A DNA stretch of 64,000 nt, taken from the NCBI GenBank assembly GCA_017405945.1, contig JAFQZL010000003.1:1-64000 (forward strand). Direction: 5' to 3'. Below are positions 1 to 64,000 of this stretch, piece by piece (positions within the stretch are counted from its first letter, which is position 1; every line of letters starts with the position of its first letter). Position numbers and translations under genes: made by a program. The DNA is from Acidaminococcaceae bacterium (GTDB taxonomy: Bacteria; Bacillota; Negativicutes; Acidaminococcales; Acidaminococcaceae). Below the pieces are notes generated by a model. It had not been told where the DNA came from, searched no databases, and was given only the letters and a program-made list of their open reading frames with translations.

Positions 1-22
1 CAGGGACGGGAGTTTTTTATTG
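1..22 (+). terminator. possible tail of an attenuator/terminator upstream of serA (cut by the window edge)
   Basis: The window opens with a G-rich arm followed by six T (CAGGGACGGGAG then TTTTTT). This is how the 3' half of an intrinsic terminator looks, and it resembles the terminators that end the two T-boxes in this window. It lies about 100 bases before serA, so it could be the end of a leader attenuator for that gene. The 5' arm is outside the window and the call cannot be confirmed here. Confidence 0.3.
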
Positions 23-124
23 CTTTTGCTCCGGTCCTTCGGAACTGCCAAACTGTTTTCGCGGTTCCTTACCTGCGGCGCAACGTGATTGCCATGTGCC
101 GCAAACAAAAAGGAGGAAAAGAAA

Positions 125-1702
125 ATGAAAAAAATTATTGTAACGGAAAAAATTTCGGACAAAGGCGTTGCCCTGTTAAAAGCCCAGAAAGATCTGCAGG
201 TCGATGTGGAGATGAACCTGTCCCGGGAAGAACTGCTGAAACGCATTCCCGAATACGACGCTATCATCGTTCGCAGCGTAACGAAAATCAATGAAGAATT
301 TTATGAACACGCAACCAACCTGAAAGTGGTTGGCCGTGCCGGCAACGGCGTGGATAATATCCAGATGGAAGGCGCCACCAAGCGCGGCGTCATCGTAGTT
401 AACACACCGGAGTCCAACATCGTTTCCGCCTGCGAGCATACGGTAGGCTTGCTGCTGGCCTCCTGCCGCAACACGGTAAAAGCCCATAAGATGATCGAAA
501 GCCGTGTCTGGAACCGGGACGGTCTGAAGGGCATGGAACTGCTGGGCAAGACCCTGGGTATCATCGGCCTGGGTCGTATCGGCGGTCTGCTGACCACCCG
601 CATGCAGGCTTTCGGCATGAAAGTTATCGCTTACGATCCGTACATTGCGGATGCCCGTTTTAAAAAATACAACGTTAAGAAATGCGAGACTCTGGACGAA
701 CTGCTGAAAGAATCCGACGTAATCTCCATCCATACACCGAAAACCGAAGAAACGATGAACATGATTACCTATAAAGAATGGCAGAAATGCAAAAAGGGTG
801 TCCGCGTTGTAAACTGCGCCCGGGGCGGTCTGTACAATGAACAGGATCTGGCCCGCGCAATCCGGGAAGGTATTGTAGCCAGCGCCGGCATCGACGTGCT
901 GGTAGACGAGCCGAAACCGATCTCCCCGCTGATCGACCTGCCCCAGTGCGTGCTGACGCCTCATCTGGGCGCTGACACCCAGGAAGCGCAGGATAACGTA
1001 GGCATTGCCATTGCGGAAGAAGTCATCGCCGCGCTGCGGGGCGAAATGGTGCCCAATGCGGTAAACCTGCCGGCGCTTCAGGCCAGCGAACTGGATGAAG
1101 TGAAGAAAATCATGGCCCTGGGCGAAGACCTGGGCAAGCTGTACTACCAGCTGGAACATGACGCAGTTGAAAAAGTGGAAGTGATTTACAGCGGCGCGTT
1201 AGCGGAAATCGAAACCGATATGGTGACCCGCGCTGTCCTGAAAGGACTGTTTGAGCCTGTCCTGAAAGAACGGGTCAACTATGTTAATGCGGAACTGACA
1301 GCGGAAGGCCGCGGCGTGGAAGTAGTTGAAAGCAAGGAAAACAGCCCGGTGAACCTGCTGAAAGTAAAAGTACATACAAAGAAAGGCGTCTTTACGGCGG
1401 CCGGCAACGTGAACCCGGAAGGGGAAGTACGCATCAAAGATATCAACGGCTATCAGTTTGATATAGAGCCTGCTGCTTTCATGCTGGCAGTTAACAACGA
1501 AGACAAGCCGGGCATGATCGGCCAGATCGGTACGCTGCTGGGCGCGTCCAAGGTTAATATCGCTACCATGCAGGTAAGCCGCAACCAGCAGAATGGCGTA
1601 GCGATGATGTTCCTTACTGTAGACAGCGAAGTGGGCAAGGAAACCATCCGTCTGCTGCAGGGTCTGGACGGCATCAGCAAGGTGCGGCTGCTGAAAATCT
1701 GA
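125..1702 (+). CDS. serA: D-3-phosphoglycerate dehydrogenase
   Basis: Cytoplasmic enzyme of the first committed step of serine synthesis: 3-phosphoglycerate + NAD+ to 3-phosphohydroxypyruvate. The 525-residue product has the long SerA layout: N-terminal 2-hydroxyacid dehydrogenase part, Rossmann NAD-binding core (GLGRIGG near residue 150), conserved NCARGG and TPHLGA segments, an intervening domain and a C-terminal ACT domain (from about residue 450, with NNEDKPGMIGQIG) that usually binds serine. The ATG at 125 is chosen because AGGAGG at 111-116 sits 8 bases upstream; an earlier in-frame ATG at 89 has no such site. The gene is monocistronic and followed by a strong terminator. Identification is firm. 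Confidence 0.95.
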   Translation: MKKIIVTEKISDKGVALLKAQKDLQVDVEMNLSREELLKRIPEYDAIIVRSVTKINEEFYEHATNLKVVGRAGNGVDNIQMEGATKRGVIVVNTPESNIVSACEHTVGLLLASCRNTVKAHKMIESRVWNRDGLKGMELLGKTLGIIGLGRIGGLLTTRMQAFGMKVIAYDPYIADARFKKYNVKKCETLDELLKESDVISIHTPKTEETMNMITYKEWQKCKKGVRVVNCARGGLYNEQDLARAIREGIVASAGIDVLVDEPKPISPLIDLPQCVLTPHLGADTQEAQDNVGIAIAEEVIAALRGEMVPNAVNLPALQASELDEVKKIMALGEDLGKLYYQLEHDAVEKVEVIYSGALAEIETDMVTRAVLKGLFEPVLKERVNYVNAELTAEGRGVEVVESKENSPVNLLKVKVHTKKGVFTAAGNVNPEGEVRIKDINGYQFDIEPAAFMLAVNNEDKPGMIGQIGTLLGASKVNIATMQVSRNQQNGVAMMFLTVDSEVGKETIRLLQGLDGISKVRLLKI

Positions 1703-1726
1703 TTAAAAATTTAACAGGTTTACGGG

Positions 1727-1757
1727 GAAGCGCAGAGGAATCTGCGCTTCTTTTTTT
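1727..1757 (+). terminator. intrinsic terminator of serA
   Basis: Perfect 10-bp stem (GAAGCGCAGA / TCTGCGCTTC) with a GGAA loop, followed by seven T, 25 bases after the serA stop codon. Confidence 0.95.
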
Positions 1758-1865
1758 GAAAACACGGGTTTAACAGTCAGTTCTTAAAAAAACAGAGAAA
1801 GTCAAATAATTAAACCCGAATCAAGATTTTTCTTATGGTCGTAGATTTTTTTACAGCTGTTTTGT

Positions 1866-1871
1866 TATAAT
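1866..1871 (+). promoter_or_regulatory. -10 element of the codBA promoter (candidate)
   Basis: TATAAT lies 80 bases before the permease start in an AT-rich stretch after the serA terminator. No good -35 is seen at ideal spacing; the best is TAGATT at 18 bases. The rest of 1758-1952 shows no gene or recognised riboswitch. Confidence 0.5.
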
Positions 1872-1952
1872 GGATGCAGATTGGAAAAGTATAAAATCAA
1901 CAAGACTGACCAATGATGAGACAAACAGGAAGGTATGAGGGGGAGGTTTGCC

Positions 1953-3182
1953 ATGTCATCCAATAAGCGGCCACATACAGACAAAGATTACAGCTTTGAA
2001 TCCGTTCCGCTGTATGCCAGAAAGACGTTCTGGTCCATGTTTTTCATCATGCTGGGCTTCACCTTTTTTTCTGCCAGCATGTCAGTGGGCGCCACTATGG
2101 GTAACGGGCTGGATCTTCCTGAATTTATCTTTTCTGTCATAGCCGGTGGCCTCATTCTTGCTGTATATACCGGCGTTTTAGGATATATCGGCTGCGGAAC
2201 CGGGCTTTCGTTTGACTTGCTGGCCCGGCGATCCTTTGGCGTGGCCGGTTCCCGTCTTCCGTCCCTGCTGATCAGCCTTACGCAGATCGGCTGGTTTGGC
2301 GTGGGGGTTGCCATGTTCGCGTTTCCTGCCGCGGAAGTGCTTCATGTAAACCCGCTGCTGCTGATTGCTGCCGGCGGTTTCTGCATGACTGCATCCGCGT
2401 ACTTTGGCATCAGGGGCATGGAAATTGTCAGTTATGTATCTGTTCCGCTGATCCTGGTCCTGGGCACTTACTCAATGGTCACGGCTACCTATGACGGCGG
2501 CGGGCTTGCGGCGGTTTTTGCCAGAAGTGCCGGCAGCATTACTGTCTTTAACGCCATCGGGATGGTGGTGGGTTCTTTTGTCAGCGGCGGGACAACAACG
2601 CCCAATTTTACCCGTTTTGCTTCGAACAGAAAAACTGCCGTGTTCACCACGGTTGTTGCGTTCCTGATTGGAAACTCGCTGATGTTTGCTTTCGGCGCAG
2701 TGGGCGGAGCCTTTACCGGGAAAGACGATATTTTTTATGTGATGATGGCCCAGGGGCTTCTGCTGCCCGCCCTTGTGGTGCTGGGAGCCAACATCTGGAC
2801 GACAAATGACAATGCCCTGTACAGCGGCGGCCTCAGCCTTTCCAATATTACCGGGGTCCGCAAACGCCCCTTGGTAATCGTAAGCGGCGTGATCGGAACA
2901 GTGGCTTCTGTCTATCTGTACAACAACTTTGTGAGCTGGCTCAGCTTTTTAAACGCAACCCTGCCGCCGATAGGCGCCATCATCATCTTTGATTATTTCG
3001 CGCATCCGCAGCATTACGAAAAGGGGGCGGAAGCGGCAACAGGCGTCCACTGGGGCGCCGTAGCAGGCGTCATTGCCGGCGCGCTGGCAGGGAATTTTAT
3101 CCATGCCGGCATTGCCAGTATCAATGCCATGTTCACAGGCTGTATCTGCTATCTGGTTTATGATAAAGCAACGCGCCGGTGA
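1953..3182 (+). CDS. codB: NCS1-family cytosine permease
   Basis: Inner-membrane nucleobase:cation symporter, expected to import cytosine. The 409-residue protein has about twelve hydrophobic segments and the N-terminal CodB-like pattern (FESVPL then KTFWSM, then FFSASMSVGATMGNGL). Length is close to E. coli CodB (about 419). The start at 1953 is chosen because GGGGGAGG at 1938-1946 precedes it; the in-frame ATG at 1935 would overlap that site. The next gene is cytosine deaminase, 9 bases downstream, so the pair forms a salvage operon: import cytosine, then deaminate it to uracil. The partner gene makes cytosine far more likely than other NCS1 substrates. Confidence 0.88.
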   Translation: MSSNKRPHTDKDYSFESVPLYARKTFWSMFFIMLGFTFFSASMSVGATMGNGLDLPEFIFSVIAGGLILAVYTGVLGYIGCGTGLSFDLLARRSFGVAGSRLPSLLISLTQIGWFGVGVAMFAFPAAEVLHVNPLLLIAAGGFCMTASAYFGIRGMEIVSYVSVPLILVLGTYSMVTATYDGGGLAAVFARSAGSITVFNAIGMVVGSFVSGGTTTPNFTRFASNRKTAVFTTVVAFLIGNSLMFAFGAVGGAFTGKDDIFYVMMAQGLLLPALVVLGANIWTTNDNALYSGGLSLSNITGVRKRPLVIVSGVIGTVASVYLYNNFVSWLSFLNATLPPIGAIIIFDYFAHPQHYEKGAEAATGVHWGAVAGVIAGALAGNFIHAGIASINAMFTGCICYLVYDKATRR

Positions 3183-3191
3183 GGTGATCTG

Positions 3192-4421
3192 ATGAAACAG
3201 GAGAGTGCCATGTTATTCACAAACGCGTGTATTGAAAACAAAACAACGTTACAGGATATCCGGATCAGAAACGGCTTGTTTTTGGAAATCGGAACAAAGC
3301 TGTTGCCTGAACAGGGCGAAACCGTGACGGACCTGGAGGGCAGGCTGGTTCTCCCCCCGTTCATCGAATCCCATGTCCATCTGGATACCTGCCTGACTGC
3401 GGGCGATCCGGTCTGGAACGAATCCGGGACATTATTTGAAGGTATTGAATGCTGGGCTAAACGGAAGAGTAAGCTGAATAAAGCCGATATACGGGAGCGG
3501 GTTATCCGGGCAGTCCGCATGTACGCGGCTCATGGCGTCCAGTATATCCGTACCCATGTTGACGTGACCGACCCTTCGCTGCTGGCATTGGAAACCATGC
3601 TGGAACTCAGGGAAGAGCTGAGAGACTTTGTGGAGATCCAGATCGTGGCCTTTCCTCAGGAAGGCATCCTCAGTTATCCCGACGGCAGGCGGCTGATGCA
3701 GGAGGCGGTACGCATGGGAACGGATGCGGTAGGCGCCATTCCGCATTTTGAATTTACCCGGGAATACAGCGTGGAGTCTCTGAATTTTGCCTTGCAGCTG
3801 GCTGCGGAGCATGGTCTTCTGGTGGATGTGCACTGCGATGAAATTGACGACGAAGCCTCGCGCGGATTGGAAACGCTGGCTGCCCGTGCGTTGGAACTGG
3901 AGTTGTACGACCGCGTTACTGCCAGCCATACCACAGCCATGCATTCCTATAACAACGCCTATGTGCTGCGGCTGATGCGGCTGCTGAAAATGAGCCGCAT
4001 CAACTTTGTAGCGAATCCGTTGGTGAATACGCATTTGCAGGGAAGGACGGACCCGTATCCGAAACGGCGGGGCGTAACCCGCGTAAAAGAACTGCTGGCG
4101 GAAGGCATCAATGTTTCCTTTGGGCATGATGATATCTGCGATCCCTGGTATCCGATGGGGAACGGTAATTTGCGGGATGTGGTGTTCATGGGATTGCATG
4201 TGTGCCAGATGATGGGATATCAGGATATCATGGACAGTTACCGTTTCATTACAACGAATGCCGCAAGAACGCTGCATGTGCCTGACCATTATGGACTTGA
4301 ACCCGGAAAACCGGCCAGCTTTATTGTGTTGGACGCCAAAAATTATTACGAGGCGCTGAATTGTAATTCGCCTGTACTTCTCTCATACAGAAACGGAAAC
4401 CGGATAAATGCATTGCAATGA
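3192..4421 (+). CDS. codA: cytosine deaminase
   Basis: Amidohydrolase-superfamily enzyme converting cytosine to uracil and ammonia. The 409-residue protein carries the metal ligands of the family: HVH at residues 61-63, HCDEIDDE (His and catalytic Glu), ASHTTAMHSY, and SFGHDD with Asp at residue 313. The HxH and Asp numbering agree with what I recall for E. coli CodA. The start at 3192 has GAGGTGA directly upstream, overlapping the codB stop, which suggests translational coupling; an ATG six codons later lacks a site. It is co-transcribed with the permease. Nothing resembling a terminator follows within 80 bases. Confidence 0.93.
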   Translation: MKQESAMLFTNACIENKTTLQDIRIRNGLFLEIGTKLLPEQGETVTDLEGRLVLPPFIESHVHLDTCLTAGDPVWNESGTLFEGIECWAKRKSKLNKADIRERVIRAVRMYAAHGVQYIRTHVDVTDPSLLALETMLELREELRDFVEIQIVAFPQEGILSYPDGRRLMQEAVRMGTDAVGAIPHFEFTREYSVESLNFALQLAAEHGLLVDVHCDEIDDEASRGLETLAARALELELYDRVTASHTTAMHSYNNAYVLRLMRLLKMSRINFVANPLVNTHLQGRTDPYPKRRGVTRVKELLAEGINVSFGHDDICDPWYPMGNGNLRDVVFMGLHVCQMMGYQDIMDSYRFITTNAARTLHVPDHYGLEPGKPASFIVLDAKNYYEALNCNSPVLLSYRNGNRINALQ

Positions 4422-4504
4422 AAGATTTTCTGCGGTAACCGGTACATTTATCCAATTTGCGCAGAAGTCATTTTCGTTGCTGTCTTTATATACTTAAAAT
4501 TCAG

Positions 4505-4533
4505 TTCACAGGATTTTTATAAAATGGTATAAT
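4505..4533 (+). promoter_or_regulatory. promoter for the CBS protein / purine permease pair
   Basis: TTCACA (4505-4510), a 17-base spacer, then TATAAT (4528-4533), about 70 bases before the next start codon. I looked for a purine riboswitch in 4422-4601 and found no match to its core. Confidence 0.75.
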
Positions 4534-4601
4534 ATATTGTAATTTAGTTCCCTGTTATTTAGTTTTCTGTTCTGTATCCTGAATATGAAGGAGGCTTTTT
4601 T

Positions 4602-5090
4602 ATGGATGCAAATGCGGTGAATACAAGCGGGAGCGTTTTGGCCAAAGAAGTTATGACGACCGAAATCATTTCCGTGCTGCCGGAGACGCCGGTAAAGGAA
4701 GTTGCCCGTCTCATGATTGACAATAAAATTTCTGCCATTCCTGTGGTTACCAAGTATAATGAAATCGTGGGCGTGGTAAGTGAAAACGATTTGATCAATA
4801 AAGTCGTCAGGCCCAACGAACCGGGAATCATGACTTTGCTGTACCATGCGGCTCTTGCGCCAAGCAATAAAGTCCTGGAATACCGCCAGGCGCTTACCCG
4901 CTGGAATGCGCAGACCGCGGCGGACGCCATGACGGCCCCCGCTATCTGTGTAAGTCCCGGGGATACGGTTGAAACCGTCGGACGGATTATGCTTGACGAT
5001 AAGGTGAAGCGTGTTTTTGTGGCAGAAGAAGGACATCTTCTGGGAGTCATCAGCCGTTCTGTTTTTGTGGAATTGCTCTTAAAGGAATAG
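4602..5090 (+). CDS. CBS-domain pair protein
   Basis: Small cytoplasmic protein of 162 residues made almost only of two CBS domains (about residues 14-75 and 100-160). Each shows the usual pattern of a V-M-T-x-x-I segment, P-V-V/V-F-V and G-V-(V/I)-S. Tandem CBS domains generally bind adenine nucleotides or similar ligands and act as sensors. GGAGG lies upstream of the ATG. It ends 9 bases before a purine permease and has its own promoter, so it may sense nucleotide status for that transporter; this is inference from context only. There is no fused catalytic domain. Confidence 0.85.
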   Translation: MDANAVNTSGSVLAKEVMTTEIISVLPETPVKEVARLMIDNKISAIPVVTKYNEIVGVVSENDLINKVVRPNEPGIMTLLYHAALAPSNKVLEYRQALTRWNAQTAADAMTAPAICVSPGDTVETVGRIMLDDKVKRVFVAEEGHLLGVISRSVFVELLLKE

Positions 5091-5099
5091 GAGGTCATC

Positions 5100-6488
5100 A
5101 TGCAGGACGGAACATTGGAAAAATTATTTCACCTGCGGGAAAACGGTACCACGGTAAAAACAGAGATCATGGCCGGTATCACCACATTTATGACCATGGC
5201 CTATATTCTGGCAGTTAACCCGTCGATTCTGAGCGTAACGGGCATGGACAAGGGAGCGCTGCTGACGGTTACGGCGCTGGCCTCCTGTTTTGCGACGCTG
5301 CTGATGGCGGCATTTGCCAACTATCCCTTTGCATTGTCCGCGGGCATGGGGCTGAATGCTTTTTTTGCCTTTACAGTGGTTAAACAGATGGGTTACTCCT
5401 GGGAGATGGCCCTGGCTGCCGTCTGTGTGGAAGGCATCATCTTTATTGTCCTGTCCCTGACAAATATACGGCAGGCGGTATTTGATGTCATCCCCCTCAG
5501 CCTGAAGCGGGCTGTATCCGTAGGCATCGGTCTGTTCATCGCCCTGATCGGTCTGTTCAATGCGCAGATCATCGTGGGCAACCCGGCGACTAAAATTGCC
5601 CTGTTTAACTTTAAACAGTCTGTGCTGGGAGGAACCTTCCACACGGTAGGCATTACCGTAGTGCTGGCGCTGATCGGTATCGTCATCACCGGCATCATGC
5701 TGGCGCGGGATGTGAAAGGCGGTATTCTGTGGGGTATCCTGGCTACCTGGATCCTGGGCATACTCTGTGAAGTGACCGGTCTGTACGTGCCGGATCCCAA
5801 AGTGGGGGCTTTCAGCGTACTGCCGGATTTTTCAGCAGGCCTGGCTTCTTTCCTGCCGGCAGATCCGTCCCCCATATTCCTGAAACTGGATTTCAGCAAG
5901 GTTGCTTCCGTTGATTTTCTGGTTATCGTCATGTCTTTCCTGTTTGTGGACTTTTTTGATACCCTCGGTACCCTGATGGGTGTTGCTTCCAAAGCAAACA
6001 TGCTGCGCAAAGACGGCACGCTGCCCAACATCAAGGGCGCCCTGATGGCTGACTCCCTGGGCACGGTGGCCGGCGCGCTGATGGGCACCAGTACCGTTAC
6101 GACGTTTGTGGAATCCGCTTCCGGTGTCAGCGAAGGCGGGCGTACCGGGCTGACGGCTGTCACCACGGCGGTGCTGTTCTTCCTGTCCCTGTTCCTGGCG
6201 CCTTTCTTTATGGCGATTCCCGCGTTTGCTACAGCTCCGGCTTTGGTCATGGTAGGCTTCCTGATGGTTTCCTCCATTGCCCAGATTGATTTCGGCAATC
6301 TGCCGGAAGCAATTCCTGCTTATATGTGCATCATCGCCATGCCCTTTGCATACAGCATCTCGGAAGGCATTTCCTTCGGCATCGTTTCGTACGCGATCGT
6401 GAATACGCTGACCGGCCATGCCAGCCGTGTCAGTCCGTTGCTGTATATACTGGCCGTTATCTTCATCGCAAAATATGTGCTGATTTAA
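5100..6488 (+). CDS. NCS2-family guanine/hypoxanthine permease (AzgA-like)
   Basis: Polytopic membrane protein of 462 residues, about 12-14 hydrophobic segments. It has the AzgA/PbuG-type signature of the NCS2 family: an N-terminal segment reading TEIMAGITTFMTMAYILAVNP, FALSAGMGLNAFFAF, and VDFFDTLGTLMGVASKANML in the second half. Such proteins import guanine, hypoxanthine or adenine with protons. GGAGG precedes the ATG and the gene is in one unit with the CBS protein. The exact purine cannot be told from sequence. With codBA just upstream, the region is a base-salvage cluster. Confidence 0.9.
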   Translation: MQDGTLEKLFHLRENGTTVKTEIMAGITTFMTMAYILAVNPSILSVTGMDKGALLTVTALASCFATLLMAAFANYPFALSAGMGLNAFFAFTVVKQMGYSWEMALAAVCVEGIIFIVLSLTNIRQAVFDVIPLSLKRAVSVGIGLFIALIGLFNAQIIVGNPATKIALFNFKQSVLGGTFHTVGITVVLALIGIVITGIMLARDVKGGILWGILATWILGILCEVTGLYVPDPKVGAFSVLPDFSAGLASFLPADPSPIFLKLDFSKVASVDFLVIVMSFLFVDFFDTLGTLMGVASKANMLRKDGTLPNIKGALMADSLGTVAGALMGTSTVTTFVESASGVSEGGRTGLTAVTTAVLFFLSLFLAPFFMAIPAFATAPALVMVGFLMVSSIAQIDFGNLPEAIPAYMCIIAMPFAYSISEGISFGIVSYAIVNTLTGHASRVSPLLYILAVIFIAKYVLI

Positions 6489-6508
6489 CCGGTGTTGGCA
6501 AAAAATCC

Positions 6509-6537
6509 TTGACTTATTATTACATTTTTAGGATAAT
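6509..6537 (+). promoter_or_regulatory. promoter of the leuCDB T-box leader
   Basis: TTGACT (6509-6514), 17-base spacer, GATAAT (6532-6537). The -35 and following bases (TTGACTTATT) are identical to those of the leuA promoter at 25253. Confidence 0.85.
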
Positions 6538-6549
6538 GAAATAGTACAT

Positions 6550-6808
6550 TAACATGAATAATGTGTTAAATGCGAAGAACGGAAATTGGTTTTTGGAAGG
6601 CGTTCAGAGAAAAAGCGGCTGGTGCGAGCTTTTCCCTGCTAAAGACCATCTCGTCCGGGAGCTGTGCCTGTGAAAAAAGTAGCAGGCAACGTCAGCGTGC
6701 GTTAACCGCCCGGCTGCAAAAAGCCGGAACCCAATGAGTGATAAATCAGGGTGGTACCGCGATACTATTCGCCCCTGTCTGGAAACAGGCAGGGGCTTTT
6801 CAATTTTT
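6550..6808 (+). ncRNA. T-box leader of leuCDB (tRNA-Leu sensing)
   Basis: T-box riboswitch between promoter and leuC. Visible parts: AGAGA motif at 6606-6610; apical stem I element GGCTGGTGCGAGC; candidate specifier CTC (Leu) at 6650-6652 followed by G, on the 3' side of stem I; and the T-box sequence AGGGTGGTACCGCG at 6748-6761, whose TGGT pairs with the tRNA acceptor end. The terminator GCCCCTG (6771-6777) / CAGGGGC (6790-6796) plus a T run follows. Uncharged tRNA-Leu would stabilise the antiterminator and allow leuCDB transcription. The class is certain; the specifier position is my reading by eye. Confidence 0.9.
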
Positions 6809-6836
6809 AATTATAATTTTTGAGGAGGGGTTTCTT

Positions 6837-8099
6837 ATGGGCATGACAATGACACAGAAAATTCTGGCCATGCATGTTGGACGGGAATTTGTGGAGGCCG
6901 GGGATCTGCTGGTTTCCCAGGTTGATCTGATTCTGGCAAACGATATTACCGGCCCGCCGGCAATCAATGAGTTTGAAAAGATCGGGCGCCCGGTATTTGA
7001 TAAAGACAAAATCGCGCTGGTGCCGGATCATTTTTCTCCCTGCAAGGATATCAAATCCGCTACTCTGTGCAAACAGATGCGTGATTTCGCAAGAAAACAT
7101 AATATTACCAATTACTTTGAAGTAGGACGCATGGGCATCGAACATGCGCTGCTGCCGGATAAAGGACTGGTTGCTCCCGGCGAGATCGTCATCGGCGCGG
7201 ATTCCCACACCTGCACCTACGGCGCGTTAAATGCCCTGTCCACCGGCATGGGGCAGACGGATATCGGCTGCGCCATGGCCAGCGGCACAACCTGGTTCAA
7301 GGTTCCCGCTGCCATCAAGGTGGAACTTACCGGCAAAATGCCAAAATATGTAAAAGGCAAAGACCTGATCCTGACTCTCATCGGCATGATCGGCGTAGAC
7401 GGCGCCCGTTACCAGAGTCTGGAATTTACCGGTCCAGGCGTAGCGGAACTGGATATGTCCGACCGTTTCACCATCTGCAACATGGCCATTGAGGCTGGCG
7501 GCAAGAACGGCATCTTCCCGGTGGACGCCAAAACGGAAGCCTTCCTGAAAGGCAGGGTGACCCGCCCCTGGACGGCGGTGGAAGCAGACCCGGACGCAGT
7601 ATATGACCGGGTCGTACAGATTGACCTGTCCAAGCTGGTTCCTGTTACTTCGTATCCGCACCTGCCGGAGAATACCCATCCGGTCAGCGAATCCCATCAT
7701 ATCAAAATCGATCAGGTGGTCGTAGGTTCCTGCACCAACGGGCGGCTGGAGGACATCGCCCAGGCGGCGGAAGTGCTGAAAGACCATAAAGTGAACGAGA
7801 ATGTCCGCTGCATCATCATCCCGGCAACCCAGGAAATTTACCAGGAAGCCATCCGGTTAGGCTACGTGGATATTTTCATCAACGCCGGCGCGGCGGTTTC
7901 CACGCCGACCTGCGGTCCCTGCCTTGGCGGCTACATGGGAATCCTGGCGGCAGGCGAGCGCTGCGTTTCCACTACCAACCGAAATTTCCGCGGGCGTATG
8001 GGCCATGTGGACAGTGAAGTGTACCTGGCCAGCCCCTATACGGCGGCAGCCAGTGCGGTAAAAGGTTATATCGCTTCGGCAGAGGAGGTATTAGGATGA
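6837..8099 (+). CDS. leuC: 3-isopropylmalate dehydratase large subunit
   Basis: Large subunit of isopropylmalate isomerase (2-isopropylmalate to 3-isopropylmalate), a [4Fe-4S] aconitase-family enzyme of leucine synthesis. The 420-residue length fits the short archaeal/clostridial LeuC type. Cluster-binding motifs are visible: [12 protein letters not shown], and [13 protein letters not shown] with its two cysteines; [11 protein letters not shown] lies near residue 120. The start is ATG 6837 with GAGGAGGGG at 6822-6830. The frame stays open upstream through the T-box terminator, so a longer reading from 6738 is an artefact. The stop overlaps the leuD start by 4 bases (translational coupling). 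Confidence 0.95.
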
Positions 8100-8575
8100 G
8101 CAAGATCTGGCGTTACGGGGACCATGTGGATACGGATGTAATCATTCCGGCCCGTTACCTGAATATTTCTGATTTCAACGAACTGGCGGAACATGCCATG
8201 GAAGATATTGACACCACTTTTGCCCCCAATGTAAAAAAAGATGAAATTATGGTGGCCGGCAAAAACTTTGGCTGCGGCTCTTCCCGTGAGCACGCTCCTG
8301 TGGTAATCAAAGTAAAAGGCATCAAGTGCATCATCGCGGACAGCTTCGCCCGCATTTTCTACCGCAATGCCATCAACATCGGCCTGCCGGTGCTGGAGAT
8401 TGGCGCAGAGGTGGAAAAAATTGAAAAGGGCGACGATGTGGAAGTCGACCTGAAGACCGGCGAAATCAGAATTGTGAATAAAAACCTGATTATCAAAACA
8501 AAACCGCTGCCGGACTTCTGCCAGAAAATCGCAGACTGCGGCGGACTGGTTAATTACGCAAAAACACAGGCATAA
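8096..8575 (+). CDS. leuD: 3-isopropylmalate dehydratase small subunit
   Basis: Small subunit of isopropylmalate isomerase, 159 residues, the short form that pairs with 420-residue LeuC. It has the swivel-domain signatures: [16 protein letters not shown] at the start and [11 protein letters not shown] near residue 60. Its ATG overlaps the leuC stop in an ATGA arrangement, with AGGAGG ten bases upstream inside leuC, so the two subunits should be made together. Confidence 0.95.
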
Positions 8576-8661
8576 TAAAAGCAAAGGCGAAGTCATCCCG
8601 GCTTCACCTTACGCTGTCTGTCTGAATACATAAAAGTACAAAGACAAGGAGACTGTCGATT

Positions 8662-9735
8662 ATGAAAATCACCTTATTGCCGGGCGACGGCATCGGTCCG
8701 GAAATTGTAACTGCTACTGTAAAAGTTATGGACGCGGCGGCAAAAAAATTTGGTTTTGCCCTGGAATACGACCATCAGCTGCTGGGCGGCTGCGCCATTG
8801 ACGCCTATAATGACCCCTATCCGGAAGTGACGCAAAAATCCGCCAAATCAGCGGATGCAGTGCTGTTAGGCGCGGTAGGCGGACCCAAATGGGATAACGT
8901 GGATCCCGCCATCCGCCCGGAAAAAGGCCTGCTGCGCATCCGCAAAGATTTAGGCCTGTACTGCAACCTGCGCCCCATGAAGGTAAGTAAATTTACGGCG
9001 CATCTTTCCCCGTTGAAACCGGAACGGGCAGCCAATACGGACCTGCTGATCGTCCGGGAACTTACCGGCGGCATTTACTTCGGCACCCATAACGAAGCGG
9101 CTATGGTTGACGGTGTGGAGACTGCGTCGGATATCGACCTCTATACCCGTCCGGAAGTGGAACGGATCGCCCGGAAAGCCTTTGAAGCGGCCAAGGTGCG
9201 CCGGGGCAAAGTAACCTCTGTGGACAAGGCTAACGTGCTGGCGGAATCCCGCATGTGGCGCCGCATCGTTACGGAAATGCAGGCGAAGGAATATCCGGAA
9301 ATCGAACTGAACCATCTGTATGTAGATAACTGCGCTATGCAGCTGGTGCTGAATCCCGGCCAGTTTGACGTGGTGCTGACCAATAATATCTTTGGCGATA
9401 TCCTGTCGGATGAGGCGTCCGTGCTGGGCGGTTCCATCGGACTTTTACCCAGCGCCAGCCTGGGCGACGGCACCGGTCTCTACGAGCCCATCCACGGCAG
9501 CGCGCCGGATATCGCGGGGCAGGGCATTGCCAATCCCACGGGCACCATCCTTTCCGCAGCCATGCTGTTCCGTTATTCCCTGGACCAGCAGGCAGCCGCG
9601 GACGCGGTGGAAGCAGCCGTTGACAAGGTATATGAAGCGGGTTACCGCACGGCAGATCTGTTTGGCGAAGGCATGACGAAGGTCAACACCCAGGAGATGG
9701 GCGACCTGGTAGCCAAAGCGCTGCTGGAAGCGTAA
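8662..9735 (+). CDS. leuB: 3-isopropylmalate dehydrogenase
   Basis: Oxidative decarboxylation of 3-isopropylmalate with NAD+ to 2-oxoisocaproate in the cytoplasm. The 357-residue protein has [11 protein letters not shown] at the N-terminus, the substrate arginines in [25 protein letters not shown], the [20 protein letters not shown] segment with the metal-binding aspartates, and [18 protein letters not shown]. It starts 86 bases after leuD with AAGGAGA upstream; no promoter or terminator is seen in the gap, so it belongs to the leuCDB operon. leuA is not here but 16 kb away, behind its own T-box. Confidence 0.95.
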
Positions 9736-9768
9736 GTCTGCAGGTTACTAAACGTATAAACTTCAATC

Positions 9769-9798
9769 AAAACCGTCAGTTGATACTGGCGGTTTTTT
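9769..9798 (+). terminator. intrinsic terminator of leuCDB
   Basis: Stem AACCGTCAG (9771-9779) / CTGGCGGTT (9786-9794) with one G-T pair and six T at the end, 35 bases after leuB. Confidence 0.92.
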
Positions 9799-9944
9799 CT
9801 TCTGAATGACGCTGCAAGGGAAAGACTTTGCAAAACCGTTCCCGTTTGCTATTTCATGGACTCATTTACAAATAATTAAAAAAGCAGATACGCAAATTGT
9901 ATGTTATAATTAATAGATAACGAGTTTAAGGAAAAGAATGTAAC

Positions 9945-11654
9945 ATGCAAACAAACTTTCCCTATTATGTGACGAAAACACTGAATATACTGAATGCGGC
10001 CGGGTATGAAGCCTATGTGGTGGGGGGCGCAGTGCGGGACCTGCTGCTGGGGCTGGAACCCGGGGACTACGATATTGCGACGAACGGATGCCCGGAGCAG
10101 GTTGCGGCGGTTCTTCGTAACGCCGGTTATTCCCTGGCGGAAAAGCTGGGGGAAAATTTCGGCGTGGTGGTGGCTGTAACAGAAGGACGCTCACTGGAAA
10201 TCGCAACTTTCCGTAATGAGCGCTATGCCTATGGACAGGATGCCCACCGGCCGGCGGAAGTGTGGTATTGCGACACATTAAAAGAAGATTTGTCACGCCG
10301 GGATTTTACGGTGAACGCCATGGCCATGGACAGCAGAGGAAATCTGTATGACTATTATGGCGGGCAAAAGGATTTGGAAGCGAAAGTGATCCGTACGGTA
10401 GGCGACCCCCGGAAGCGTTTCGCGGAAGACGCGTTGCGAATGTACCGGGCCTGCCGTTTCGTGGCGCAGCTGGATTTTACCTATGTGGAAGGGAATGACG
10501 CGCCGGAAGATGTACTGGGTGACTATGATGAAACACTTACCGTGGAACAAAATCTGCGGATTGCCATGGAAAAAGCGGGGAAAACCGTTCCGGAAAACAT
10601 GAAAACCATGGGCCCGGATGCGCAGCTGACCCACGATCCGGAAGTTACCGGCTCAGACGGTTCGGTTCGGGACGGTTTATTGCAAGACGACGGGACGGCA
10701 GCCGGCCTGCCTTTCGGGCAGCCCGGCACAAAGTATTATCTGAAGAAACGGTATGTCTTTGATGTCAGCCGGTGCCGCAACCTTTCCCTGGAACGCGTCA
10801 AAACAGAACTGGATAAAATGCTGCTGGGGAAAGCGGCCGGAAAAGGTCTGGCGCTGTTCCTTTCCAGCGGTCTTGCGAACGCGCAGTGCAGGGTAAGGGA
10901 CAAGGGCAGCGAAACGTTTGTGGATGTACTGCCGGAACTGGCGCATTTGCCTGCTTTGCCCCAGAATATCCGCTTTCATTGTTATAATGTGTGGGAACAT
11001 ATCCTTTCGGCAGTGGATAAGGGACCCCGGGAATTAACGTTGCGCTGGGCCCTGTTGCTGCACGATGTGGCGAAAGGTCTGCCGGGAGTCCGGGGAGCCA
11101 CGCCTGACGGGTATCCGAATGATCACGGCCACGAAAAACAAAGTGCGAAAATGGCGCAGGTAATACTCACCCGTCTGCGTTATCCCCATCCTTTTGTGCG
11201 GAGGGTAAGCTGGCTGGTGGCGAAGCATATGCGCTTTGCGCCCATGATGATCCATAAAAACAATACATTGCTGCGTTGGATCCGCAGCGAAGCCACAGGC
11301 GGTGAATTCCGTACAGAAAAGGAAATGGCGGAAGCTTTTTCCCAGCTTACAGAAGTTTTTTTAGCGGACATGGGAGCTACCTGGGCCGGTGTGCTGCAGG
11401 AACCGGTGATGGAGGAAGGCCGCCGTCTGGGAGAAGAAGCGGTACAGATTGCCCGTGAACGGATGCCCGTACACACTTCAGATTTACATGTGCGGGGCAG
11501 TGAAATACAGGTTTTACCGCCGCTTACCGTAGGCGACGCTATGAAATATCTGCTGGCCCGTGTACAAAGCGGCAGCGTTCCCAACGAAAAAGATGCGTTG
11601 CTGCAGGCTTTGGGAAAAAAGCTGGAGAAGATTGCCAAAACGGAAGAAGGATAA
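9945..11654 (+). CDS. cca: CCA tRNA nucleotidyltransferase with HD domain and an unusual insertion
   Basis: Adds or repairs the 3' CCA end of tRNAs. N-terminal polymerase head: VGGAVRDLLLG near residues 26-36, metal-binding GDYDIAT (40-46), RNERYAYG and the RRDFTVNAMA segment (119-127); neck starting ALRMYRACRFVAQLDFTY (163-180); HD motif LLHDVAKG at 371-378. At 569 residues it is far longer than the usual 400-450. Most of the excess is a stretch at about 182-275, rich in Asp, Glu and Gly, placed between the neck start and LERVKTELDKMLLGK. The insertion is in frame, with codon use like the rest. A TATAAT lies at 9905-9910. Confidence 0.92.
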   Translation: MQTNFPYYVTKTLNILNAAGYEAYVVGGAVRDLLLGLEPGDYDIATNGCPEQVAAVLRNAGYSLAEKLGENFGVVVAVTEGRSLEIATFRNERYAYGQDAHRPAEVWYCDTLKEDLSRRDFTVNAMAMDSRGNLYDYYGGQKDLEAKVIRTVGDPRKRFAEDALRMYRACRFVAQLDFTYVEGNDAPEDVLGDYDETLTVEQNLRIAMEKAGKTVPENMKTMGPDAQLTHDPEVTGSDGSVRDGLLQDDGTAAGLPFGQPGTKYYLKKRYVFDVSRCRNLSLERVKTELDKMLLGKAAGKGLALFLSSGLANAQCRVRDKGSETFVDVLPELAHLPALPQNIRFHCYNVWEHILSAVDKGPRELTLRWALLLHDVAKGLPGVRGATPDGYPNDHGHEKQSAKMAQVILTRLRYPHPFVRRVSWLVAKHMRFAPMMIHKNNTLLRWIRSEATGGEFRTEKEMAEAFSQLTEVFLADMGATWAGVLQEPVMEEGRRLGEEAVQIARERMPVHTSDLHVRGSEIQVLPPLTVGDAMKYLLARVQSGSVPNEKDALLQALGKKLEKIAKTEEG

Positions 11655-11701
11655 ACCTGTTAAAACGTTTCATTCTAAAAAGCGAAAAGAAAGGTGATAC
11701 C

Positions 11702-12505
11702 GTGAAGAAAAGTGCCGTTCTGCTGATTGCCGCATTGATTGCGGTTGCAGTATTAAACTTTTATATCGGTACAACGTCCACTGGCAACTCAGAACAATCC
11801 GGTGTATTGGATGAGATTACAACCAAAATGGTTATGTTGCTTCAGAAGGAAGGAGGAGATCCGGCTTCTGTGCAGGGACAGTCAGATGTGAAGGACTCGC
11901 CGTACTTTAAGAAGGTTGACGTATATAATATGAAGTCCGGCGGCAGCCTGCTGCTTCTGGAAAAATATAAAACGTATCAGCAGCATACGTACTACACCTG
12001 CGGTCCTGCTGCGGCGCTGACGGTGGTGCAGCATTTTTTGGGCAGGGTGCCTGATCCGGAAATGGAAATGGCGAAAATCATGGGGACGCATCCGGCCGGT
12101 GTAAAAGACCCCGGTACCAATACCCGGGGCATGAGCCGCTATTTTGAACAAAAAGGCTGGAAGGTTAAGAATGCGTTAAAAGACGGATCTCCGGAAACCT
12201 ACGAAAAGTTTTTGGCATTTGTGGAAGACAATCTGAAGCGTGGCATCCCCATCATGGTGGAAAATGTTGACTGGGGCGGTCACTGGCGGGTGATCATCGG
12301 CCTTGATACGCTGGGTGACAAAAACGGGATGAATGATGTGCTGATCTTAGCGGATCCGTATGATACCACAGACCACGCCCAGGATGGGTATAACATTATT
12401 TCCGCATCACGCTTCTATTACATGTGGTTTGACGCACGTCTGTTCCGTGAAAAGGAAAAGGAACGCCAGTGGCTGACTGCGGTTCCGCCGGATTATAAAG
12501 GATGA
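11702..12505 (+). CDS. exported C39-like peptidase-fold protein
   Basis: 267 residues with an N-terminal hydrophobic segment (about 4-22) that is either a signal peptide or a membrane anchor. The mature part matches the peptidase C39-like family: catalytic-type Cys100 in YYTCGPAAAL, His194 in GGHWRVIIGLD and Asp218 in LADPYD. The residues are in the right order for an active papain-like site, so a periplasmic or cell-surface cysteine peptidase is plausible. No ABC or double-glycine-leader context is present, so it is not a bacteriocin exporter domain. Start is GTG 11702 with AAAGGTG upstream, 47 bases after cca. Confidence 0.75.
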   Translation: MKKSAVLLIAALIAVAVLNFYIGTTSTGNSEQSGVLDEITTKMVMLLQKEGGDPASVQGQSDVKDSPYFKKVDVYNMKSGGSLLLLEKYKTYQQHTYYTCGPAAALTVVQHFLGRVPDPEMEMAKIMGTHPAGVKDPGTNTRGMSRYFEQKGWKVKNALKDGSPETYEKFLAFVEDNLKRGIPIMVENVDWGGHWRVIIGLDTLGDKNGMNDVLILADPYDTTDHAQDGYNIISASRFYYMWFDARLFREKEKERQWLTAVPPDYKG

Positions 12506-12653
12506 TAGATAATATAGATTAATATAATATAGATAATATGGTTTGGTCTGTTTTCCGGATTTGTAAATTTGCGATATAAAAGATTCGACAGAAGGAACAG
12601 TCAGTTGCAAGTTGGTCAGGCTCCTGACGGAGTCAGCAGGATGGAGGATAACG

Positions 12654-14108
12654 ATGTTTAAACGCGTAGTAACGGGAATCGGCGCTTTTCTGTTGATGGC
12701 TGCGCCCTTTTCTTCCGCTCAGGCGGCTCTTCTGGCTAAAGTGGAAGCGGACGTGGACGGCAGCGGCCGGAAAAAGATGGTGGAGCTGACCGGTGAAAAG
12801 AAGATGCCCGGCAGCAATTATTATTCTGATTTATGGATTATGGTGAAAAATGCGGAAGGAAAGATGCTGACTGCCTGGAAGGCAAATCTGGACGGCGGTT
12901 ACTATTGCCTGTTGGAAAAAATGCCGGTAAACGCCAAAGCTGAACAGGATAATAAAAAGGCAAAACAAAAGGATATAAAAGAGGAAACGGAGAAACGTTT
13001 TGACAATCTTCTGGAGTCCTTAAAAGAAGCAACGGGAGAAATAACAGATAATAAGAACGGCAAAACCAAAATTTCAGATAAACCCCACGACCAGATTCTG
13101 CTGATGGCGGCGAAGGGTGGGAGGAACGCGGCGGTGAACTGCCGGATCCTGGACTTTTCCGACTATAAGCAGGTGCAGGAAGTGTTCTCCGGCGCAGACA
13201 GCCTTGGCGTAGCGGCGAAAGCCGAATATAAACCGGATAACCGGTTTAGCGTGGAAAGCAGTTTGCCGGAAGCGGACGGCACGGAAAGAACGGTATCTTT
13301 TTCCGGCAACGCGAAAAACGTGTTGCGCCTTTACCATGAAGACGGCAGTATTGCCAAGCCGTACCTGCGTCCGCAGGTGACAGAGGTTGCGTCCCTTGCA
13401 ATGCTGGACGGGTGTCTTTTTACAGAACAAAATGTCTTGTCTGCCAACGGACAGGACTTACTGGGACGTTTGGCAGTAAGATGGGCGAAGAAGGAAGAAA
13501 AATGGATCCCGGAGGAAATGATACTGACAGATACCCTGGACGACTTGCTTAAGCCTGATGCGGATGGCGCGAATCAGGCCGACGGATCAGGAAACTGGAG
13601 GCTTTATCCCCGCAGGGCGTTTATCGGGGACCGGGTGATCAGCCGTCCGGTTGTGGCGGTTGAGGAAAAGCCGGAGCTGCAGAACAAAATCAATGATAAA
13701 CTGCAGGCATGGTTTGCCAGGGCGCCGGAAGAAGACGAAAGGGCGTTTCAGGTGAAATACGCCGGGCCGAATCTGTTAAGCCTGGAACTGGGGCGCAGGA
13801 ATAAAAAAGGAGAAGTGATCCGGGAACTGTATAATTTTAATATGCAGAACGGAGAACATCTTAAGATGGATGAGATGTTTAACACCAAAAATCCTGATTT
13901 TATAAAAGTCATAAACCTGGTGGGAAAACCCAATAACTGTTTTTCCGAAGTAAAACCGGCTTTCTGGCATTTTACCGGAAAACACTTTGTGCTGCAGGAC
14001 CGTTTGCTGGAAGAAGGATTCCAGGATGAAGAGGCCATTCATCTGGCAGTGGTGGAAAAGGACGACCTGCTTCCTTTTGTAAAAAACAAGAAGATTTTGG
14101 ATGAATAG
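12654..14108 (+). CDS. secreted protein, RsiV/DUF3298-like C-terminal part
   Basis: 484 residues with a clear signal peptide (MFKRVVTGIGAFLLM..., cleavage near AQA-AL). The first half is Lys/Glu-rich and of unknown type. The last ~150 residues (conserved-looking NKINDKLQAWF, RELYNFNMQNGEHLKMDEMF) resemble the DUF3298/RsiV C-terminal domain, also seen more clearly in the gene at 36543. ATG 12654 has GGAGG 8 bases upstream; an in-frame TTG at 12612 would add a non-signal leader and is not favoured. The 12506-12653 gap is AT-rich with repeated ATAATATAGAT-like words and no gene. No function can be assigned. Confidence 0.7.
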   Translation: MFKRVVTGIGAFLLMAAPFSSAQAALLAKVEADVDGSGRKKMVELTGEKKMPGSNYYSDLWIMVKNAEGKMLTAWKANLDGGYYCLLEKMPVNAKAEQDNKKAKQKDIKEETEKRFDNLLESLKEATGEITDNKNGKTKISDKPHDQILLMAAKGGRNAAVNCRILDFSDYKQVQEVFSGADSLGVAAKAEYKPDNRFSVESSLPEADGTERTVSFSGNAKNVLRLYHEDGSIAKPYLRPQVTEVASLAMLDGCLFTEQNVLSANGQDLLGRLAVRWAKKEEKWIPEEMILTDTLDDLLKPDADGANQADGSGNWRLYPRRAFIGDRVISRPVVAVEEKPELQNKINDKLQAWFARAPEEDERAFQVKYAGPNLLSLELGRRNKKGEVIRELYNFNMQNGEHLKMDEMFNTKNPDFIKVINLVGKPNNCFSEVKPAFWHFTGKHFVLQDRLLEEGFQDEEAIHLAVVEKDDLLPFVKNKKILDE

Positions 14109-14298
14109 GAACGGATTTTTTAACAAATTCAATTTGATTTTTTAATTAATTTTTGTTAGAATATTTCGACACAGAAAAACGGGAACGTATCCCGGGCAAT
14201 ACAGTCAGAATAAAAACTTCATTAATAATACAATTGTTGATAAGAAAGGTGCTCTTTCAGAAAATGAAAGGCATGTCGGTTCAGGGAGGATCTGGTTT

Positions 14299-15462
14299 AT
14301 GTTACGTAATTTCCGCGGGAAATGGGGAAAAAGTTTAGCTGTTGCGCTGGCGGTTTCCGGGCTGCTGGTTTTTGCCGGGTGCGGTAACAAACAGGCGCAG
14401 CAGAAAGCACCGGCTGCAGTGGCCGTAAAGACTATGCAGGTCATAAAGAGGGATACGCCTAACGTGCATGAATTTACCGGTTTTGTGGAAGCCCAGCAGG
14501 AAGCGAAGCTGACGGCCAACGTTTCCGGCAAGATTACCGGGAAATATTTTAACGGCGGTGACCAGGTGGAAGCCGGTCAGGTGTTGTTCACCATCGATCA
14601 GCGCACGTATAAGGCGAACCTTCTGAATGCCCAGGCCGGTCTGGCCGCGGCGCGGACGGAGTATAACCGTCTGGTGGCAGATGCGGAACGCTATAAGAAA
14701 CTGTATGAACAGAATGCTGTATCCAAACAGCAGTATGATCTTGCTGTTGCCCAACGGGATTCCGCCCAGGCCCAGGTCACTGCCCAGGAAGCTATTCTGG
14801 AAAACGCGCAGATCAGTATGGGCGATACGGAAGTAAAGGCTCCCTTCTCCGGTAAAATCAGCACCAGCGATCTGTCTGTAGGGAACTTTGTGGCTGCGGG
14901 GCAGACTGTTCTCGCTACCATGAGCAATACGAATCCGGTACGGATAAAATTCAGCATGTCTGAAAATGAGTATCTGCAGCTTTCCAAAGCCCATTCCGAT
15001 TCCGGCGCCAAAGCCCTGGAAGATTTGAAACTGGTGCTGTCTGACGGCAGCGTCTATAACGGCGCAGGCGTAGTGGACCAGGTTGACCGGGAGATTGGTA
15101 ACGGTACAGGCGTCCTGACATTAAAGGCGCGGTTCAGCAATGACGACAACCGGCTGATGCCGGGCATGTTCGCCCGCCTGCAGGCCAATGCGGGAACCAT
15201 TAAGAACGCTATGCTGATTCCCCAGCGCGCTGTTCGTGAAATGCTTTACAAAAAATTCGTGTTCGTTGTAGGCAGCGATAACAAAGTAGATATGAAGGAA
15301 GTTACCTTAGGCGCCCGCGTCGGCAAGCTGTGGCTGGTGGAAAAAGGCCTGAACGGCGATGAGACGCTGGTAGTTGAAGGTGTCCAGAAAGTGAATAAAG
15401 GGTCTGAAGTAAAACCCGCCGCCATGACGGAAGCCGACCTGAGCAACGAAAGCAAACAGTAG
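14299..15462 (+). CDS. RND efflux periplasmic adaptor lipoprotein (AcrA/MexA-like)
   Basis: Membrane fusion protein linking an inner-membrane RND pump to an outer-membrane channel. The 387-residue protein has a lipoprotein signal with lipobox LVFAGC (Cys about residue 28), a lipoyl-like domain (QQEAKLTANVSGKI...), an alpha-helical hairpin rich in Ala/Gln (about 115-175), a beta-barrel domain and the C-terminal membrane-proximal domain with AMLIPQRAV. It ends 12 bases before the pump gene. No TolC-type channel gene is nearby, so the outer-membrane partner must be elsewhere. A lipoprotein adaptor implies an outer membrane. Confidence 0.93.
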   Translation: MLRNFRGKWGKSLAVALAVSGLLVFAGCGNKQAQQKAPAAVAVKTMQVIKRDTPNVHEFTGFVEAQQEAKLTANVSGKITGKYFNGGDQVEAGQVLFTIDQRTYKANLLNAQAGLAAARTEYNRLVADAERYKKLYEQNAVSKQQYDLAVAQRDSAQAQVTAQEAILENAQISMGDTEVKAPFSGKISTSDLSVGNFVAAGQTVLATMSNTNPVRIKFSMSENEYLQLSKAHSDSGAKALEDLKLVLSDGSVYNGAGVVDQVDREIGNGTGVLTLKARFSNDDNRLMPGMFARLQANAGTIKNAMLIPQRAVREMLYKKFVFVVGSDNKVDMKEVTLGARVGKLWLVEKGLNGDETLVVEGVQKVNKGSEVKPAAMTEADLSNESKQ

Positions 15463-15474
15463 GAGGGAACCTAA

Positions 15475-18400
15475 GTGGCTAAATTCTTTATCGACCGACC
15501 GATATTTGCAATAGCCCTTTCCCTGGTCATCGTCTTTGCCGGCGTAATTGCAGGGTTCAGCCTTCCTATTGCACAGTATCCCAATATTACAAAACCCCAG
15601 ATTGAAGTGGAGACCAACTATGTGGGCGCTAACGCTTCCACTGTAGAAGAATCGATAGCCCAGGCTATTGAGCAGAAGGTAAACGGCGTGGAAAACATGC
15701 GCGATATGCGTTCTACTTCTACTAATACCGGCCGTTATGTATTAGATGTTAACTTTAACCTGGAAAAGAACGGTGACATTGCCTCTGTAGAAGTGCAGAA
15801 CCGTGTAGACCAGGCCAAGGCCTCCATGCCTACCGAGGTTACCCAGTACGGTATTACCACGGCCAAGATGTCGTCCCAGACGATTATGTATTTTGTACTG
15901 ACGTCTCCCAACAAGACCTACGACGGCATGTTCCTGAAAACCTATGGGGCTTCTAACGTGGTGGACCCGATCAAGCGTGTTAAAGGCGTGTCTTCCGTCG
16001 GTGAATACGGCCCGGAATACTCCATGCGCGTGGAACTGAAGCCGGACCTGATGGCTCAGCTGGGGCTGGCTGCAGCAGACGTTGCCGCAGCGATTCAGAC
16101 ACAGAATATCCAGGCTCCTGTTGGTTCCATCGGTTCCAAACCCACCACCAATGATCTGGAATTTAAATACTCTGCCAGTGCCGAGGGCCGTCTGAAGACC
16201 CCGGAAGAGTTTGGTAACATTATTGTCCGGGCACAGAACGGACAGATTTTAAAATTAAAAGACATCGCCGATATTTATGAAGGCGAACGTATGGATACAC
16301 CGGCTTCCCTGTTCCTGGACAAGGGCGTCGGCGGTGAATCGGTCGTGTATCCCATTTCCCTGACTTCGGATGCCAACGCAATTGAAACCGTAGCGGAAAT
16401 CAGAAGGGTGCTTGAGGACGCGGAAACCCGGTTCCCGCCGGATATGAAGCTGATCATTGCCCAGGACAAGACCCAGTTCGTAAAAGAGTCTCTGGAAAAA
16501 GTGGCCCATACGTTCTTTGAAGCGTTAGTCCTGGTATTGATTGTAGTTTATATTTTCCTGGGAAATTTCCGGGCTACGCTGGTACCCATGCTGGCAGTGC
16601 CGGTTTCCCTGATCGGTACCTTCGGCGCTTTCGTATTATTAGGTTTTTCCATTAACACCCTGTCCATGTTTGCCATGATCCTGGCCATCGGCCTGGTAGT
16701 GGACGACGCCATCGTTGTAGTGGAAGCCGTGGAACATCACATTCAGGAAACCGGTCTGTCACCGAAAGAGGCGACCTACCGGGCCATGAAAGAAGTGTCC
16801 GGCCCGGTTGTGGCCATCGCCTGTGTACTGGCTGCCGTGTTTGTGCCGATTTCTTTCATGAGCGGTTCTACCGGTCAGCTGTACAAACAGTTCGCCCTGA
16901 CCATTTCCGTTTCCATGATGCTGTCCGCCGTGGTTGCGCTGTCGCTGACCCCGGCGCTCTGCGCGAAGCTGCTGAAGCCCCATTCCAGCGCGGCAAGTGA
17001 AGAAGCCAATAAAGGGTTTATCGGTAAAATTATTTACCGGTTTAATGTGTGGTATGCCAACACACTGGCAAAATATACGAGCCAGGTGGGCAAGTGCATC
17101 CGTTACTCCAAGCTGATGATGTGCGGTCTGCTGGTTATCTGTATCCTGACCGGCCTTTTATTTAAGATTACCCCGACAGGTTATGTGCCGGATGAAGACC
17201 AGGGCATGTATATCATATCCTACAACCTGCCGGAAGGCGCGTCTTCCAACCGGGGCATGAAGCAAATGGAAGATTTTGCCCGCAAGCTGGGAGAATTGCC
17301 GGGTGTCAGGTATGTAATGCCTATTAACGGTTTTGACATTCTGAGCAATGCCCCGAAGTCCAGTGCCGGTATCATCCCTGTGATGATGGAAGAGTATGAT
17401 AAACGTTCCACAAGTACGTTTGAACTGATAGGACGTACCTATGCCATGGCAGCCCAGACTCCGGAAATGAATATCATGGCCTTTAACGAACCGGCGCTGC
17501 CGGGTCTGTCCAGTACGGGTTCCCTGAGCATGTATATCATGAATCTGGGCGGTGATTCCATTGAGCAGATGAATACGTACGCCCAGCAATTTGTCATGAA
17601 AGCCAATCAGCGGCCGGAAGTCGGAATTGCCTATACCACATTTAACACGGATACTCCGGGTTATAAGTTCAATGTCAACCGTGAAAAAGCGGAATCGCTG
17701 AATGTTCCGGTAGCCAGCGTGTTCACCACCCTGCAGGCGTTTTTGGGCGGCATGGAAGTGAATGATTTCAATAACTTTGGCCGTACCTGGAAAGTGGTCA
17801 TGCAGGCACAGCCCCAGTACCGCGACGATGTGAAGAATATGCGTTTCTTCTTTGTCCGCAGCAACAACGGCGAAATGATTCCTCTGGACTCCCTTGTGAC
17901 CGTGGAGCCGGATATGACAGTTCCTTCTATTACCCGGTATAACGGCGCCAGCGCCTTCAAGATTGCCGGTTCCCCGGCAGACGGTTATTCTACCGGTCAG
18001 GCCATGGCTGCTTTGGAAGAAGTGGCCCATGAGGTGCTGCCTACCACCTATACCTATGAATGGACCGACCAGAGCCGTGACGAACGGGAAGCCGGTGACC
18101 AGGCTTACGGTCTGTATGCGATTTCTCTGGTCTTTGTGTTCCTGGTGCTGTGTGCCCTGTATGAAAGCTGGACCATTCCCATCGCGGTACTGCTGTCGGT
18201 TCCTCCGGCGGTTATGGGCTGCCTTGGTTCCCAGTTCCTGCGGGGCCAGCAGAATGATATTTATATGCAGGTTGCCATGATCATGCTGATCGGGCTGGCG
18301 GCCAAGAACGCCATCCTGATCGTGGAATACGCCAAGATGAATCTGGAAGGCGGGCAGGACGTGGTGACGGCGGCCATCAATGCGGCCCACCTCCGTCTGC

Positions 18401-18621
18401 GTCCTATCCTGATGACATCCTTTGCGTTTATTTTAGGCTGTCTGCCCCTGGCCATCGCTACCGGCCCCGGCGCCGGCTCCCGTGTATCCATGGGTAACGC
18501 CGTTGTAGGCGGTATGACTTTCAACACGTTCGTAGGCATCTTCCTGATCCCTGTTTTGTTCGTGGTGGTGGAACGGTTCTTCAGCCGCGGCAAACATAAG
18601 GAAGAAACAACAGAAGCATGA
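15475..18621 (+). CDS. RND multidrug efflux transporter, HAE1 family (AcrB-like)
   Basis: Proton-driven inner-membrane efflux pump of 1048 residues, full AcrB length. It begins FFIDRPIFAIALSL, the typical HAE1 start, and has twelve transmembrane segments with two large periplasmic loops. TM4 reads AIGLVVDDAIVVVEAVE, with the two proton-relay aspartates; TM10 reads GLAAKNAILIVEYAK with its conserved Lys. The start is GTG 15475 with AGGAGGG upstream, in an operon with the adaptor gene. Substrates cannot be told. A terminator follows at 18659. Confidence 0.95.
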   Translation: MAKFFIDRPIFAIALSLVIVFAGVIAGFSLPIAQYPNITKPQIEVETNYVGANASTVEESIAQAIEQKVNGVENMRDMRSTSTNTGRYVLDVNFNLEKNGDIASVEVQNRVDQAKASMPTEVTQYGITTAKMSSQTIMYFVLTSPNKTYDGMFLKTYGASNVVDPIKRVKGVSSVGEYGPEYSMRVELKPDLMAQLGLAAADVAAAIQTQNIQAPVGSIGSKPTTNDLEFKYSASAEGRLKTPEEFGNIIVRAQNGQILKLKDIADIYEGERMDTPASLFLDKGVGGESVVYPISLTSDANAIETVAEIRRVLEDAETRFPPDMKLIIAQDKTQFVKESLEKVAHTFFEALVLVLIVVYIFLGNFRATLVPMLAVPVSLIGTFGAFVLLGFSINTLSMFAMILAIGLVVDDAIVVVEAVEHHIQETGLSPKEATYRAMKEVSGPVVAIACVLAAVFVPISFMSGSTGQLYKQFALTISVSMMLSAVVALSLTPALCAKLLKPHSSAASEEANKGFIGKIIYRFNVWYANTLAKYTSQVGKCIRYSKLMMCGLLVICILTGLLFKITPTGYVPDEDQGMYIISYNLPEGASSNRGMKQMEDFARKLGELPGVRYVMPINGFDILSNAPKSSAGIIPVMMEEYDKRSTSTFELIGRTYAMAAQTPEMNIMAFNEPALPGLSSTGSLSMYIMNLGGDSIEQMNTYAQQFVMKANQRPEVGIAYTTFNTDTPGYKFNVNREKAESLNVPVASVFTTLQAFLGGMEVNDFNNFGRTWKVVMQAQPQYRDDVKNMRFFFVRSNNGEMIPLDSLVTVEPDMTVPSITRYNGASAFKIAGSPADGYSTGQAMAALEEVAHEVLPTTYTYEWTDQSRDEREAGDQAYGLYAISLVFVFLVLCALYESWTIPIAVLLSVPPAVMGCLGSQFLRGQQNDIYMQVAMIMLIGLAAKNAILIVEYAKMNLEGGQDVVTAAINAAHLRLRPILMTSFAFILGCLPLAIATGPGAGSRVSMGNAVVGGMTFNTFVGIFLIPVLFVVVERFFSRGKHKEETTEA

Positions 18622-18658
18622 TTTATCAAAAGTTGTAAAAAACCTGAAAATTTATTTT

Positions 18659-18694
18659 GTCTGGCAGGTATGAAATACTTGCCAGACGTTTTTC
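18659..18694 (+). terminator. intrinsic terminator of the RND operon
   Basis: GTCTGGCA (18659-18666) / TGCCAGAC (18680-18687), with an inner GTAT/ATAC extension around a GAA loop and a T run after it. Confidence 0.92.
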
Positions 18695-18749
18695 TTTCTT
18701 ATAAAATAGGAATATAATTTATAATGTAACGTGGTGAAGGTGTTTTTTG

Positions 18750-20486
18750 ATGAAAAAGATGGATGAAAGCGTCCGCTTTGTAAAAAACGTCTGGGCGCTG
18801 ACAAAATCATACTGGCAGAGTGAGGAAAAGAAAAAAGCCTACCTGCTGCTGCTGGCCATCATTGCGCTGACACTGGGCGTGGTGTTCATGCTGGTGCAGC
18901 TCAACCAGTGGTACAATATTTTTTACAGCGCGCTGCAGAATTACGAAAAAGAGAAAATCTTTTCGGAACTGTTCCATTTCAGCTGGCTGGCTTTTATTTA
19001 TATCATCCTGGCCGTGTACGCCTTTTATCTGCAGCAGGTGCTGATCATCAACTGGCGCCGCTGGCTCACCAATGAATATATTGACGAGTGGCTGAACCAC
19101 AAGACGTATTACCGCCTGCAGATGTTCGGTACGGCAACCGACAACCCGGACCAGCGTATCAGCGAAGACGTCCGTATGTTCGTGGAATACACCCTGCGTT
19201 TTGGCATCGGCATCCTGAAAGCATTTACCACATTTGCGTCGTTTGTGGTGATTCTGTATAATCTGTCGGGTCCCCTGCAGTTCAAACTCGCCGGGATGGA
19301 TATCCACATCCCGGGCTATCTGGTGTGGACGGCCCTGCTGTATTCCATGATCGGTACCTGGCTGACCTATAAAGTGGGCAACAAACTGGTAGGACTCAAC
19401 TTCGTGCAGCAGAAATATGAAGCGGACTTCCGTTTTGCCATGATGCGCATGCGCGAGAACGCGGAAAGCGTAGCCTTTTACAGCGGCGAGGGCCATGAAG
19501 GCAGCGTCTTTAAAAAACGCTTCACGTTGTTACTGAATAATTTCTGGAATATCATTAAGAAACAGAAGCAGCTGACCTGGCTGAACAGCTGGTATTCCCA
19601 GATCGCCATCATCTTTCCGCTGGTAGTGGCCATGCCCCGGTATCTGGCCAAAGAAATCACCCTGGGCGGTCTGATGCAGATTTCCAGCGCCTTTGGCCGT
19701 GTGCAGGAAAGCCTTTCCTATTTTGTGGATATGTATTCGTCGATTGCGGAATGGCAGGCTGTGGTAGAACGTCTCACCGGCTTCGGTCTCCACATGAAGC
19801 AGGTGAAGCAGGAAAACGCGCAGCAGGATCTGCAGCGCAGGCCCGGCGCGACGGACGCGATTACCGCCACGGACATGGATGTGACCCTGCCGGATGAATC
19901 CGCTGTTTTGCAAAATGTTTCTTTCACGCTGGAACCCGGGACCAATGTGCTGATCAAGGGTGTGTCCGGTAGCGGAAAGAGTACGCTGCTGCGTGCGCTG
20001 GCCGGAATCTGGCCTTATGTAAAAGGCACGCTGGAGATCCCGGCGGAAAACAAGCTGATGTTCATTCCCCAGCGCCCGTATCTTCCTTTAGGCACGCTGA
20101 AAGAATCCCTGCTATATCCCGGAACGGAAACCCGCACCGATGAAGAACTGAAACAGCTGATGGAAGACTGCTGCATCGGTTATCTGTACGATAAGCTGTA
20201 CATGGAAGCGGACTGGAGCCACGTGCTTTCCGTAGGCGAACAGCAGCGGCTGGCTTTTGTCCGGGCGCTGATCTACAAACCGGTGTGGCTGTTCCTGGAT
20301 GAGGCTTCTTCCGCCCTGGATGAGGAAACGGAAGCGAAGGTCTACACGCTGCTGATGGAAGAGGCGCAACAGACTACGCTGGTGAGCGTAGGCCACCGCA
20401 GCACGCTGAACAAATATCATCAGAAAGTGCTGTATCTGGATAAGAAAACGCATTCCCTGTACTGGCAGGAAAATGCTTTTTTATGA
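18750..20486 (+). CDS. ABC transporter, fused membrane and ATP-binding domains (YddA/SbmA-like)
   Basis: 578 residues: an N-terminal membrane domain of the ABC_membrane_2/SbmA-BacA type (about 1-330, motifs LNQWYNIFYSALQN and WRRWLTNEYIDEWL) fused to an ATPase domain. Walker A is GVSGSGKSTLLRALAG, the signature LSVGEQQRLAFVRAL and Walker B PVWLFLDEASSALDEE. Relatives include YddA and eukaryotic ABCD transporters, annotated as transporters for peptides, cobalamin or fatty acyl compounds; which applies here is open. ATG 18750 follows a TTG and has GGTGAAGGTG upstream. It is one gene after the RND terminator, so separately transcribed. Confidence 0.88.
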   Translation: MKKMDESVRFVKNVWALTKSYWQSEEKKKAYLLLLAIIALTLGVVFMLVQLNQWYNIFYSALQNYEKEKIFSELFHFSWLAFIYIILAVYAFYLQQVLIINWRRWLTNEYIDEWLNHKTYYRLQMFGTATDNPDQRISEDVRMFVEYTLRFGIGILKAFTTFASFVVILYNLSGPLQFKLAGMDIHIPGYLVWTALLYSMIGTWLTYKVGNKLVGLNFVQQKYEADFRFAMMRMRENAESVAFYSGEGHEGSVFKKRFTLLLNNFWNIIKKQKQLTWLNSWYSQIAIIFPLVVAMPRYLAKEITLGGLMQISSAFGRVQESLSYFVDMYSSIAEWQAVVERLTGFGLHMKQVKQENAQQDLQRRPGATDAITATDMDVTLPDESAVLQNVSFTLEPGTNVLIKGVSGSGKSTLLRALAGIWPYVKGTLEIPAENKLMFIPQRPYLPLGTLKESLLYPGTETRTDEELKQLMEDCCIGYLYDKLYMEADWSHVLSVGEQQRLAFVRALIYKPVWLFLDEASSALDEETEAKVYTLLMEEAQQTTLVSVGHRSTLNKYHQKVLYLDKKTHSLYWQENAFL

Positions 20487-20633
20487 TATAATAAATATTA
20501 CTGTATATGATATAAGTTATGTTTCGTAAGGAGACGCTGCCTGATCAGCGGTTCCTTTAAACCGGACGACCGTTGCGGCAGCCGGATACAGATTTTTATT
20601 AAAAAATATTTTATATGTTGAGAGGTGTTTAAC
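20487..20633 (+). promoter_or_regulatory. AT-rich leader with a compact GC-rich fold ahead of the YbjN-like gene
   Basis: After two TATAAT-like words (20487-20520), a GC-rich block at 20530-20590 can fold: GCTGCC (20536-20541) pairs with GGCAGC (20577-20582) and encloses CGGTT/AACCG. It then returns to AT-rich sequence before the ribosome binding site. I could not match it to a known riboswitch. It may be a structured 5' leader or the end of the upstream transcript. Confidence 0.35.
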
Positions 20634-21170
20634 ATGGCATTGGAAAGTTTACAGGATCAGTCGGGCAACGCAAATCCGCCCCGGGTGAAAGCGGAAAAGT
20701 TTGATAAGTTTATGAAGGAACGCGAAGTCAGCGGCTTCCATAAGGAAGAATATGATGACCAGTTCCGTACGGTAGTATATTTCAGCGGACTGCAGACAGC
20801 AGGACAGCAGCAGTTTGTGCAGGTAGTGCTGAATGATTCCATTTACGGCATGATCAAGGTGCTGATCGGCCACAAAGTTGTGAATGAAGAAAACCACGCA
20901 AAAGTTCTGGAATACATTAACCAGCTGAACAACCGTTTTGGCGCTTTCAAATACATTGTGACCCAGGACGGGAACCTGGAACTGGACTGCAGCCTGGTTG
21001 CCAATGATGAGACTTTTGATCCGGAAGTCATCGTTGTCATGCTGCTGAACGTGATCCAGCCCCATCTGGAAAGCGAACTGTTGCGTCTGCCTGCGGTAGT
21101 AGGCGGTCCGGTAGGCGTAAATGTGGAAGAAGAAGCAAAAGACGAAAGCCCGATTCATCTTGTACATTAA
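20634..21170 (+). CDS. YbjN-like domain protein of unknown function
   Basis: Cytoplasmic, 178 residues, no signal peptide or membrane segment. The middle and C-terminal parts (EYINQLNNRFGAFKYIV, DGNLELDCSLVANDETFDPEV, then a helix ending HLESELLRL) have the alpha/beta order of the YbjN/type-III-chaperone-like fold, often annotated as a putative sensory transduction regulator. The assignment is by pattern only. ATG 20634 is preferred, with GAGAGGTG upstream; an in-frame GTG at 20625 overlaps that site. It lies alone between an ABC exporter and a cation ATPase and ends in a strong hairpin. Confidence 0.65.
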   Translation: MALESLQDQSGNANPPRVKAEKFDKFMKEREVSGFHKEEYDDQFRTVVYFSGLQTAGQQQFVQVVLNDSIYGMIKVLIGHKVVNEENHAKVLEYINQLNNRFGAFKYIVTQDGNLELDCSLVANDETFDPEVIVVMLLNVIQPHLESELLRLPAVVGGPVGVNVEEEAKDESPIHLVH

Positions 21171-21180
21171 GAATGATGCG

Positions 21181-21222
21181 GTATAGGTGTATATTTTTTA
21201 TGCACCTATACTATTATTTTTA
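21181..21222 (+). terminator. hairpin with T run between the YbjN-like gene and the cation ATPase
   Basis: Perfect 9-bp stem GTATAGGTG (21181-21189) / CACCTATAC (21203-21211), extended by three more pairs, then TATTATTTTTT. It sits 10 bases after one stop codon and 20 bases before the next start, so it terminates the first gene or attenuates the second. Confidence 0.7.
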
Positions 21223-21231
21223 GGAGATTTC

Positions 21232-23856
21232 ATGACGAAAATTGGCCTGACCAGCGAAGAAGCTGCACAGTCATTACAAAAATACGGCAACAACGCGTTA
21301 AGCAAACCGCCGCAGCAAACCTTTTTTGATAAACTGCTGGATAATTTCCAGGACCCCATCATCCGAATCCTCATTGTGGCTTTGCTCATCAATGTGGTTT
21401 TTGTGTATATGGGTTACGCGGACTGGATTGAAACAGCAGGTATTTTTGTCGCGATCATACTGGCGACATTTGTGTCCACACTGTCTGAATACAGCAACGA
21501 GAATGCCTTTCAGAAACTGCAGGAAGAAGCCAGCCGCATCACCTGCAAGGTATGGCGCGACGGGAAACCCGTGGAACTGCGCATTGACGATATTGTAACC
21601 GGGGACGCGGTGCAGCTGGAAAGCGGAGACAAGGTCCCGGTGGACGGTTTGTTGCTGGAAGGTTCCCTGAAACTGGACCAGGCTGCTTTGAACGGGGAAA
21701 GCGAAGAAGCGAAGAAAAAACCGGCTGCCCCTGATTTTTCCTGGGGGACCGGGACGGATTTCCTGAATCCGTACTGCCTGTACCGCGGTTCTGTCGTAGT
21801 GGAAGGGCAGGGCCTGATGCGGGCGGAGAAGGTCGGCGACGCATCCGTCTACGGGCAGCTGGTACAGGAATTGAAGGAAGTGGAACGGGACAGCCCGCTG
21901 AAACTGAAACTGAAGCATCTGGCGGATAAGATCAGTTACTTCGGCTATGCAGGAGGCCTGCTGATCTTTTTTGCGGTATTGCTGCACAAGATGTTTCTGG
22001 CCGGCGGCTGGACGCTTTATGTTGCCAACACGGCCCAGGTCCTCAGCGATGTAGTGCAGGCCCTGATCCTGGCTGTCATCATCATCGTGATGGCGGTACC
22101 GGAAGGGCTGCCCCTGATGATCGCCATCGTTTCTTCCCTGAATATGCGGAAGATGCTGAGCGACCATGTGCTGGTCCGCAAGCTGAACGGGATTGAAACG
22201 GCGGGCAGTTTAAACCTGCTGTTTACCGATAAAACCGGTACCATTACCAAAGGCCAGCTGGAGGTTGTGGACTTTATCACCGGCGACCTGAAGGAATACG
22301 CGTCCTTTGACCAGCTGCCTGTCCCAATCCGGGAAATGGCCTATGAAAACGTGGTCCTCAATACCTCGGCCGCCGTTGCGGAAGGCGCCATTGTGGGCGG
22401 CAATATTACGGAACGGGCCCTGACCCGGTATATCGGAGACTACCGCAAGCTGCAGATGCCGTTACGGAATACATTTGTTCCTTTTAACAGCGCCACCAAA
22501 TATTCCTTTGCGGGAGTGCAGGGCGCCAGTGAATATACCCTGGCCAAAGGCGCGCCGGAAAAACTGCTGCAGTACTGCGATTATTACTGGGATGATAAGG
22601 GGCACTGCCTTCCTTTCACGGAGGTCATGAAACAGTCTCTGGATGAGAAGATGGTGGAACTGGCAGGCCGGGCCATCCGCATGCTGGCCTTATGTACATA
22701 TCCCAAACATGTTTATGGGCCGGAACTGCCGCAAAAGGGAATGGCGCTGACGGGAATCCTGGCGATCCGGGACGAGGTGCGTCCGGAAGCGGTGGAAGCC
22801 ATTAAAAGAGTGCATGAAGCCGGCGTCCAGATTGTCATGATTACCGGGGACCGGAAAGAAACCGCGGTGGCCATTGCCAGAGATGCCGGACTGTTGCAGC
22901 GGCCTGAAGAGCAGGTCTGGACCAGTCAGGAACTGGCGGAAATGTCCGATGAAGAGGTAAAATTAAACCTTCCGGCTCTCCGGGTGGTGGCCCGGGCACT
23001 GCCTCTGGACAAACTGCGTCTTGTCAGTATTGCCCAGGAAATGAACCTGGTAACGGGCATGACCGGCGACGGGGTCAACGATTCCCCGGCCCTGAAAAGG
23101 GCTGACGTGGGCTTTGCCATGGGCAGCGGCACGGAAGTGGCCAAAGAAGCCGGCGATATCGTGATACTGGATGACAATTTCCTGTCCATCAAGCAGGCGA
23201 TTTTGTATGGGCGTACCATTTACAATTCTATCTGTAAGTTTATTACGTTCCAGCTTTCCATCAATTTTTCCGCGGTGCTGATCAACTTCATCGCGCCTTT
23301 CATCGGCGTGGAAAAACCGCTGACCATTATCCAGATTTTGTGGATCAACCTGGTGATGGATACGCTGGCGGCCCTGGCTTTCGGCGGCGAGCCGGCGCTG
23401 GAAAAGTATATGCTGGAAAAGCCCAAGGAACGGGGCGGCCCCATCGTTTCCAAAAGCATGATGTCTGCGATTGTGCTGGGCGGCTTATGGATGACACTGG
23501 TGGCGGTTGGGTTTTACAAAAGCGCGTGGGTGGATTCCCTCTTCCGCGACGCGCCGGATCATATTTACACCTACACAGGCTTTTTCTGCGCTTACATTTT
23601 CATGGCGGTGGCCAACGGCTTTAACGTCCGGGTAGAAGGACTGGACCTGCTTGACCATATTCTGGATAATAAAGGTTTCATCCAGGTTATGGGCGGCATC
23701 GTTGTCATCCAGTATCTTCTGACGCTGTTTGGCGGAAGCGTACTTCGTACGGCGCCCCTGAACGGACAGGAGTGGAGCGTTGCTATACTTTGTGCGGTGT
23801 CCATTATTATTGTTGACTGGCTGCGCAAACTGTTCTGTCTGCATCTCCTTAAATAA
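21232..23856 (+). CDS. P-type Ca2+-transporting ATPase (type II)
   Basis: ATP-driven cation export through the inner membrane, 874 residues. Features in order: N-terminal cation ATPase domain (LTSEEAAQSLQKYGNNAL), actuator loop with LNGES, TM4 motif AVPEGLPL, phosphorylation site DKTGT (Asp333), nucleotide-binding KGAPEKLL, hinge MTGDGVNDSPALKRADVGFAMG, and a C-terminal cation ATPase domain. AVPEGLP is typical of calcium pumps of the PMCA/SERCA kind; Mn2+ is an alternative. ATG 21232 has TAGGAGA upstream; an in-frame GTG at 21187 lies inside the hairpin. Confidence 0.92.
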   Translation: MTKIGLTSEEAAQSLQKYGNNALSKPPQQTFFDKLLDNFQDPIIRILIVALLINVVFVYMGYADWIETAGIFVAIILATFVSTLSEYSNENAFQKLQEEASRITCKVWRDGKPVELRIDDIVTGDAVQLESGDKVPVDGLLLEGSLKLDQAALNGESEEAKKKPAAPDFSWGTGTDFLNPYCLYRGSVVVEGQGLMRAEKVGDASVYGQLVQELKEVERDSPLKLKLKHLADKISYFGYAGGLLIFFAVLLHKMFLAGGWTLYVANTAQVLSDVVQALILAVIIIVMAVPEGLPLMIAIVSSLNMRKMLSDHVLVRKLNGIETAGSLNLLFTDKTGTITKGQLEVVDFITGDLKEYASFDQLPVPIREMAYENVVLNTSAAVAEGAIVGGNITERALTRYIGDYRKLQMPLRNTFVPFNSATKYSFAGVQGASEYTLAKGAPEKLLQYCDYYWDDKGHCLPFTEVMKQSLDEKMVELAGRAIRMLALCTYPKHVYGPELPQKGMALTGILAIRDEVRPEAVEAIKRVHEAGVQIVMITGDRKETAVAIARDAGLLQRPEEQVWTSQELAEMSDEEVKLNLPALRVVARALPLDKLRLVSIAQEMNLVTGMTGDGVNDSPALKRADVGFAMGSGTEVAKEAGDIVILDDNFLSIKQAILYGRTIYNSICKFITFQLSINFSAVLINFIAPFIGVEKPLTIIQILWINLVMDTLAALAFGGEPALEKYMLEKPKERGGPIVSKSMMSAIVLGGLWMTLVAVGFYKSAWVDSLFRDAPDHIYTYTGFFCAYIFMAVANGFNVRVEGLDLLDHILDNKGFIQVMGGIVVIQYLLTLFGGSVLRTAPLNGQEWSVAILCAVSIIIVDWLRKLFCLHLLK

Positions 23857-23906
23857 AAACATGGTTTACGTTAAAAGCAATCACAAATGAGGAAGGAAAG
23901 TGTTTT

Positions 23907-25214
23907 ATGATTGTTGAAAACGAACTGTACCGGTATCTGGTGATCCTTGTCATTTTTCTTTGCGGCTCCGCCTTTTATTCCGCATCGGAAACGGCGCTCA
24001 GTACCGTGAATAAAATCCGCATAAAGCATCTGGCCCGGAACGGGAACAAAGACGCCGCCGGGATATTGCGGCTGCTGGATCATTTTGATGAAGTACTTTC
24101 CACAATTTTAGTGGGAAACAATATTGTGAATATAGGTACGGCTTCCATCGCTACCCTTTTGTGTATTAAACTGATCGGGGATGAGGGCAGCGTGTCCATA
24201 GCTACAGCCATTACGACGGTTGTCATACTTGTTGTGGGAGAAATTTCGCCAAAAAGCCTGGCGAAAGAGTATTCCGAACCGTTTCTGCTGGCTGTGCATA
24301 AACTGCTGTGGTGGAATACCAGGCTGTTTACTCCCCTTAATTATATTTTTAAACAGCTGAAAGACTGCCTCAGCCGGAAGATGGCCGGGAAAAAGACGGC
24401 CAGGCCTACGATTACGGAAGCTGAACTGAAGGTCATGGTGGACGAAGTGGAAAATGAAGGAACCATCAGCGAGGACGAGAGCGATCTGATCAAATCCGCC
24501 ATTGAGTTTAACGACATCCGTGTCAAGGAAATTTTTACGCCCCGGGTCGACATGGTGGCCTGCAGCGTGACCAACAGCAACGCGGAAATCTACCGCCTGT
24601 TTACGACGAATCATTTTACCCGTCTTCCTGTTTACGATGAAGAAGAGAATAACATTATCGGTCTGCTCCATGCCAAGGATTTTTACAATTCCTATTTAAA
24701 AGACCCGAAATTTAATATCAAAACGATTTTAAAAAATATCGCCTATGTCCACCGTTCCACAAAGATTTCCCTGCTGCTGAAAAATCTTCAGCACAATAAA
24801 CTGCAGATGGCGGCGGTGATCGACAGTTACGGAAGCGTTGCCGGTGTCATTACAATTGAAGATATATTGGAAGAACTGGTCGGGGAAATCTGGGATGAGC
24901 ACGATGAGGCCGTGTCCGTGTTCCATAAACTGGGTGACAACCGGTATCTGGTCTCCTGCGACAGCAACTCCCGGAACGCCAGCCTGCGTGACCTGTTCGA
25001 ATACATCCAGCTGGACTTTGATCTTTACAATCTGGAAAACCAGTCTATCAGCGGCTGGGTCGTGGAATCCCTGGGGGAAGTTCCCCAAAAGGGAGATACG
25101 TTTACGTACCGGGATTTAAAAGTTGAGGTTTCCAAAGTAGACCAGCACCGCCTGAAAAAAATCATTGTTACTCATTTACCCGGAAACGGAAAGGAAGCTC
25201 CTGAGGAAAAATAA
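23907..25214 (+). CDS. CNNM/CorC-HlyC family membrane protein
   Basis: 435 residues: N-terminal DUF21/CNNM membrane domain (about 1-190, with FYSASETALSTVNKIR and VGNNIVNIGTAS), a CBS pair (about 205-335, with IFTPRVDMVACS and VAGVITIEDILEELVGEI), and a C-terminal CorC_HlyC domain. The family has been linked to Mg2+/Co2+ efflux or resistance; older 'hemolysin' names rest on weak evidence. It starts 50 bases after the Ca2+-ATPase with AGGAAGG upstream, so two divalent-cation transporters sit together. No terminator is visible at its end. Confidence 0.88.
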   Translation: MIVENELYRYLVILVIFLCGSAFYSASETALSTVNKIRIKHLARNGNKDAAGILRLLDHFDEVLSTILVGNNIVNIGTASIATLLCIKLIGDEGSVSIATAITTVVILVVGEISPKSLAKEYSEPFLLAVHKLLWWNTRLFTPLNYIFKQLKDCLSRKMAGKKTARPTITEAELKVMVDEVENEGTISEDESDLIKSAIEFNDIRVKEIFTPRVDMVACSVTNSNAEIYRLFTTNHFTRLPVYDEEENNIIGLLHAKDFYNSYLKDPKFNIKTILKNIAYVHRSTKISLLLKNLQHNKLQMAAVIDSYGSVAGVITIEDILEELVGEIWDEHDEAVSVFHKLGDNRYLVSCDSNSRNASLRDLFEYIQLDFDLYNLENQSISGWVVESLGEVPQKGDTFTYRDLKVEVSKVDQHRLKKIIVTHLPGNGKEAPEEK

Positions 25215-25252
25215 CCGGCAAACTGTTTTTTCAGGAATTTTCCCCGCAGAAA

Positions 25253-25281
25253 TTGACTTATTTTTTACAAATTGATATAAT
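25253..25281 (+). promoter_or_regulatory. promoter of the leuA T-box leader
   Basis: TTGACT (25253-25258), 17-base spacer, TATAAT (25276-25281). Its first ten bases match the leuCDB promoter at 6509. Confidence 0.9.
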
Positions 25282-25317
25282 GTCTTTCAAATAACAATTA
25301 AATACTGTTTCACCTAA

Positions 25318-25577
25318 AAGCTGTGAAGAGAAAAAGATACAGGATGTATGTGCCAGAGAACCGGTGGAAGGTGCGAACCGGTGACAGCGCCTGTGTGGAT
25401 GACTGGTCTCAGAGCTGCCTGCCTGAAACAACCGTAGGGCAGGACGCAATGCAGCGTTATTGGCAAAGGCCTTGTTGGAGGCTGAGAGGACCGGCGGCAG
25501 CCGGTTGAAAAAGGGTGGTACAGCGTGGTTTTATTTCCTCGCCCCTTGCAGATATATGGGAGTGGGGTTTTTTATTT
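25318..25577 (+). ncRNA. T-box leader of leuA (tRNA-Leu sensing)
   Basis: Visible parts: AGAGA at 25355-25359; apical element GGTGGAAGGTGCGAACC; candidate specifier CTC (Leu) at 25408-25410 followed by A; T-box sequence AGGGTGGTACAGCG at 25512-25525, a variant of the usual GGTACCGCG; and a terminator from GCCCC (25541-25545) to GGGG (25564-25567) with TTTTTT. The next gene is 2-isopropylmalate synthase, which supports leucine as the sensed amino acid. Confidence 0.9.
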
Positions 25578-25601
25578 TAGAGAAGAAAAGAGGATTAGAA
25601 A

Positions 25602-26882
25602 ATGAAAGCACCTGCCAAGAAGTACATCCCGTTTGCGCAGATTCCGCTGGAACACCGTGACTGGCCGGATCATATTATCGATAAGGCGCCCGTATGGTGC
25701 AGTGTAGACCTGCGGGACGGCAACCAGGCGCTGGTAACGCCTATGCAGCTGGATGAAAAACTGCGCATGTTCCGGATGCTGATCGACATCGGTTTCAAGG
25801 AAATTGAAATCGGGTTCCCGTCCGCTTCCGAAACGGAATACGAAATCATCCGCACCCTGATCGAGCAGGACCTGGTGCCGGACGATGTGGCGCTGCAGGT
25901 GCTGGTGCAGGCCCGGCCGGAACTGATCAAAAAGACTTTTGAATCGGTCAAAGGCGCGAAGAATGTCATCATTCATTTTTATAATTCCACTTCTACCCTG
26001 CAGCGCAAGATCGTATTCCAGAAAGACATGGACGGAATCACGGAGATTGCGGTGGAAGGCGCGAAACTGATCCGCAAGCTGACGGAAGAAGAAATTGCCC
26101 GCAGCGGCATGAACATCCGTTATGAATATTCCCCGGAAAGTTATACCGGGACGGAGCAGGATTTTGCCGTACGAATCTGTCATGAAGTGATGGAAGCGCT
26201 GGGCGCTACGAAAGAAAACCCGGTCATCATCAACCTGCCGGCCACGGTGGAAATGTGTACCCCCAATACCTACGCCGACCAGATAGAGTATTTTATCAAG
26301 CACCTGCCCAACCGGGAAGCGGCCATCATCAGCCTGCATCCCCATAACGACCGGGGTACCGGCGTGGCCTGCGCGGAACTGGGGCTGCTGGCCGGCGCGG
26401 ACCGGATCGAAGGCTGTCTGTTCGGTAACGGGGAACGTACCGGCAACCTGGATATCGTAACCGTGGCGTTGAACATGTACACCCAGGGCGTGGACCCGGG
26501 GCTGGATTTCCATGACATCCAGGCGGTGGGCAAAGTCTGTGAAGAATGCACGAAGATGCCGATCCCACCCCGGCAGCCCTATGCGGGGCAGCTGGCCTTC
26601 ACGGCTTTTTCCGGTTCCCATCAGGACGCCATTAAAAAAGGCTTTGATTACATGAAAAATACCGGAACGGAATACTGGGAGGTTCCCTACCTGCCTATCA
26701 ATCCGGCGGACATCAACCGGCAGTACGAGCCGATCATCCGGATCAACAGCCAGTCCGGCAAAGGCGGTGCCGCCTTTGTACTGGAAAAGGCAAAAGGCTA
26801 CCGCATGCCCAAGGCCATGCAGCCGGAATTCGGCGATATCGTCAAGGCTGCGGCGGATGCCTACGGAGATGAACTGAACTAA
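25602..26882 (+). CDS. leuA: 2-isopropylmalate synthase, catalytic part (type-2 LeuA, cut by in-frame TAA)
   Basis: First step of leucine synthesis: acetyl-CoA + 2-oxoisovalerate to 2-isopropylmalate. The 426 residues hold the whole DRE-TIM barrel of the long, fungal/actinobacterial-type LeuA: DLRDGNQAL (36-44), HPHNDRGTG (246-254) with metal-binding histidines, and GNGERTGN (275-282). Family members run to about 560 residues with a C-terminal regulatory domain. Here a TAA at 26880-26882 ends the frame after GDELN, and the missing domain continues in the same frame immediately afterwards. The catalytic part could work without leucine feedback, or the gene could be damaged. AGAGGA precedes ATG 25602. 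Confidence 0.9.
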   Translation: MKAPAKKYIPFAQIPLEHRDWPDHIIDKAPVWCSVDLRDGNQALVTPMQLDEKLRMFRMLIDIGFKEIEIGFPSASETEYEIIRTLIEQDLVPDDVALQVLVQARPELIKKTFESVKGAKNVIIHFYNSTSTLQRKIVFQKDMDGITEIAVEGAKLIRKLTEEEIARSGMNIRYEYSPESYTGTEQDFAVRICHEVMEALGATKENPVIINLPATVEMCTPNTYADQIEYFIKHLPNREAAIISLHPHNDRGTGVACAELGLLAGADRIEGCLFGNGERTGNLDIVTVALNMYTQGVDPGLDFHDIQAVGKVCEECTKMPIPPRQPYAGQLAFTAFSGSHQDAIKKGFDYMKNTGTEYWEVPYLPINPADINRQYEPIIRINSQSGKGGAAFVLEKAKGYRMPKAMQPEFGDIVKAAADAYGDELN

Positions 26883-26891
26883 CTACAGATC

Positions 26892-27299
26892 GTGGATCTG
26901 TTCCAGAAAGAGTTTATCGACCAGAAGGGAAAATACGAACTGATCGAACGGCATTTCCATCAGGCGAAACAGGGTGGGGACAGTCCGGAAAATCCGACAG
27001 TCTTTACCGGTGTCATTGCCGTGGACGGACAGCAGATGGATGTGATCGGCAGGGGCAACGGTCCTATCGACGCGTTCTTCAATGCGCTGTCAAAAATCGG
27101 CGTGACCGGTTACAAGTTTATCAACTACGATGAACATGCGACCAGCGGCGGTTCCAATGCCAAAGCTATCTGCTACATCGAGCTCCAGAAACCGGACGGG
27201 AATCACATTTTCGGCGTCGGCGTGCACAGCGGCATCGTTGTGGCTTCCCTGCTGGGTATCCTGTGCGCCATCAACCGGGCGGAAAAACAGAAAGCGTAA
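26892..27299 (+). CDS. C-terminal LeuA allosteric (dimerisation) domain, separated from leuA by one stop codon
   Basis: Same frame as the upstream leuA; only the TAA at 26880-26882 interrupts an otherwise continuous reading of 566 codons. The 135 residues match the LeuA regulatory domain, which binds leucine in full-length enzymes (GRGNGPIDAFFNAL, then HATSGGSNAKAICYIEL and a helical end). If translated separately, the first available start is GTG 26892, without a good binding site (GGAG is over 20 bases upstream). Alternatives are stop readthrough, a recent nonsense mutation or a base error. The coding quality of this part is intact, with no other lesions. Confidence 0.7.
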   Translation: MDLFQKEFIDQKGKYELIERHFHQAKQGGDSPENPTVFTGVIAVDGQQMDVIGRGNGPIDAFFNALSKIGVTGYKFINYDEHATSGGSNAKAICYIELQKPDGNHIFGVGVHSGIVVASLLGILCAINRAEKQKA

Positions 27300-27325
27300 A
27301 ATTCAACAATTTAAATTATCTTATG

Positions 27326-27355
27326 AAAGGCTGCGGCAACCCCGCAGCCTTTTTT
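27326..27355 (+). terminator. intrinsic terminator of leuA
   Basis: Perfect 11-bp stem AAAGGCTGCGG / CCGCAGCCTTT with a 5-base loop and T run, 26 bases after the LeuA C-terminal domain. Confidence 0.95.
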
Positions 27356-27570
27356 ATATGAAAAACTAAAACGAATCTCTGTTGTGTAAAGCTCAAAAAT
27401 TATTATCTGTGCCATGATTATCTGATTTTAACAGGAACTGTTCTCAGTGTATTTTGTATACATAAGGAATTTTTTATGATATAATTACTTGGCAATGTTT
27501 TTACAATGAAAAGTATATTTAACTAATTCAAAATATGTTTTTTTATGGAGTTCAGTAAAGGAGTGTTAGA

Positions 27571-28920
27571 ATGACAGAAGTAAAACCCCTGAAAATTACA
27601 GAAACTGTACTACGGGACGGTCCGCAGTCTCTGGTTGCGACCCGGATGCGGGTACAGGATATGATCCCGGTGCTGGAAAAACTGGACAACGTTGGTTATC
27701 ATGCCGTTGAAGCCTGGGGCGGCGCGACCTTTGACGCCTGCCTGCGTTTTTTAGATGAAGACCCCTGGGGCCGTCTGCGGATCCTGCGGCACCGGATGCC
27801 GAACACACCCATCCAGATGCTGCTGCGGGGCCAGAATCTGTTAGGCTACAACCATTATGCGGACGACGTTGTGTCTGAGTTTATTAAAAAGAGTGTGGAA
27901 AACGGTGTCTCCATCATCCGTGTATTTGACGCGCTCAACGATACGAGAAACCTGGAAACTTCCTTTAAAGCCGGAAAGAAGGCCGGAGCCCATATGCAGG
28001 GCGCGCTGGTCTATACTACCAGCCCTTATCATAAACCGGAGGACTTTGTGCGGCTGGCCAAGGAAATGGTACAGATGGGGGCCGATTCCATCTGCATTAA
28101 AGACATGGCAGGCCTGTTGAGTCCTTATGGCGCAGAACATCTGATTAAAGCGCTGAAAAAAGAAATCACGGTTCCGCTGGAACTGCACAATCACTGCACC
28201 ACCGGTCTGGGCCACATGACCGCGCTGAAAGCGGCGGAAGCCGGCGTGGATATTCTGGATACGGCGCTGGCCCCGTTCTCGGGAACCACAAGCCAGCCCT
28301 GTACGGAAGCCATGGTGGCCACGTTGGCGGAAAGCCCCCGGGATACCGGACTGAATCTGGAAACCTTGAATGAGCTGGCGGAATATTTCACCGGCGTCAA
28401 GAGCAAAATTGTCAACGAGTTCCATGTGAACCCGAACTTTAACGTCAATCCCAAAGTGCTGCTGTACCAGATTCCCGGCGGCATGCTCTCCAATCTGCGC
28501 AGCCAGATGGCAGGCATGGGCATCGGCGACAAGCTGGACGAGGTACTGAAGGAAATGCCCCAGGTACGGAAAGATTTAGGCTATCCGCCCCTGGTTACGC
28601 CCACCAGCCAGATCGTCGGCTCCATGGCGGTTATGAATGTGGCCATGGGCCGTTACAAAATGATTCCCCGTGAAGTAAAAGAACTGATCCGCGGCCGTTA
28701 CGGAAAAACCGCCGGCCCCATCAATCCGGAAGTGCAGAAGCTGGCCATCGGGGATGAGCCGGTCATTGACCACCGTCCTGCCGACGACATCAAGCCCCAG
28801 CTTAAGACTATGCGGGACCGTCTGGATGAAGCAGGGTTCCCCGGTCTCAGCGTGGAAGACGTGCTGTCTTACGCGCTGTTCCCGGATGTAGCGTTGAACT
28901 ATTTCCGCAGCCACAGATAA
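27571..28920 (+). CDS. biotin-dependent carboxyltransferase (oxaloacetate decarboxylase alpha / transcarboxylase 5S type)
   Basis: 449 residues covering a DRE-TIM barrel plus the conserved PYC/OADA domain, without a biotinyl domain. Motifs: ETVLRDGPQSLVATRM at the N-terminus, AWGGATFDACLRFL, metal-binding LHNHCTTGLG near residue 207, CIKDMAGLL with the biotin-site Lys, and the C-terminal VLSYALFPDVALNYF. Such subunits move carboxyl groups between oxaloacetate, pyruvate and biotin. The biotin carrier and any membrane decarboxylase subunits are not in the window, so the reaction partner is undecided. AAGGAG precedes the ATG; TATAAT at about 27479 is a probable -10. Confidence 0.87.
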   Translation: MTEVKPLKITETVLRDGPQSLVATRMRVQDMIPVLEKLDNVGYHAVEAWGGATFDACLRFLDEDPWGRLRILRHRMPNTPIQMLLRGQNLLGYNHYADDVVSEFIKKSVENGVSIIRVFDALNDTRNLETSFKAGKKAGAHMQGALVYTTSPYHKPEDFVRLAKEMVQMGADSICIKDMAGLLSPYGAEHLIKALKKEITVPLELHNHCTTGLGHMTALKAAEAGVDILDTALAPFSGTTSQPCTEAMVATLAESPRDTGLNLETLNELAEYFTGVKSKIVNEFHVNPNFNVNPKVLLYQIPGGMLSNLRSQMAGMGIGDKLDEVLKEMPQVRKDLGYPPLVTPTSQIVGSMAVMNVAMGRYKMIPREVKELIRGRYGKTAGPINPEVQKLAIGDEPVIDHRPADDIKPQLKTMRDRLDEAGFPGLSVEDVLSYALFPDVALNYFRSHR

Positions 28921-28939
28921 GTCTGAAAGGAGACGTCGA

Positions 28940-30130
28940 ATGGCTAAAAAGATTACGGATAAAGTAACCTGGGTAGGAAAAATTGACTGGGAGCTGGTGT
29001 ATTTTCACGGACATGAGCTCTCCACCTACAAAGGTTCTTCCTATAATTCCTATCTGGTGCAGGACAAAAAGACCGCGCTGATCGATACCTGCTGGAAACC
29101 CTATGATGAGGAATATGTAACCAATTTAAAAGAAACGGTCGACCTGAAGAAGATCGATTACGTGATCATGAACCACAACGAGATCGACCACAGCGGCGCC
29201 CTGCCTGCCCTGATGCGGGAGATTCCGGATGTGCCCATTTACTGCACCAAAAAGGGTGAGAGCATTATCCGCGGGCACTATCATCAGGACTGGAACTTTG
29301 TGAACGTAAAGACCGGCGACACCCTGGACCTGGGTGACTCCAAACTTGTTTTCATCGAAGCGCCTATGCTGCACTGGCCGGACACCATGTTCACCTACAT
29401 GACAGGGGAAAATATTCTGTTCAGCAACGACGGCTTCGGTCAGCATTTTGCCAGCGAAGAACTGTACAACGATAAAGTAGACGTTCATGAAATGTACAGC
29501 GAAGCCATGAAATATTACGTAAACATTCTGAATCCCTACAGCCCCATGGTGACCCGGAAGATTAAGGAAATCCTGGCCATGAACGTGCCGGTTGACATGA
29601 TCTGCCCCAGCCACGGCGTTATCTGGCGGGATAATCCCATGCAGATAGTGGAGACCTATCAGAAGTGGGCGGCCAATTATCAGGAGAATCAGATCACTTT
29701 TGTGTATGACACCATGTGGGAGTCTACCCGCCGTATGGCAGAGTGTATCGCGGAGGGCATCCGGCAGGCTGACCCGGACGTGGTCATCAGGCTGATGAAC
29801 GCGGCCAAAGAAGACAAGAGCGATATTGCCACGGAAGTATTTAAGTCCAAAGCAATCCTGGTGGGCTCACCTACCATCAATTACGGGTTCGCCTATTCTA
29901 TCGGCGGCATGCTGGAGCTGATTCGGGGCCTGAAGTTTAAAAACAAAAAGGCCGCGGCGTTCGGCAGCTACGGCTGGAGCGGCGAAGCGGTAAAACAGAT
30001 GACGGAACTGCTGCAGGGCGCAGGCTTTGCGATTGTCAATGACGGAATCCGCTGCCAGTGGGTGCCGGATGAAGCCCATATGGAAGAATGCCGCCAGTAC
30101 GGCCGGACCTTTGGGGAAGCAGTAAAATAA
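28940..30130 (+). CDS. FprA-family flavodiiron protein
   Basis: Cytoplasmic enzyme reducing O2 to water (or NO to N2O) in anaerobes. 396 residues: metallo-beta-lactamase-like diiron domain (1-250) then a flavodoxin domain (about 253-393). Ligands are visible: HNEIDH, the LHWPDTM histidine, the NDGFGQH aspartate and the PSHGVIW histidine. The flavodoxin part has the FMN loops YDTMWESTRRMA and GSPTINYG. There is no rubredoxin or NADH-oxidoreductase fusion. It is 19 bases after the carboxyltransferase with AAAGGAGA upstream, so probably co-transcribed with it. Confidence 0.93.
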   Translation: MAKKITDKVTWVGKIDWELVYFHGHELSTYKGSSYNSYLVQDKKTALIDTCWKPYDEEYVTNLKETVDLKKIDYVIMNHNEIDHSGALPALMREIPDVPIYCTKKGESIIRGHYHQDWNFVNVKTGDTLDLGDSKLVFIEAPMLHWPDTMFTYMTGENILFSNDGFGQHFASEELYNDKVDVHEMYSEAMKYYVNILNPYSPMVTRKIKEILAMNVPVDMICPSHGVIWRDNPMQIVETYQKWAANYQENQITFVYDTMWESTRRMAECIAEGIRQADPDVVIRLMNAAKEDKSDIATEVFKSKAILVGSPTINYGFAYSIGGMLELIRGLKFKNKKAAAFGSYGWSGEAVKQMTELLQGAGFAIVNDGIRCQWVPDEAHMEECRQYGRTFGEAVK

Positions 30131-30136
30131 ACAATA

Positions 30137-30787
30137 ATGAAAACTACAGTGATTTTAATACGCCACGGGGAAACGGAGTGGAATGTACTGCACCGTTTCC
30201 AGGGGCTTTCGGACATTCCCCTGAATGATACGGGACGGCAGCAGGCCGGTTTTGCCAAAAACGGGCTGCAGAATATAACGCTGGACGCCATTTACACCAG
30301 CCCGTTGCAGCGTGCCGTGGAAACAGCGGAAATCATCCGGGGCGAAAGGAACATCCCCATTTATCCCGCAGACGGGCTGCAGGAAATGGGCGTGGGCGAG
30401 TGGGAAGGCCTTCTGGTATCGGAAATTGATGAAAAATATCCGGGATGGTATGATATCTGGCGTACGGCTCCTACGCAAATCCGTCTCAAAGGCGGGGAGC
30501 CTTTTGAGGAAACCCGGAAGCGCGCCTGGAAAACCTTCCGTGCGATTGTCAAAAAGCACGAAGGACAGACCGTGCTGATCGTTTCCCACATGATGTGCAT
30601 CAGCAGCATCCTGCTGACCGTTGCGGGCATCCCGCTGGATGATATCTGGCAGCACCCCATCGGCAACGCCGCCCTGAACATTGTGGAGGCGGACAGCGAA
30701 GGCAAAGCGGTCATCACGGACTGGAACCGGGACGGTCATATCCCGGAAGCATTCCGGCTGAAGCAGCCCTTCGGCAGGGTGAAGTGA
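30137..30787 (+). CDS. histidine phosphatase family protein (phosphoglycerate mutase-like)
   Basis: 216 residues of the histidine phosphatase superfamily: LIRHGETEWN with the phospho-acceptor His near residue 10, LNDTGRQQAG, a conserved SPLQRAVETAEII, the acid residue in QEMGVGEWEG and the second His in VSHMMCISS. Members include cofactor-dependent phosphoglycerate mutases, alpha-ribazole phosphatase and broad phosphatases; no cobalamin genes are near, so the substrate is unknown. It begins 6 bases after the FprA stop and lacks a proper binding site, suggesting translational coupling. Confidence 0.85.
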   Translation: MKTTVILIRHGETEWNVLHRFQGLSDIPLNDTGRQQAGFAKNGLQNITLDAIYTSPLQRAVETAEIIRGERNIPIYPADGLQEMGVGEWEGLLVSEIDEKYPGWYDIWRTAPTQIRLKGGEPFEETRKRAWKTFRAIVKKHEGQTVLIVSHMMCISSILLTVAGIPLDDIWQHPIGNAALNIVEADSEGKAVITDWNRDGHIPEAFRLKQPFGRVK

Positions 30788-30806
30788 CAAGTAACGGAAC
30801 GGTGTC

Positions 30807-30853
30807 GGCAGATTGTTTAGTGTAACTTACTATACAATCTGCCATTTAATTTT
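30807..30853 (+). terminator. terminator of the carboxyltransferase-fprA-phosphatase unit
   Basis: GGCAGATTGT (30807-30816) / ACAATCTGCC (30834-30843), with inner TAGT/ACTA pairing, then ATTTAATTTT. The T run is imperfect. Confidence 0.75.
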
Positions 30854-30893
30854 GATTTTCCGTCGAAAAAAGTTTGCTGATTCACAAATTTTG

Positions 30894-30921
30894 TTGACAG
30901 AAAGGTAAAGTTGGTTATAAT
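30894..30921 (+). promoter_or_regulatory. promoter of metQ-like gene
   Basis: Consensus TTGACA (30894-30899), 16-base spacer, consensus TATAAT (30916-30921). The leader is only about 65 bases, with no SAM riboswitch or T-box visible. Confidence 0.9.
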
Positions 30922-30993
30922 TTGAAATAATAGTTCTATATCATACTTTTTAAATATGATATGAGAAGAAAAGGATATTGGAGGGGAATTAAC

Positions 30994-31824
30994 ATGTTTT
31001 TGAAAAAAGTTTCACTGATTCTGGCAACCGTTCTTCTGGCTTTCAGCCTGACGGGCTGCGGCGGCGGAGACAAGAAAGAAGAAAAGAAAGCGCCGGCAGC
31101 AGATAAGCCGATTAAGATTGGCGTAACCGCAGGCCCGCACGCGGAAATCATGGACAACGTAAAGAAACTGGCGGATAAGCAGGGCCTGAAGATTGAAGTG
31201 GTGGAATTCAACGATTTCGTAACGCCCAACGTGGCTCTGAACCAGGGCGAACTGTTTGCCAACAGCATGCAGCACGCGCCGTATCTGGCGGCGACCCTGA
31301 AAAAGGAACCCAGCTTTAAGTTAAAAGAATGCTTTAAGACCGTAATTTTCCCGATGGCCGTATATTCCACCAAAGTGAAAAAGGGTGAACCCATTCCCGA
31401 CGGCGCAACGGTTGCGATTCCCAACGATCCGTCCAACGGCGGCCGCGCACTGCTGATGCTGGACAATGCGGGACTGATCAAAGTAAAAGACAAGAAAAAT
31501 TCCGTTACCGCGTTGACGGACGTGATCGAGAACAAACACAACTTTAAATTCCAGGAACTGGACGCTGCCGGCATTCCCAGAAGCATTAAAGACGTGACCA
31601 TCGCCTGCATCAACGTGAACTACGCGCTGCCGGCCGGCCTGAATCCCCTGAAGGATGCCATCATTGTGGAAGGCGCGGACAATCCCTATGTAAATATTTT
31701 CGTTACAACGGAAAAGAATTTCAACGATCCGCGGATCAAACAGCTTGAGAAAGTGTACCGTTCGGAAGAAAACAAGAAATTTATTCTTGACCACTTCAAG
31801 GGCAGCATTCTCAGCGCATGGTAA
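30994..31824 (+). CDS. metQ: MetQ/NlpA-family substrate-binding lipoprotein
   Basis: Lipid-anchored binding protein, 276 residues, signal peptide with lipobox SLTGC (Cys at about 21), a short Lys/Glu linker, and the NlpA-type fold: KIGVTAGPHAEIMDNVK, NQGELFANSMQHAPYLA, IPNDPSNGGRALLMLDNAGLI. Family members feed MetNI importers with methionine. No metN or metI is in the window, so it either serves a transporter encoded elsewhere or has another ligand. ATG 30994 has GGAGGGG upstream; the in-frame ATG at 30961 has none and would bury the signal peptide. Confidence 0.88.
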   Translation: MFLKKVSLILATVLLAFSLTGCGGGDKKEEKKAPAADKPIKIGVTAGPHAEIMDNVKKLADKQGLKIEVVEFNDFVTPNVALNQGELFANSMQHAPYLAATLKKEPSFKLKECFKTVIFPMAVYSTKVKKGEPIPDGATVAIPNDPSNGGRALLMLDNAGLIKVKDKKNSVTALTDVIENKHNFKFQELDAAGIPRSIKDVTIACINVNYALPAGLNPLKDAIIVEGADNPYVNIFVTTEKNFNDPRIKQLEKVYRSEENKKFILDHFKGSILSAW

Positions 31825-31844
31825 AAAAATACCGGTTATAAACA

Positions 31845-31892
31845 AAGTCCCCAATTGCAGTTTTGCGATTGCAATTGGGGACTTGTTTTTTG
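31845..31892 (+). terminator. intrinsic terminator of metQ
   Basis: Perfect 15-bp stem from AAGTCCCCAATTGCA, 10-base loop, then GTTTTTT. Its CCCCAATTRCA core recurs in the terminators at 46451 and 48876. Confidence 0.95.
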
Positions 31893-31913
31893 CAGGAATT
31901 GTTCAGAAAAATG

Positions 31914-31942
31914 TTGCAGGCCGGGGTGTGCAATGATATTAT
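31914..31942 (+). promoter_or_regulatory. promoter of dtd (candidate)
   Basis: TTGCAG (31914-31919), 17-base spacer, TATTAT (31937-31942), about 50 bases before the dtd start. Confidence 0.65.
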
Positions 31943-31990
31943 ATATAGCATGTATAAGAATAATAAAAAACAAAGAGCAGGAGTGATTCG

Positions 31991-32434
31991 ATGAGAGCCG
32001 TAGTAACCAGAGTAAAAGAAGCGTCGGTAGTAATTGAAGGAAACGTTGCGGGAAAGATTGGGCAGGGTTTTCTGATCCTGCTGGGCATCGGGCCGGAAGA
32101 TACGGAAGCCATAGCGGATAAGATGGCGGTAAAAATCTGCAACTGCCGGGTTTTTGAAGATGAGAACGGAAAGATGAACCTGAGCCTGGACCAGGTGGGA
32201 GGCTCTCTTTTAGTCATTTCCCAGTTCACCCTTTATGCCGATCTGAAGAAACGCCGCCCCGGATTTTCCCATGCGGCCAAACCGGAACTGGCGGTTCCCC
32301 TGTATGAGAGATTCATGGAGACCTGCCGTGCCAGGGGCTTTGCCGTGGAACACGGGGAGTTCGCCGCTGACATGCAGGTGTATTCCGTAAACGACGGGCC
32401 GGTCACGCTGCTGTTCGACAGCGCGGAAATGTAA
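31991..32434 (+). CDS. dtd: D-aminoacyl-tRNA deacylase
   Basis: Proofreading enzyme that frees D-amino acids (and mischarged Gly) from tRNA. The 147-residue length is typical. It has the start MRAVVTRVKEASV, the active-site loop LLVISQFTLYAD (SQF motif) and the C-terminal NDGPVTLLFDS (GPVT motif). AGGAGTGA lies upstream of the ATG. It is a single gene with its own promoter and shares a bidirectional terminator with the convergent TM2 gene. Confidence 0.95.
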   Translation: MRAVVTRVKEASVVIEGNVAGKIGQGFLILLGIGPEDTEAIADKMAVKICNCRVFEDENGKMNLSLDQVGGSLLVISQFTLYADLKKRRPGFSHAAKPELAVPLYERFMETCRARGFAVEHGEFAADMQVYSVNDGPVTLLFDSAEM

Positions 32435-32453
32435 CAGCAGATTCACAAAAGAA

Positions 32454-32488
32454 AAACCGGCATCAGTTCGACAGGCTGATGCCGGTTT
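32454..32488 (-). terminator. bidirectional terminator between dtd and the TM2 gene
   Basis: Perfect 13-bp stem AAACCGGCATCAG (32454-32466) / CTGATGCCGGTTT (32476-32488). Read on the minus strand it is followed by TTTTTC, on the plus strand only by TTT, so it is the stronger stop for the minus-strand gene but can serve both. Confidence 0.9.
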
Positions 32489-32516
32489 GCAGTTACAGGG
32501 CAGTTCTCTGCGCTTT

Positions 32517-32891
32517 TTACGCCTTTTCTTCATTTTTGCTTTCTTCAAATTCCGCGTCGATGGTTTCGCCGTGTACTTTTTGGGGTTTCGGGTACAGCAG
32601 TATCGCATCGTGGATCACCTGTCTGGCGATTTCCCGGTTGCAGTCGGCAACCAGGCTTTTCATGCGGAAAAGATCAATAACCCACCAGATGACGCCGATG
32701 TAAATACAACACAGCAGCCACAAAAAGATGTTTTTGAACGGCTTGTGTAAATAAAAATAGTGCGCCCCGAACAGTACCCAGAAAATATAAGCGGACGAAA
32801 GGGATTTTTCTTTTGCGGGCAGCGTCTGTATTACATATTGCTGCTGCTGTTCCGTCAAATTCTGAATTTCCAATCTGGTCTGTGCGTCCAT
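32517..32891 (-). CDS. TM2-domain membrane protein
   Basis: 124 residues with two transmembrane helices in a TM2 arrangement: SLSSAYIFWVLFGAHYFYLHK, then FLWLLCCIYIGVIWWVIDLF. The N-terminal ~30 residues are Gln-rich and soluble; the C-terminal ~40 are charged. TM2 proteins have no settled bacterial function. On the minus strand AGGAGG precedes the ATG. It is a lone gene, convergent with dtd. Confidence 0.8.
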   Translation of the reverse strand: MDAQTRLEIQNLTEQQQQYVIQTLPAKEKSLSSAYIFWVLFGAHYFYLHKPFKNIFLWLLCCIYIGVIWWVIDLFRMKSLVADCNREIARQVIHDAILLYPKPQKVHGETIDAEFEESKNEEKA

Positions 32892-33272
32892 TGTTGTTCC
32901 TCCTGACTCTGTACAACTTGCGGAAAAGCGGCTGCGGGTTGAAAACTCAATGCAAAGATGCTGCAGGCTGCCGCCGTTTTCCGTGCGCCTGTGCGCATAC
33001 GGCCATGTTTTATCGAGAGGGACCGGACAAGCATCTCTGCCGGACCGGTTTTATTATAAGGAAAACGCAAACAGAATTTGTAACGAAAGTCGGGCAAAAA
33101 TGTGAAGAAAGTATGTACCGGGGTGACGGTAAAAGCACAGGCTGTTCCGGCCCTTTGCAAAGGGTTTTTGTTTCACGGGGTTTTGTGATACAATGAAGTC
33201 GATATAAACGTGAAAGCTTCAACAGTAAGATTTTTTTGACCGCTGCTGAATCAGTTGACGGAGGAGAAAGAC

Positions 33273-33986
33273 GTGCATATTTATGCCATCGGAGACCTGC
33301 ATTTTTCGGGAGTTCCCGAAGCCAAACCCATGACCGTGTTCGGGGAACACTGGCAGGATCACCGGCAGCGCATTACAGAAAACTGGAAACAGACCGTCGC
33401 GGCTGAAGACCTCGTCGTACTCTGCGGGGATATTTCCTGGGCAATGAAACTGCCGGACGCGGTGCAGGATGACCTGCGCTATATTGCGGAATTTCCCGGT
33501 AACAAGGTTATGCTGCGGGGCAACCACGATTACTGGTGGACCGGCCTTTCAAAAATGAAACAGGCCACCGGGGGCGCGTTCTTCTTTTTGCAGAACAATT
33601 TTTACCCGGTGGACACGGAAGGCGCAAAACTTGCTGTCTGCGGTTCCCGGGGCTGGCTGACGCCCGCCTGCGAAGGGTACGATCCGGAAACGGACGACCG
33701 CATTCTGCGCCATGAAGAATTGCGCATCAGAGCCTCGCTGGATGCCGCAAAAAAGGAAGGATACGAAGAGATTATCCTGGCGCTGCATTACCCCCCGTTT
33801 TATTCGGCGGAAGAGGATTCCGTGTTCAAACAGATCATTGATGAATACGGGGTGAAGACCTGTGTATTCGGGCACATCCATGGGGCGGAAGGCGCTGCCG
33901 CGATATTTGAGGGGGAGCGGGACGGCTGCAGGTATAAGCTGGTGTCCTGCGACACGCAGGATTTTACGCCGGTACGGATACGCTAA
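33273..33986 (+). CDS. predicted metallophosphoesterase (calcineurin-like)
   Basis: 237-residue cytoplasmic protein with all metallophosphoesterase blocks: AIGDLHF, LCGDISW, RGNHDYWW, LALHYPPF and FGHIHG. The substrate is unknown. It begins with GTG 33273 because GGAGGAG at 33260-33266 is well placed; the in-frame TTG at 33255 lies before that site. The 33000-33272 stretch upstream holds no gene; TACAAT near 33189 may be its -10. Confidence 0.87.
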   Translation: MHIYAIGDLHFSGVPEAKPMTVFGEHWQDHRQRITENWKQTVAAEDLVVLCGDISWAMKLPDAVQDDLRYIAEFPGNKVMLRGNHDYWWTGLSKMKQATGGAFFFLQNNFYPVDTEGAKLAVCGSRGWLTPACEGYDPETDDRILRHEELRIRASLDAAKKEGYEEIILALHYPPFYSAEEDSVFKQIIDEYGVKTCVFGHIHGAEGAAAIFEGERDGCRYKLVSCDTQDFTPVRIR

Positions 33987-34015
33987 AAAAATCCTGAAAT
34001 TTCTTTTAAAAACAG

Positions 34016-34044
34016 TTGACAATCCCGGTCATTTTAGTTATAAT
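34016..34044 (+). promoter_or_regulatory. promoter of tRNA-Arg
   Basis: TTGACA (34016-34021), 17-base spacer, TATAAT (34039-34044): full consensus, 30 bases before the tRNA. Confidence 0.92.
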
Positions 34045-34073
34045 AGCTTTGCTGTTGAAAAACAGCTTACTGT

Positions 34074-34150
<77 letters not shown>

Positions 34151-34164
34151 ATTAGAAATCAAGA

Positions 34165-34206
34165 CGCCATGCAGGTTTTGAGCCGGCATGGCGCTTTTGT
34201 TTTTTG
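34165..34206 (+). terminator. terminator of tRNA-Arg
   Basis: CGCCATGC (34165-34172) / GCATGGCG (34186-34193), then CTTTTGTTTTTTG. Confidence 0.9.
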
Positions 34207-34657
34207 TGTTGATTTCCATCTTGTGATAGTTGTGTGACAGTCCTGTTTTTAAAAAGTTTAACTCAGGATTTTTTAAACCGAAAGGTAAAAAAATACGCTG
34301 GTTCGTCAATAGAACGGGTATTACATTTATTAAGCCTGCCGGAAATAATATCATAACGGCAGGCATAATCTTTATGTGTCTTACCAAATACCAATTTGCT
34401 ATTCCCGCGGTTTTAGATTATAATAAAATAAAGAAGACAGGTATTACTAAATTGTTTAAACATCATAGAATCAGCAAAAGATACATTCAGGTAATAATTG
34501 TATAACCGTGCTATGGTAGTCGCAAACAGTTCACAAATTCAGTGAAATGAGGGGTTGACAGGATATGTCAGGTCGGGCTGCGCTTTTCAGAACAGAACAG
34601 AACGGAACAGGGCAGTGGTTAACTGAGCCCTTTTACAGGTTCATATTAAACAGAATG
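34207..34657. other. AT-rich intergenic stretch after tRNA-Arg, no convincing gene
   Basis: Holds a perfect 8-bp hairpin GCCTGCCG (34334-34341) / CGGCAGGC (34357-34364), a TATAAT word near 34417, and four tandem pentamers (AGAAC three times, then GGAAC) at 34589-34608. A 91-codon TTG-initiated frame at 34230-34505 lacks a binding site and crosses the hairpin, so it is not called. Confidence 0.5.
34589..34608 (+). repeat. short tandem repeat, AGAAC x3 + GGAAC
   Basis: Four consecutive 5-base units, the last with one change, in noncoding DNA. Confidence 0.8.
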
Positions 34658-34707
34658 ACCGTTTAACGTAACATGATGCATGTTGCGCTAAACGGTTATT
34701 TTGTTTT
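34658..34707 (+). terminator. large hairpin with T-rich tail (terminator or small-RNA end)
   Basis: 18-base arms 34658-34675 and 34679-34696 pair with one A-C mismatch and one T-G pair around a 3-base loop, then TATTTTGTTTT. No coding sequence precedes it on this strand for 500 bases other than the terminated tRNA, so an unrecognised small RNA could end here. Confidence 0.65.
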
Positions 34708-34791
34708 CCGGGGCCATTTGATTTCAAATTAACCAATAAATATGGAGGGCATGTCCGTTGAGCGGCGGCATGCGAATATACGATTTAATGG

Positions 34792-35736
34792 GTGTTTTAT
34801 GGGAAAAGGCGGGAACCCGTAATGGGACAGTGTTTGAAGTTTGCAGTGATGGCAGCGTGTTTTGCTTTGACCCTCTTTTCTGCTACGGACGCGGTGAACG
34901 CTGCTCCCAAAGCAACCAGGGCCGGGCAGCGTCCTGTAGCGGGCTGGCATCAGAGCGGGAAAGGCGAGGTGTGGCCTCCTGTCGCCGGACGGTATGAACG
35001 GAAAAATGCCAATGGCGTAACCAGCGCCTATATCGATGTAACCGTTCTGCCGGACCAATGGCCGGTGATTACGTTGCATGCCTGCGATTATGGGGGAACA
35101 GATGACGAAAAGGGCAGGGAAGCGTTATCCCGGGCTCCCGCAGTCAGGCTGGGCGGATGGATTGCCGGTACGGCATTCACAGACTATCCTTCGGGCAAAA
35201 AACGCAGCAAGAGCGATGTGATGCCGGTTGAAACAGGACTGGGTGCCCGTTTTGTCGCCGGGGCAGAAACCAATGGCATATACGGCGGAAACGGAATCCG
35301 GGGTCTTTTGGATAATGTTCAGATTAATCTGATGCATGCCGGCGTCACTTCAGAAAAAGACGGGCTGGTGCTGGACTATTTCGGGCATAACGGATTACGG
35401 CTGCCGGATGTCCGGGGCAAATATGTGTTGAAAAAAGGCAGCATGCCCGGGGCTGACGAATTTGCCGCCTGTGCTTTGGTCGGAGCGCTGCCCTTAAAGG
35501 AAACAGATACCGATTTTACTGACAATACATTGCAAATTGTTCCGGAAGCGGTTACGGGCAGCATGATGCCCCGGTATCAATACATCATTGGCAATTACGG
35601 TTTTGCTGTTAAAGTGTTCCGGAACGGTATGCTGCTCCGCACTTTCGTGTTGCCGAAAGATTTAAGCGCTGTATACCGTTTTGACAGAAATGGAGGCGAT
35701 ATTATGATTTACGATATCGATGGCTCTAAAGGATGA
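34792..35736 (+). CDS. secreted protein of unknown function
   Basis: I do not recognise this family. The 314-residue product starts with a signal peptide (n-region YGKRRE, hydrophobic core FAVMAACFALTLFS, probable cleavage at VNA-AP). The mature part begins with a Trp/Gly-rich segment (WPPVAGRYERK) and has alternating hydrophobic strands, suggesting a beta-rich domain. ATG 34792 is taken because the n-region charges lie behind it; ATG 34822 would also give a signal peptide. Neither has a good ribosome binding site. It is the first gene of the exported-protein cluster. Confidence 0.6.
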   Translation: MFYGKRREPVMGQCLKFAVMAACFALTLFSATDAVNAAPKATRAGQRPVAGWHQSGKGEVWPPVAGRYERKNANGVTSAYIDVTVLPDQWPVITLHACDYGGTDDEKGREALSRAPAVRLGGWIAGTAFTDYPSGKKRSKSDVMPVETGLGARFVAGAETNGIYGGNGIRGLLDNVQINLMHAGVTSEKDGLVLDYFGHNGLRLPDVRGKYVLKKGSMPGADEFAACALVGALPLKETDTDFTDNTLQIVPEAVTGSMMPRYQYIIGNYGFAVKVFRNGMLLRTFVLPKDLSAVYRFDRNGGDIMIYDIDGSKG

Positions 35737-35808
35737 GCCGTTAAAACGAATGAAAAAGATTCCGGTTTTATCAGTACGTTTACTATTAATGCATAAAGGA
35801 GGTTTATT

Positions 35809-36522
35809 ATGATCCGGTTAAAAAGAATAATGGTGCTCTGCCTTGCGGCGTTGTTCCTTGTAAACCTGACGGTGTATGCTGCTTTAGCGCCAGATTCATT
35901 TACTTACAAAGTCAGTCAGGATGGTACAGTTATGTCTATACAAACCTGGGAATGCTTTTTAAATACAAATAATCAAAAGTCTGTTCAGCACAATGTGCGC
36001 TTAAAAGACAGCAGCGGCAGGGTAATCTATTCCCGGGATGCGCATACATACGATGGAACTGGAACCAGAGAAGGTACTTATAAATATTACGCCTATTTTC
36101 CTTACAGGATAAATATGGTCAAATGTAATCCCGGCAAGTATACATTAGTGATAAATTGCTGGACTAAATATGGCGTTTCTGCACAAAGAGTAATTCCTTT
36201 TACTTATGGCGGCGCCCCGGTTTTAAAATTCAGTTCTACAAAAGTGATTCGCAACAATAAAGGCGATCTGGTGCAGCGTTTCTCTTTCAGCCGTGCCAAC
36301 GTCAGCGGTAAAATGTTCCATGCCCAGATTTTTAACAGCAGGAACCAGCTTGTACGTTCTTTTAATTTTAGTGCAGGCAATTCTAACCAGCCTATTAGTT
36401 TCAGCTGGAACGGCTGGCCTGGCGGTAATTCGGCAATCCGCTGTCCCAAGGGTGTATATACGGTTAAATACTGGATTGACGGCCTTTCGCCCCGCACAGC
36501 GAACTTCACGCTGGCACTTTAA
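35809..36522 (+). CDS. secreted protein with FlgD/Ig-like beta domains
   Basis: 237 residues. Signal peptide (RLKRIMVLCLAALFLVNL, cleavage near YAA-LA). Two beta-rich halves; the second ends FSWNGWPGGN...CPKGVYTVKYWIDG, the pattern of FlgD-type Ig-like domains seen in surface or periplasmic proteins. No catalytic motif is visible. GGAGG precedes the ATG. It ends 20 bases before the DUF3298 gene, on the same strand, so probably in one operon. Confidence 0.62.
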   Translation: MIRLKRIMVLCLAALFLVNLTVYAALAPDSFTYKVSQDGTVMSIQTWECFLNTNNQKSVQHNVRLKDSSGRVIYSRDAHTYDGTGTREGTYKYYAYFPYRINMVKCNPGKYTLVINCWTKYGVSAQRVIPFTYGGAPVLKFSSTKVIRNNKGDLVQRFSFSRANVSGKMFHAQIFNSRNQLVRSFNFSAGNSNQPISFSWNGWPGGNSAIRCPKGVYTVKYWIDGLSPRTANFTLAL

Positions 36523-36542
36523 GAGAGGGAGGTGGATATCAC

Positions 36543-37895
36543 ATGAAAAAGGAAAAACTGCTGGCTGCTGCGCTGGCAGCAATATGTGCGTTTACGTTTG
36601 CGCCGGCTTTTGATACCGGCATTGCAGAAATGGATCTGTCCCGGCCTGCTTTTGCCCGGGCAAAAGATGCGGCAAACCGGGATGCGTCGCTGCATTCGCT
36701 GCCGCTGGTTACGGGCACGCATTATCTTTCAGACTGGGACGGGCCGTTTGAAATGCTTCGTTCCCACTGGACAGATATCCGTTTTTACGGAAACGCAAAA
36801 GCTCCTGAACAAAAAGTTGCACAGGCGCTGGCTGGTTTCAGCAGGATGAAAAGCGATGACTTTGGGAGAACGCGAAAGCTGATGCTTGCCGATTCCAAAG
36901 CAGACTGGAGCCAGCGGATCAAAGACGGTTCGCCTTATTACGGGCCATACTGGTTTACCGGCGATATTCTGGTACGCCGGTCTGATTCTGCTGCGGTTAG
37001 TTTTTTGGAGGACAAAGGTATATATGCAGGGGGAACGCATGGCAACAGCGAACTCGCGGCAAGAAATTATGACGCCCGTACAGGGAAGGAGTTACAGCTT
37101 TCCGACATATTTGTAAATAAATATACTCTGGCCGAAGCGATAAAAAAGCGGCTGAAGGAAGACTATCCCGACGCAGGCTTTATGGAAAACGGAGGGGCGG
37201 CTGCGGATGAGGCCGTGGACCGGATGATCAAAGAGGATTCGCTGGTCTGGACACTGGAACCATACGGCGTTACGTTCTGGTTCAATCCGTACCGGCTGGG
37301 CGGCACGTATGCAGAGGAAATGTTTGTGACGACGCTGTTCTATTTAGAATCGCCGGAGCTTTTCAAAAGGAATAAAGGAACAGACGCATTTGCCTGGCGC
37401 GCCCTGGAAAGATACTGCATGGATGTCCGCCTGTACACTGCCCTCCGTTTGTCCGGTAAACCCGGCGAAAAACTGACCGTGGGCCGCGATAACGATGGCA
37501 TACAAATTGAATTCCGGGGCGAAGAGTACAGAAACGAACTAGAATTAAGGAATACCGATATCCGTCCGACCCTTGTCAACTGCTCCGATGGCCGGAAATA
37601 TCTGTATGTGGATTACGAAGAGCCTGCCAGCAGATACAGCGCATTGTGTTACAAACTGTATGTGTATGACCTGAACGGGGCGTCGCCCCGGTTTGTGGGT
37701 GTGTATCCGATGACGCGGCTTGCTTCCTCTCTGAAGGATACGGCCAAACGCAGCTGGTATGTGATGAGCGATCCCGAGGATTTTTATATGACGGCTACGA
37801 TGGACAGCAATCTGGTTCCGGGGAAGCGGTTACGCTGCCGTGTCGGCGAAGACGGAGCGCCGGAAGTGCTCGAAGTGGAAGGCGCGAAAGGATAA
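36543..37895 (+). CDS. secreted RsiV/DUF3298-domain protein
   Basis: 450 residues with a signal peptide ending near AFA. Residues about 85-270 match the DUF4163/DUF3298 arrangement known from RsiV, an anti-sigma factor that binds lysozyme: YWFTGDILVRRSDS, then GGTHGNSELAARNYDARTGKELQLSDIF and the ADEAVDRM region. No N-terminal cytoplasmic anti-sigma part exists, so it is a free periplasmic or secreted version. The last ~170 residues are unassigned. GGGAGGTGG precedes the ATG. A lower-similarity relative lies at 12654. Confidence 0.72.
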   Translation: MKKEKLLAAALAAICAFTFAPAFDTGIAEMDLSRPAFARAKDAANRDASLHSLPLVTGTHYLSDWDGPFEMLRSHWTDIRFYGNAKAPEQKVAQALAGFSRMKSDDFGRTRKLMLADSKADWSQRIKDGSPYYGPYWFTGDILVRRSDSAAVSFLEDKGIYAGGTHGNSELAARNYDARTGKELQLSDIFVNKYTLAEAIKKRLKEDYPDAGFMENGGAAADEAVDRMIKEDSLVWTLEPYGVTFWFNPYRLGGTYAEEMFVTTLFYLESPELFKRNKGTDAFAWRALERYCMDVRLYTALRLSGKPGEKLTVGRDNDGIQIEFRGEEYRNELELRNTDIRPTLVNCSDGRKYLYVDYEEPASRYSALCYKLYVYDLNGASPRFVGVYPMTRLASSLKDTAKRSWYVMSDPEDFYMTATMDSNLVPGKRLRCRVGEDGAPEVLEVEGAKG

Positions 37896-37901
37896 TATGA
37901 T

Positions 37902-38357
37902 ATGAAAACGATTAAGATATTGCTTACGGCAATGATTATTTCATTAAGCGTTTTAATGGGCTGCGCATATGCCCGGGAGGACATCGAAGCACAGTGGGAA
38001 AAGAATGTAAAACAGCTGGGGGCTCATGATGAGTTTGTTACCAGCCAGTCAGGGGAGACGCGGACCGGCGTTGTTTATTTTGCGAAATGTCCGTTAAAGG
38101 ATTTTAAAATCCTGTCGCTGAAACTTGAAAAATTCGAAGATAAACCGGTCTTTCTGGCGCAAACCCTGTACACAAAAGAAGTACTGGATCCGGAACGGCC
38201 GCTGTTAGTAAAATTATGTCTGTACGGCTCGGTTCCCAATAACGGGTTTTCCTATACCGATGCCAGGGGAGAGACCCGGTATTATGCCATCAACGCAAGC
38301 GGCAAAGACGGAACCCTGTTACTCATTGATAATATTATAATTAAGTTTGAGAACTAA
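37902..38357 (+). CDS. small predicted lipoprotein
   Basis: 151 residues, unrecognised. Lipoprotein signal with lipobox SVLMGC (Cys about residue 21). The mature part is about 130 residues, alternating charged and hydrophobic, ending in an Ile/Asn-rich strand. It begins 6 bases after the DUF3298 gene, so the two are probably translated together. No sequence link to the CHAT gene can be seen except position. Confidence 0.6.
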   Translation: MKTIKILLTAMIISLSVLMGCAYAREDIEAQWEKNVKQLGAHDEFVTSQSGETRTGVVYFAKCPLKDFKILSLKLEKFEDKPVFLAQTLYTKEVLDPERPLLVKLCLYGSVPNNGFSYTDARGETRYYAINASGKDGTLLLIDNIIIKFEN

Positions 38358-38417
38358 AAGCATACAAATTCTGGATTTTGATGACGTATAATATATTATG
38401 CATAATTAAAACAGGCA

Positions 38418-39884
38418 ATGAAAATGAATAAGATAACACAGTATTTAAATTTTAGAAAATGGCCAAAAGCTAAACAACAGGAGTTTCTGTTTAATATTGT
38501 CCTCGGCATCGGGTTTATGGTTGCCTTTATTTTGCTGCAAAATACAGCGGCGCGCCAGGCAGTGATTAATTCCTGGTTCGATAAGTACATTGCCTGGAGA
38601 TATGAAATAGACAGCAATAAATTTATATTACAAAATGTATTGCCCGGTTTAAAAAAGAGTGATGCAAAAAAAGTTTCAGACAATATTGTGTTTTTGCGTT
38701 TCGACAGGCAGGCATTTAAGGCATTGGGACGCCCTGTTATTACGCCGCGGGATAAAGTGGCTGACCTGGTTAATATTGCCTATAAGGGCGGTGCCAAAGT
38801 TATCTATCTGGACATGCTGTTTTCCGAACGCGATTACTCTCCCGCCCCGGCGAAGCCGTTGGCGGGCGATGTTACAGCAAAAGACGGAGTAAGCAGGGAC
38901 AGGACATTGGAGGATTTACTCAATGAGATAAAGAACGATGCCGGGTCGCAGACAAAGGTTTTGCTTCCGTTTGAAACATATGAAATAGACGGAAAACTGA
39001 AGGATATCATATTCTCATCAAAAGGGGAGTCGATCATTGACAATCGTAAAATATTTGCAGTTACCCCGAAATTTACAAGGGGCAGTGATTCCCGCGCCCG
39101 TTTCTGGCTGCCGTATGAGGGATTAAAAGACCAGGATAATAAAGGAAAAACAGCCGATGTGCTCTGGTCAGTTCCAATGACTGCATTAAGCCTGTTTTAC
39201 GGAGACGGACAGCAGCTTGTAAAACTGAGAGAAGAGATTCTGAAAAGAGACAGATTTAACATTGACGATGCAGAATTCATACTCGGACTGCCGGATCGCG
39301 GCGGGGCCTTTACGTTTTACAGGGAGGACTATAAAAATAATGCTTCCGTCAGGGATTCGGAACATCTGCAATATAACAGGATACAATACACCCTTATGCA
39401 GGATCCGATTGATAAAAGGACTATAAGCAGTGACCATATCGGCAGCTGGATGAGAGACAGTTCCCATATAGATAATGAATATATTGAGTTTAAAGATAAG
39501 ATTGTAATTATCGGAAGAGACGATCCGGACTGTAAAGATTTCCACAATACTCCGGTTGGCGTGATGGCGGGAATGTATGTTCATGCAAACAGTATTGCGA
39601 CAGTCATGGGAGAAACGCAGCCGCATCTTACAACAACCGGCAGGCAGGTATTGGTTGACATGTTATTAATTCTGCTGACCGCCTACGGGTATGCGCTTTT
39701 GCCTTCATATTTAGTTAAATATTTCCTTACGCTTCTGACACTGGTTTTCGTTCCCTGTTCCTTTTTGTATTTTTGTCAGACAAATGAATTTGTTTATATC
39801 AGCTGGGCGTTTGCCAGCATAGGGGCATTGCGCTTATGGCTGTCTGTATTGTTTACCAAAATACAGCAGCGCGCCGGGCGGTGA
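38418..39884 (+). CDS. CHASE2-domain membrane sensor without output domain
   Basis: 488 residues. One N-terminal membrane helix (about 25-45), a large extracytoplasmic CHASE2 domain (about 60-420, with FLRFDRQAFKALGRP, GGAKVIYLDMLF and a C-terminal block FKDKIVIIGRDDPDC...TPVGVMAGMYVHANSI), then three hydrophobic helices (about 425-480). CHASE2 proteins normally carry a kinase, cyclase or similar module after these helices; here the protein stops. Its last codons overlap a 54-base copy of its own N-terminal region in another frame. A -10 TATAAT is at 38388. ATG 38418 or 38424 may start it. Confidence 0.8.
   Translation: MKMNKITQYLNFRKWPKAKQQEFLFNIVLGIGFMVAFILLQNTAARQAVINSWFDKYIAWRYEIDSNKFILQNVLPGLKKSDAKKVSDNIVFLRFDRQAFKALGRPVITPRDKVADLVNIAYKGGAKVIYLDMLFSERDYSPAPAKPLAGDVTAKDGVSRDRTLEDLLNEIKNDAGSQTKVLLPFETYEIDGKLKDIIFSSKGESIIDNRKIFAVTPKFTRGSDSRARFWLPYEGLKDQDNKGKTADVLWSVPMTALSLFYGDGQQLVKLREEILKRDRFNIDDAEFILGLPDRGGAFTFYREDYKNNASVRDSEHLQYNRIQYTLMQDPIDKRTISSDHIGSWMRDSSHIDNEYIEFKDKIVIIGRDDPDCKDFHNTPVGVMAGMYVHANSIATVMGETQPHLTTTGRQVLVDMLLILLTAYGYALLPSYLVKYFLTLLTLVFVPCSFLYFCQTNEFVYISWAFASIGALRLWLSVLFTKIQQRAGR
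38517..38570 (+). repeat. direct repeat copy 1 (N-terminal membrane segment of CHASE2 gene)
   Basis: 54 bases matching 39836-39889 at 42 positions by my count, with 29 of the last 33 identical. Here it encodes MVAFILLQNTAARQAVIN in the CHASE2 frame. Confidence 0.85.
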
Positions 39885-39889
39885 TTCAT
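39836..39889 (+). pseudogene. direct repeat copy 2: remnant of a second CHASE2 gene's N-terminus
   Basis: In the frame starting at 39836 this reads MAVCIVYQNTAARRAVIH, clearly homologous to the first membrane segment of the CHASE2 protein (38517-38570). It overlaps the end of the CHASE2 gene in a different frame, and its frame loses similarity after 39889. It is best explained as what is left of a tandem CHASE2 paralogue after a deletion, fused to the 3' end of the surviving gene. Confidence 0.65.
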
Positions 39890-39982
39890 CAAACGTTTTA
39901 CAGATGCTGTAAAAACTACGTTGTTATATTAAAAAAGTTTTTGTGTTTCATAAATATATTAAAAACGGAGGTGTACGAAATC

Positions 39983-40927
39983 ATGAAGAAACTTAACCTG
40001 AGAACAATCTTTTGTATCCTTGCGGTGATTGCATGTATGACATGCTCCGTTGCTTTTGCGGAAGATGAGGTTGCCGAATTTGTAAACTATGATGATATTG
40101 CGAATGAGGTTAAGATAATACATCCTGAAGGTTTGCAGCCAAAAGGCTCAAAAAGGCTGTTGTATAATGGCGATATAATTATGGGGGATACGCAGAAATT
40201 TTCAATAACATGTAAAGAACATGCGAGGGTGGTAAATTTAGATTCCAATGCCTGCATAATTATATATGAGCCGCCCACGGGGGCATCGCAAATCAGTAAT
40301 GTGGTACTGAATTCGCTGGGGCCGTTTTGTTCCGCTCCGAAAAATGTGGAAGGTTTTGTTTATGGCGGGACCCGCGGACCGGCATCTTCTGCCGCTGGCA
40401 GCAGCCTGAAAAAAGCAGCACAAAGCCTTACGCCCCGGCCGGGCTGGAACGTTACGCTCTTAAAGAATCAGGAAGTGAATTTCGCATGGAAAAATGCAAA
40501 TCATGAGACATTTGCCATTATTGACGGAAAGGGAAATAAAATTTATGAAAAGAATATCAAAAATCTCAATGGCCTGAGCATTGTTCCGGCAGATATTAAA
40601 CTGGAAGCCAATGTTCCGTATTCATGGGGTTATGACGGGGAATATACCGGGTATAAATTTACGGTTCTTGATTCACAGACAGAAACAGAAGTGATGGCGA
40701 AACTTGCGGAACTTGACAAAATGAAGCTGACAGATGAAGAGCGCGTTTCAAGGAAGGCTCTTCTTGTGCAATTGATCAGCGACAGCTTCCCGGATAAAGT
40801 CAATTTGTACTGGCTGAGTTCACAGTGGCTCGGAGAGTTTGATAATCTGGGAACTAATGAGAAACAGGCACAGTATTTGCTGCAGCGGTGCAAAAGACAC
40901 CTGGATCAGGAAATGAATCAAAACTGA
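39983..40927 (+). CDS. periplasmic FecR/DUF928-like protein of the CHAT cluster
   Basis: 314 residues, signal peptide ending near AFA-ED. The first ~110 mature residues resemble a FecR-type beta domain (LYNGDIIMGDTQKFSITCKEHARVV). The second half resembles DUF928/Ig-like proteins found with CHAT genes in cyanobacteria (VNFAWKNANHETFAIID..., a Trp-Gly strand, then helices with DEERVSRKALLVQLI). These matches are by pattern, not search. ATG 39983 has GGAGGTG upstream; an in-frame ATG at 39836 lies in the CHASE2 remnant. The gene ends 72 bases before the CHAT start chosen here. Confidence 0.62.
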   Translation: MKKLNLRTIFCILAVIACMTCSVAFAEDEVAEFVNYDDIANEVKIIHPEGLQPKGSKRLLYNGDIIMGDTQKFSITCKEHARVVNLDSNACIIIYEPPTGASQISNVVLNSLGPFCSAPKNVEGFVYGGTRGPASSAAGSSLKKAAQSLTPRPGWNVTLLKNQEVNFAWKNANHETFAIIDGKGNKIYEKNIKNLNGLSIVPADIKLEANVPYSWGYDGEYTGYKFTVLDSQTETEVMAKLAELDKMKLTDEERVSRKALLVQLISDSFPDKVNLYWLSSQWLGEFDNLGTNEKQAQYLLQRCKRHLDQEMNQN

Positions 40928-40999
40928 TACATGATTTTGCGCAAAAAATGCAGGCCGGGACCAATGTGTTGGAAATATGTTAGAAAGGGGCGTTTGAAA

Positions 41000-43900
41000 T
41001 TGCGTTTTCAGTACGGATTACTCGCGTTTTGTCTGGCTGTTAACATATTGAATGTACCAATGTCTGCTTATGCTGAAACAAAAGACGCGCCGTCAAAAAT
41101 CCGGCAGGAAAATAAAACGCCTGCATCAGAAGCAAACACTGTACAGTCTGACGATATACAACCTGACGAAATAACTGCAATCGGGAAGGCCCTTGAAGCA
41201 AAATCAAAGTTCTATAAAGATGTCAGTCCTTTTTTTGATTTACAACCTTTGCCCCGTTATTTACGTGATGGTAAAAAACAAATGCAAAAGTATGATGTAA
41301 ATACTGATAAGGGTATTAAGGAGTATGTAAATCACAGGCACGCGGAATATGAGAAGAAAGTTAAAAATCCTGTTCAGGCAAAAGCCATAAAGCTGAAGGC
41401 GGAGGACAGGCTGGACAGTGCTGTTAATGTTAGCCGGACAGCGTTTTTAAAGCTTGTGAAGGATTTAGAAAAAATATACAGTAATAAAAATCATTCATTA
41501 ATTCTGGCTGTAGAATCTTTACCTGGTGTTTTTAATATGGGTGTGCCTGAACATACCTTTATACAAGATCTTTTAGAACGTATAGAAAAGACAAAATACG
41601 GCGATGGCTTCCGGGACTACGGGTTAAGGCACGCTTCCGAGGATTTAACACAAATCATGCGTGCGGCTTTTGCGGAAAACGAGAAAAATTATTATTTAAA
41701 TAGTTTTAACGATTTAGAAAAAATGACGGAGGGCGTAAAACCTGAAACGTATGAAGATGAACTCCGACAAATGTTAAATATTATGTTTCGGGCTTTGGAA
41801 CAGGAAAATAATATAAACTTAAAAGCATTCCGGATTAAAAACCAGATAAACCTTCTGCAAAAGTTTTTTCCTGACAGAAAAGCGGATATATTGAAACGGG
41901 AAATCATGCTGGCAGATTGTTACAGTATTCTGGGTGAAAATGCCCGGGCAATCTCTGAAAGTAAAAGATTATTACCTTTAGTTCAGGACAGATTCGGAAA
42001 AGCAAGTGACGAAGCACTGTCCCTGATGGATATTTTGGGAAGAGAATATGAAGTCGCGGGAAAATATCATGACAGTGAAAGAATCATTACGGAAATGACA
42101 GAGATCCGGTCAGCAAAATACGGTACGGATTCCCCACAGGCGCTCTCCGGTTTGAATGCGATGGCCCGTATATATATTAAATTGGGAAACTATAATGAAG
42201 CGGGGGCATTATTAGGGAAAATTAATCCTGTCGCAAAACGGGTATTGCCGAAAGAAGATCCGGTCAGAAGTGACATTGGTCTTTCTCAATATATATTTAC
42301 TAAATTAATATTGAAGGATGACAATGATAAATTTGATCTCAGTTCTCTGCTGGTAAACGGAAATGGAACAGCAGCCGCGTTACGCAGGTTGAATACAGAC
42401 CGCGCGTTTGAACGATGGTTTAAAATGAATAACCTTTTGGGACTGGCCCTGAAATATGATTTGAAATCAGTTGCCGTGTGTATGGAAAAGTTCGGCGATA
42501 CCCATCATGTAACGCTAAGTACGTTGTGCGATCTCTGTAACACATATTTAAAACTTAATTGCCTGGAAGATTCGCTGGAATTAGCTGCTATTGTATTGCA
42601 AAAAAGCCGTGGGCGTTACGGTGAGATGCACCCGTGTACTGTGAACGCGTTACATACGCTGGCTGATGCGTACAGGGGATCGGGCAAAACTAAAGAAGCA
42701 AAGGAACTGGACGAACAGGCCCTGACTGTTTGCGGGACAGTGTTTGGCAATAATTCACTGGAAGAACTGGATGCCCGGGCAAGGTTAGCGCAGGACTATT
42801 GCCGGGAAAAGAAATTTGATCCGGCCATAAGTATATATGAAGAAGTAGTCCGTTCTTATAAAAGCCATGGAACTGACAACGCAAAGCTGTGGGACCTGAT
42901 GATAAATCTGGCGGAAGCATATGAATTAAACGGTGAGTATGCAAAAGCAATCAGTGTATGTGATGAGGTCAGCAGGTATAGCCCGGATCATTTTAAAATG
43001 GGGCAGCTCAATCAGGATCATATAAAAGCGGTGCATATTCTGGCCAGTTCATACAGGAATTCAGGCCAGACAGAATTTGCTATAGATAAATACATAGAAA
43101 TGCTGCAGGCGCTTGAAAAAGTCCGGCAAATTGATATTAAGAGAGATGAAAAACTTTCGCAATGGTTTGTTACCATGGTTCCCGCTTACAGAGAACTGGC
43201 CTCTGTATATCTCGCAGATGAACGTAAAGGAACTGAAATATTAAAACTGATGGATCTTTGCAAGGCGAGGATCCTGACAGAACGGTATCATGAACAGATG
43301 ATGCTGCACGCAGACGGAATCAGTGATGAAGAGCAAAAAGAGGTGGATGACCTTTTAAAAACCATACGGATTCATGACAGAGAGATGGAAACGGCTAAAC
43401 AAGACGGAGATCATGATTTCTACTTAAGTTTAACCGTTTCCAAAATGAGGCAGCTTGATAAATATTGGCGCTGTATAGCCGGTTTAAATGAGAAACACCC
43501 TGAAGTCATACGTTTTGGCGGTTTCAGTTTAACGAACAATTCGGATATCCTGCAAAAACTCCAGGCCATTCCCCGGGATGCCTGTTTCATTGACTTTACC
43601 GTGTTGCGGGAGAATAATCCGGATAACCTGCTTCTGGCCTGCATTGCCGGTCGTGACGGAACCGTTAAAGCGGTTCCGGTACCGGTTGATAAAAGCTTTT
43701 TTGATACCTGTCACATTTATCACGAAATACTTTCGTATCCCTCTCTTGAGCATATGCAGGGGGAAGATAAATATCTGTGGAAAAGGCAGGACGGAAGTTA
43801 CAAAATTGTAACGGATAACGAATATAAAGAGCCGGGCGCAAGCCGCGTCAGAACTGCGGAACAGTTTGAAAATGCGCGGCGGGAGTTAGCTGCCAGGATA

Positions 43901-44863
43901 AGCAAAAGCCTGATCGCGCCGGTGAAAGACGTGATACCGGCATCTGCATCCAGATGGATCATCTCTCCCGACGGGGCGTTGAACAACGTACCGTTTGAAA
44001 CGCTTGTATACAATGGAAAAGCACTTATTGATTCGAAAGATGTCAGTTACGTCCCGTCTTTATCCGTGCTGAAGATGATGCAGGACCTTGCGGCGGGACG
44101 GTCCCAGACAGCAGACCGTAAAGAACTGTTTGCGATGGGCTGCCCTGATTACGGCGGCTTTGCATCTGCCAAAAAGCGCAGCAGTATGCAGAATCTGGAA
44201 ACGTCTGTGCAGGCGGGTCATCCGAAAGGAAATTCCGGCATGGTAGCGCCGGATATCCTGTCTGAGTTGAAATGGAATGACCTTCCCGGAACCGGGAAAG
44301 AACTAAACGGAGTCTCCACGTTGTTTGCAAAAGACAGGCAAATTACTTTCAAGGGAAAAAATGCTTCCGAAAGTAATTTAAAATCCTTAGATAAAAAAGG
44401 AGAACTTGGAAAATATAAGTATCTTTTGTTTGCAACCCACGGGCTGTTCGTACCGGAATATCCGGAATTCAGCTCTATTGTATTAAGCCAGGACGCGGCG
44501 CAGAAGAATAAAGGATTCGGGAACGACGGTTACGTTACTGTCGGCGAATGGATGGGGTACAAACTCAACAGTGATTTAGTCTATCTGTCGGCGTGTGAAT
44601 CCGGGCGCGGGAAATACCAGGTTGGTGAAGGTATCGTTGGCATACCGTACGCGCTGACCCTGGCAGGCAACCAGAATACGGTGATGAGCCTGTGGAAGGT
44701 GGAAGACGAATCCACGGCAGAATTTTCAAAGGCGTTTTTTGAAAAACTGAGCCGGGGCGTGCCGCAGGTGAAAGCGTTAAACGATACGAAACGGGAATTT
44801 TTGCGACACAAGAGGTTCAGCAGCCCGTCAGTGTGGTCGGCGTTTCTGTTGTATGGGATTTAG
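41000..44863 (+). CDS. secreted TPR-CHAT caspase-like peptidase
   Basis: About 1287 residues. A signal peptide (RFQYGLLAFCLAVNILNVP, cleavage near AYA-ET) sends it out of the cytoplasm. The middle (about 270-870) is helical with TPR-like repeats. The C-terminal ~350 residues are a CHAT domain: ISPDGALNNVPFETLVY, catalytic His1147 in LFATHGLF, catalytic Cys1199 in LSACESGRG, and NTVMSLWKVED...FYEKL-like helices to the end. TTG 41000 is chosen (AGAAAGGGG upstream, compact signal peptide); ATG 40931 is in frame but lacks a binding site. CHAT peptidases cut proteins in defence and regulation; a periplasmic one is unusual. Substrate unknown. Confidence 0.85.
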   Translation: MRFQYGLLAFCLAVNILNVPMSAYAETKDAPSKIRQENKTPASEANTVQSDDIQPDEITAIGKALEAKSKFYKDVSPFFDLQPLPRYLRDGKKQMQKYDVNTDKGIKEYVNHRHAEYEKKVKNPVQAKAIKLKAEDRLDSAVNVSRTAFLKLVKDLEKIYSNKNHSLILAVESLPGVFNMGVPEHTFIQDLLERIEKTKYGDGFRDYGLRHASEDLTQIMRAAFAENEKNYYLNSFNDLEKMTEGVKPETYEDELRQMLNIMFRALEQENNINLKAFRIKNQINLLQKFFPDRKADILKREIMLADCYSILGENARAISESKRLLPLVQDRFGKASDEALSLMDILGREYEVAGKYHDSERIITEMTEIRSAKYGTDSPQALSGLNAMARIYIKLGNYNEAGALLGKINPVAKRVLPKEDPVRSDIGLSQYIFTKLILKDDNDKFDLSSLLVNGNGTAAALRRLNTDRAFERWFKMNNLLGLALKYDLKSVAVCMEKFGDTHHVTLSTLCDLCNTYLKLNCLEDSLELAAIVLQKSRGRYGEMHPCTVNALHTLADAYRGSGKTKEAKELDEQALTVCGTVFGNNSLEELDARARLAQDYCREKKFDPAISIYEEVVRSYKSHGTDNAKLWDLMINLAEAYELNGEYAKAISVCDEVSRYSPDHFKMGQLNQDHIKAVHILASSYRNSGQTEFAIDKYIEMLQALEKVRQIDIKRDEKLSQWFVTMVPAYRELASVYLADERKGTEILKLMDLCKARILTERYHEQMMLHADGISDEEQKEVDDLLKTIRIHDREMETAKQDGDHDFYLSLTVSKMRQLDKYWRCIAGLNEKHPEVIRFGGFSLTNNSDILQKLQAIPRDACFIDFTVLRENNPDNLLLACIAGRDGTVKAVPVPVDKSFFDTCHIYHEILSYPSLEHMQGEDKYLWKRQDGSYKIVTDNEYKEPGASRVRTAEQFENARRELAARISKSLIAPVKDVIPASASRWIISPDGALNNVPFETLVYNGKALIDSKDVSYVPSLSVLKMMQDLAAGRSQTADRKELFAMGCPDYGGFASAKKRSSMQNLETSVQAGHPKGNSGMVAPDILSELKWNDLPGTGKELNGVSTLFAKDRQITFKGKNASESNLKSLDKKGELGKYKYLLFATHGLFVPEYPEFSSIVLSQDAAQKNKGFGNDGYVTVGEWMGYKLNSDLVYLSACESGRGKYQVGEGIVGIPYALTLAGNQNTVMSLWKVEDESTAEFSKAFFEKLSRGVPQVKALNDTKREFLRHKRFSSPSVWSAFLLYGI

Positions 44864-45013
44864 GGAATTCCGTTTCCGGTACTGTAAACGCTTTAACAAA
44901 AAATCTGCTTAACGCCATATAAAATACAAAATTTTTATGCTTTTAATACCCATACTTAATTATTACCCAAACTTCGCATCTTTCAAAGCGTATATGCACG
45001 GGAGGCTATTGTT

Positions 45014-45760
45014 ATGAGGGAAAAGATATATCAGATTATCAAGTCTCCTACAGAAGGTAACAGTGAAACGACGTTATATGACTATTTTATGATGATAGTC
45101 ATCACTCTCAGCCTGTTACCTTTAACATACAAACCTGAAGCAGAACCATACTGGGTCATGTATGTGGAGCACATCACAGTTTCTGTTTTTATTTCCGATT
45201 ATATTTTTCGGTGGTTTGTTGCTGATTATGAGTATCCGGATTTAAAATTCCCGTTTTTGCAGTATGCATATCAACCGATGGCCATTATTGATTTACTGTC
45301 TATATTGCCGGGCATACTGGTAAGTATCACTTATCATAATCCGGAATTCATGACATTGATGCTGCTTCGGCTGGCCAGGCTTGCCAGGGTGCTCCGGTCG
45401 TTGAAAATCCTGGAGTATTCCCACAGCTTCCGGGTAATGAGAGCGGTTATCAGGAACAGTATCAGACCCTTAAAAGCAGTATTGGCTTTTGCTGTTACAT
45501 ATATCATAATTTCTTCCCTGATTATTTTTCATATTGAACCGGGTTTTAAAGATTTCTTTGAAGCATTGTACTGGGCGACAGTTTCTCTTACTACGGTGGG
45601 GTATGGTGATATTGTTCCAACCACTACGTACGGCAGGATTGTGACCATGGTCTCTTCTGTCATAGGTATTGCTGTTATAGCTTTGCCATCAGGTATAGTT
45701 ACTGCCGGTTATATGAAAGCTCTTGAAGAAGAAGAAGAGAGAAATAAGGGTTTAAAGTAG
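45014..45760 (+). CDS. voltage-gated potassium channel (Kv type)
   Basis: 248-residue six-helix channel subunit. S1-S3 lie at about 25-115, S4 is LRLARLARVLRSLKIL with regularly spaced Arg, and the pore helix and filter TVGYGD lie at 194-199, followed by S6. There is no cytoplasmic RCK or cyclic-nucleotide domain. CGGGAGG precedes the ATG. It follows the CHAT gene by 150 bases with no terminator seen between, so co-transcription is possible. It may simply be a neighbour. Confidence 0.9.
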   Translation: MREKIYQIIKSPTEGNSETTLYDYFMMIVITLSLLPLTYKPEAEPYWVMYVEHITVSVFISDYIFRWFVADYEYPDLKFPFLQYAYQPMAIIDLLSILPGILVSITYHNPEFMTLMLLRLARLARVLRSLKILEYSHSFRVMRAVIRNSIRPLKAVLAFAVTYIIISSLIIFHIEPGFKDFFEALYWATVSLTTVGYGDIVPTTTYGRIVTMVSSVIGIAVIALPSGIVTAGYMKALEEEEERNKGLK

Positions 45761-45827
45761 TTTGATGGTACTTGCTGCCTGCCATCTTTATCCCAAAAAT
45801 AATCGTTACGTTCATGCTGACTTGTGA

Positions 45828-45833
45828 TATAAT
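45828..45833 (+). promoter_or_regulatory. -10 element for the three-repeat secreted protein (candidate)
   Basis: TATAAT 58 bases before the ATG at 45891, with GTTACG 17 bases upstream as a weak -35. Confidence 0.5.
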
Positions 45834-45890
45834 TTAATAAAGAGTTCATGTAGTGTTCTCAGGGTGAAAAATCTGAAAGGGGTGTGTTTT

Positions 45891-46376
45891 ATGAAACATA
45901 TTTTTAAGAAATCCATGATGGCTGCGGGCGTTCTGGCCTGTCTGTTTGCTTCCACGGCTTTCGCGCAAACGGTAACGACGACTCCGGAACAGGATAAAGC
46001 GACCCAGGCCGCGGCATTACAGCAGAACAAGGATTATGACGCGGCGCACGGCTACAAGAATGAAGCAGCCGCAGTGATCAAGGAAGAAATTGCGGAAAAG
46101 AAAGCGGAACAGGCAGCTGCTGACAAGAACGCCGCATGGGAAAAGGACAAAGCAACCCAGGCTGAGGCGGTAAAGGAAAACAAAGATTTCGACAAAGCCC
46201 ACGGTTACACCAACGGCGCGCCGGCTGAAAAAGCGGCAGCTCCTGCGGTAGAGAAAGCTGCCGCTCCGGCTGATGAAAGCTGGAAAGAAGCAGTAGCGAA
46301 AGACAAAGCGACCCAGGAAGCAGCTCTGGAAGCCAATAAAGAATATGACGCTTCCCATGGTTACGAAAACAAATAA
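45891..46376 (+). CDS. secreted protein with three DKATQ...HGY repeats
   Basis: 161 residues, not recognised. Signal peptide MKHIFKKSMMAAGVLACLFAS with cleavage near AFA-QT. The mature part is almost only three copies of a ~24-residue unit: DKATQ-x-AA-x-x-x-NKDYD-x-AHGY-x-N, near residues 35, 92 and 138, separated by Ala/Glu/Lys-rich linkers (helical or coiled-coil in look). Tyr, His and acidic residues are kept in all three, so a binding role is possible. ATG 45891 has AAAGGGGTG upstream; the in-frame GTG 45864 does not. A bidirectional terminator follows. Confidence 0.75.
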   Translation: MKHIFKKSMMAAGVLACLFASTAFAQTVTTTPEQDKATQAAALQQNKDYDAAHGYKNEAAAVIKEEIAEKKAEQAAADKNAAWEKDKATQAEAVKENKDFDKAHGYTNGAPAEKAAAPAVEKAAAPADESWKEAVAKDKATQEAALEANKEYDASHGYENK

Positions 46377-46450
46377 ACTGTAGTATTTCTGTACGGTAAC
46401 TTCCGTATTACAGTATTGCAATTTCTGAGCTTAATATTATTGTTAAAAAA

Positions 46451-46490
46451 TTCCCCCCAATTACAAGTCGTAATTGGGGGAAAATTTTTT
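46451..46490 (+). terminator. bidirectional intrinsic terminator
   Basis: TTCCCCC(C)AATTA / TAATTGGGGGAA with a 7-base loop, TTTTTT on the plus side and AAAAAA before it, giving T runs on both strands. It closely resembles the terminator at 48876. Confidence 0.92.
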
Positions 46491-46517
46491 AGTTGATGAA
46501 TTTATTCGAGTGTCAAT

Positions 46518-46632
46518 ACTTACAGTAACTGCCTGCACTAACTGCCATTTTGCGCGTTCCGCACCGCATTTTCATCCTCTTTCGGATAGCACATCGTGCA
46601 CGAAACATTCCGCGGGTTTATTGTGCAGATTG
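46518..46632 (-). pseudogene. remnant of a deleted Fe3+-type ABC transporter ATPase gene
   Basis: Minus-strand debris homologous to the intact ATPase gene at 49007-50116. Block 1 (46536-46590) matches its last codons, reading CYPKEDEN against WYPEEDES, with a 1-base deletion and a short tandem duplication near the stop. Block 2 (46596-46632) matches 49385-49421 at 30 of 37 bases and reads NLHNKPAECFVH against NLYNKPVNRFVH. About 300 bases between the blocks are missing. It lies beside a terminator of the same kind as the intact copy, so a whole paralogous operon end was once here. Confidence 0.8.
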
Positions 46633-46669
46633 TAAACCTTAAAATGTGTAATGATAACAACAGCAATGC

Positions 46670-46698
46670 TTGCTTTTTTGTATTAAAAGTGCTAGAAT
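46670..46698 (+). promoter_or_regulatory. promoter of the EAL-PAS gene
   Basis: TTGCTT (46670-46675), 17-base spacer, TAGAAT (46693-46698), about 75 bases before the start codon. Confidence 0.7.
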
Positions 46699-46778
46699 CA
46701 ATCTTATCATACTGTGCAATTGTTCTTTTGGCGCAGATAATTGCCGGATTAACAGATTTTGTTTTTGGGGGGGATGTA

Positions 46779-48773
46779 ATGAAACGTATGACAGAGATGG
46801 AAGTCGTCCGCTTCTTTGAACAGGCGATAAGTGACAGGCAGCTTTGTGTTCACTATCAGCCGCAATATAATCATTCCACCGGTAGGATTGTAGGCGCGGA
46901 GGCGCTGATGCGGTGGAACCATCCGGAATACGGGCCCCAGTCCCCGGCGGATTTTATTCCGGCTATGGAAAAATATGAATTGATCTGTCGCGCAGATTTG
47001 TATGTCTTTGAACAAATCTGCCGTTTTCAGAGCAGCTGTCCTTCCTCTGAGCGGATTCCGATTTCATTTAACGTTTCCAGACACGACCTCCTCGAGCACG
47101 ATTATGTGGGCAGGCTGGAGACGATCCGCAAAGAATACAATGTTCCCGTGCAATATCTGCGGGTAGAAATCACGGAGTCCTCTGCCGACGGAGGGTTTGA
47201 CCTGGTCGCCACGGCAATAAACCGGTTCCATGAGGCAGGATACATTGTGGAGATGGATGATTTCGGAAGCGGTTATTCCTCTCTTGGCATACTGAAAAGT
47301 CTGCCGGTAGATGTTTTAAAGCTTGACATGAGTTTTTTAGCCGGAGAGGGTTCCGGCGGTCAGGGGGGAATCATTCTCAATTCCGTCATACAGATGGCGA
47401 AATGGCTGGAGACCCAGACGATTGCGGAAGGTGTGGAAACCGTAGAACAGGCAGATTTTCTGAAGAGCGTCGGATGCAATTATGTACAGGGATACCTGTA
47501 CTCAAGGCCGATCCCCGAAGAGGAAATGAGCCGGCTTTTGTCAGCTGTCGATTCCGAAATAACAGAACCGGCGCTTAAGTTTGTCCGGGGATTAAAGGCA
47601 AAACAGTTCTGGGACCCGGATTCCACAGAAACTGTTTTCTTTAACAGCTTTACCGGGCCGGCGGCTGTGTTCAGCTACGAGGACGGGGATATGGAGATTC
47701 TGCGTGTCAATGAGAAATATGTCAGGGAACTTGGCATGAACCTGACGGAAAAGGAAATCCTTGCTTCAAATCCTCTGGATACCATGAATCCGGCCAACCG
47801 GAAAATTTATCTTAATACCGTGAAGAACGCCATCGGGTCCGGAGAGGAAGAAAGCTGTGAAACATGGCGGTCGATCCGTTCAGGCTGCTGCGGGGAGGAA
47901 AGAATCTGCATCCGCAGCCATATCCGCGTAATCGGAAAAGCAGAAAATCAGGCTACTGTCTATGCCAACATCCATAATGTTACCTGCGAAAAAAAGCAAT
48001 ATGAGGAGCTGGCTGAAAGTGAGCGCCGGTTCCGTTTTGCCAGTGAACAGGCAAATATTTATGCCTGGGAATATACGGTGGACACACAGGAAATGCGTCC
48101 ATGCTTCCGTTGTATCAGGGACCTGGGGTTCCCGCATCTTGTGCGGAATTATCCGGAACCGGCCATTAAAGCCGGGATCATCCCGCCGGATTACGCAGAT
48201 ATGTACAGGGACTGGCATAAGCAGATTGCTGCAGGTGTAAAGAAGCTGGAGGCAATCATCCCCATGACAGTGGGGCGGGTACCTTTCCATGTCCGGTATA
48301 CCACGGTATTTGATGAAACCGGAAAACCTCTGAAAGCATATGGGTCTGCGACGATGGTAGACGATGAAAAACTGTGGAACGACGGCAGGGTTCATACTCA
48401 CATCGCCCAGGCCCTGGCCCGTGGCTATACGGATTTGTATTACGTTAATATGGACACCGGTGAATATATCGAATACCATACAGATGCCGGGCACAGCGTG
48501 CTCGACGAGGCGAAGCGGGGTACGAATTTCTTTCAGGACCGTCAGCGGGATGCGGAACGGAACGTATATCCGGAGGACCGGGTTGCTTATGTAAAGGCTG
48601 TGAACAGTTTCTTCCTCAGGGAAACGCTGAATGAAAACAAGTTGTTTAAACTGACCTACCGCAAAGTGAAAGCAGGGGTTCCTTTCTACGTGCTGATGAA
48701 TATCTCCCGCATGGAGGACGACGACCGTTTTCTTGTCATCGCGGTGAAGGATATCGATGCGATGATGAGTTAG
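46779..48773 (+). CDS. EAL-domain c-di-GMP phosphodiesterase with C-terminal PAS region
   Basis: 664 residues. The EAL domain comes first: YQPQYNHSTGRIVGAEALMRW (EAL at 41-43), VEITESS, DDFGSGYSSL, KLDMSFL, IAEGVET and VQGYLYSRPIP. The metal and catalytic residues look intact, so it should hydrolyse c-di-GMP. Residues about 270-400 and 420-560 look like PAS domains (with CEKKQYEELAESERRFRFA between them); the last ~100 are also PAS-like. There is no GGDEF domain and no membrane segment. ATG 46779 has GGGGGGG upstream; a longer frame to 46596 would run through the ATPase remnant. Confidence 0.87.
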   Translation: MKRMTEMEVVRFFEQAISDRQLCVHYQPQYNHSTGRIVGAEALMRWNHPEYGPQSPADFIPAMEKYELICRADLYVFEQICRFQSSCPSSERIPISFNVSRHDLLEHDYVGRLETIRKEYNVPVQYLRVEITESSADGGFDLVATAINRFHEAGYIVEMDDFGSGYSSLGILKSLPVDVLKLDMSFLAGEGSGGQGGIILNSVIQMAKWLETQTIAEGVETVEQADFLKSVGCNYVQGYLYSRPIPEEEMSRLLSAVDSEITEPALKFVRGLKAKQFWDPDSTETVFFNSFTGPAAVFSYEDGDMEILRVNEKYVRELGMNLTEKEILASNPLDTMNPANRKIYLNTVKNAIGSGEEESCETWRSIRSGCCGEERICIRSHIRVIGKAENQATVYANIHNVTCEKKQYEELAESERRFRFASEQANIYAWEYTVDTQEMRPCFRCIRDLGFPHLVRNYPEPAIKAGIIPPDYADMYRDWHKQIAAGVKKLEAIIPMTVGRVPFHVRYTTVFDETGKPLKAYGSATMVDDEKLWNDGRVHTHIAQALARGYTDLYYVNMDTGEYIEYHTDAGHSVLDEAKRGTNFFQDRQRDAERNVYPEDRVAYVKAVNSFFLRETLNENKLFKLTYRKVKAGVPFYVLMNISRMEDDDRFLVIAVKDIDAMMS

Positions 48774-48875
48774 CATACGCGGAGAACGGGAGAAGGACCA
48801 AAGAGATTTTTGTAATACAGGCGCTGTTTTTTTAAGGTTTGTACCCTTTTTACTGACCGTTAAAGAACCAAAAAA

Positions 48876-48914
48876 TTCCCCCAATTACAGATTGTAATTG
48901 GGGGAACTTTTTTT
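48876..48914. terminator. bidirectional terminator between the EAL gene and the iron-type ABC operon
   Basis: Perfect 14-bp stem TTCCCCCAATTACA / TGTAATTGGGGGAA with a 3-base loop, TTTTTTT on the plus side and AAAAAA before it, so it stops the convergent units on both strands. The remaining 48915-49006 holds no gene. Confidence 0.95.
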
Positions 48915-49006
48915 ATTGGGATACAGAACAGACGCTTCGGTTTCGCGTCAGCGGTTTGTCAACATGTGCCGGGTAAAAATTGAAAAATGAGGTACGATGA
49001 CACAAC

Positions 49007-50116
49007 TTACACTAACTGCCGTTTTGCGCGTTCCGCTTCGGCGCTTTCGTCTTCTTCCGGATACCACATAACGTGGGTGAAGTCCACATAGCATTCTTCG
49101 CCTTTGCCGAAAGTGATGCGGTGGGGCGTCTGGATCTTCAGCAGCTGGTCCCCGATGGGCACCAGGTATTCGGTGGTATCGGTGAGGAAAACGCGGCTGT
49201 AAATGTGTGTCTTGAAGCCGTGGTCCCGGTTCAGGTCGATGGCGTTGGGCCGGGTGGCTACCACCATTTCCCTGTCGGCATGTTCCGGAATGGTCAGCGG
49301 CAGCGGGTTCTGCATGTCGCCCCGGGCGTAGACCTGACCGTGATCCAGCACTACGTGCAGGAAGGTGGACTGGCCCAGGAAGTTGTGCACGAAACGGTTC
49401 ACCGGTTTGTTGTACAGATTGGACGGGGTGTCGATCTGCATGATGTTGCCCATGTCGCAGACCATCATCCGGTCGGAGATGGCCATGGCCTCGCTCTGGT
49501 CGTGGGTTACGAAGATAACGGTGAAACCGAACTTGCGCTGCAGGGCCTTGATTTCGAAACGCATGCTTTCCCGCAGCTTGGGGTCAAGGTTGGACAGCGG
49601 TTCGTCCAGCAGCATGACCTTGGGGTTGGTGACGATGGCCCGGGCTAAGGCGATACGCTGCTGCTGTCCGCCGGACAGGTCGGAAGGATACACGTCTTCC
49701 ATGTTGTCCAGGCTGGTGTGATGCAGCGCTTCCTTTACCCGTTTGCGGATCTCGTCGTGAGGAACCTTTTTGATCTGCAGGGGGAAGGCCACGTTATCAA
49801 AAATATTCATGTGGGGCCAGACCGCGAAGGCCTGGAACACCATGCCCAGTCCCCGCTTTTCGGGAGGAACGTAGAGGTTCTTTTCTTTGATGGAAACCGG
49901 CTGGCCGCAGAGGTGGATTTCACCTTCCGACAAGTCTTCAAAGCCCGCGATCATACGCAGGGTCGTGGTCTTGCCGCAGCCGGAGGGGCCTAAGAACGAG
50001 AAGCATTCGCCCTCGTGGATGTTGAGATTGAAATCGTTTACCGCCGTTACCGTGCCCAGGGTCTTGGTGGTAAAACGTTTGGTTACATGTTTTAAGATAA
50101 TCTGATCTTCAGCCAT
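49007..50116 (-). CDS. ABC transporter ATP-binding protein, Fe3+/polyamine type (second ATPase)
   Basis: 369-residue ATPase of the FbpC/PotA class. Walker A FLGPSGCGKTTTLRMIAG near residue 39, Q-loop VFQAFAVWPHMN, signature DLSGGQQQRIALARA, Walker B VMLLDEPLSNLD and H-loop FVTHDQ. The C-terminal ~120 residues form a TOBE-like regulatory domain. Last gene of the minus-strand operon, 4 bases after the permease. Having two ATPases for one permease is a known but less common layout and suggests a heterodimeric engine. A decayed relative is at 46518. Confidence 0.9.
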   Translation of the reverse strand: MAEDQIILKHVTKRFTTKTLGTVTAVNDFNLNIHEGECFSFLGPSGCGKTTTLRMIAGFEDLSEGEIHLCGQPVSIKEKNLYVPPEKRGLGMVFQAFAVWPHMNIFDNVAFPLQIKKVPHDEIRKRVKEALHHTSLDNMEDVYPSDLSGGQQQRIALARAIVTNPKVMLLDEPLSNLDPKLRESMRFEIKALQRKFGFTVIFVTHDQSEAMAISDRMMVCDMGNIMQIDTPSNLYNKPVNRFVHNFLGQSTFLHVVLDHGQVYARGDMQNPLPLTIPEHADREMVVATRPNAIDLNRDHGFKTHIYSRVFLTDTTEYLVPIGDQLLKIQTPHRITFGKGEECYVDFTHVMWYPEEDESAEAERAKRQLV

Positions 50117-50119
50117 GTT

Positions 50120-51844
50120 TTACACACCCTTTCTGTCTTTGGTAATCTGGGTTACGATAAAGTTGCAGACGATAATGATGAGGATCGCGATGGCAGCCAG
50201 CGCGGATGCCTGGGGAATCTGACCGGAGTCACGCAGTGCGAAGATCTGCACGCCCAGGGTACGGGTATAAGGACCGTACAACAGGATGGACGTGGTCAGC
50301 TCGCGCATGGAGGGCAGGAAAATCAGGAAGAAGCCTGCCACCATGGCGGGACGGATCAACGGCAGCGTTACGTCCTTCAGGGATTCCGTATGGGACGCGC
50401 CGCAGGCCCTTGCTGCTTCTTCCAGGGAAGGATGCACCTGCTGCAGCGAGGCGGAGGCGCTCTTCATGGAGAAGGACAGGTAACGGGCCATGTAGGCTAC
50501 CAGGATGATCCAGATGGTATTGTAGAGGCTGATGCCCCACAGCGCGCCGGACCAGGCCAGGATTACGCCGATGGCCAGTACGGTGCCGGGAATGGAGTAC
50601 GGAAGTACGGAGAGCATTTCCAGAATTTCTTTCCCTTTGGGTTTGATCTTAATAACAACATACGCCACCATAACGCCAAGGAACATACAGATGACACCGG
50701 CGGAGATGGACAGGAACAGGGAATTGCGGATGGAATCCATGGTCGCCTTGCTGGTTGCCAGATTCTGGAAGTTTTCCAGCGTAAAGTTTTCCGGTATAAG
50801 CGGCAGGCCATAAGCTTTGACCAGGCCTTCCAGGAAGATCATGACCAGAGGAACCAGTACGATGACGATCAGGGTGATGACCGATAAGAACAGCAGCGGA
50901 TATTTTGCGCCGCGCAGTTTGATCAGGGTAGGACGCATGCTCTTGCCCTTGATGATGTCGTAGGAACCGGAGCTGAGGACAATCTTCTGTAAAATCAGCG
51001 CCATGGCTACGACAAATACCAGCAGGATGGAGAGGGCCGCGCCCTGACGGATGCCTTCGAAACTGCCGCCCGCCCGGTCGATGCAGGCGTAAATTACGGT
51101 GGGCAGTGTGTAGATCTGTTTGGAGAAGCCTAAGATAGCCGGAACACCGAAGTGTGCCAGGGAGGAGATCAGGATCAGCAGGGCGCCGGCGGAAATGGCC
51201 GGGGTCACCAGCGGGATCGTGATCTTACGGATAACCGTGCCCTGTGAGGCGCCGGCGATACGGGCGGATTCTTCCAGGGTGGGGTCCATGCGTTCCAGCG
51301 CGGAAACCACCTGCATGAACACGAAGGGGAAGTAGTAGGAAACTTCCACGAAGATGATGCCCCACAGGGAGTTGATGTTCAGCGGGGCGGTTTCAAAACC
51401 GAAGGTGTTCATCAGCCAGGTGTTTACGTAGCCGCCGCGTCCGGACAGCAGCATGTCCCAGGCCATGGCCCCGAAGAAAGGCGGGAACATGTAAGGGATC
51501 ATGAACAGGGCCCGCATGAGGCCTTTGCAGGGGATGTCGCTGCGACCCAGCAGCCAGGCGTAGAACAGGCCCACGATGGTGCCGAAGACGGTCACCGCGA
51601 CCCCGATGATGACGGTGTTGGTCATGGCTTCCACATTGTCTTTGCTGAACACGACGGTCTGGAACATTTCAATGTCGAAACGTCCTTCAAAGAAGAACGC
51701 GTTGTACACGATCATGAAGATGGGGATAAATACGATGACGAACAGCAGGACAAAGCTGACCAGGGTCATGGCCTTATCCAGTCCGAAGGTTGCGCCGTCC
51801 AGAGCAGCTAAGTCTGACGTTTTGCGTGATTTGCCGATATTCAT
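50120..51844 (-). CDS. ABC transporter permease, FbpB-like fused double unit
   Basis: 574-residue inner-membrane permease with about 12 transmembrane helices in two homologous halves. Each half has an EAA loop that contacts an ATPase: EESARIAGASQGTVIRKITIPL (first) and EEAARACGASHTESLKDVTLPL (second). This is the FbpB/AfuB form used for ferric iron and related substrates. Its ATG overlaps the stop of the upstream ATPase gene by 4 bases, so the two are translationally coupled. Confidence 0.92.
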   Translation of the reverse strand: MNIGKSRKTSDLAALDGATFGLDKAMTLVSFVLLFVIVFIPIFMIVYNAFFFEGRFDIEMFQTVVFSKDNVEAMTNTVIIGVAVTVFGTIVGLFYAWLLGRSDIPCKGLMRALFMIPYMFPPFFGAMAWDMLLSGRGGYVNTWLMNTFGFETAPLNINSLWGIIFVEVSYYFPFVFMQVVSALERMDPTLEESARIAGASQGTVIRKITIPLVTPAISAGALLILISSLAHFGVPAILGFSKQIYTLPTVIYACIDRAGGSFEGIRQGAALSILLVFVVAMALILQKIVLSSGSYDIIKGKSMRPTLIKLRGAKYPLLFLSVITLIVIVLVPLVMIFLEGLVKAYGLPLIPENFTLENFQNLATSKATMDSIRNSLFLSISAGVICMFLGVMVAYVVIKIKPKGKEILEMLSVLPYSIPGTVLAIGVILAWSGALWGISLYNTIWIILVAYMARYLSFSMKSASASLQQVHPSLEEAARACGASHTESLKDVTLPLIRPAMVAGFFLIFLPSMRELTTSILLYGPYTRTLGVQIFALRDSGQIPQASALAAIAILIIIVCNFIVTQITKDRKGV

Positions 51845-52932
51845 GCGTTGCCTCCTTTCTGCTCTTTAGCCGGATAATAACGGGGCTGCAGAAAACGCAG
51901 GCCGACTTCCTGTCCTTCCTTCACTTCGCCGTGCTGGATTACGTCCAGGGCGTTTTGCTGTACCCGCAGGTCCCGGTTGCCCAACTGGATAAAGTAGTTG
52001 TACTCGCTGCCCAGGAACACGGAACTGCGGACTTTCGCGCGGATGGGGGACGTGTTGTCGAAGGCGATATCGTTGGAACGTACGCCCATTTCCATTTTCT
52101 GCCCGCCGGCGAAAATGTCCATGGGGCAGTCATCCAGCGGATACTTTTCGCCTACGTCGATATAGGCGCGGCCGTTCTGCTGCACCAGGGAAAGGAAATT
52201 GGACACGCCGATAAACTCAAAGACAAACCGGTTGGCGGGACGCAGGATGATATCCTCGTCGGCGCCCAGCTGGCACAGATTGCCTTCGTAATCCATGATC
52301 GCCATTCTGTCGCAGAGCTGCAGCGCCGCTTCCTGGTCGTGGGTGATGTACAGGATGGTGGTGCCGATATCGTGCTGGATCACCCGGATCTCCTGCAGCA
52401 TTTCTTCCCGGAGTTTGGCGTCCAGGTTGGTGATGGGTTCGTCCATGACGATGACTTCGTCGCTGCTTACCAGCGCGCGGGCGATGGCCACGCGCTGCTG
52501 CTGTCCGCCGGAAAGCTGGCTGGGCAGATGATTTTCATATCCTACCATGCGGACCTGCTCCAGGGCATGTTTGGCACGGCGGGCCATTTCGTCCCGGTTC
52601 ATCCGCATCTTTTTCATAGGATACAGGATATTTTCCAAAACGGTCAGATGGGGCCAGACTGCGTAATCCTGGAACACCACGCCGATGTGGCGGCGTTCGG
52701 GGGGCACATCGATCCGGTCTTTGGCGCTGAATACACAGCGGTCACCCACATAGATGGCGCCTGTCTCGGGTTTGATGAACCCTAACAGGCAGCGCACCAG
52801 GGTGGTCTTGCCGCAGCCGGAAGGACCTACCAGGCACATGATCTGGCTTTCTTCCACGGTGAGGGAAAAATTTTTCAGGATGCATTTATCCCCGTAGTGG
52901 AACGTGATGTTTTCAAAACGGACATCAGCCAT
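51841..52932 (-). CDS. ABC transporter ATP-binding protein, Fe3+ type (first ATPase)
   Basis: 363-residue ATPase with the same blocks as its partner: CLVGPSGCGKTTLVRCLLG, VFQDYAVWPHLT, QLSGGQQQRVAIARA, EVIVMDEPITNLDAKL and ITHDQEAAL, plus a TOBE-like C-terminus. It is clearly diverged from the 49007 gene, so the pair is old. AGGAGG precedes the ATG on the minus strand. It lies after the hairpin at 52963, so it is read only by transcripts passing that attenuator. Confidence 0.9.
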   Translation of the reverse strand: MADVRFENITFHYGDKCILKNFSLTVEESQIMCLVGPSGCGKTTLVRCLLGFIKPETGAIYVGDRCVFSAKDRIDVPPERRHIGVVFQDYAVWPHLTVLENILYPMKKMRMNRDEMARRAKHALEQVRMVGYENHLPSQLSGGQQQRVAIARALVSSDEVIVMDEPITNLDAKLREEMLQEIRVIQHDIGTTILYITHDQEAALQLCDRMAIMDYEGNLCQLGADEDIILRPANRFVFEFIGVSNFLSLVQQNGRAYIDVGEKYPLDDCPMDIFAGGQKMEMGVRSNDIAFDNTSPIRAKVRSSVFLGSEYNYFIQLGNRDLRVQQNALDVIQHGEVKEGQEVGLRFLQPRYYPAKEQKGGNA

Positions 52933-52962
52933 AGGTCTTCCTCCTGATGGTGAAATAGAAAA

Positions 52963-52996
52963 ATGGTGAAGGCAGGTTATCCCCTGTCTTCACCAT
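52963..52996 (-). terminator. internal attenuator between binding-protein and transporter genes
   Basis: 14-bp stem (one G-T pair) between ATGGTGAAGGCAGG (52963-52976) and CCTGTCTTCACCAT (52983-52996), followed on the minus strand by TTTTTC. A second, weaker hairpin lies at about 53050-53072. This should lower ATPase/permease expression relative to the binding protein. Confidence 0.75.
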
Positions 52997-53087
52997 GAGG
53001 TTTCAGGAGACACTTGTTAGTTCAGTGCTTCCTTAGTATCGGATAGGCGGCAACTAAATTGCTGCCTTTTGCAATTTGTCTTACGGA

Positions 53088-54137
53088 TTATTTTTTCTTG
53101 AAGATGCCGTCAAACTGTTTCAGCATATCTTTGGAACCGGTTGCCAGTGCCTGCAGGTCAACCTTCATAGCGCGTTTGGCAATGGTTTCGGCGCTTTCGC
53201 CCTTCTGTTTTACGTCTTTGCGGACGGACAGCAGATTGTTGGCAACCAGAACTTCCTGGCCTTCCTTGGAGAGGATGAAGTCAATCAGCAGTTTGCCGTT
53301 CTTTTCATTCTTGGCGCCTTTAACCAGAGCCACGGGGCTGAAAATGGAAACGATATCTTTGTCCAGATATACGAAATCGATGGTGGAGCCTTTGGCTTTC
53401 AGGTTGTTGGTTACATAGTCCAGACACATGCCGACCTTGTAAGCGCCGGCCGCGATCTGGTTGTGGGAAGCGGTGGTGCCGGACTGCAGTTCAGTGCCGT
53501 TGGCTTTCAGTTTTTCAAAGTATGCAGGACCGTAATCCTTGCTGGCCATCAATGCGCCAACCGCATATTTGGTGGTGCCTGCGGTGCCCGGGTCGGTCAT
53601 AACGATCTGGCCTTTCCATTTCGGATCCAGCAAATCGTTCCAGGTCTTGGGCGCTTCTTCTTTCTTAACTTTGGTGGTGTTATAGGCGATGCCCATGTTC
53701 ATCATACGGGCGCCGGTGTAGAAGCCTTCCGGATCGATAAAGGCCTTATCGATGTTCTTGGCTTCCGGAGATTCATATTTCTGGAGGATCTTCCCGTCGG
53801 CTTTGAATCCGATATAGTCGGCAGGGTCGCCAACCCAGATTACGTCAGCCGCAACCTGGCCGCCTTTAGCTTCGGTGAAGATTTTGGTTTTAACTTTGCC
53901 GGTGCCTGCGAAATAATAATCCATCTTAATGTTGGGATATTTCTTTTCAAAGGCTTTCTTAACCGCGTTCAGCTGGTCTTCCTGCATGGACGAATACAGC
54001 ATTACGGTATCGGTGGCAGCTGCCGCTTTCGGAGCGTCTTTCTTCGGGGCGTCAGCTTTTTTGTCCCCGCCGCCGCAACCGGCCATCATGAGAGCCATAA
54101 CCAGCATCAGGGAACCAGCAACATACGTTTTTTTCAT
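53088..54137 (-). CDS. Fe3+-type ABC transporter substrate-binding lipoprotein
   Basis: 349 residues. Lipoprotein signal with lipobox LMMAGC (Cys about residue 20), a Lys/Ala-rich linker, then a type-2 periplasmic binding fold of the ferric-iron/AfuA group: VMLYSSMQEDQLNAVKKAFE, ADVIWVGDPADY, and YNTTKVKKEEAPKTWNDLLDPKWKG. The Tyr-rich metal site typical of FbpA is not evident, so iron chelates, phosphonates or other anions remain possible. First gene of a four-gene minus-strand unit. GGAGGAG precedes the ATG. Confidence 0.87.
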   Translation of the reverse strand: MKKTYVAGSLMLVMALMMAGCGGGDKKADAPKKDAPKAAAATDTVMLYSSMQEDQLNAVKKAFEKKYPNIKMDYYFAGTGKVKTKIFTEAKGGQVAADVIWVGDPADYIGFKADGKILQKYESPEAKNIDKAFIDPEGFYTGARMMNMGIAYNTTKVKKEEAPKTWNDLLDPKWKGQIVMTDPGTAGTTKYAVGALMASKDYGPAYFEKLKANGTELQSGTTASHNQIAAGAYKVGMCLDYVTNNLKAKGSTIDFVYLDKDIVSIFSPVALVKGAKNEKNGKLLIDFILSKEGQEVLVANNLLSVRKDVKQKGESAETIAKRAMKVDLQALATGSKDMLKQFDGIFKKK

Positions 54138-54174
54138 AAAACTTCTCCTCCTTGATTTTTAAAATTTTAATACG

Positions 54175-54255
54175 ATTTTAAAATTATCATAAGGGTAATG
54201 TAAACTTACGGAAAGCTTACTCTATTATTATAACGCATGCCCATAAATGATTCAA
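54175..54255 (-). promoter_or_regulatory. promoter and possible operator of the iron-type ABC operon
   Basis: On the minus strand TTGAAT (54250-54255), 17-base spacer, TATAAT (54227-54232). Downstream, in the leader, an AT palindrome (GATTTTAAAATTATCATA, 54174-54191 on the plus strand) has some likeness to a Fur box, but the match is weak. Confidence 0.6.
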
Positions 54256-54319
54256 TGATTTGTGTGAGGTTTGGAAAAGTTTTTCTGAAGGAGACGAATG
54301 AATCAGTGTTTCCTGAAAT

Positions 54320-54348
54320 AAAAAAACCGCCCGTTTGGTGACGGGCGG
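54320..54348 (-). terminator. terminator of the His-rich protein gene
   Basis: CCGCCCGT (54327-54334) / ACGGGCGG (54341-54348), with seven T after it on the minus strand. Confidence 0.93.
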
Positions 54349-54360
54349 CTATGAGTGCCG

Positions 54361-54741
54361 TTATCTTCTGACACCGTGATGCTTATGATGTGCCGGCGGC
54401 ATATGCCGTACCGGGCCATGTAATTTAAAAGTGTGTTTGTGGGATTTCATATGGTGGGGCGGAGCATGTCTTACTGGAGTCCACGTATGGGAAACCGGAC
54501 CTCTGGTATGCATGGCAGGTCTGTGCAGGTCATGCCGGTGGTGCAACTGTTTTTTAAAGTGTTTGTGACCGTGTTTCTGTACAGGTTTGTAATGACGGTA
54601 CAGCGGACGTTTCACCTCCTGCTGTGCCTGCGCAAGGCTCATGCGGCCATTGGCGGCTTCACTGATTCCCGGTAAAAACGAAGTGGCAAGAAAAGCGGCC
54701 ATGCATGCGGCTGTTACTATTTTTTTGAAGTTGAATTTCAT
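54361..54741 (-). CDS. exported histidine-rich protein
   Basis: 126 residues; signal peptide (FKKIVTAACMAAFLATS, cleavage near SEA-AN). The ~96-residue mature part holds about 21 His plus many Lys, Arg and Pro, in HH, HKH and HHRH clusters, with no Cys and almost no acidic residues. Such composition suggests metal binding (Ni, Zn, Cu, Fe) or polyanion binding in the periplasm. AAGGAGG precedes the ATG. It lies directly upstream of the iron-type ABC operon on the same strand but has its own terminator. No family is recognised. Confidence 0.75.
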   Translation of the reverse strand: MKFNFKKIVTAACMAAFLATSFLPGISEAANGRMSLAQAQQEVKRPLYRHYKPVQKHGHKHFKKQLHHRHDLHRPAMHTRGPVSHTWTPVRHAPPHHMKSHKHTFKLHGPVRHMPPAHHKHHGVRR

Positions 54742-55194
54742 CTTGTTTCGCCTCCTTTTAATCGTTGTGTTGTTTTTAATAATTTGCCGGATTGATCCAA
54801 TCCCGGTTTGTTGTGTTTATAGTAAAAGAAAAAAAGGGCGAAAGCTTGACGGAAATATGTATTTTTTGTGTTCGTTTTATTCAATATTTTTACGCAAGTA
54901 TGAGTGGGAAACTGGTGTGCAGCATTTCCTTTTTGTCTGTTGCAGATTTTTTAAAAAAGCGCATTAAATACACGAAGTACATGAAAAGTACATGGATCAG
55001 ATCCCGCATCACTGCCGGCTTTTAATAATCCGGATGTACTTAATGTACTTTTTTTATACAGGATTTCCGTAAAAAAAGTATTATATGGAACAGAGCGGGA
55101 GAAAAAGTACACTAAATATACTGAATATCTGTAAACCGCATGAATACTGGAGTCGCATCGATGTACTTTTTTCAGGAAAAGTGCATTATGCATT
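54742..55194. other. intergenic region with putative replication-origin repeats
   Basis: No gene. AT-rich and full of AAGTACA words in the part next to the D5 helicase gene (see the repeat entry). The part near 54760-54960 shows nothing recognisable; short frames there lack binding sites. Confidence 0.5.
54975..55168. repeat. six AAGTACA/TGTACTT repeats (candidate iterons)
   Basis: AAGTACA at 54975, 54986 and 55105, and its inverse TGTACTT at 55035, 55044 and 55162; most are flanked by A or T runs (AAAAGTACA). Two lie 11 bases apart, about one helical turn, and two 9 bases apart. A degenerate seventh copy (AAAAGTATT) is near 55075. The block lies immediately 3' of a D5-type helicase gene. 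Confidence 0.7.
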
Positions 55195-56694
55195 TCAGCG
55201 TAAACATAAATTATCATAACCAAAACCGGTTGCCCGGCGTATTTTCATTTTCCCGTGCAGCTGCATGGCTTCGGCAAAACTTTTGCGCTGCCAGCCGTGG
55301 CTGCCGTTCCTGGAAAGCCAGTTGTTGAAATCTTCCAGCGCCTTGTTGAATTTCAGAAAGCCCAGGCTGGGTTCCGTCCGCTCGTCCAGCCACTGCTGCA
55401 GCAAATCGCTTTCTTCATAAAACGCGGAAGCGGCTTTGGCTACTTCGTCCGGCACATCGTTGTCCAGTCCTTCTGCGAACCAGAGTTTTGCGCCTTCCAC
55501 GCACCAGGTCAGGCAGGCGTTCAGGTTTTCCGGCTGCAGCAGTTTCTGTTTTAACCGGGTATCCTGGTTTTCAATTTGCGCCGTAAAAGGAACAATCACC
55601 AGACGGCGGCGGATGCCTTTGTCCATGGCATCTGAAATCGCAGGCAGATGGTTGGTCTGCATGATCAGCTTGAAGGCGGGGCGGAACTCAAACGGTTCCG
55701 CGTTCAGATGCCGGGCCGTCAGCGTGTCGCCGCCGGTGAGGAGTTTCACCCTGGCTTCGTCCAGGCGGCGGTTACTGTTGCTTTCGCTGGAAAGCACGTA
55801 GCGCTTGCCGGGCAGTTTGGCGAACTCCGGGGTGGGACGCTGCCCGTCGGTCGCATAAGCTGTGGCCAGCAATGTGTCGATGGACAGGGCGGCCTTGTAG
55901 TCGCTGACAGCTGCCGCAATGGTTTCAAAGAACGTGCCCTTGCCGCTGCCCCCGGGGCCGCAGGCAATGACGAATTTTTCTTCTTCCGTGCTGCCGGTAA
56001 GACAGTAGCCCATGAACTTCTGCATCCAGCGGCGGACGGACGGGTCGGGCAGGATGGTGCTGACAGTCTGCAGCCAGAGGTTTCCGGGCAAAGATGTGGC
56101 GTTCCCCGCGTTGTTTGCGCTGTGACCGGCCGAAACGCTGTCCTCCGTTGCTACCTTTTTTGTGCTTTTTTCGTCTTCGCAGGCATCGGAAATCTGTTCG
56201 TTTGTGGCAACATTTTCCTCGTAACCTGCGGCACAGATTTTTGTCAGCAGATCCTTTTTGTCGAAAGGCTGCAAGGTTCCGGTGGCAAGGTCCAGGGTTC
56301 CGTTCTGCACATTGAGCAGGAACGGATTGGCGTCAAAGGAAGCGAAGTCCGTCGCGTTGCAACCCTGCCAGTAGTTCACGGTATCTTTAAAACTGTGCAG
56401 GGATTCCGATTTCCGCAGCCAGTCCAAAACATAAGCGCGGTGCTTTTGTTCTGTGGGGTCCAGTGTCTGGGGCAGGCTGCGAATGGCGGAAGCCAGCTGC
56501 CGGTACGCATCTACCGAAGCGTTGCGCAGCGCGGCGTTGGTTTCTTCCTGCCAGCGCTGCCCGTTCCAGTGTACCCACCGGTTGATCTGCGGAACAAACT
56601 TCCAGTCGCTTCCGATCAGGGAGTGAAGCCGTTCCGCGTTGCCCGGATTGGTGCAGGGCAGGTTCATCAGGTACTTGATCTGGGTTTTATTCAT
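55195..56694 (-). CDS. phage/plasmid P4-type D5 helicase-primase protein
   Basis: 499 residues of the D5_N / SF3-helicase type used by satellite phages and phage-plasmids to start replication. D5_N-like region at about 80-230 (NGTLDLATGTLQPFDKKDLLTK...), Walker A CGPGGSGKGTFFE at 246-254, a B-type segment, sensor QTNHLPAISDAMDKGIRRR, and a C-terminal winged-helix-like end. A polar Ala/Asn/Ser-rich insert fills about 160-203. No catalytic primase (Toprim or AEP) N-terminus is present. ATG 56694 is chosen for AAGGAGG at 56706-56712. No integrase, capsid or regulator genes accompany it, so it looks like the sole survivor of an element. Confidence 0.88.
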   Translation of the reverse strand: MNKTQIKYLMNLPCTNPGNAERLHSLIGSDWKFVPQINRWVHWNGQRWQEETNAALRNASVDAYRQLASAIRSLPQTLDPTEQKHRAYVLDWLRKSESLHSFKDTVNYWQGCNATDFASFDANPFLLNVQNGTLDLATGTLQPFDKKDLLTKICAAGYEENVATNEQISDACEDEKSTKKVATEDSVSAGHSANNAGNATSLPGNLWLQTVSTILPDPSVRRWMQKFMGYCLTGSTEEEKFVIACGPGGSGKGTFFETIAAAVSDYKAALSIDTLLATAYATDGQRPTPEFAKLPGKRYVLSSESNSNRRLDEARVKLLTGGDTLTARHLNAEPFEFRPAFKLIMQTNHLPAISDAMDKGIRRRLVIVPFTAQIENQDTRLKQKLLQPENLNACLTWCVEGAKLWFAEGLDNDVPDEVAKAASAFYEESDLLQQWLDERTEPSLGFLKFNKALEDFNNWLSRNGSHGWQRKSFAEAMQLHGKMKIRRATGFGYDNLCLR

Positions 56695-56748
56695 TGGTAT
56701 ATGATCCTCCTTGAAATATCTTTTCACTGATATATCCGCAAAAATCAA

Positions 56749-57131
56749 AAATTTGAAACCATAATTTTACAAAAAAATTTACTTTTTTTCGCCTGAGGTT
56801 TGTAAACAGGGTCCGGTTTTGAAAAATATATATTTAGTCCCCCACTATATACAAACAAATCAGGTGCAGATTTTTAAATGGTGTTTTTTTACCTCTCTAC
56901 TAATAATCTCCACAAGGGGTGTCCAAATCTTAGGTGATTTTTAATTTTTTTTTAAAATGTTACAAAAAAAGTGAAAAGAGTTTACAGTTTTTTGTGTGAA
57001 TTAGCACTGGATGTTTTAATGAGTTTGCGGTACAATTATCTGCGAAATCTGTTAAAATGAATTTGATTTGCGGAGAATGAAATATATTTTTTAAGCATTT
57101 TAACTTTTTTGCGGAAAGGAAACTGCATCCG
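56749..57131. other. very AT-rich intergenic region upstream of the D5 helicase
   Basis: About 380 bases with long A and T runs, the palindrome GTTTGTAAAC near 56799 and no coding frame. It separates the divergent helicase and phosphatase genes and must hold both promoters; no clean consensus could be fixed. Confidence 0.45.
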
Positions 57132-57602
57132 ATGATAAAAATTTTATTTGTCTGCCATGGCAACATCTGCCGTTCGCCCATGGCGGAGTTTGTCATGAAA
57201 GATATGGTGCGCAAGGCCGGCCTGGAAAAAATGTTTGTGATTGATTCCAAAGCCGCCCGGCGGGATGAGCTGGGGAACGATACCCATTACGGCACAAAAG
57301 CCAAACTGCGCCAGATGGGAATCCCGTTTGCGAAACGCAGGGCCACGCTGTTGACAAAAGAAGATTATGCCGCCTATGATTACCTGGTTGCCATGGACGC
57401 GGAAAACATCCGTGACATGCTGCGGCTGTTTGGCAGCGACCCGGATAAAAAAATAGCCAGTCTTTTACGTTTTGCCGGGGAAAACCGGGAAGTGGCGGAT
57501 CCCTGGTACACGGGGAATTTTGACGAGACCTATGACGATGTGGTAAAAGGATGCAGGGGATTGTTGCAATTCATAATTAAAAACGGAACGCCCATCCTGT
57601 AA
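57132..57602 (+). CDS. low-molecular-weight protein-tyrosine phosphatase
   Basis: 156 residues with the whole LMW-PTP signature: phosphate loop VCHGNICRS (Cys8, Arg14) and catalytic acid Asp123 in DPWYTG. Such enzymes dephosphorylate tyrosine on proteins, often bacterial tyrosine kinases of polysaccharide export; none is in the window, so the target is unknown. AAAGGAAA precedes the ATG. Its stop codon lies inside the loop of the terminator that follows. Confidence 0.93.
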   Translation: MIKILFVCHGNICRSPMAEFVMKDMVRKAGLEKMFVIDSKAARRDELGNDTHYGTKAKLRQMGIPFAKRRATLLTKEDYAAYDYLVAMDAENIRDMLRLFGSDPDKKIASLLRFAGENREVADPWYTGNFDETYDDVVKGCRGLLQFIIKNGTPIL

Positions 57603-57619
57603 ACAGGGTGGGCGTTTTT
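57589..57619 (+). terminator. terminator of the phosphatase gene
   Basis: CGCCCATCCTG (57589-57599) / CAGGGTGGGCG (57604-57614), then TTTTT. The gene's TAA is in the loop. Confidence 0.92.
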
Positions 57620-57644
57620 CCTTGAATGCCTGTGTATTCTGTTT

Positions 57645-58562
57645 TTATTTTATTTTCCGGACCAGGGGATTGCCCAGCACGGCCCGTCCGTTTTCACGGA
57701 ATACATCCCAGTGGCCTTCAAACAGGCTGTGGACCGGTTTTCCGTCAATATTGTCCACGGCATGCAGCTGGAAATATACACGGCAGACCCCGCCGGATCT
57801 GTCGCAGTTCAGCACCCTGACTTCCTGGCTGACCGTGGTCGCGAAGCCGGACTGCCATCCGTTAAAGCCGACCTGGCTTTTCCATGCTTCGGAAAACATG
57901 TTGTAGGCTTCGTCATAATACTTATGATTCAGGTTATAGTAGAAGGTGCGGACCCGTTCCATGGCCTGTTCGGAAGTTAAATCCGCTTCGGGCTTTACAT
58001 CGGCAGGGGAAAAATCACCGTTCCGGATGAGGAAATTCAGTTCGTCCAGCGTATTAATTGCCAGTTCGCAGTTTTTCTTTTCATAGAGATAGTCATGATA
58101 GTGGGTCGCATTCGCGCCGGAAGCGGTGAAAAGACCTCCATCCACAATATATCCCGCGTTTGCTATGGAATACAGGGCGTACACATGGAAATGATGGGTG
58201 TTTCCTTCCCACCAGCCCGCGTTTACGTCCTTGTCACGGGTATCGTTGGGAACGGCAAAGTGCAGGATGCTCAGGCAGTCGCCGGGATTTTTCTGCTGTT
58301 CAAGCAGCTTCGGCACGACTTCGTCCGCGTTTTCCAGAAGGGCGGCCCGTCCGTTGCGGAGATCCGCGCTGATACAGCCTTTTGTGGTAAAGGCTACAAA
58401 ACGGTGGTTGTAATTGCCGTAGCTGGTCTTTGTGACATAAACGCCGGGAAATCCCAGCTTTGCCAGTTCCGCCGCCGCGGCGTCCTCCCGGGGACCGGCT
58501 TCCGCAGCCATGGAAAGGATCAGCAGCAGTGAACAGGCGATGACAGCAAAAAGGTGTTTCAT
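57645..58562 (-). CDS. secreted protein of unknown function
   Basis: 305 residues, signal peptide (HLFAVIACSLLLILSM, cleavage at AEA-GP). The first ~175 mature residues are unrecognised, with a His/Trp-rich segment (NAGWWEGNTHHFHVYALY). The C-terminal ~110 residues look like an NTF2-like fold: MERVRTFYYNLNHKYYDEAYNMFSEAWKSQ then strands ending HWDVFRENGRAVLG. AGGAGGG precedes the ATG on the minus strand. It is convergent with the phosphatase gene and monocistronic. Confidence 0.7.
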   Translation of the reverse strand: MKHLFAVIACSLLLILSMAAEAGPREDAAAAELAKLGFPGVYVTKTSYGNYNHRFVAFTTKGCISADLRNGRAALLENADEVVPKLLEQQKNPGDCLSILHFAVPNDTRDKDVNAGWWEGNTHHFHVYALYSIANAGYIVDGGLFTASGANATHYHDYLYEKKNCELAINTLDELNFLIRNGDFSPADVKPEADLTSEQAMERVRTFYYNLNHKYYDEAYNMFSEAWKSQVGFNGWQSGFATTVSQEVRVLNCDRSGGVCRVYFQLHAVDNIDGKPVHSLFEGHWDVFRENGRAVLGNPLVRKIK

Positions 58563-58751
58563 AAAAGAGTCCCTCCTTTTCCCGCAGCAGTTAGTGCAGG
58601 CAGTTAGTATTATAGCATTTCGTCCGCCGACACGGCAGCGTTCAGATGTTTATCTGATTCCTATTATACATGAAATCGTTACAGGGGTGTTGACGAATTT
58701 CGGATTTCCGCTGGGAACCGGACGGATTTTTTTCTTTCAATATTATTAAAA

Positions 58752-58780
58752 TTGACGAATACTGTGTAGAGTTGTATAAT
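58752..58780 (+). promoter_or_regulatory. promoter of leuS
   Basis: TTGACG (58752-58757), 17-base spacer, TATAAT (58775-58780). The 110-base leader shows no T-box, unlike the leucine biosynthesis genes. Confidence 0.85.
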
Positions 58781-58890
58781 TTAATAGTTACAGCGATGTT
58801 CGGGAATATTCATCAGGATATAATGGAACAAAGCTATGGGACGGATGAAAAAATTTTTAATTAGTTACTTAAACCCGGGAGGTTATAAAT

Positions 58891-61377
58891 ATGATGGAAG
58901 AAAAATATGCTCCCCATGCCATAGAAAAGAAATGGCAGCAGTACTGGGAAGAGCACGACACCTTTAAACGTGAGATTGATACGGCCAAACCCAAATCCTA
59001 TGTATTGGAGATGTTCCCGTATCCCTCCGGCAATCTGCATATGGGCCATGTGCGCAACTATTCCATTGGCGACGTGGTTGCCCGTTTCCGCACCATGCGG
59101 GGCTTTAATGTATTGCATCCCATGGGCTTTGACTCCTTTGGCATGCCGGCGGAAAATGCGGCCATCGAGCATGGGATCCCTCCCAAGAAATGGACGCTGG
59201 AAAACATTGAAAACATGACCCGCCAGTTAAAACAGCTGGGTCTTTCCTACGACTGGAACCGGGAAGCCATTACCTGTAAGCCTGATTATTACAAATGGAC
59301 GGAATGGTTCTTCGAACTGTTCTACAAACGCGGCCTGGCGGTGAAGAAGAATTCTTCCGTGAACTGGTGCGACCACTGCAACACGGTGCTGGCCAACGAG
59401 CAGGTAGAAGACGGAAAATGCTGGCGCTGCAAGCATGAAGTACACAAGAAACAGCTGAGCCAGTGGTTCTTCAAGATTACTGATTACGCGGACGAGCTGC
59501 TGAAGGATCTGGAAAAGATTCCCGGCTGGCCGGAACGCGTTAAGGTGATGCAGGAAAACTGGATCGGGCGCAGCGAAGGTTTGGAATTCAGCTTTGATGT
59601 GCCGGCGCTGAACGAAAAGCTGCCGGTTTACACCACCCGTCCGGACACGATCCAGGGCGTTACCTTTGTGGTTGTTCCGCCGGAGCATCCCATTGTGGAA
59701 AAAATGTTGCAGGGCAATCCCCGTGAAGCCGAGCTGCGTGAATTCTGCGATAAAGTACGCAACACCAGCGATATCGAGCGTACCTCCAGCACCAGTGAAA
59801 AGCTGGGCATGTACACGGGCTTTGACTGCGTGCATCCCCTGACCGGACACAAGGTACAGATCTGGATCACCAACTATGTACTGTTTGATTACGGCACCGG
59901 CGCGGTTATGGGCGTGCCAACCCACGATTCCCGTGACTGGCAGTTCGCTACCAAATATAATATTCCCAAGATTCTGGTTATCCAGCCCAAAGACAAAGAA
60001 CTGAAGCTGGAAGATATGACGGATGCCTATGAAGAAGACGGCATCATGGTAAACAGCGGCAAGTTCGACGGCATGACCAACATCGAAGCCATGTCCGCCG
60101 TCAGCGATGAGATCGAACGCATCGGCGCAGGCAAACGCCGCGTTAACTACCGTCTCCGTGACTGGCTGATTTCCCGGCAGCGTTACTGGGGCGCACCCAT
60201 TCCCATCATTTACTGCCCCAACTGCGGCGAAGTGCTGGTACCGGAAGAAGATCTGCCGGTGCTGCTGCCGGAAGACGTAAAATTTGACGCAGGCGCCAAG
60301 TCCCCGCTGGCTACCAGCGAGAGCTTCCTGCATTGCAAGTGCCCGAAGTGCGGCGCGGACGCTACCCGTGAGACGGACACCATGGACACTTTCCTGTGTT
60401 CTTCCTGGTACTTCCTGCGTTACACCGACCCGAAGAATGACAAGGCTCCCTTTGCCAAGGAAGCCAACGCCTACTGGGGTCCCGTTGACCAGTACATCGG
60501 CGGTATCGAACACGCCATCCTCCATCTGCTGTACTCCCGCTTCTTCCTGAAAGTGCTGCGGGATGCCGGCATGGTGGACTACGACGAACCCTTTACCAAC
60601 CTGCTGACCCAGGGCATGGTAATCAAAGACGGGGCCAAGATGAGCAAATCCCTGGGCAACGTGGTATCCCCGGAAGAGATTCTGGAAAAATACGGCGCCG
60701 ACACGGCCCGCCTCTTTATCCTGTTCGCAGCTCCCCCGGAACGTGAGCTGGACTGGAGCGATTCCGGCGTGGAAGGCAGCTTCCGTTTTATTAACCGCGT
60801 ATGGCGTATCATCTGGCATTATAAAGATGTCGTGGCGCAGAAAGTTACCTCTTATGACGCTGCAGGTCTGGACGAAGCGGATAAGGAACTGCGCCGCGCG
60901 TTAAACGCTTCCATTAAGAAAGTTACGGAAGACGTGGAGCAGCGTTTCAACTTCAACACGGCCATCAGCTCCCTGATGGAACTGGTGAACGCCATGTATG
61001 CCTATAAGGACGGCAAGCAGGAATACAACGCAGGCCTGGTTTACGAAACCGTAAAGGACCTGCTGCTGCTGCTGGCTCCCTTTGTTCCCCATGTTACGGA
61101 AGAACTGTGGCATGGCGTGATCGATGAAAACACCAGCGTACACGACCAGTCCTGGCCGGCTTACGATGAAGCGGCACTGAAAGTTGACAATGTGGAAATC
61201 GTTCTGCAGATCAACGGCAAAGTGCGTGGCCGTCTGGTAGTTCCGTCCGAAGCGTCCAGAGAGGAACTGGAAAAAGTCGCCCTGGCCGATGAGCGGATCA
61301 AATCCCTGATCGGTGACGGAACCGTACGAAAAATAATTGCGGTGCCGGGCAGACTGGTAAATATTGTAGTAAAATAG
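58891..61377 (+). CDS. leuS: leucyl-tRNA synthetase
   Basis: Charges tRNA-Leu. 828 residues, normal bacterial length. Class I motifs: HIGH variant HMGH at 50-53 in [15 protein letters not shown], and KMSKS at 583-587. The CP1 editing domain (about 220-410, with TTRPDTIQG and the [15 protein letters not shown] segment) and a zinc-type Cys cluster (CPKCG) are present, and the C-terminal anticodon-binding and LeuRS-C domains end LVNIVVK. GGGAGG precedes the ATG. A fold-back element starts 6 bases after the stop. Confidence 0.97.
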
Positions 61378-61382
61378 TTTTG

Positions 61383-61500
61383 AGGAGACGCTGATTAAAT
61401 GAATTTGTGCGCTGACCGGTGCTTTTTGTGACTGGCTGCGTCAATGTCTCTTCCGTAAATTAAAAATGAATAAGGGGGATGCTGGTCGCGCAGCGTCTCC
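61383..61500. repeat. 118-base fold-back element with perfect 10-base inverted ends (MITE-like)
   Basis: GGAGACGCTG at 61383-61392 and CAGCGTCTCC at 61491-61500 are exact inverses, and inside them GCGCTGACC pairs with GGTCGCGC, so the element folds into a long imperfect hairpin. No clear target-site duplication is seen and there is no reading frame. It could be a miniature inverted-repeat element or a structured RNA. Confidence 0.5.
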
Positions 61501-61704
61501 CTGCAAATTTTCGCAGACCTGTAGCCGTTCTGCAGGCCTGCGCACTTTTGTTCTTTACCGATCTTGCTGATGATTGGAAAGGGGTAACGGATTCCTGCGC
61601 AAACAGTTGCGCGGAGCCGGCGATTTCTCTTCATGAACAGGATGGGTAAAGGGAAAAAGAGGCGCGTATTGTTTGTGAATATTCTTGTTGCGAACAGAAT
61701 AAGG
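61501..61704. other. noncoding stretch upstream of the comE terminator
   Basis: No gene. Contains a hairpin GCGCAA-ACAG-TTGCGC near 61600 and a Gly-rich-looking GC block, then AT-rich sequence. I could not match it to a known riboswitch. Confidence 0.4.
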
Positions 61705-61770
61705 CGAATGGAATTTCTGTACCGGCATACCCGAAACGGTATGTTGCAGAGATTCCATTCGTCTTTTTTT
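61705..61770 (+). terminator. long hairpin terminator before comEA
   Basis: 15-bp outer stem CGAATGGAATTTCTG / CAGAGATTCCATTCG (one T-G pair), with an inner CATACC/GGTATG hairpin and seven T. It lies 330 bases after leuS and 45 before comEA. Confidence 0.9.
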
Positions 61771-61814
61771 GTAAATTGTTGAACGCAGTTTAGAAAAAGA
61801 AAGGACTGATTGTG

Positions 61815-62468
61815 ATGGAAAAACGAACCCTGCAGAAATTAGGTCTTCTCTGTGCCAGCGTCGCCTTATGCAGCGCCGCTTCCTGGTGGAGCAGTAGCAG
61901 TAATGAAGAAGCGGACCGGCAGGTGCAGAAGCTGGCGGAGCAGCCAGTAGTGGAGCAGATGCAGGAAATAAAAATCACGGTGTGTGTCAGCGGGGCGGTG
62001 ACGAAGCCGGGGCTTTATGAAGTGACGAAGGGTAGCCGGGCGCAGCAGGTCATCGAACTGGCAGGCGGCGTGACGGAAGAAGCGGACATGGACAGGGTCA
62101 ACCTGGCCCAGTTGTGCAAGGACGGCGGACACATTAAAGTGCCGCGGTTGTCAAAGGCAAGAATGAAAAAGAAGATGGAAGATAAGGCAATGGCGAAGGA
62201 TTCAAATCAGGCGGGCGATGCAAAAAATGTGACCGGTTCAAATCAGAATCATAGTCCGGACAGGAATATTTCCGGGGAAATACTGATCAGCCTTAATTCC
62301 GCATCCGAAACGGAACTTACGCAGCTTCCCGGAGTGGGGGAGGCTACGGCCCGGCGTATCATTTCTTTCCGTAAGCGGCAGGGGTTTCAACGGGTAGAAG
62401 AATTGATGAAGGTTCCCGGTATCGGCCCGGCAAAATTCGCGAAGATGAAACCCTATCTGGCGTTGTAA
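61815..62468 (+). CDS. comEA: ComEA-type DNA-binding competence protein
   Basis: 217 residues: an N-terminal membrane anchor (LGLLCASVALCSAASWW), an SLBB domain (about 55-115: ITVCVSGAVTKPGLYEV...), a Lys/Ser-rich linker, and a C-terminal helix-hairpin-helix pair (ISLNSASETELTQLPGVGEATARRII and VPGIGPAKFAKMKPYL). ComEA binds incoming DNA outside the cytoplasmic membrane in transformation. ATG 61815 follows a GTG at 61812; AGAAAGGA precedes it. comEC follows, as in most competence loci. Confidence 0.9.
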   Translation: MEKRTLQKLGLLCASVALCSAASWWSSSSNEEADRQVQKLAEQPVVEQMQEIKITVCVSGAVTKPGLYEVTKGSRAQQVIELAGGVTEEADMDRVNLAQLCKDGGHIKVPRLSKARMKKKMEDKAMAKDSNQAGDAKNVTGSNQNHSPDRNISGEILISLNSASETELTQLPGVGEATARRIISFRKRQGFQRVEELMKVPGIGPAKFAKMKPYLAL

Positions 62469-62558
62469 GGCAGTTAGCATAGAAAGAATATACAGGTATA
62501 GATATAGATAAAGTTATAAATTTAGCTATATGTTACATACACGGAAAGGAGATGGCAT

Positions 62559-64000
62559 TTGTTCACATACTGGCTGGTCCTGGCGTTTTTTCTGTTTTGT
62601 CTGGGAGATGTTTTTTCATTTTATGAAATGCAAAAAGCGTTCCGGTGCTGCTCAGGACTGTTTTTGCTTTTTGGAACAGTCTGCCTGTGCAAAAAATGTA
62701 AGAAAGAGTATCTGTTGTGCGGCCTTTGCTGTTTTCTTGTGCTGGGGGGAGGATTTCTGGCAGGGACAGGAAAACTGGAAACGCAAAAGAGATGGCAGGC
62801 ACTTATTGGAAAAAAGATTACCCTGCAGGGGGCCGTGGAACCGGACAGCATACGCAAAAAGGAGCAGGGAATCAGCGCATTGTTTGCGGCAGAGTATCCG
62901 TTGCGTGGTAAGGTGAGGATTTTTGTGAAAACAGATTCCAAAAGTGCTGACCTGACCATGCGGAAGCTGCTGTCCGGAAAAACCGGGGTGACGGGCGTTT
63001 TGAAGGAACCGGTTTTTCTGCGCAACCCGGGAACGTACGACGGATATCTTTTTAATAAAATTAAAGGGATTCACGACAATCTCACTGTTTCGCCTGGCCA
63101 GTTACGGGAACTGGGAGAACCGCTCCCGCTGCGGTTCCGGTTTACGGCTCTTGCGCAGAAAGTGAGAGAAAACGCCCTGGCGCAGCTGCATACCGGCACG
63201 GGCGCGATTCTGCCGGGGATGGTGCTGGGCGGGTATCAGGGCGTGGGGCCGGAAGAGGCGGACGTGTTCCGGGACAACGGCATAGCGCACCTGCTGGCTG
63301 TATCCGGCACCCATGTGGCGGTGCTGGCGATGATACTGCAGGCGTTGCTGCGTCCGGCCGGGAAAAAGGGAAACATTTTTGTACAGTTGTTTTTAGTTCT
63401 GTATGCGTTGCTCTGCGGCCTGCAGCCGGCGGTGCTGCGCGCCGTGGCCATGGCCTGCGTGCTGCTCTGGGGCCGCAGCCGGAAACTGAAGGCGGACAGC
63501 CTCCGTTTATTATTGCTGACAGCCTGGGTTCTGCTGCTGGCAAATCCTTTCTGGCTGTTTGACATCAGCTTTCAGCTTTCCTTTGTGACCACTGCGGGAT
63601 TGTTGCTGGCAGGACCGAAAGTGACCGCGTACATCCCGCAGAAATTACCGGACTGGCTGCGGACAATAATGGGCGTGACGCTGACGGCCCAGATTTTTTC
63701 GTTTCCGTTTTCCGTGTATTACTTTCACCGGGTTTCTCTGATCGGGCTGGCCAGCAACCTGCTTCTGCTTCCGGCGCTGGAACTGGCAGTGCTGTTATTT
63801 CTGGCAGGACTCTGCTTTTTATTTTTGGCATCTGTCGGAGGCATGCTTTGCGGTCTTTTCGTTTCTTTTGCCGGTGATACGCAACAGGGCAGTAATATGT
63901 TTGCGATGATTGCAAGCCTTCCCTTTTCTGCCGCAGAACGCCTGCTGCAGGGTGCGGCAGCCGCGGGAAAACTGCTGGCTGACTTACCTTTTGCGGCAGT
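62559..64000 (+). CDS. comEC: ComEC/Rec2 competence DNA channel (partial, runs off the window)
   Basis: Frame open from TTG 62559 to the window end (480 codons and 2 bases). N-terminal hydrophobic helices, a soluble DUF4131/OB-like domain (about 75-185), then the multi-helix Competence domain with HLLAVSGTHVAVLA near residue 245 and several long membrane segments. ComEC carries single-stranded DNA across the inner membrane. AAAGGAG lies upstream of the TTG; an ATG at 62552 is in the wrong frame. The C-terminal beta-lactamase-like part is outside the window. Confidence 0.9.
   Translation, partial: MFTYWLVLAFFLFCLGDVFSFYEMQKAFRCCSGLFLLFGTVCLCKKCKKEYLLCGLCCFLVLGGGFLAGTGKLETQKRWQALIGKKITLQGAVEPDSIRKKEQGISALFAAEYPLRGKVRIFVKTDSKSADLTMRKLLSGKTGVTGVLKEPVFLRNPGTYDGYLFNKIKGIHDNLTVSPGQLRELGEPLPLRFRFTALAQKVRENALAQLHTGTGAILPGMVLGGYQGVGPEEADVFRDNGIAHLLAVSGTHVAVLAMILQALLRPAGKKGNIFVQLFLVLYALLCGLQPAVLRAVAMACVLLWGRSRKLKADSLRLLLLTAWVLLLANPFWLFDISFQLSFVTTAGLLLAGPKVTAYIPQKLPDWLRTIMGVTLTAQIFSFPFSVYYFHRVSLIGLASNLLLLPALELAVLLFLAGLCFLFLASVGGMLCGLFVSFAGDTQQGSNMFAMIASLPFSAAERLLQGAAAAGKLLADLPFAA

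Follow-up and report, generated by a model that had tools for sequence, protein, structure and literature searches.

Three neighbouring genes of a rumen bacterium, a Succiniclasticum species (Acidaminococcaceae) whose closest named relative in our search was S. ruminis DSM 9236, encode a CHASE2 membrane protein, a secreted adaptor and a predicted secreted TPR-CHAT caspase-like peptidase, and we are highly confident that this triad is a functional unit. The best explanation overall, on which we would place an even bet, is a three-gene extracytoplasmic module composed of a sensor, an adaptor and a peptidase. The genes lie in the window, by which we mean the whole stretch of 64,000 nucleotides that was analysed, and the features of the locus are the following.

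34074 to 34150, plus strand: tRNA-Arg(ACG), the left border of the variable segment carrying the triad
38418 to 39884, plus strand: CHASE2 membrane protein, 488 aa (Pfam CHASE2, E 2.8e-20)
39983 to 40927, plus strand: secreted adaptor, 314 aa (from the translation; no Pfam family)
40994 to 44863, plus strand: secreted TPR-CHAT caspase-like peptidase (predicted), ~1289 aa (CHAT E 1.3e-53, TPR repeats)
38337 to 38391, plus strand: left copy of an imperfect inverted repeat, in the 3' end of gene D and the spacer after it
44909 to 44963, minus strand: right copy of the same repeat, in the CHAT-Kv spacer

Inspection of positions 34792-45760 revealed eight plus-strand ORFs in a row, as the first-pass annotation of this DNA had described, in the order of secreted-protein genes A-D, CHASE2, adaptor, TPR-CHAT and a Kv-type channel gene 3' of CHAT. 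Pfam agreed with its CHASE2, TPR-CHAT and channel (Ion_trans match) assignments, and export-like N-termini were found in every ORF except CHASE2 and the channel, in line with its view that nearly all the products are exported; these signal peptides were assigned by a hydropathy rule, not by a trained predictor. Its names for two upstream genes did not survive: the DUF3298 match (E 0.014) is under the Pfam cut-off, and gene D (37902-38357) is, judging from its sequence, more likely an ordinary secreted protein than a lipoprotein, because the lipobox LMGC of the window is LMGS in S. ruminis, with loss of the Cys. The triad is indeed AT-rich (GC 0.43-0.44, GC3 0.44-0.47) with respect to the mean GC of the window, 0.50, but this property is not specific to it, as B, D and Kv are equally AT-rich and genes A and C have a GC of 0.53. 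Two T-box leaders are also present in the window, at 6566-6779 and 25314-25549.

The same annotation had proposed a module of seven genes, and comparison with S. ruminis points to a smaller unit. A block corresponding to 38417-44925 (6509 bp, 94.8% identity) is inverted in S. ruminis between flanks that are collinear with the window, and with breakpoints at 38379/38417 and 44925/44983 it contains exactly CHASE2, adaptor and CHAT; its three genes thus run opposite to D, C, A and Kv, the last of which also lies elsewhere in the S. ruminis locus. Elsewhere in the genus, homologues of gene C are multi-copy (12 of 14 genomes), in G045 and G050 genes B and C are close to a 144-aa gene with no triad alongside, and Kv is present in 3 of 14 genomes, one of which lacks CHAT. 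Since the triad inverts as a block while the four upstream genes and Kv move or occur independently, we take the unit to be three genes; the order is kept for the triad and is not kept for the upstream genes and the channel. An acquired seven-gene module that includes these neighbours as parts could draw on the single strand and the short gaps seen in the window, but it is ruled out by the inversion in the sister genome, and with B, C and the 144-aa gene travelling on their own we give it practically no chance. The imperfect inverted repeat that bounds the triad in the window scores 53 in local alignment, where shuffled sequences reached at most 32, and no such pair was found around the triad of S. 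ruminis. Because one arm of the repeat consists of coding sequence from the 3' end of gene D, we infer an inverted duplication at the inversion breakpoint, produced by staggered breaks, and the all-one-strand arrangement of the window would then be the derived one. The appearance of a seven-gene operon looks partly accidental, the outcome of rearrangement in the lineage of the window.

Acquisition of the locus, also suggested previously, is supported by the patchy distribution, 2 of 59 genomes of the family, and by the variable site behind the tRNA-Arg(ACG), the adjacency of which was confirmed. The DNA behind this tRNA is unrelated in most members of the genus and is shared only within two pairs, the window with S. 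ruminis and one other. In G048 the same borders (phosphoesterase-tRNA-Arg on one side and an ABC transporter on the other) flank HEPN/MNT genes and an EAL gene, in G050 a phage integrase follows the tRNA, and in G045 the site holds ZorA/ZorB/ZorE-like genes that are Zorya type II-like (L104 7033-10750). The segment is a variable and probably an integrative site; a search of the window for an att duplication, a second copy of the 3' end of tRNA-Arg, found none. Further along the window, an EAL gene (46596-48773) is flanked by near-identical direct repeats (46446-46491/48870-48915 and 46536-46562/49010-49036); S. ruminis lacks the gene at this site, a clean gain or loss via recombination.

Among 380 Negativicutes genomes searched, a full-length CHAT was found in 8, from four families, and in 8 of 8 it is accompanied by CHASE2 and the adaptor, in an order that varies. 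This co-conservation as a unit, like the identity of the genes, is a direct observation. The orders are CHASE2-adaptor-CHAT, to which G170 adds a gene for a 173-aa secreted protein in front of CHAT, and CHASE2-CHAT-adaptor in G178; in G188 two contig ends each carry a part of the CHAT gene. As a negative control, genomes with both families in a Bacillota sample from outside the Negativicutes had them on separate contigs or 400 kb apart. Plasmids were searched with the CHASE2 domain of a Negativicutes cyclase-type protein as bait, as tblastn of the window CHASE2 against them returned no match, and the cyanobacterial sample consists of plasmids only. An exported-looking TPR-CHAT and a DUF928 gene are adjacent in 4 of 4 cyanobacterial CHASE2 loci, from Gloeothece (including G. 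citriformis PCC 7424 and G. verrucosa, the latter with a short, weak DUF928 match), Calothrix and Kovacikia; the cyanobacterial clusters of CHAT, DUF928 and CHASE2 to which the first-pass annotation had pointed were in this way seen directly. The CHASE2 locus of a Variovorax plasmid is an ordinary response regulator-FecR-CHASE2 set. To our knowledge, the bacterial CHAT or caspase-like peptidases that are understood act inside the cell, Craspase being the best studied. The occurrence of the threesome in distantly related bacteria suggests a protease switch located outside the cytoplasm, not inside it.

The CHASE2 protein displays one N-terminal TM, an extracytoplasmic CHASE2 domain, three C-terminal TMs and a short tail. 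TMs were placed by hydropathy at 22-40, 411-429 and 432-450, and the AF2 model, of low confidence (mean pLDDT 58), has helices at 17-39, 407-427, 430-455 and 464-486; a PDB sequence search with CHASE2 gave no match. No cytoplasmic output domain was found in five Negativicutes CHASE2s (window, S. ruminis and three of Selenomonas type), which end after TM4. In G069 and G295 a DUF4062-nSTAND1 protein ends in the CHASE2 ectodomain, and the last TMs are missing.

L054, 10742 to 13792: DUF4062-nSTAND1-TM-CHASE2 fusion (STAND NTPase with an extracytoplasmic sensor domain)
L055, 5315 to 8389: a second fusion of the same architecture

A STAND NTPase, present in these two relatives, was not found in the window locus by Pfam, and three of the cyanobacterial proteins have histidine-kinase-type domains after CHASE2. 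The cytoplasmic part therefore varies between a histidine kinase, a DUF4062-STAND NTPase and none, while the exported parts stay, which would place the functional core of the triad outside the cytoplasm. As the window CHASE2 is devoid of an output domain, the output of the window triad is likely to be its only predicted catalytic part, the periplasmic peptidase. A 66-nt direct repeat (38505-38570/39824-39889), whose first copy encodes part of the first TM and whose second copy falls, in a different frame, at the 3' end of the CHASE2 gene, is also found in S. ruminis and is perhaps the relic of a second CHASE2 copy. The Selenomonas-type genomes L061 and L062 carry another CHASE2 set, consisting of a secreted protein, a CHASE2-cyclase, a metallo-beta-lactamase-fold protein and a GAF-GGDEF protein, that of L062 being assigned by similarity of order.

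The adaptor has a predicted signal peptide, and its AF2 model (pLDDT 70) shows a beta part at the N-terminus, then an Ig-like domain and a C-terminal helical (TPR-like) domain. Its best PDB match by both methods is MtxA (4z29; Foldseek E 4.8e-4), with a Z of 8.7, just above the common-fold level, over 140 residues, an rmsd of 3.2 and 11% identity; no sequence similarity between the two was detected. The adaptor gene adjoins CHASE2 in seven of the eight Negativicutes loci, with CHAT lying between them in G178. The protein had been labelled FecR/DUF928-like, and its position beside CHASE2 fits this label, but its sequence does not. FecR (PF04773) gave no match in any of 8 adaptor members up to E 10, in comparison with E 9.5e-15 for a true FecR beside CHASE2, and no member scored above the cut-off for DUF928 (PF06051), the best E being 0.12, in two members; hhalign against DUF928 returned a probability of 5.8 and only a weak 25-residue match. 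No viral relatives of the adaptor were found, and in a Bacillota sample of 398 it was detected in the window's own genome only.

The CHAT domain (PF12770) of the peptidase scores 182.8 bits against a curated cut-off of 24. Its ORF opens at ATG 40931; the start is probably TTG 40994, to judge from the RBS-like GAAAGGGG just upstream and from S. ruminis, which shares this start and has a CHAT protein of 94% identity, and by the hydropathy rule the signal peptide ends ..NVPMSAYA-ET. The catalytic dyad of H1170 and C1222 (1310-aa numbering) is intact and is invariant in 9 of 9 Negativicutes CHAT copies; in a wider set that includes cyanobacteria and Variovorax the His is retained in 13 of 14 and the Cys in 14 of 14. 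The exception is the CHAT of Gloeothece verrucosa (L117 6152-8272), where Glu replaces the catalytic His, and this protein is probably an inactive relative retained beside CHASE2. N-terminal export-like hydrophobic segments are found in those Negativicutes CHATs whose start is intact and in the four cyanobacterial CHATs, which bears out the earlier claim of an exported, predicted peptidase associated with CHASE2, export being judged by hydropathy. In a PDB search with the CHAT/TPR profile, the 60 matches listed are TPR proteins. Solitary exported-looking CHATs without CHASE2 occur in G069 (L056, its second CHAT) and in Variovorax (L064), thus CHASE2 is not required for every exported CHAT.

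The triad combines export-like N-termini with an intact catalytic dyad and a cytoplasmic output that is lost or swapped. In the mechanism that we propose, CHASE2 would provide the anchor and the sensor on the outer side of the inner membrane, the secreted adaptor with its Ig/TPR-like parts would bind to it, and either the helical domain of the adaptor or the TPRs of the CHAT protein would keep the exported peptidase inactive. An envelope or extracellular cue, perceived by CHASE2 or the adaptor, would free or allosterically activate the Cys/His caspase-like peptidase, which would then cleave an envelope or surface protein. The sensor-protease mechanism suggested in the first-pass annotation is thus plausible. 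A gap of 98 bp between the CHASE2 and adaptor genes counts against the module. We hold this order of sensing, release and cleavage with a little under even confidence; complex formation, autoinhibition, proteolysis, substrate and signal enter it as what we infer for the triad. Substrates of CHAT could be surface proteins, as two relatives have their triads beside Slam-type barrel/TbpB-like genes and two cyanobacterial loci are beside or near FHA genes. On a broader and more doubtful reading, which we nevertheless regard as possible, the triads may represent an undescribed cross-phylum class of extracytoplasmic caspase-like systems, with a constant periplasmic sensor-peptidase core, interchangeable outputs and possibly a function in envelope surveillance (phage or damage).

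Because of the genomic site and the STAND form, the main rival to this explanation is an envelope-anchored defence or conflict system, in which the triad would detect, from the periplasm, the adsorption of a phage, the injection of DNA or damage to the membrane, and CHAT would kill or shut down the cell via cleavage of envelope proteins, the DUF4062-STAND form adding a cytoplasmic arm. The patchy occurrence in the family and the variable tRNA-Arg site, occupied in sister genomes by the Zorya-like, HEPN/MNT and integrase genes, are consistent with such a role; STAND and CHAT are named among the parts of bacterial conflict systems (PMC10907252), and the STAND-CHASE2 protein matches the PADLOC candidate PDC-S60 in its DUF4062 part (E 1.1e-10). 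However, PADLOC returned only a weak CHAT match for the window genes (BovA, E 0.004), the partners of CHASE2 elsewhere are ordinary signalling proteins, and the window triad is ~4 kb from the tRNA amid ordinary secreted-protein genes, and we consider defence unlikely, though a serious contender.

The cytoplasmic outputs that exist in cyanobacteria (kinase) and in G069 and G295 (STAND) would also fit an inward relay, in which the exported CHAT is an upstream switch that trims CHASE2 or the adaptor, the signal then reaching the cell interior through the kinase or STAND NTPase linked to CHASE2, with an unlinked partner being used by the Succiniclasticum/Selenomonas-type CHASE2. That all five output-less Negativicutes CHASE2s, including that of the window, still keep CHAT and adaptor makes a relay of this kind quite improbable. 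It has further to be considered whether the peptidase serves the maturation or shedding of exported surface proteins and not signalling. A Slam-type barrel lies next to the triads of G069 and G295 (PF04575, E 4.6e-19 for the former), and the barrels of L054 and L055 are 42% identical across two Negativicutes families; a TbpB-barrel-like secreted protein is also near both triads, FHA/ShlB genes occur near the G. verrucosa locus and an FHA-like ORF adjoins that of Kovacikia. However, neither the window nor the Selenomonas-type genomes have such an export gene next to their triads, and we see only a slim chance for this explanation.

The extracytoplasmic sensor-adaptor-peptidase module that we prefer is built from parts of known kinds, and its cyanobacterial loci are already annotated in databases; the triad is CHASE2 and secreted-partner signalling with an unusual output. 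Within the literature searched, no paper joins a CHAT domain with CHASE2 or FecR. CHASE2 is a sensor domain with cues still unknown (PMC5192318), and a conserved exported CHAT tied to it would help to establish both what CHASE2 senses and what exported CHATs cut. The simplest form is the output-less one of Succiniclasticum and Selenomonas type, for which three proteins could suffice in a reconstitution.

The cyanobacterial clusters resemble the window in having an exported-looking TPR-CHAT, a small protein (DUF928 in the clusters) and CHASE2 side by side, but their CHASE2 carries a histidine kinase where an output was detected, and DUF928 is unrecognisable in the window adaptor; a CHASE2, DUF928 and WD40 cluster has been noted in NOSP7, where the CHAT domain is not named (PMC5587647). 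In magnetotactic bacteria the gene for MtxA, a secreted Ig and TPR protein, precedes a CHASE2 adenylate cyclase gene (PMC4439547). This operon parallels the triad in placing next to a CHASE2 gene the gene of a protein with a signal peptide, which is of Ig and TPR fold in MtxA and may be so in the adaptor (modelled fold match, Z 8.7); it differs in its adenylate cyclase output, in that no sequence similarity was detected and in that no CHAT is mentioned in the passages on it (PMC4439547). The BiofilmReg operon, with FecR and a CHASE2 histidine kinase (PMC5192318), and a Campylobacterota cluster, with FecR, a CHASE2 cyclase, a PDE and a TPR protein (PMC9239204), likewise pair CHASE2 with a secreted or outer-membrane partner, but this partner is FecR, of which there is none here by Pfam, and no CHAT peptidase has been reported in them. 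Craspase (Csx29) shares with the window CHAT the architecture of TPRs and a CHAT caspase-like domain and works with the RNA-guided Cas7-11 effector (PMC10028731, PMC9729208). No Cas family was found among the proteins scanned at 34.8-48.8 kb and no CRISPR RNA family in the window, and unlike Craspase, the window CHAT is exported, as judged by hydropathy, and is encoded beside CHASE2.
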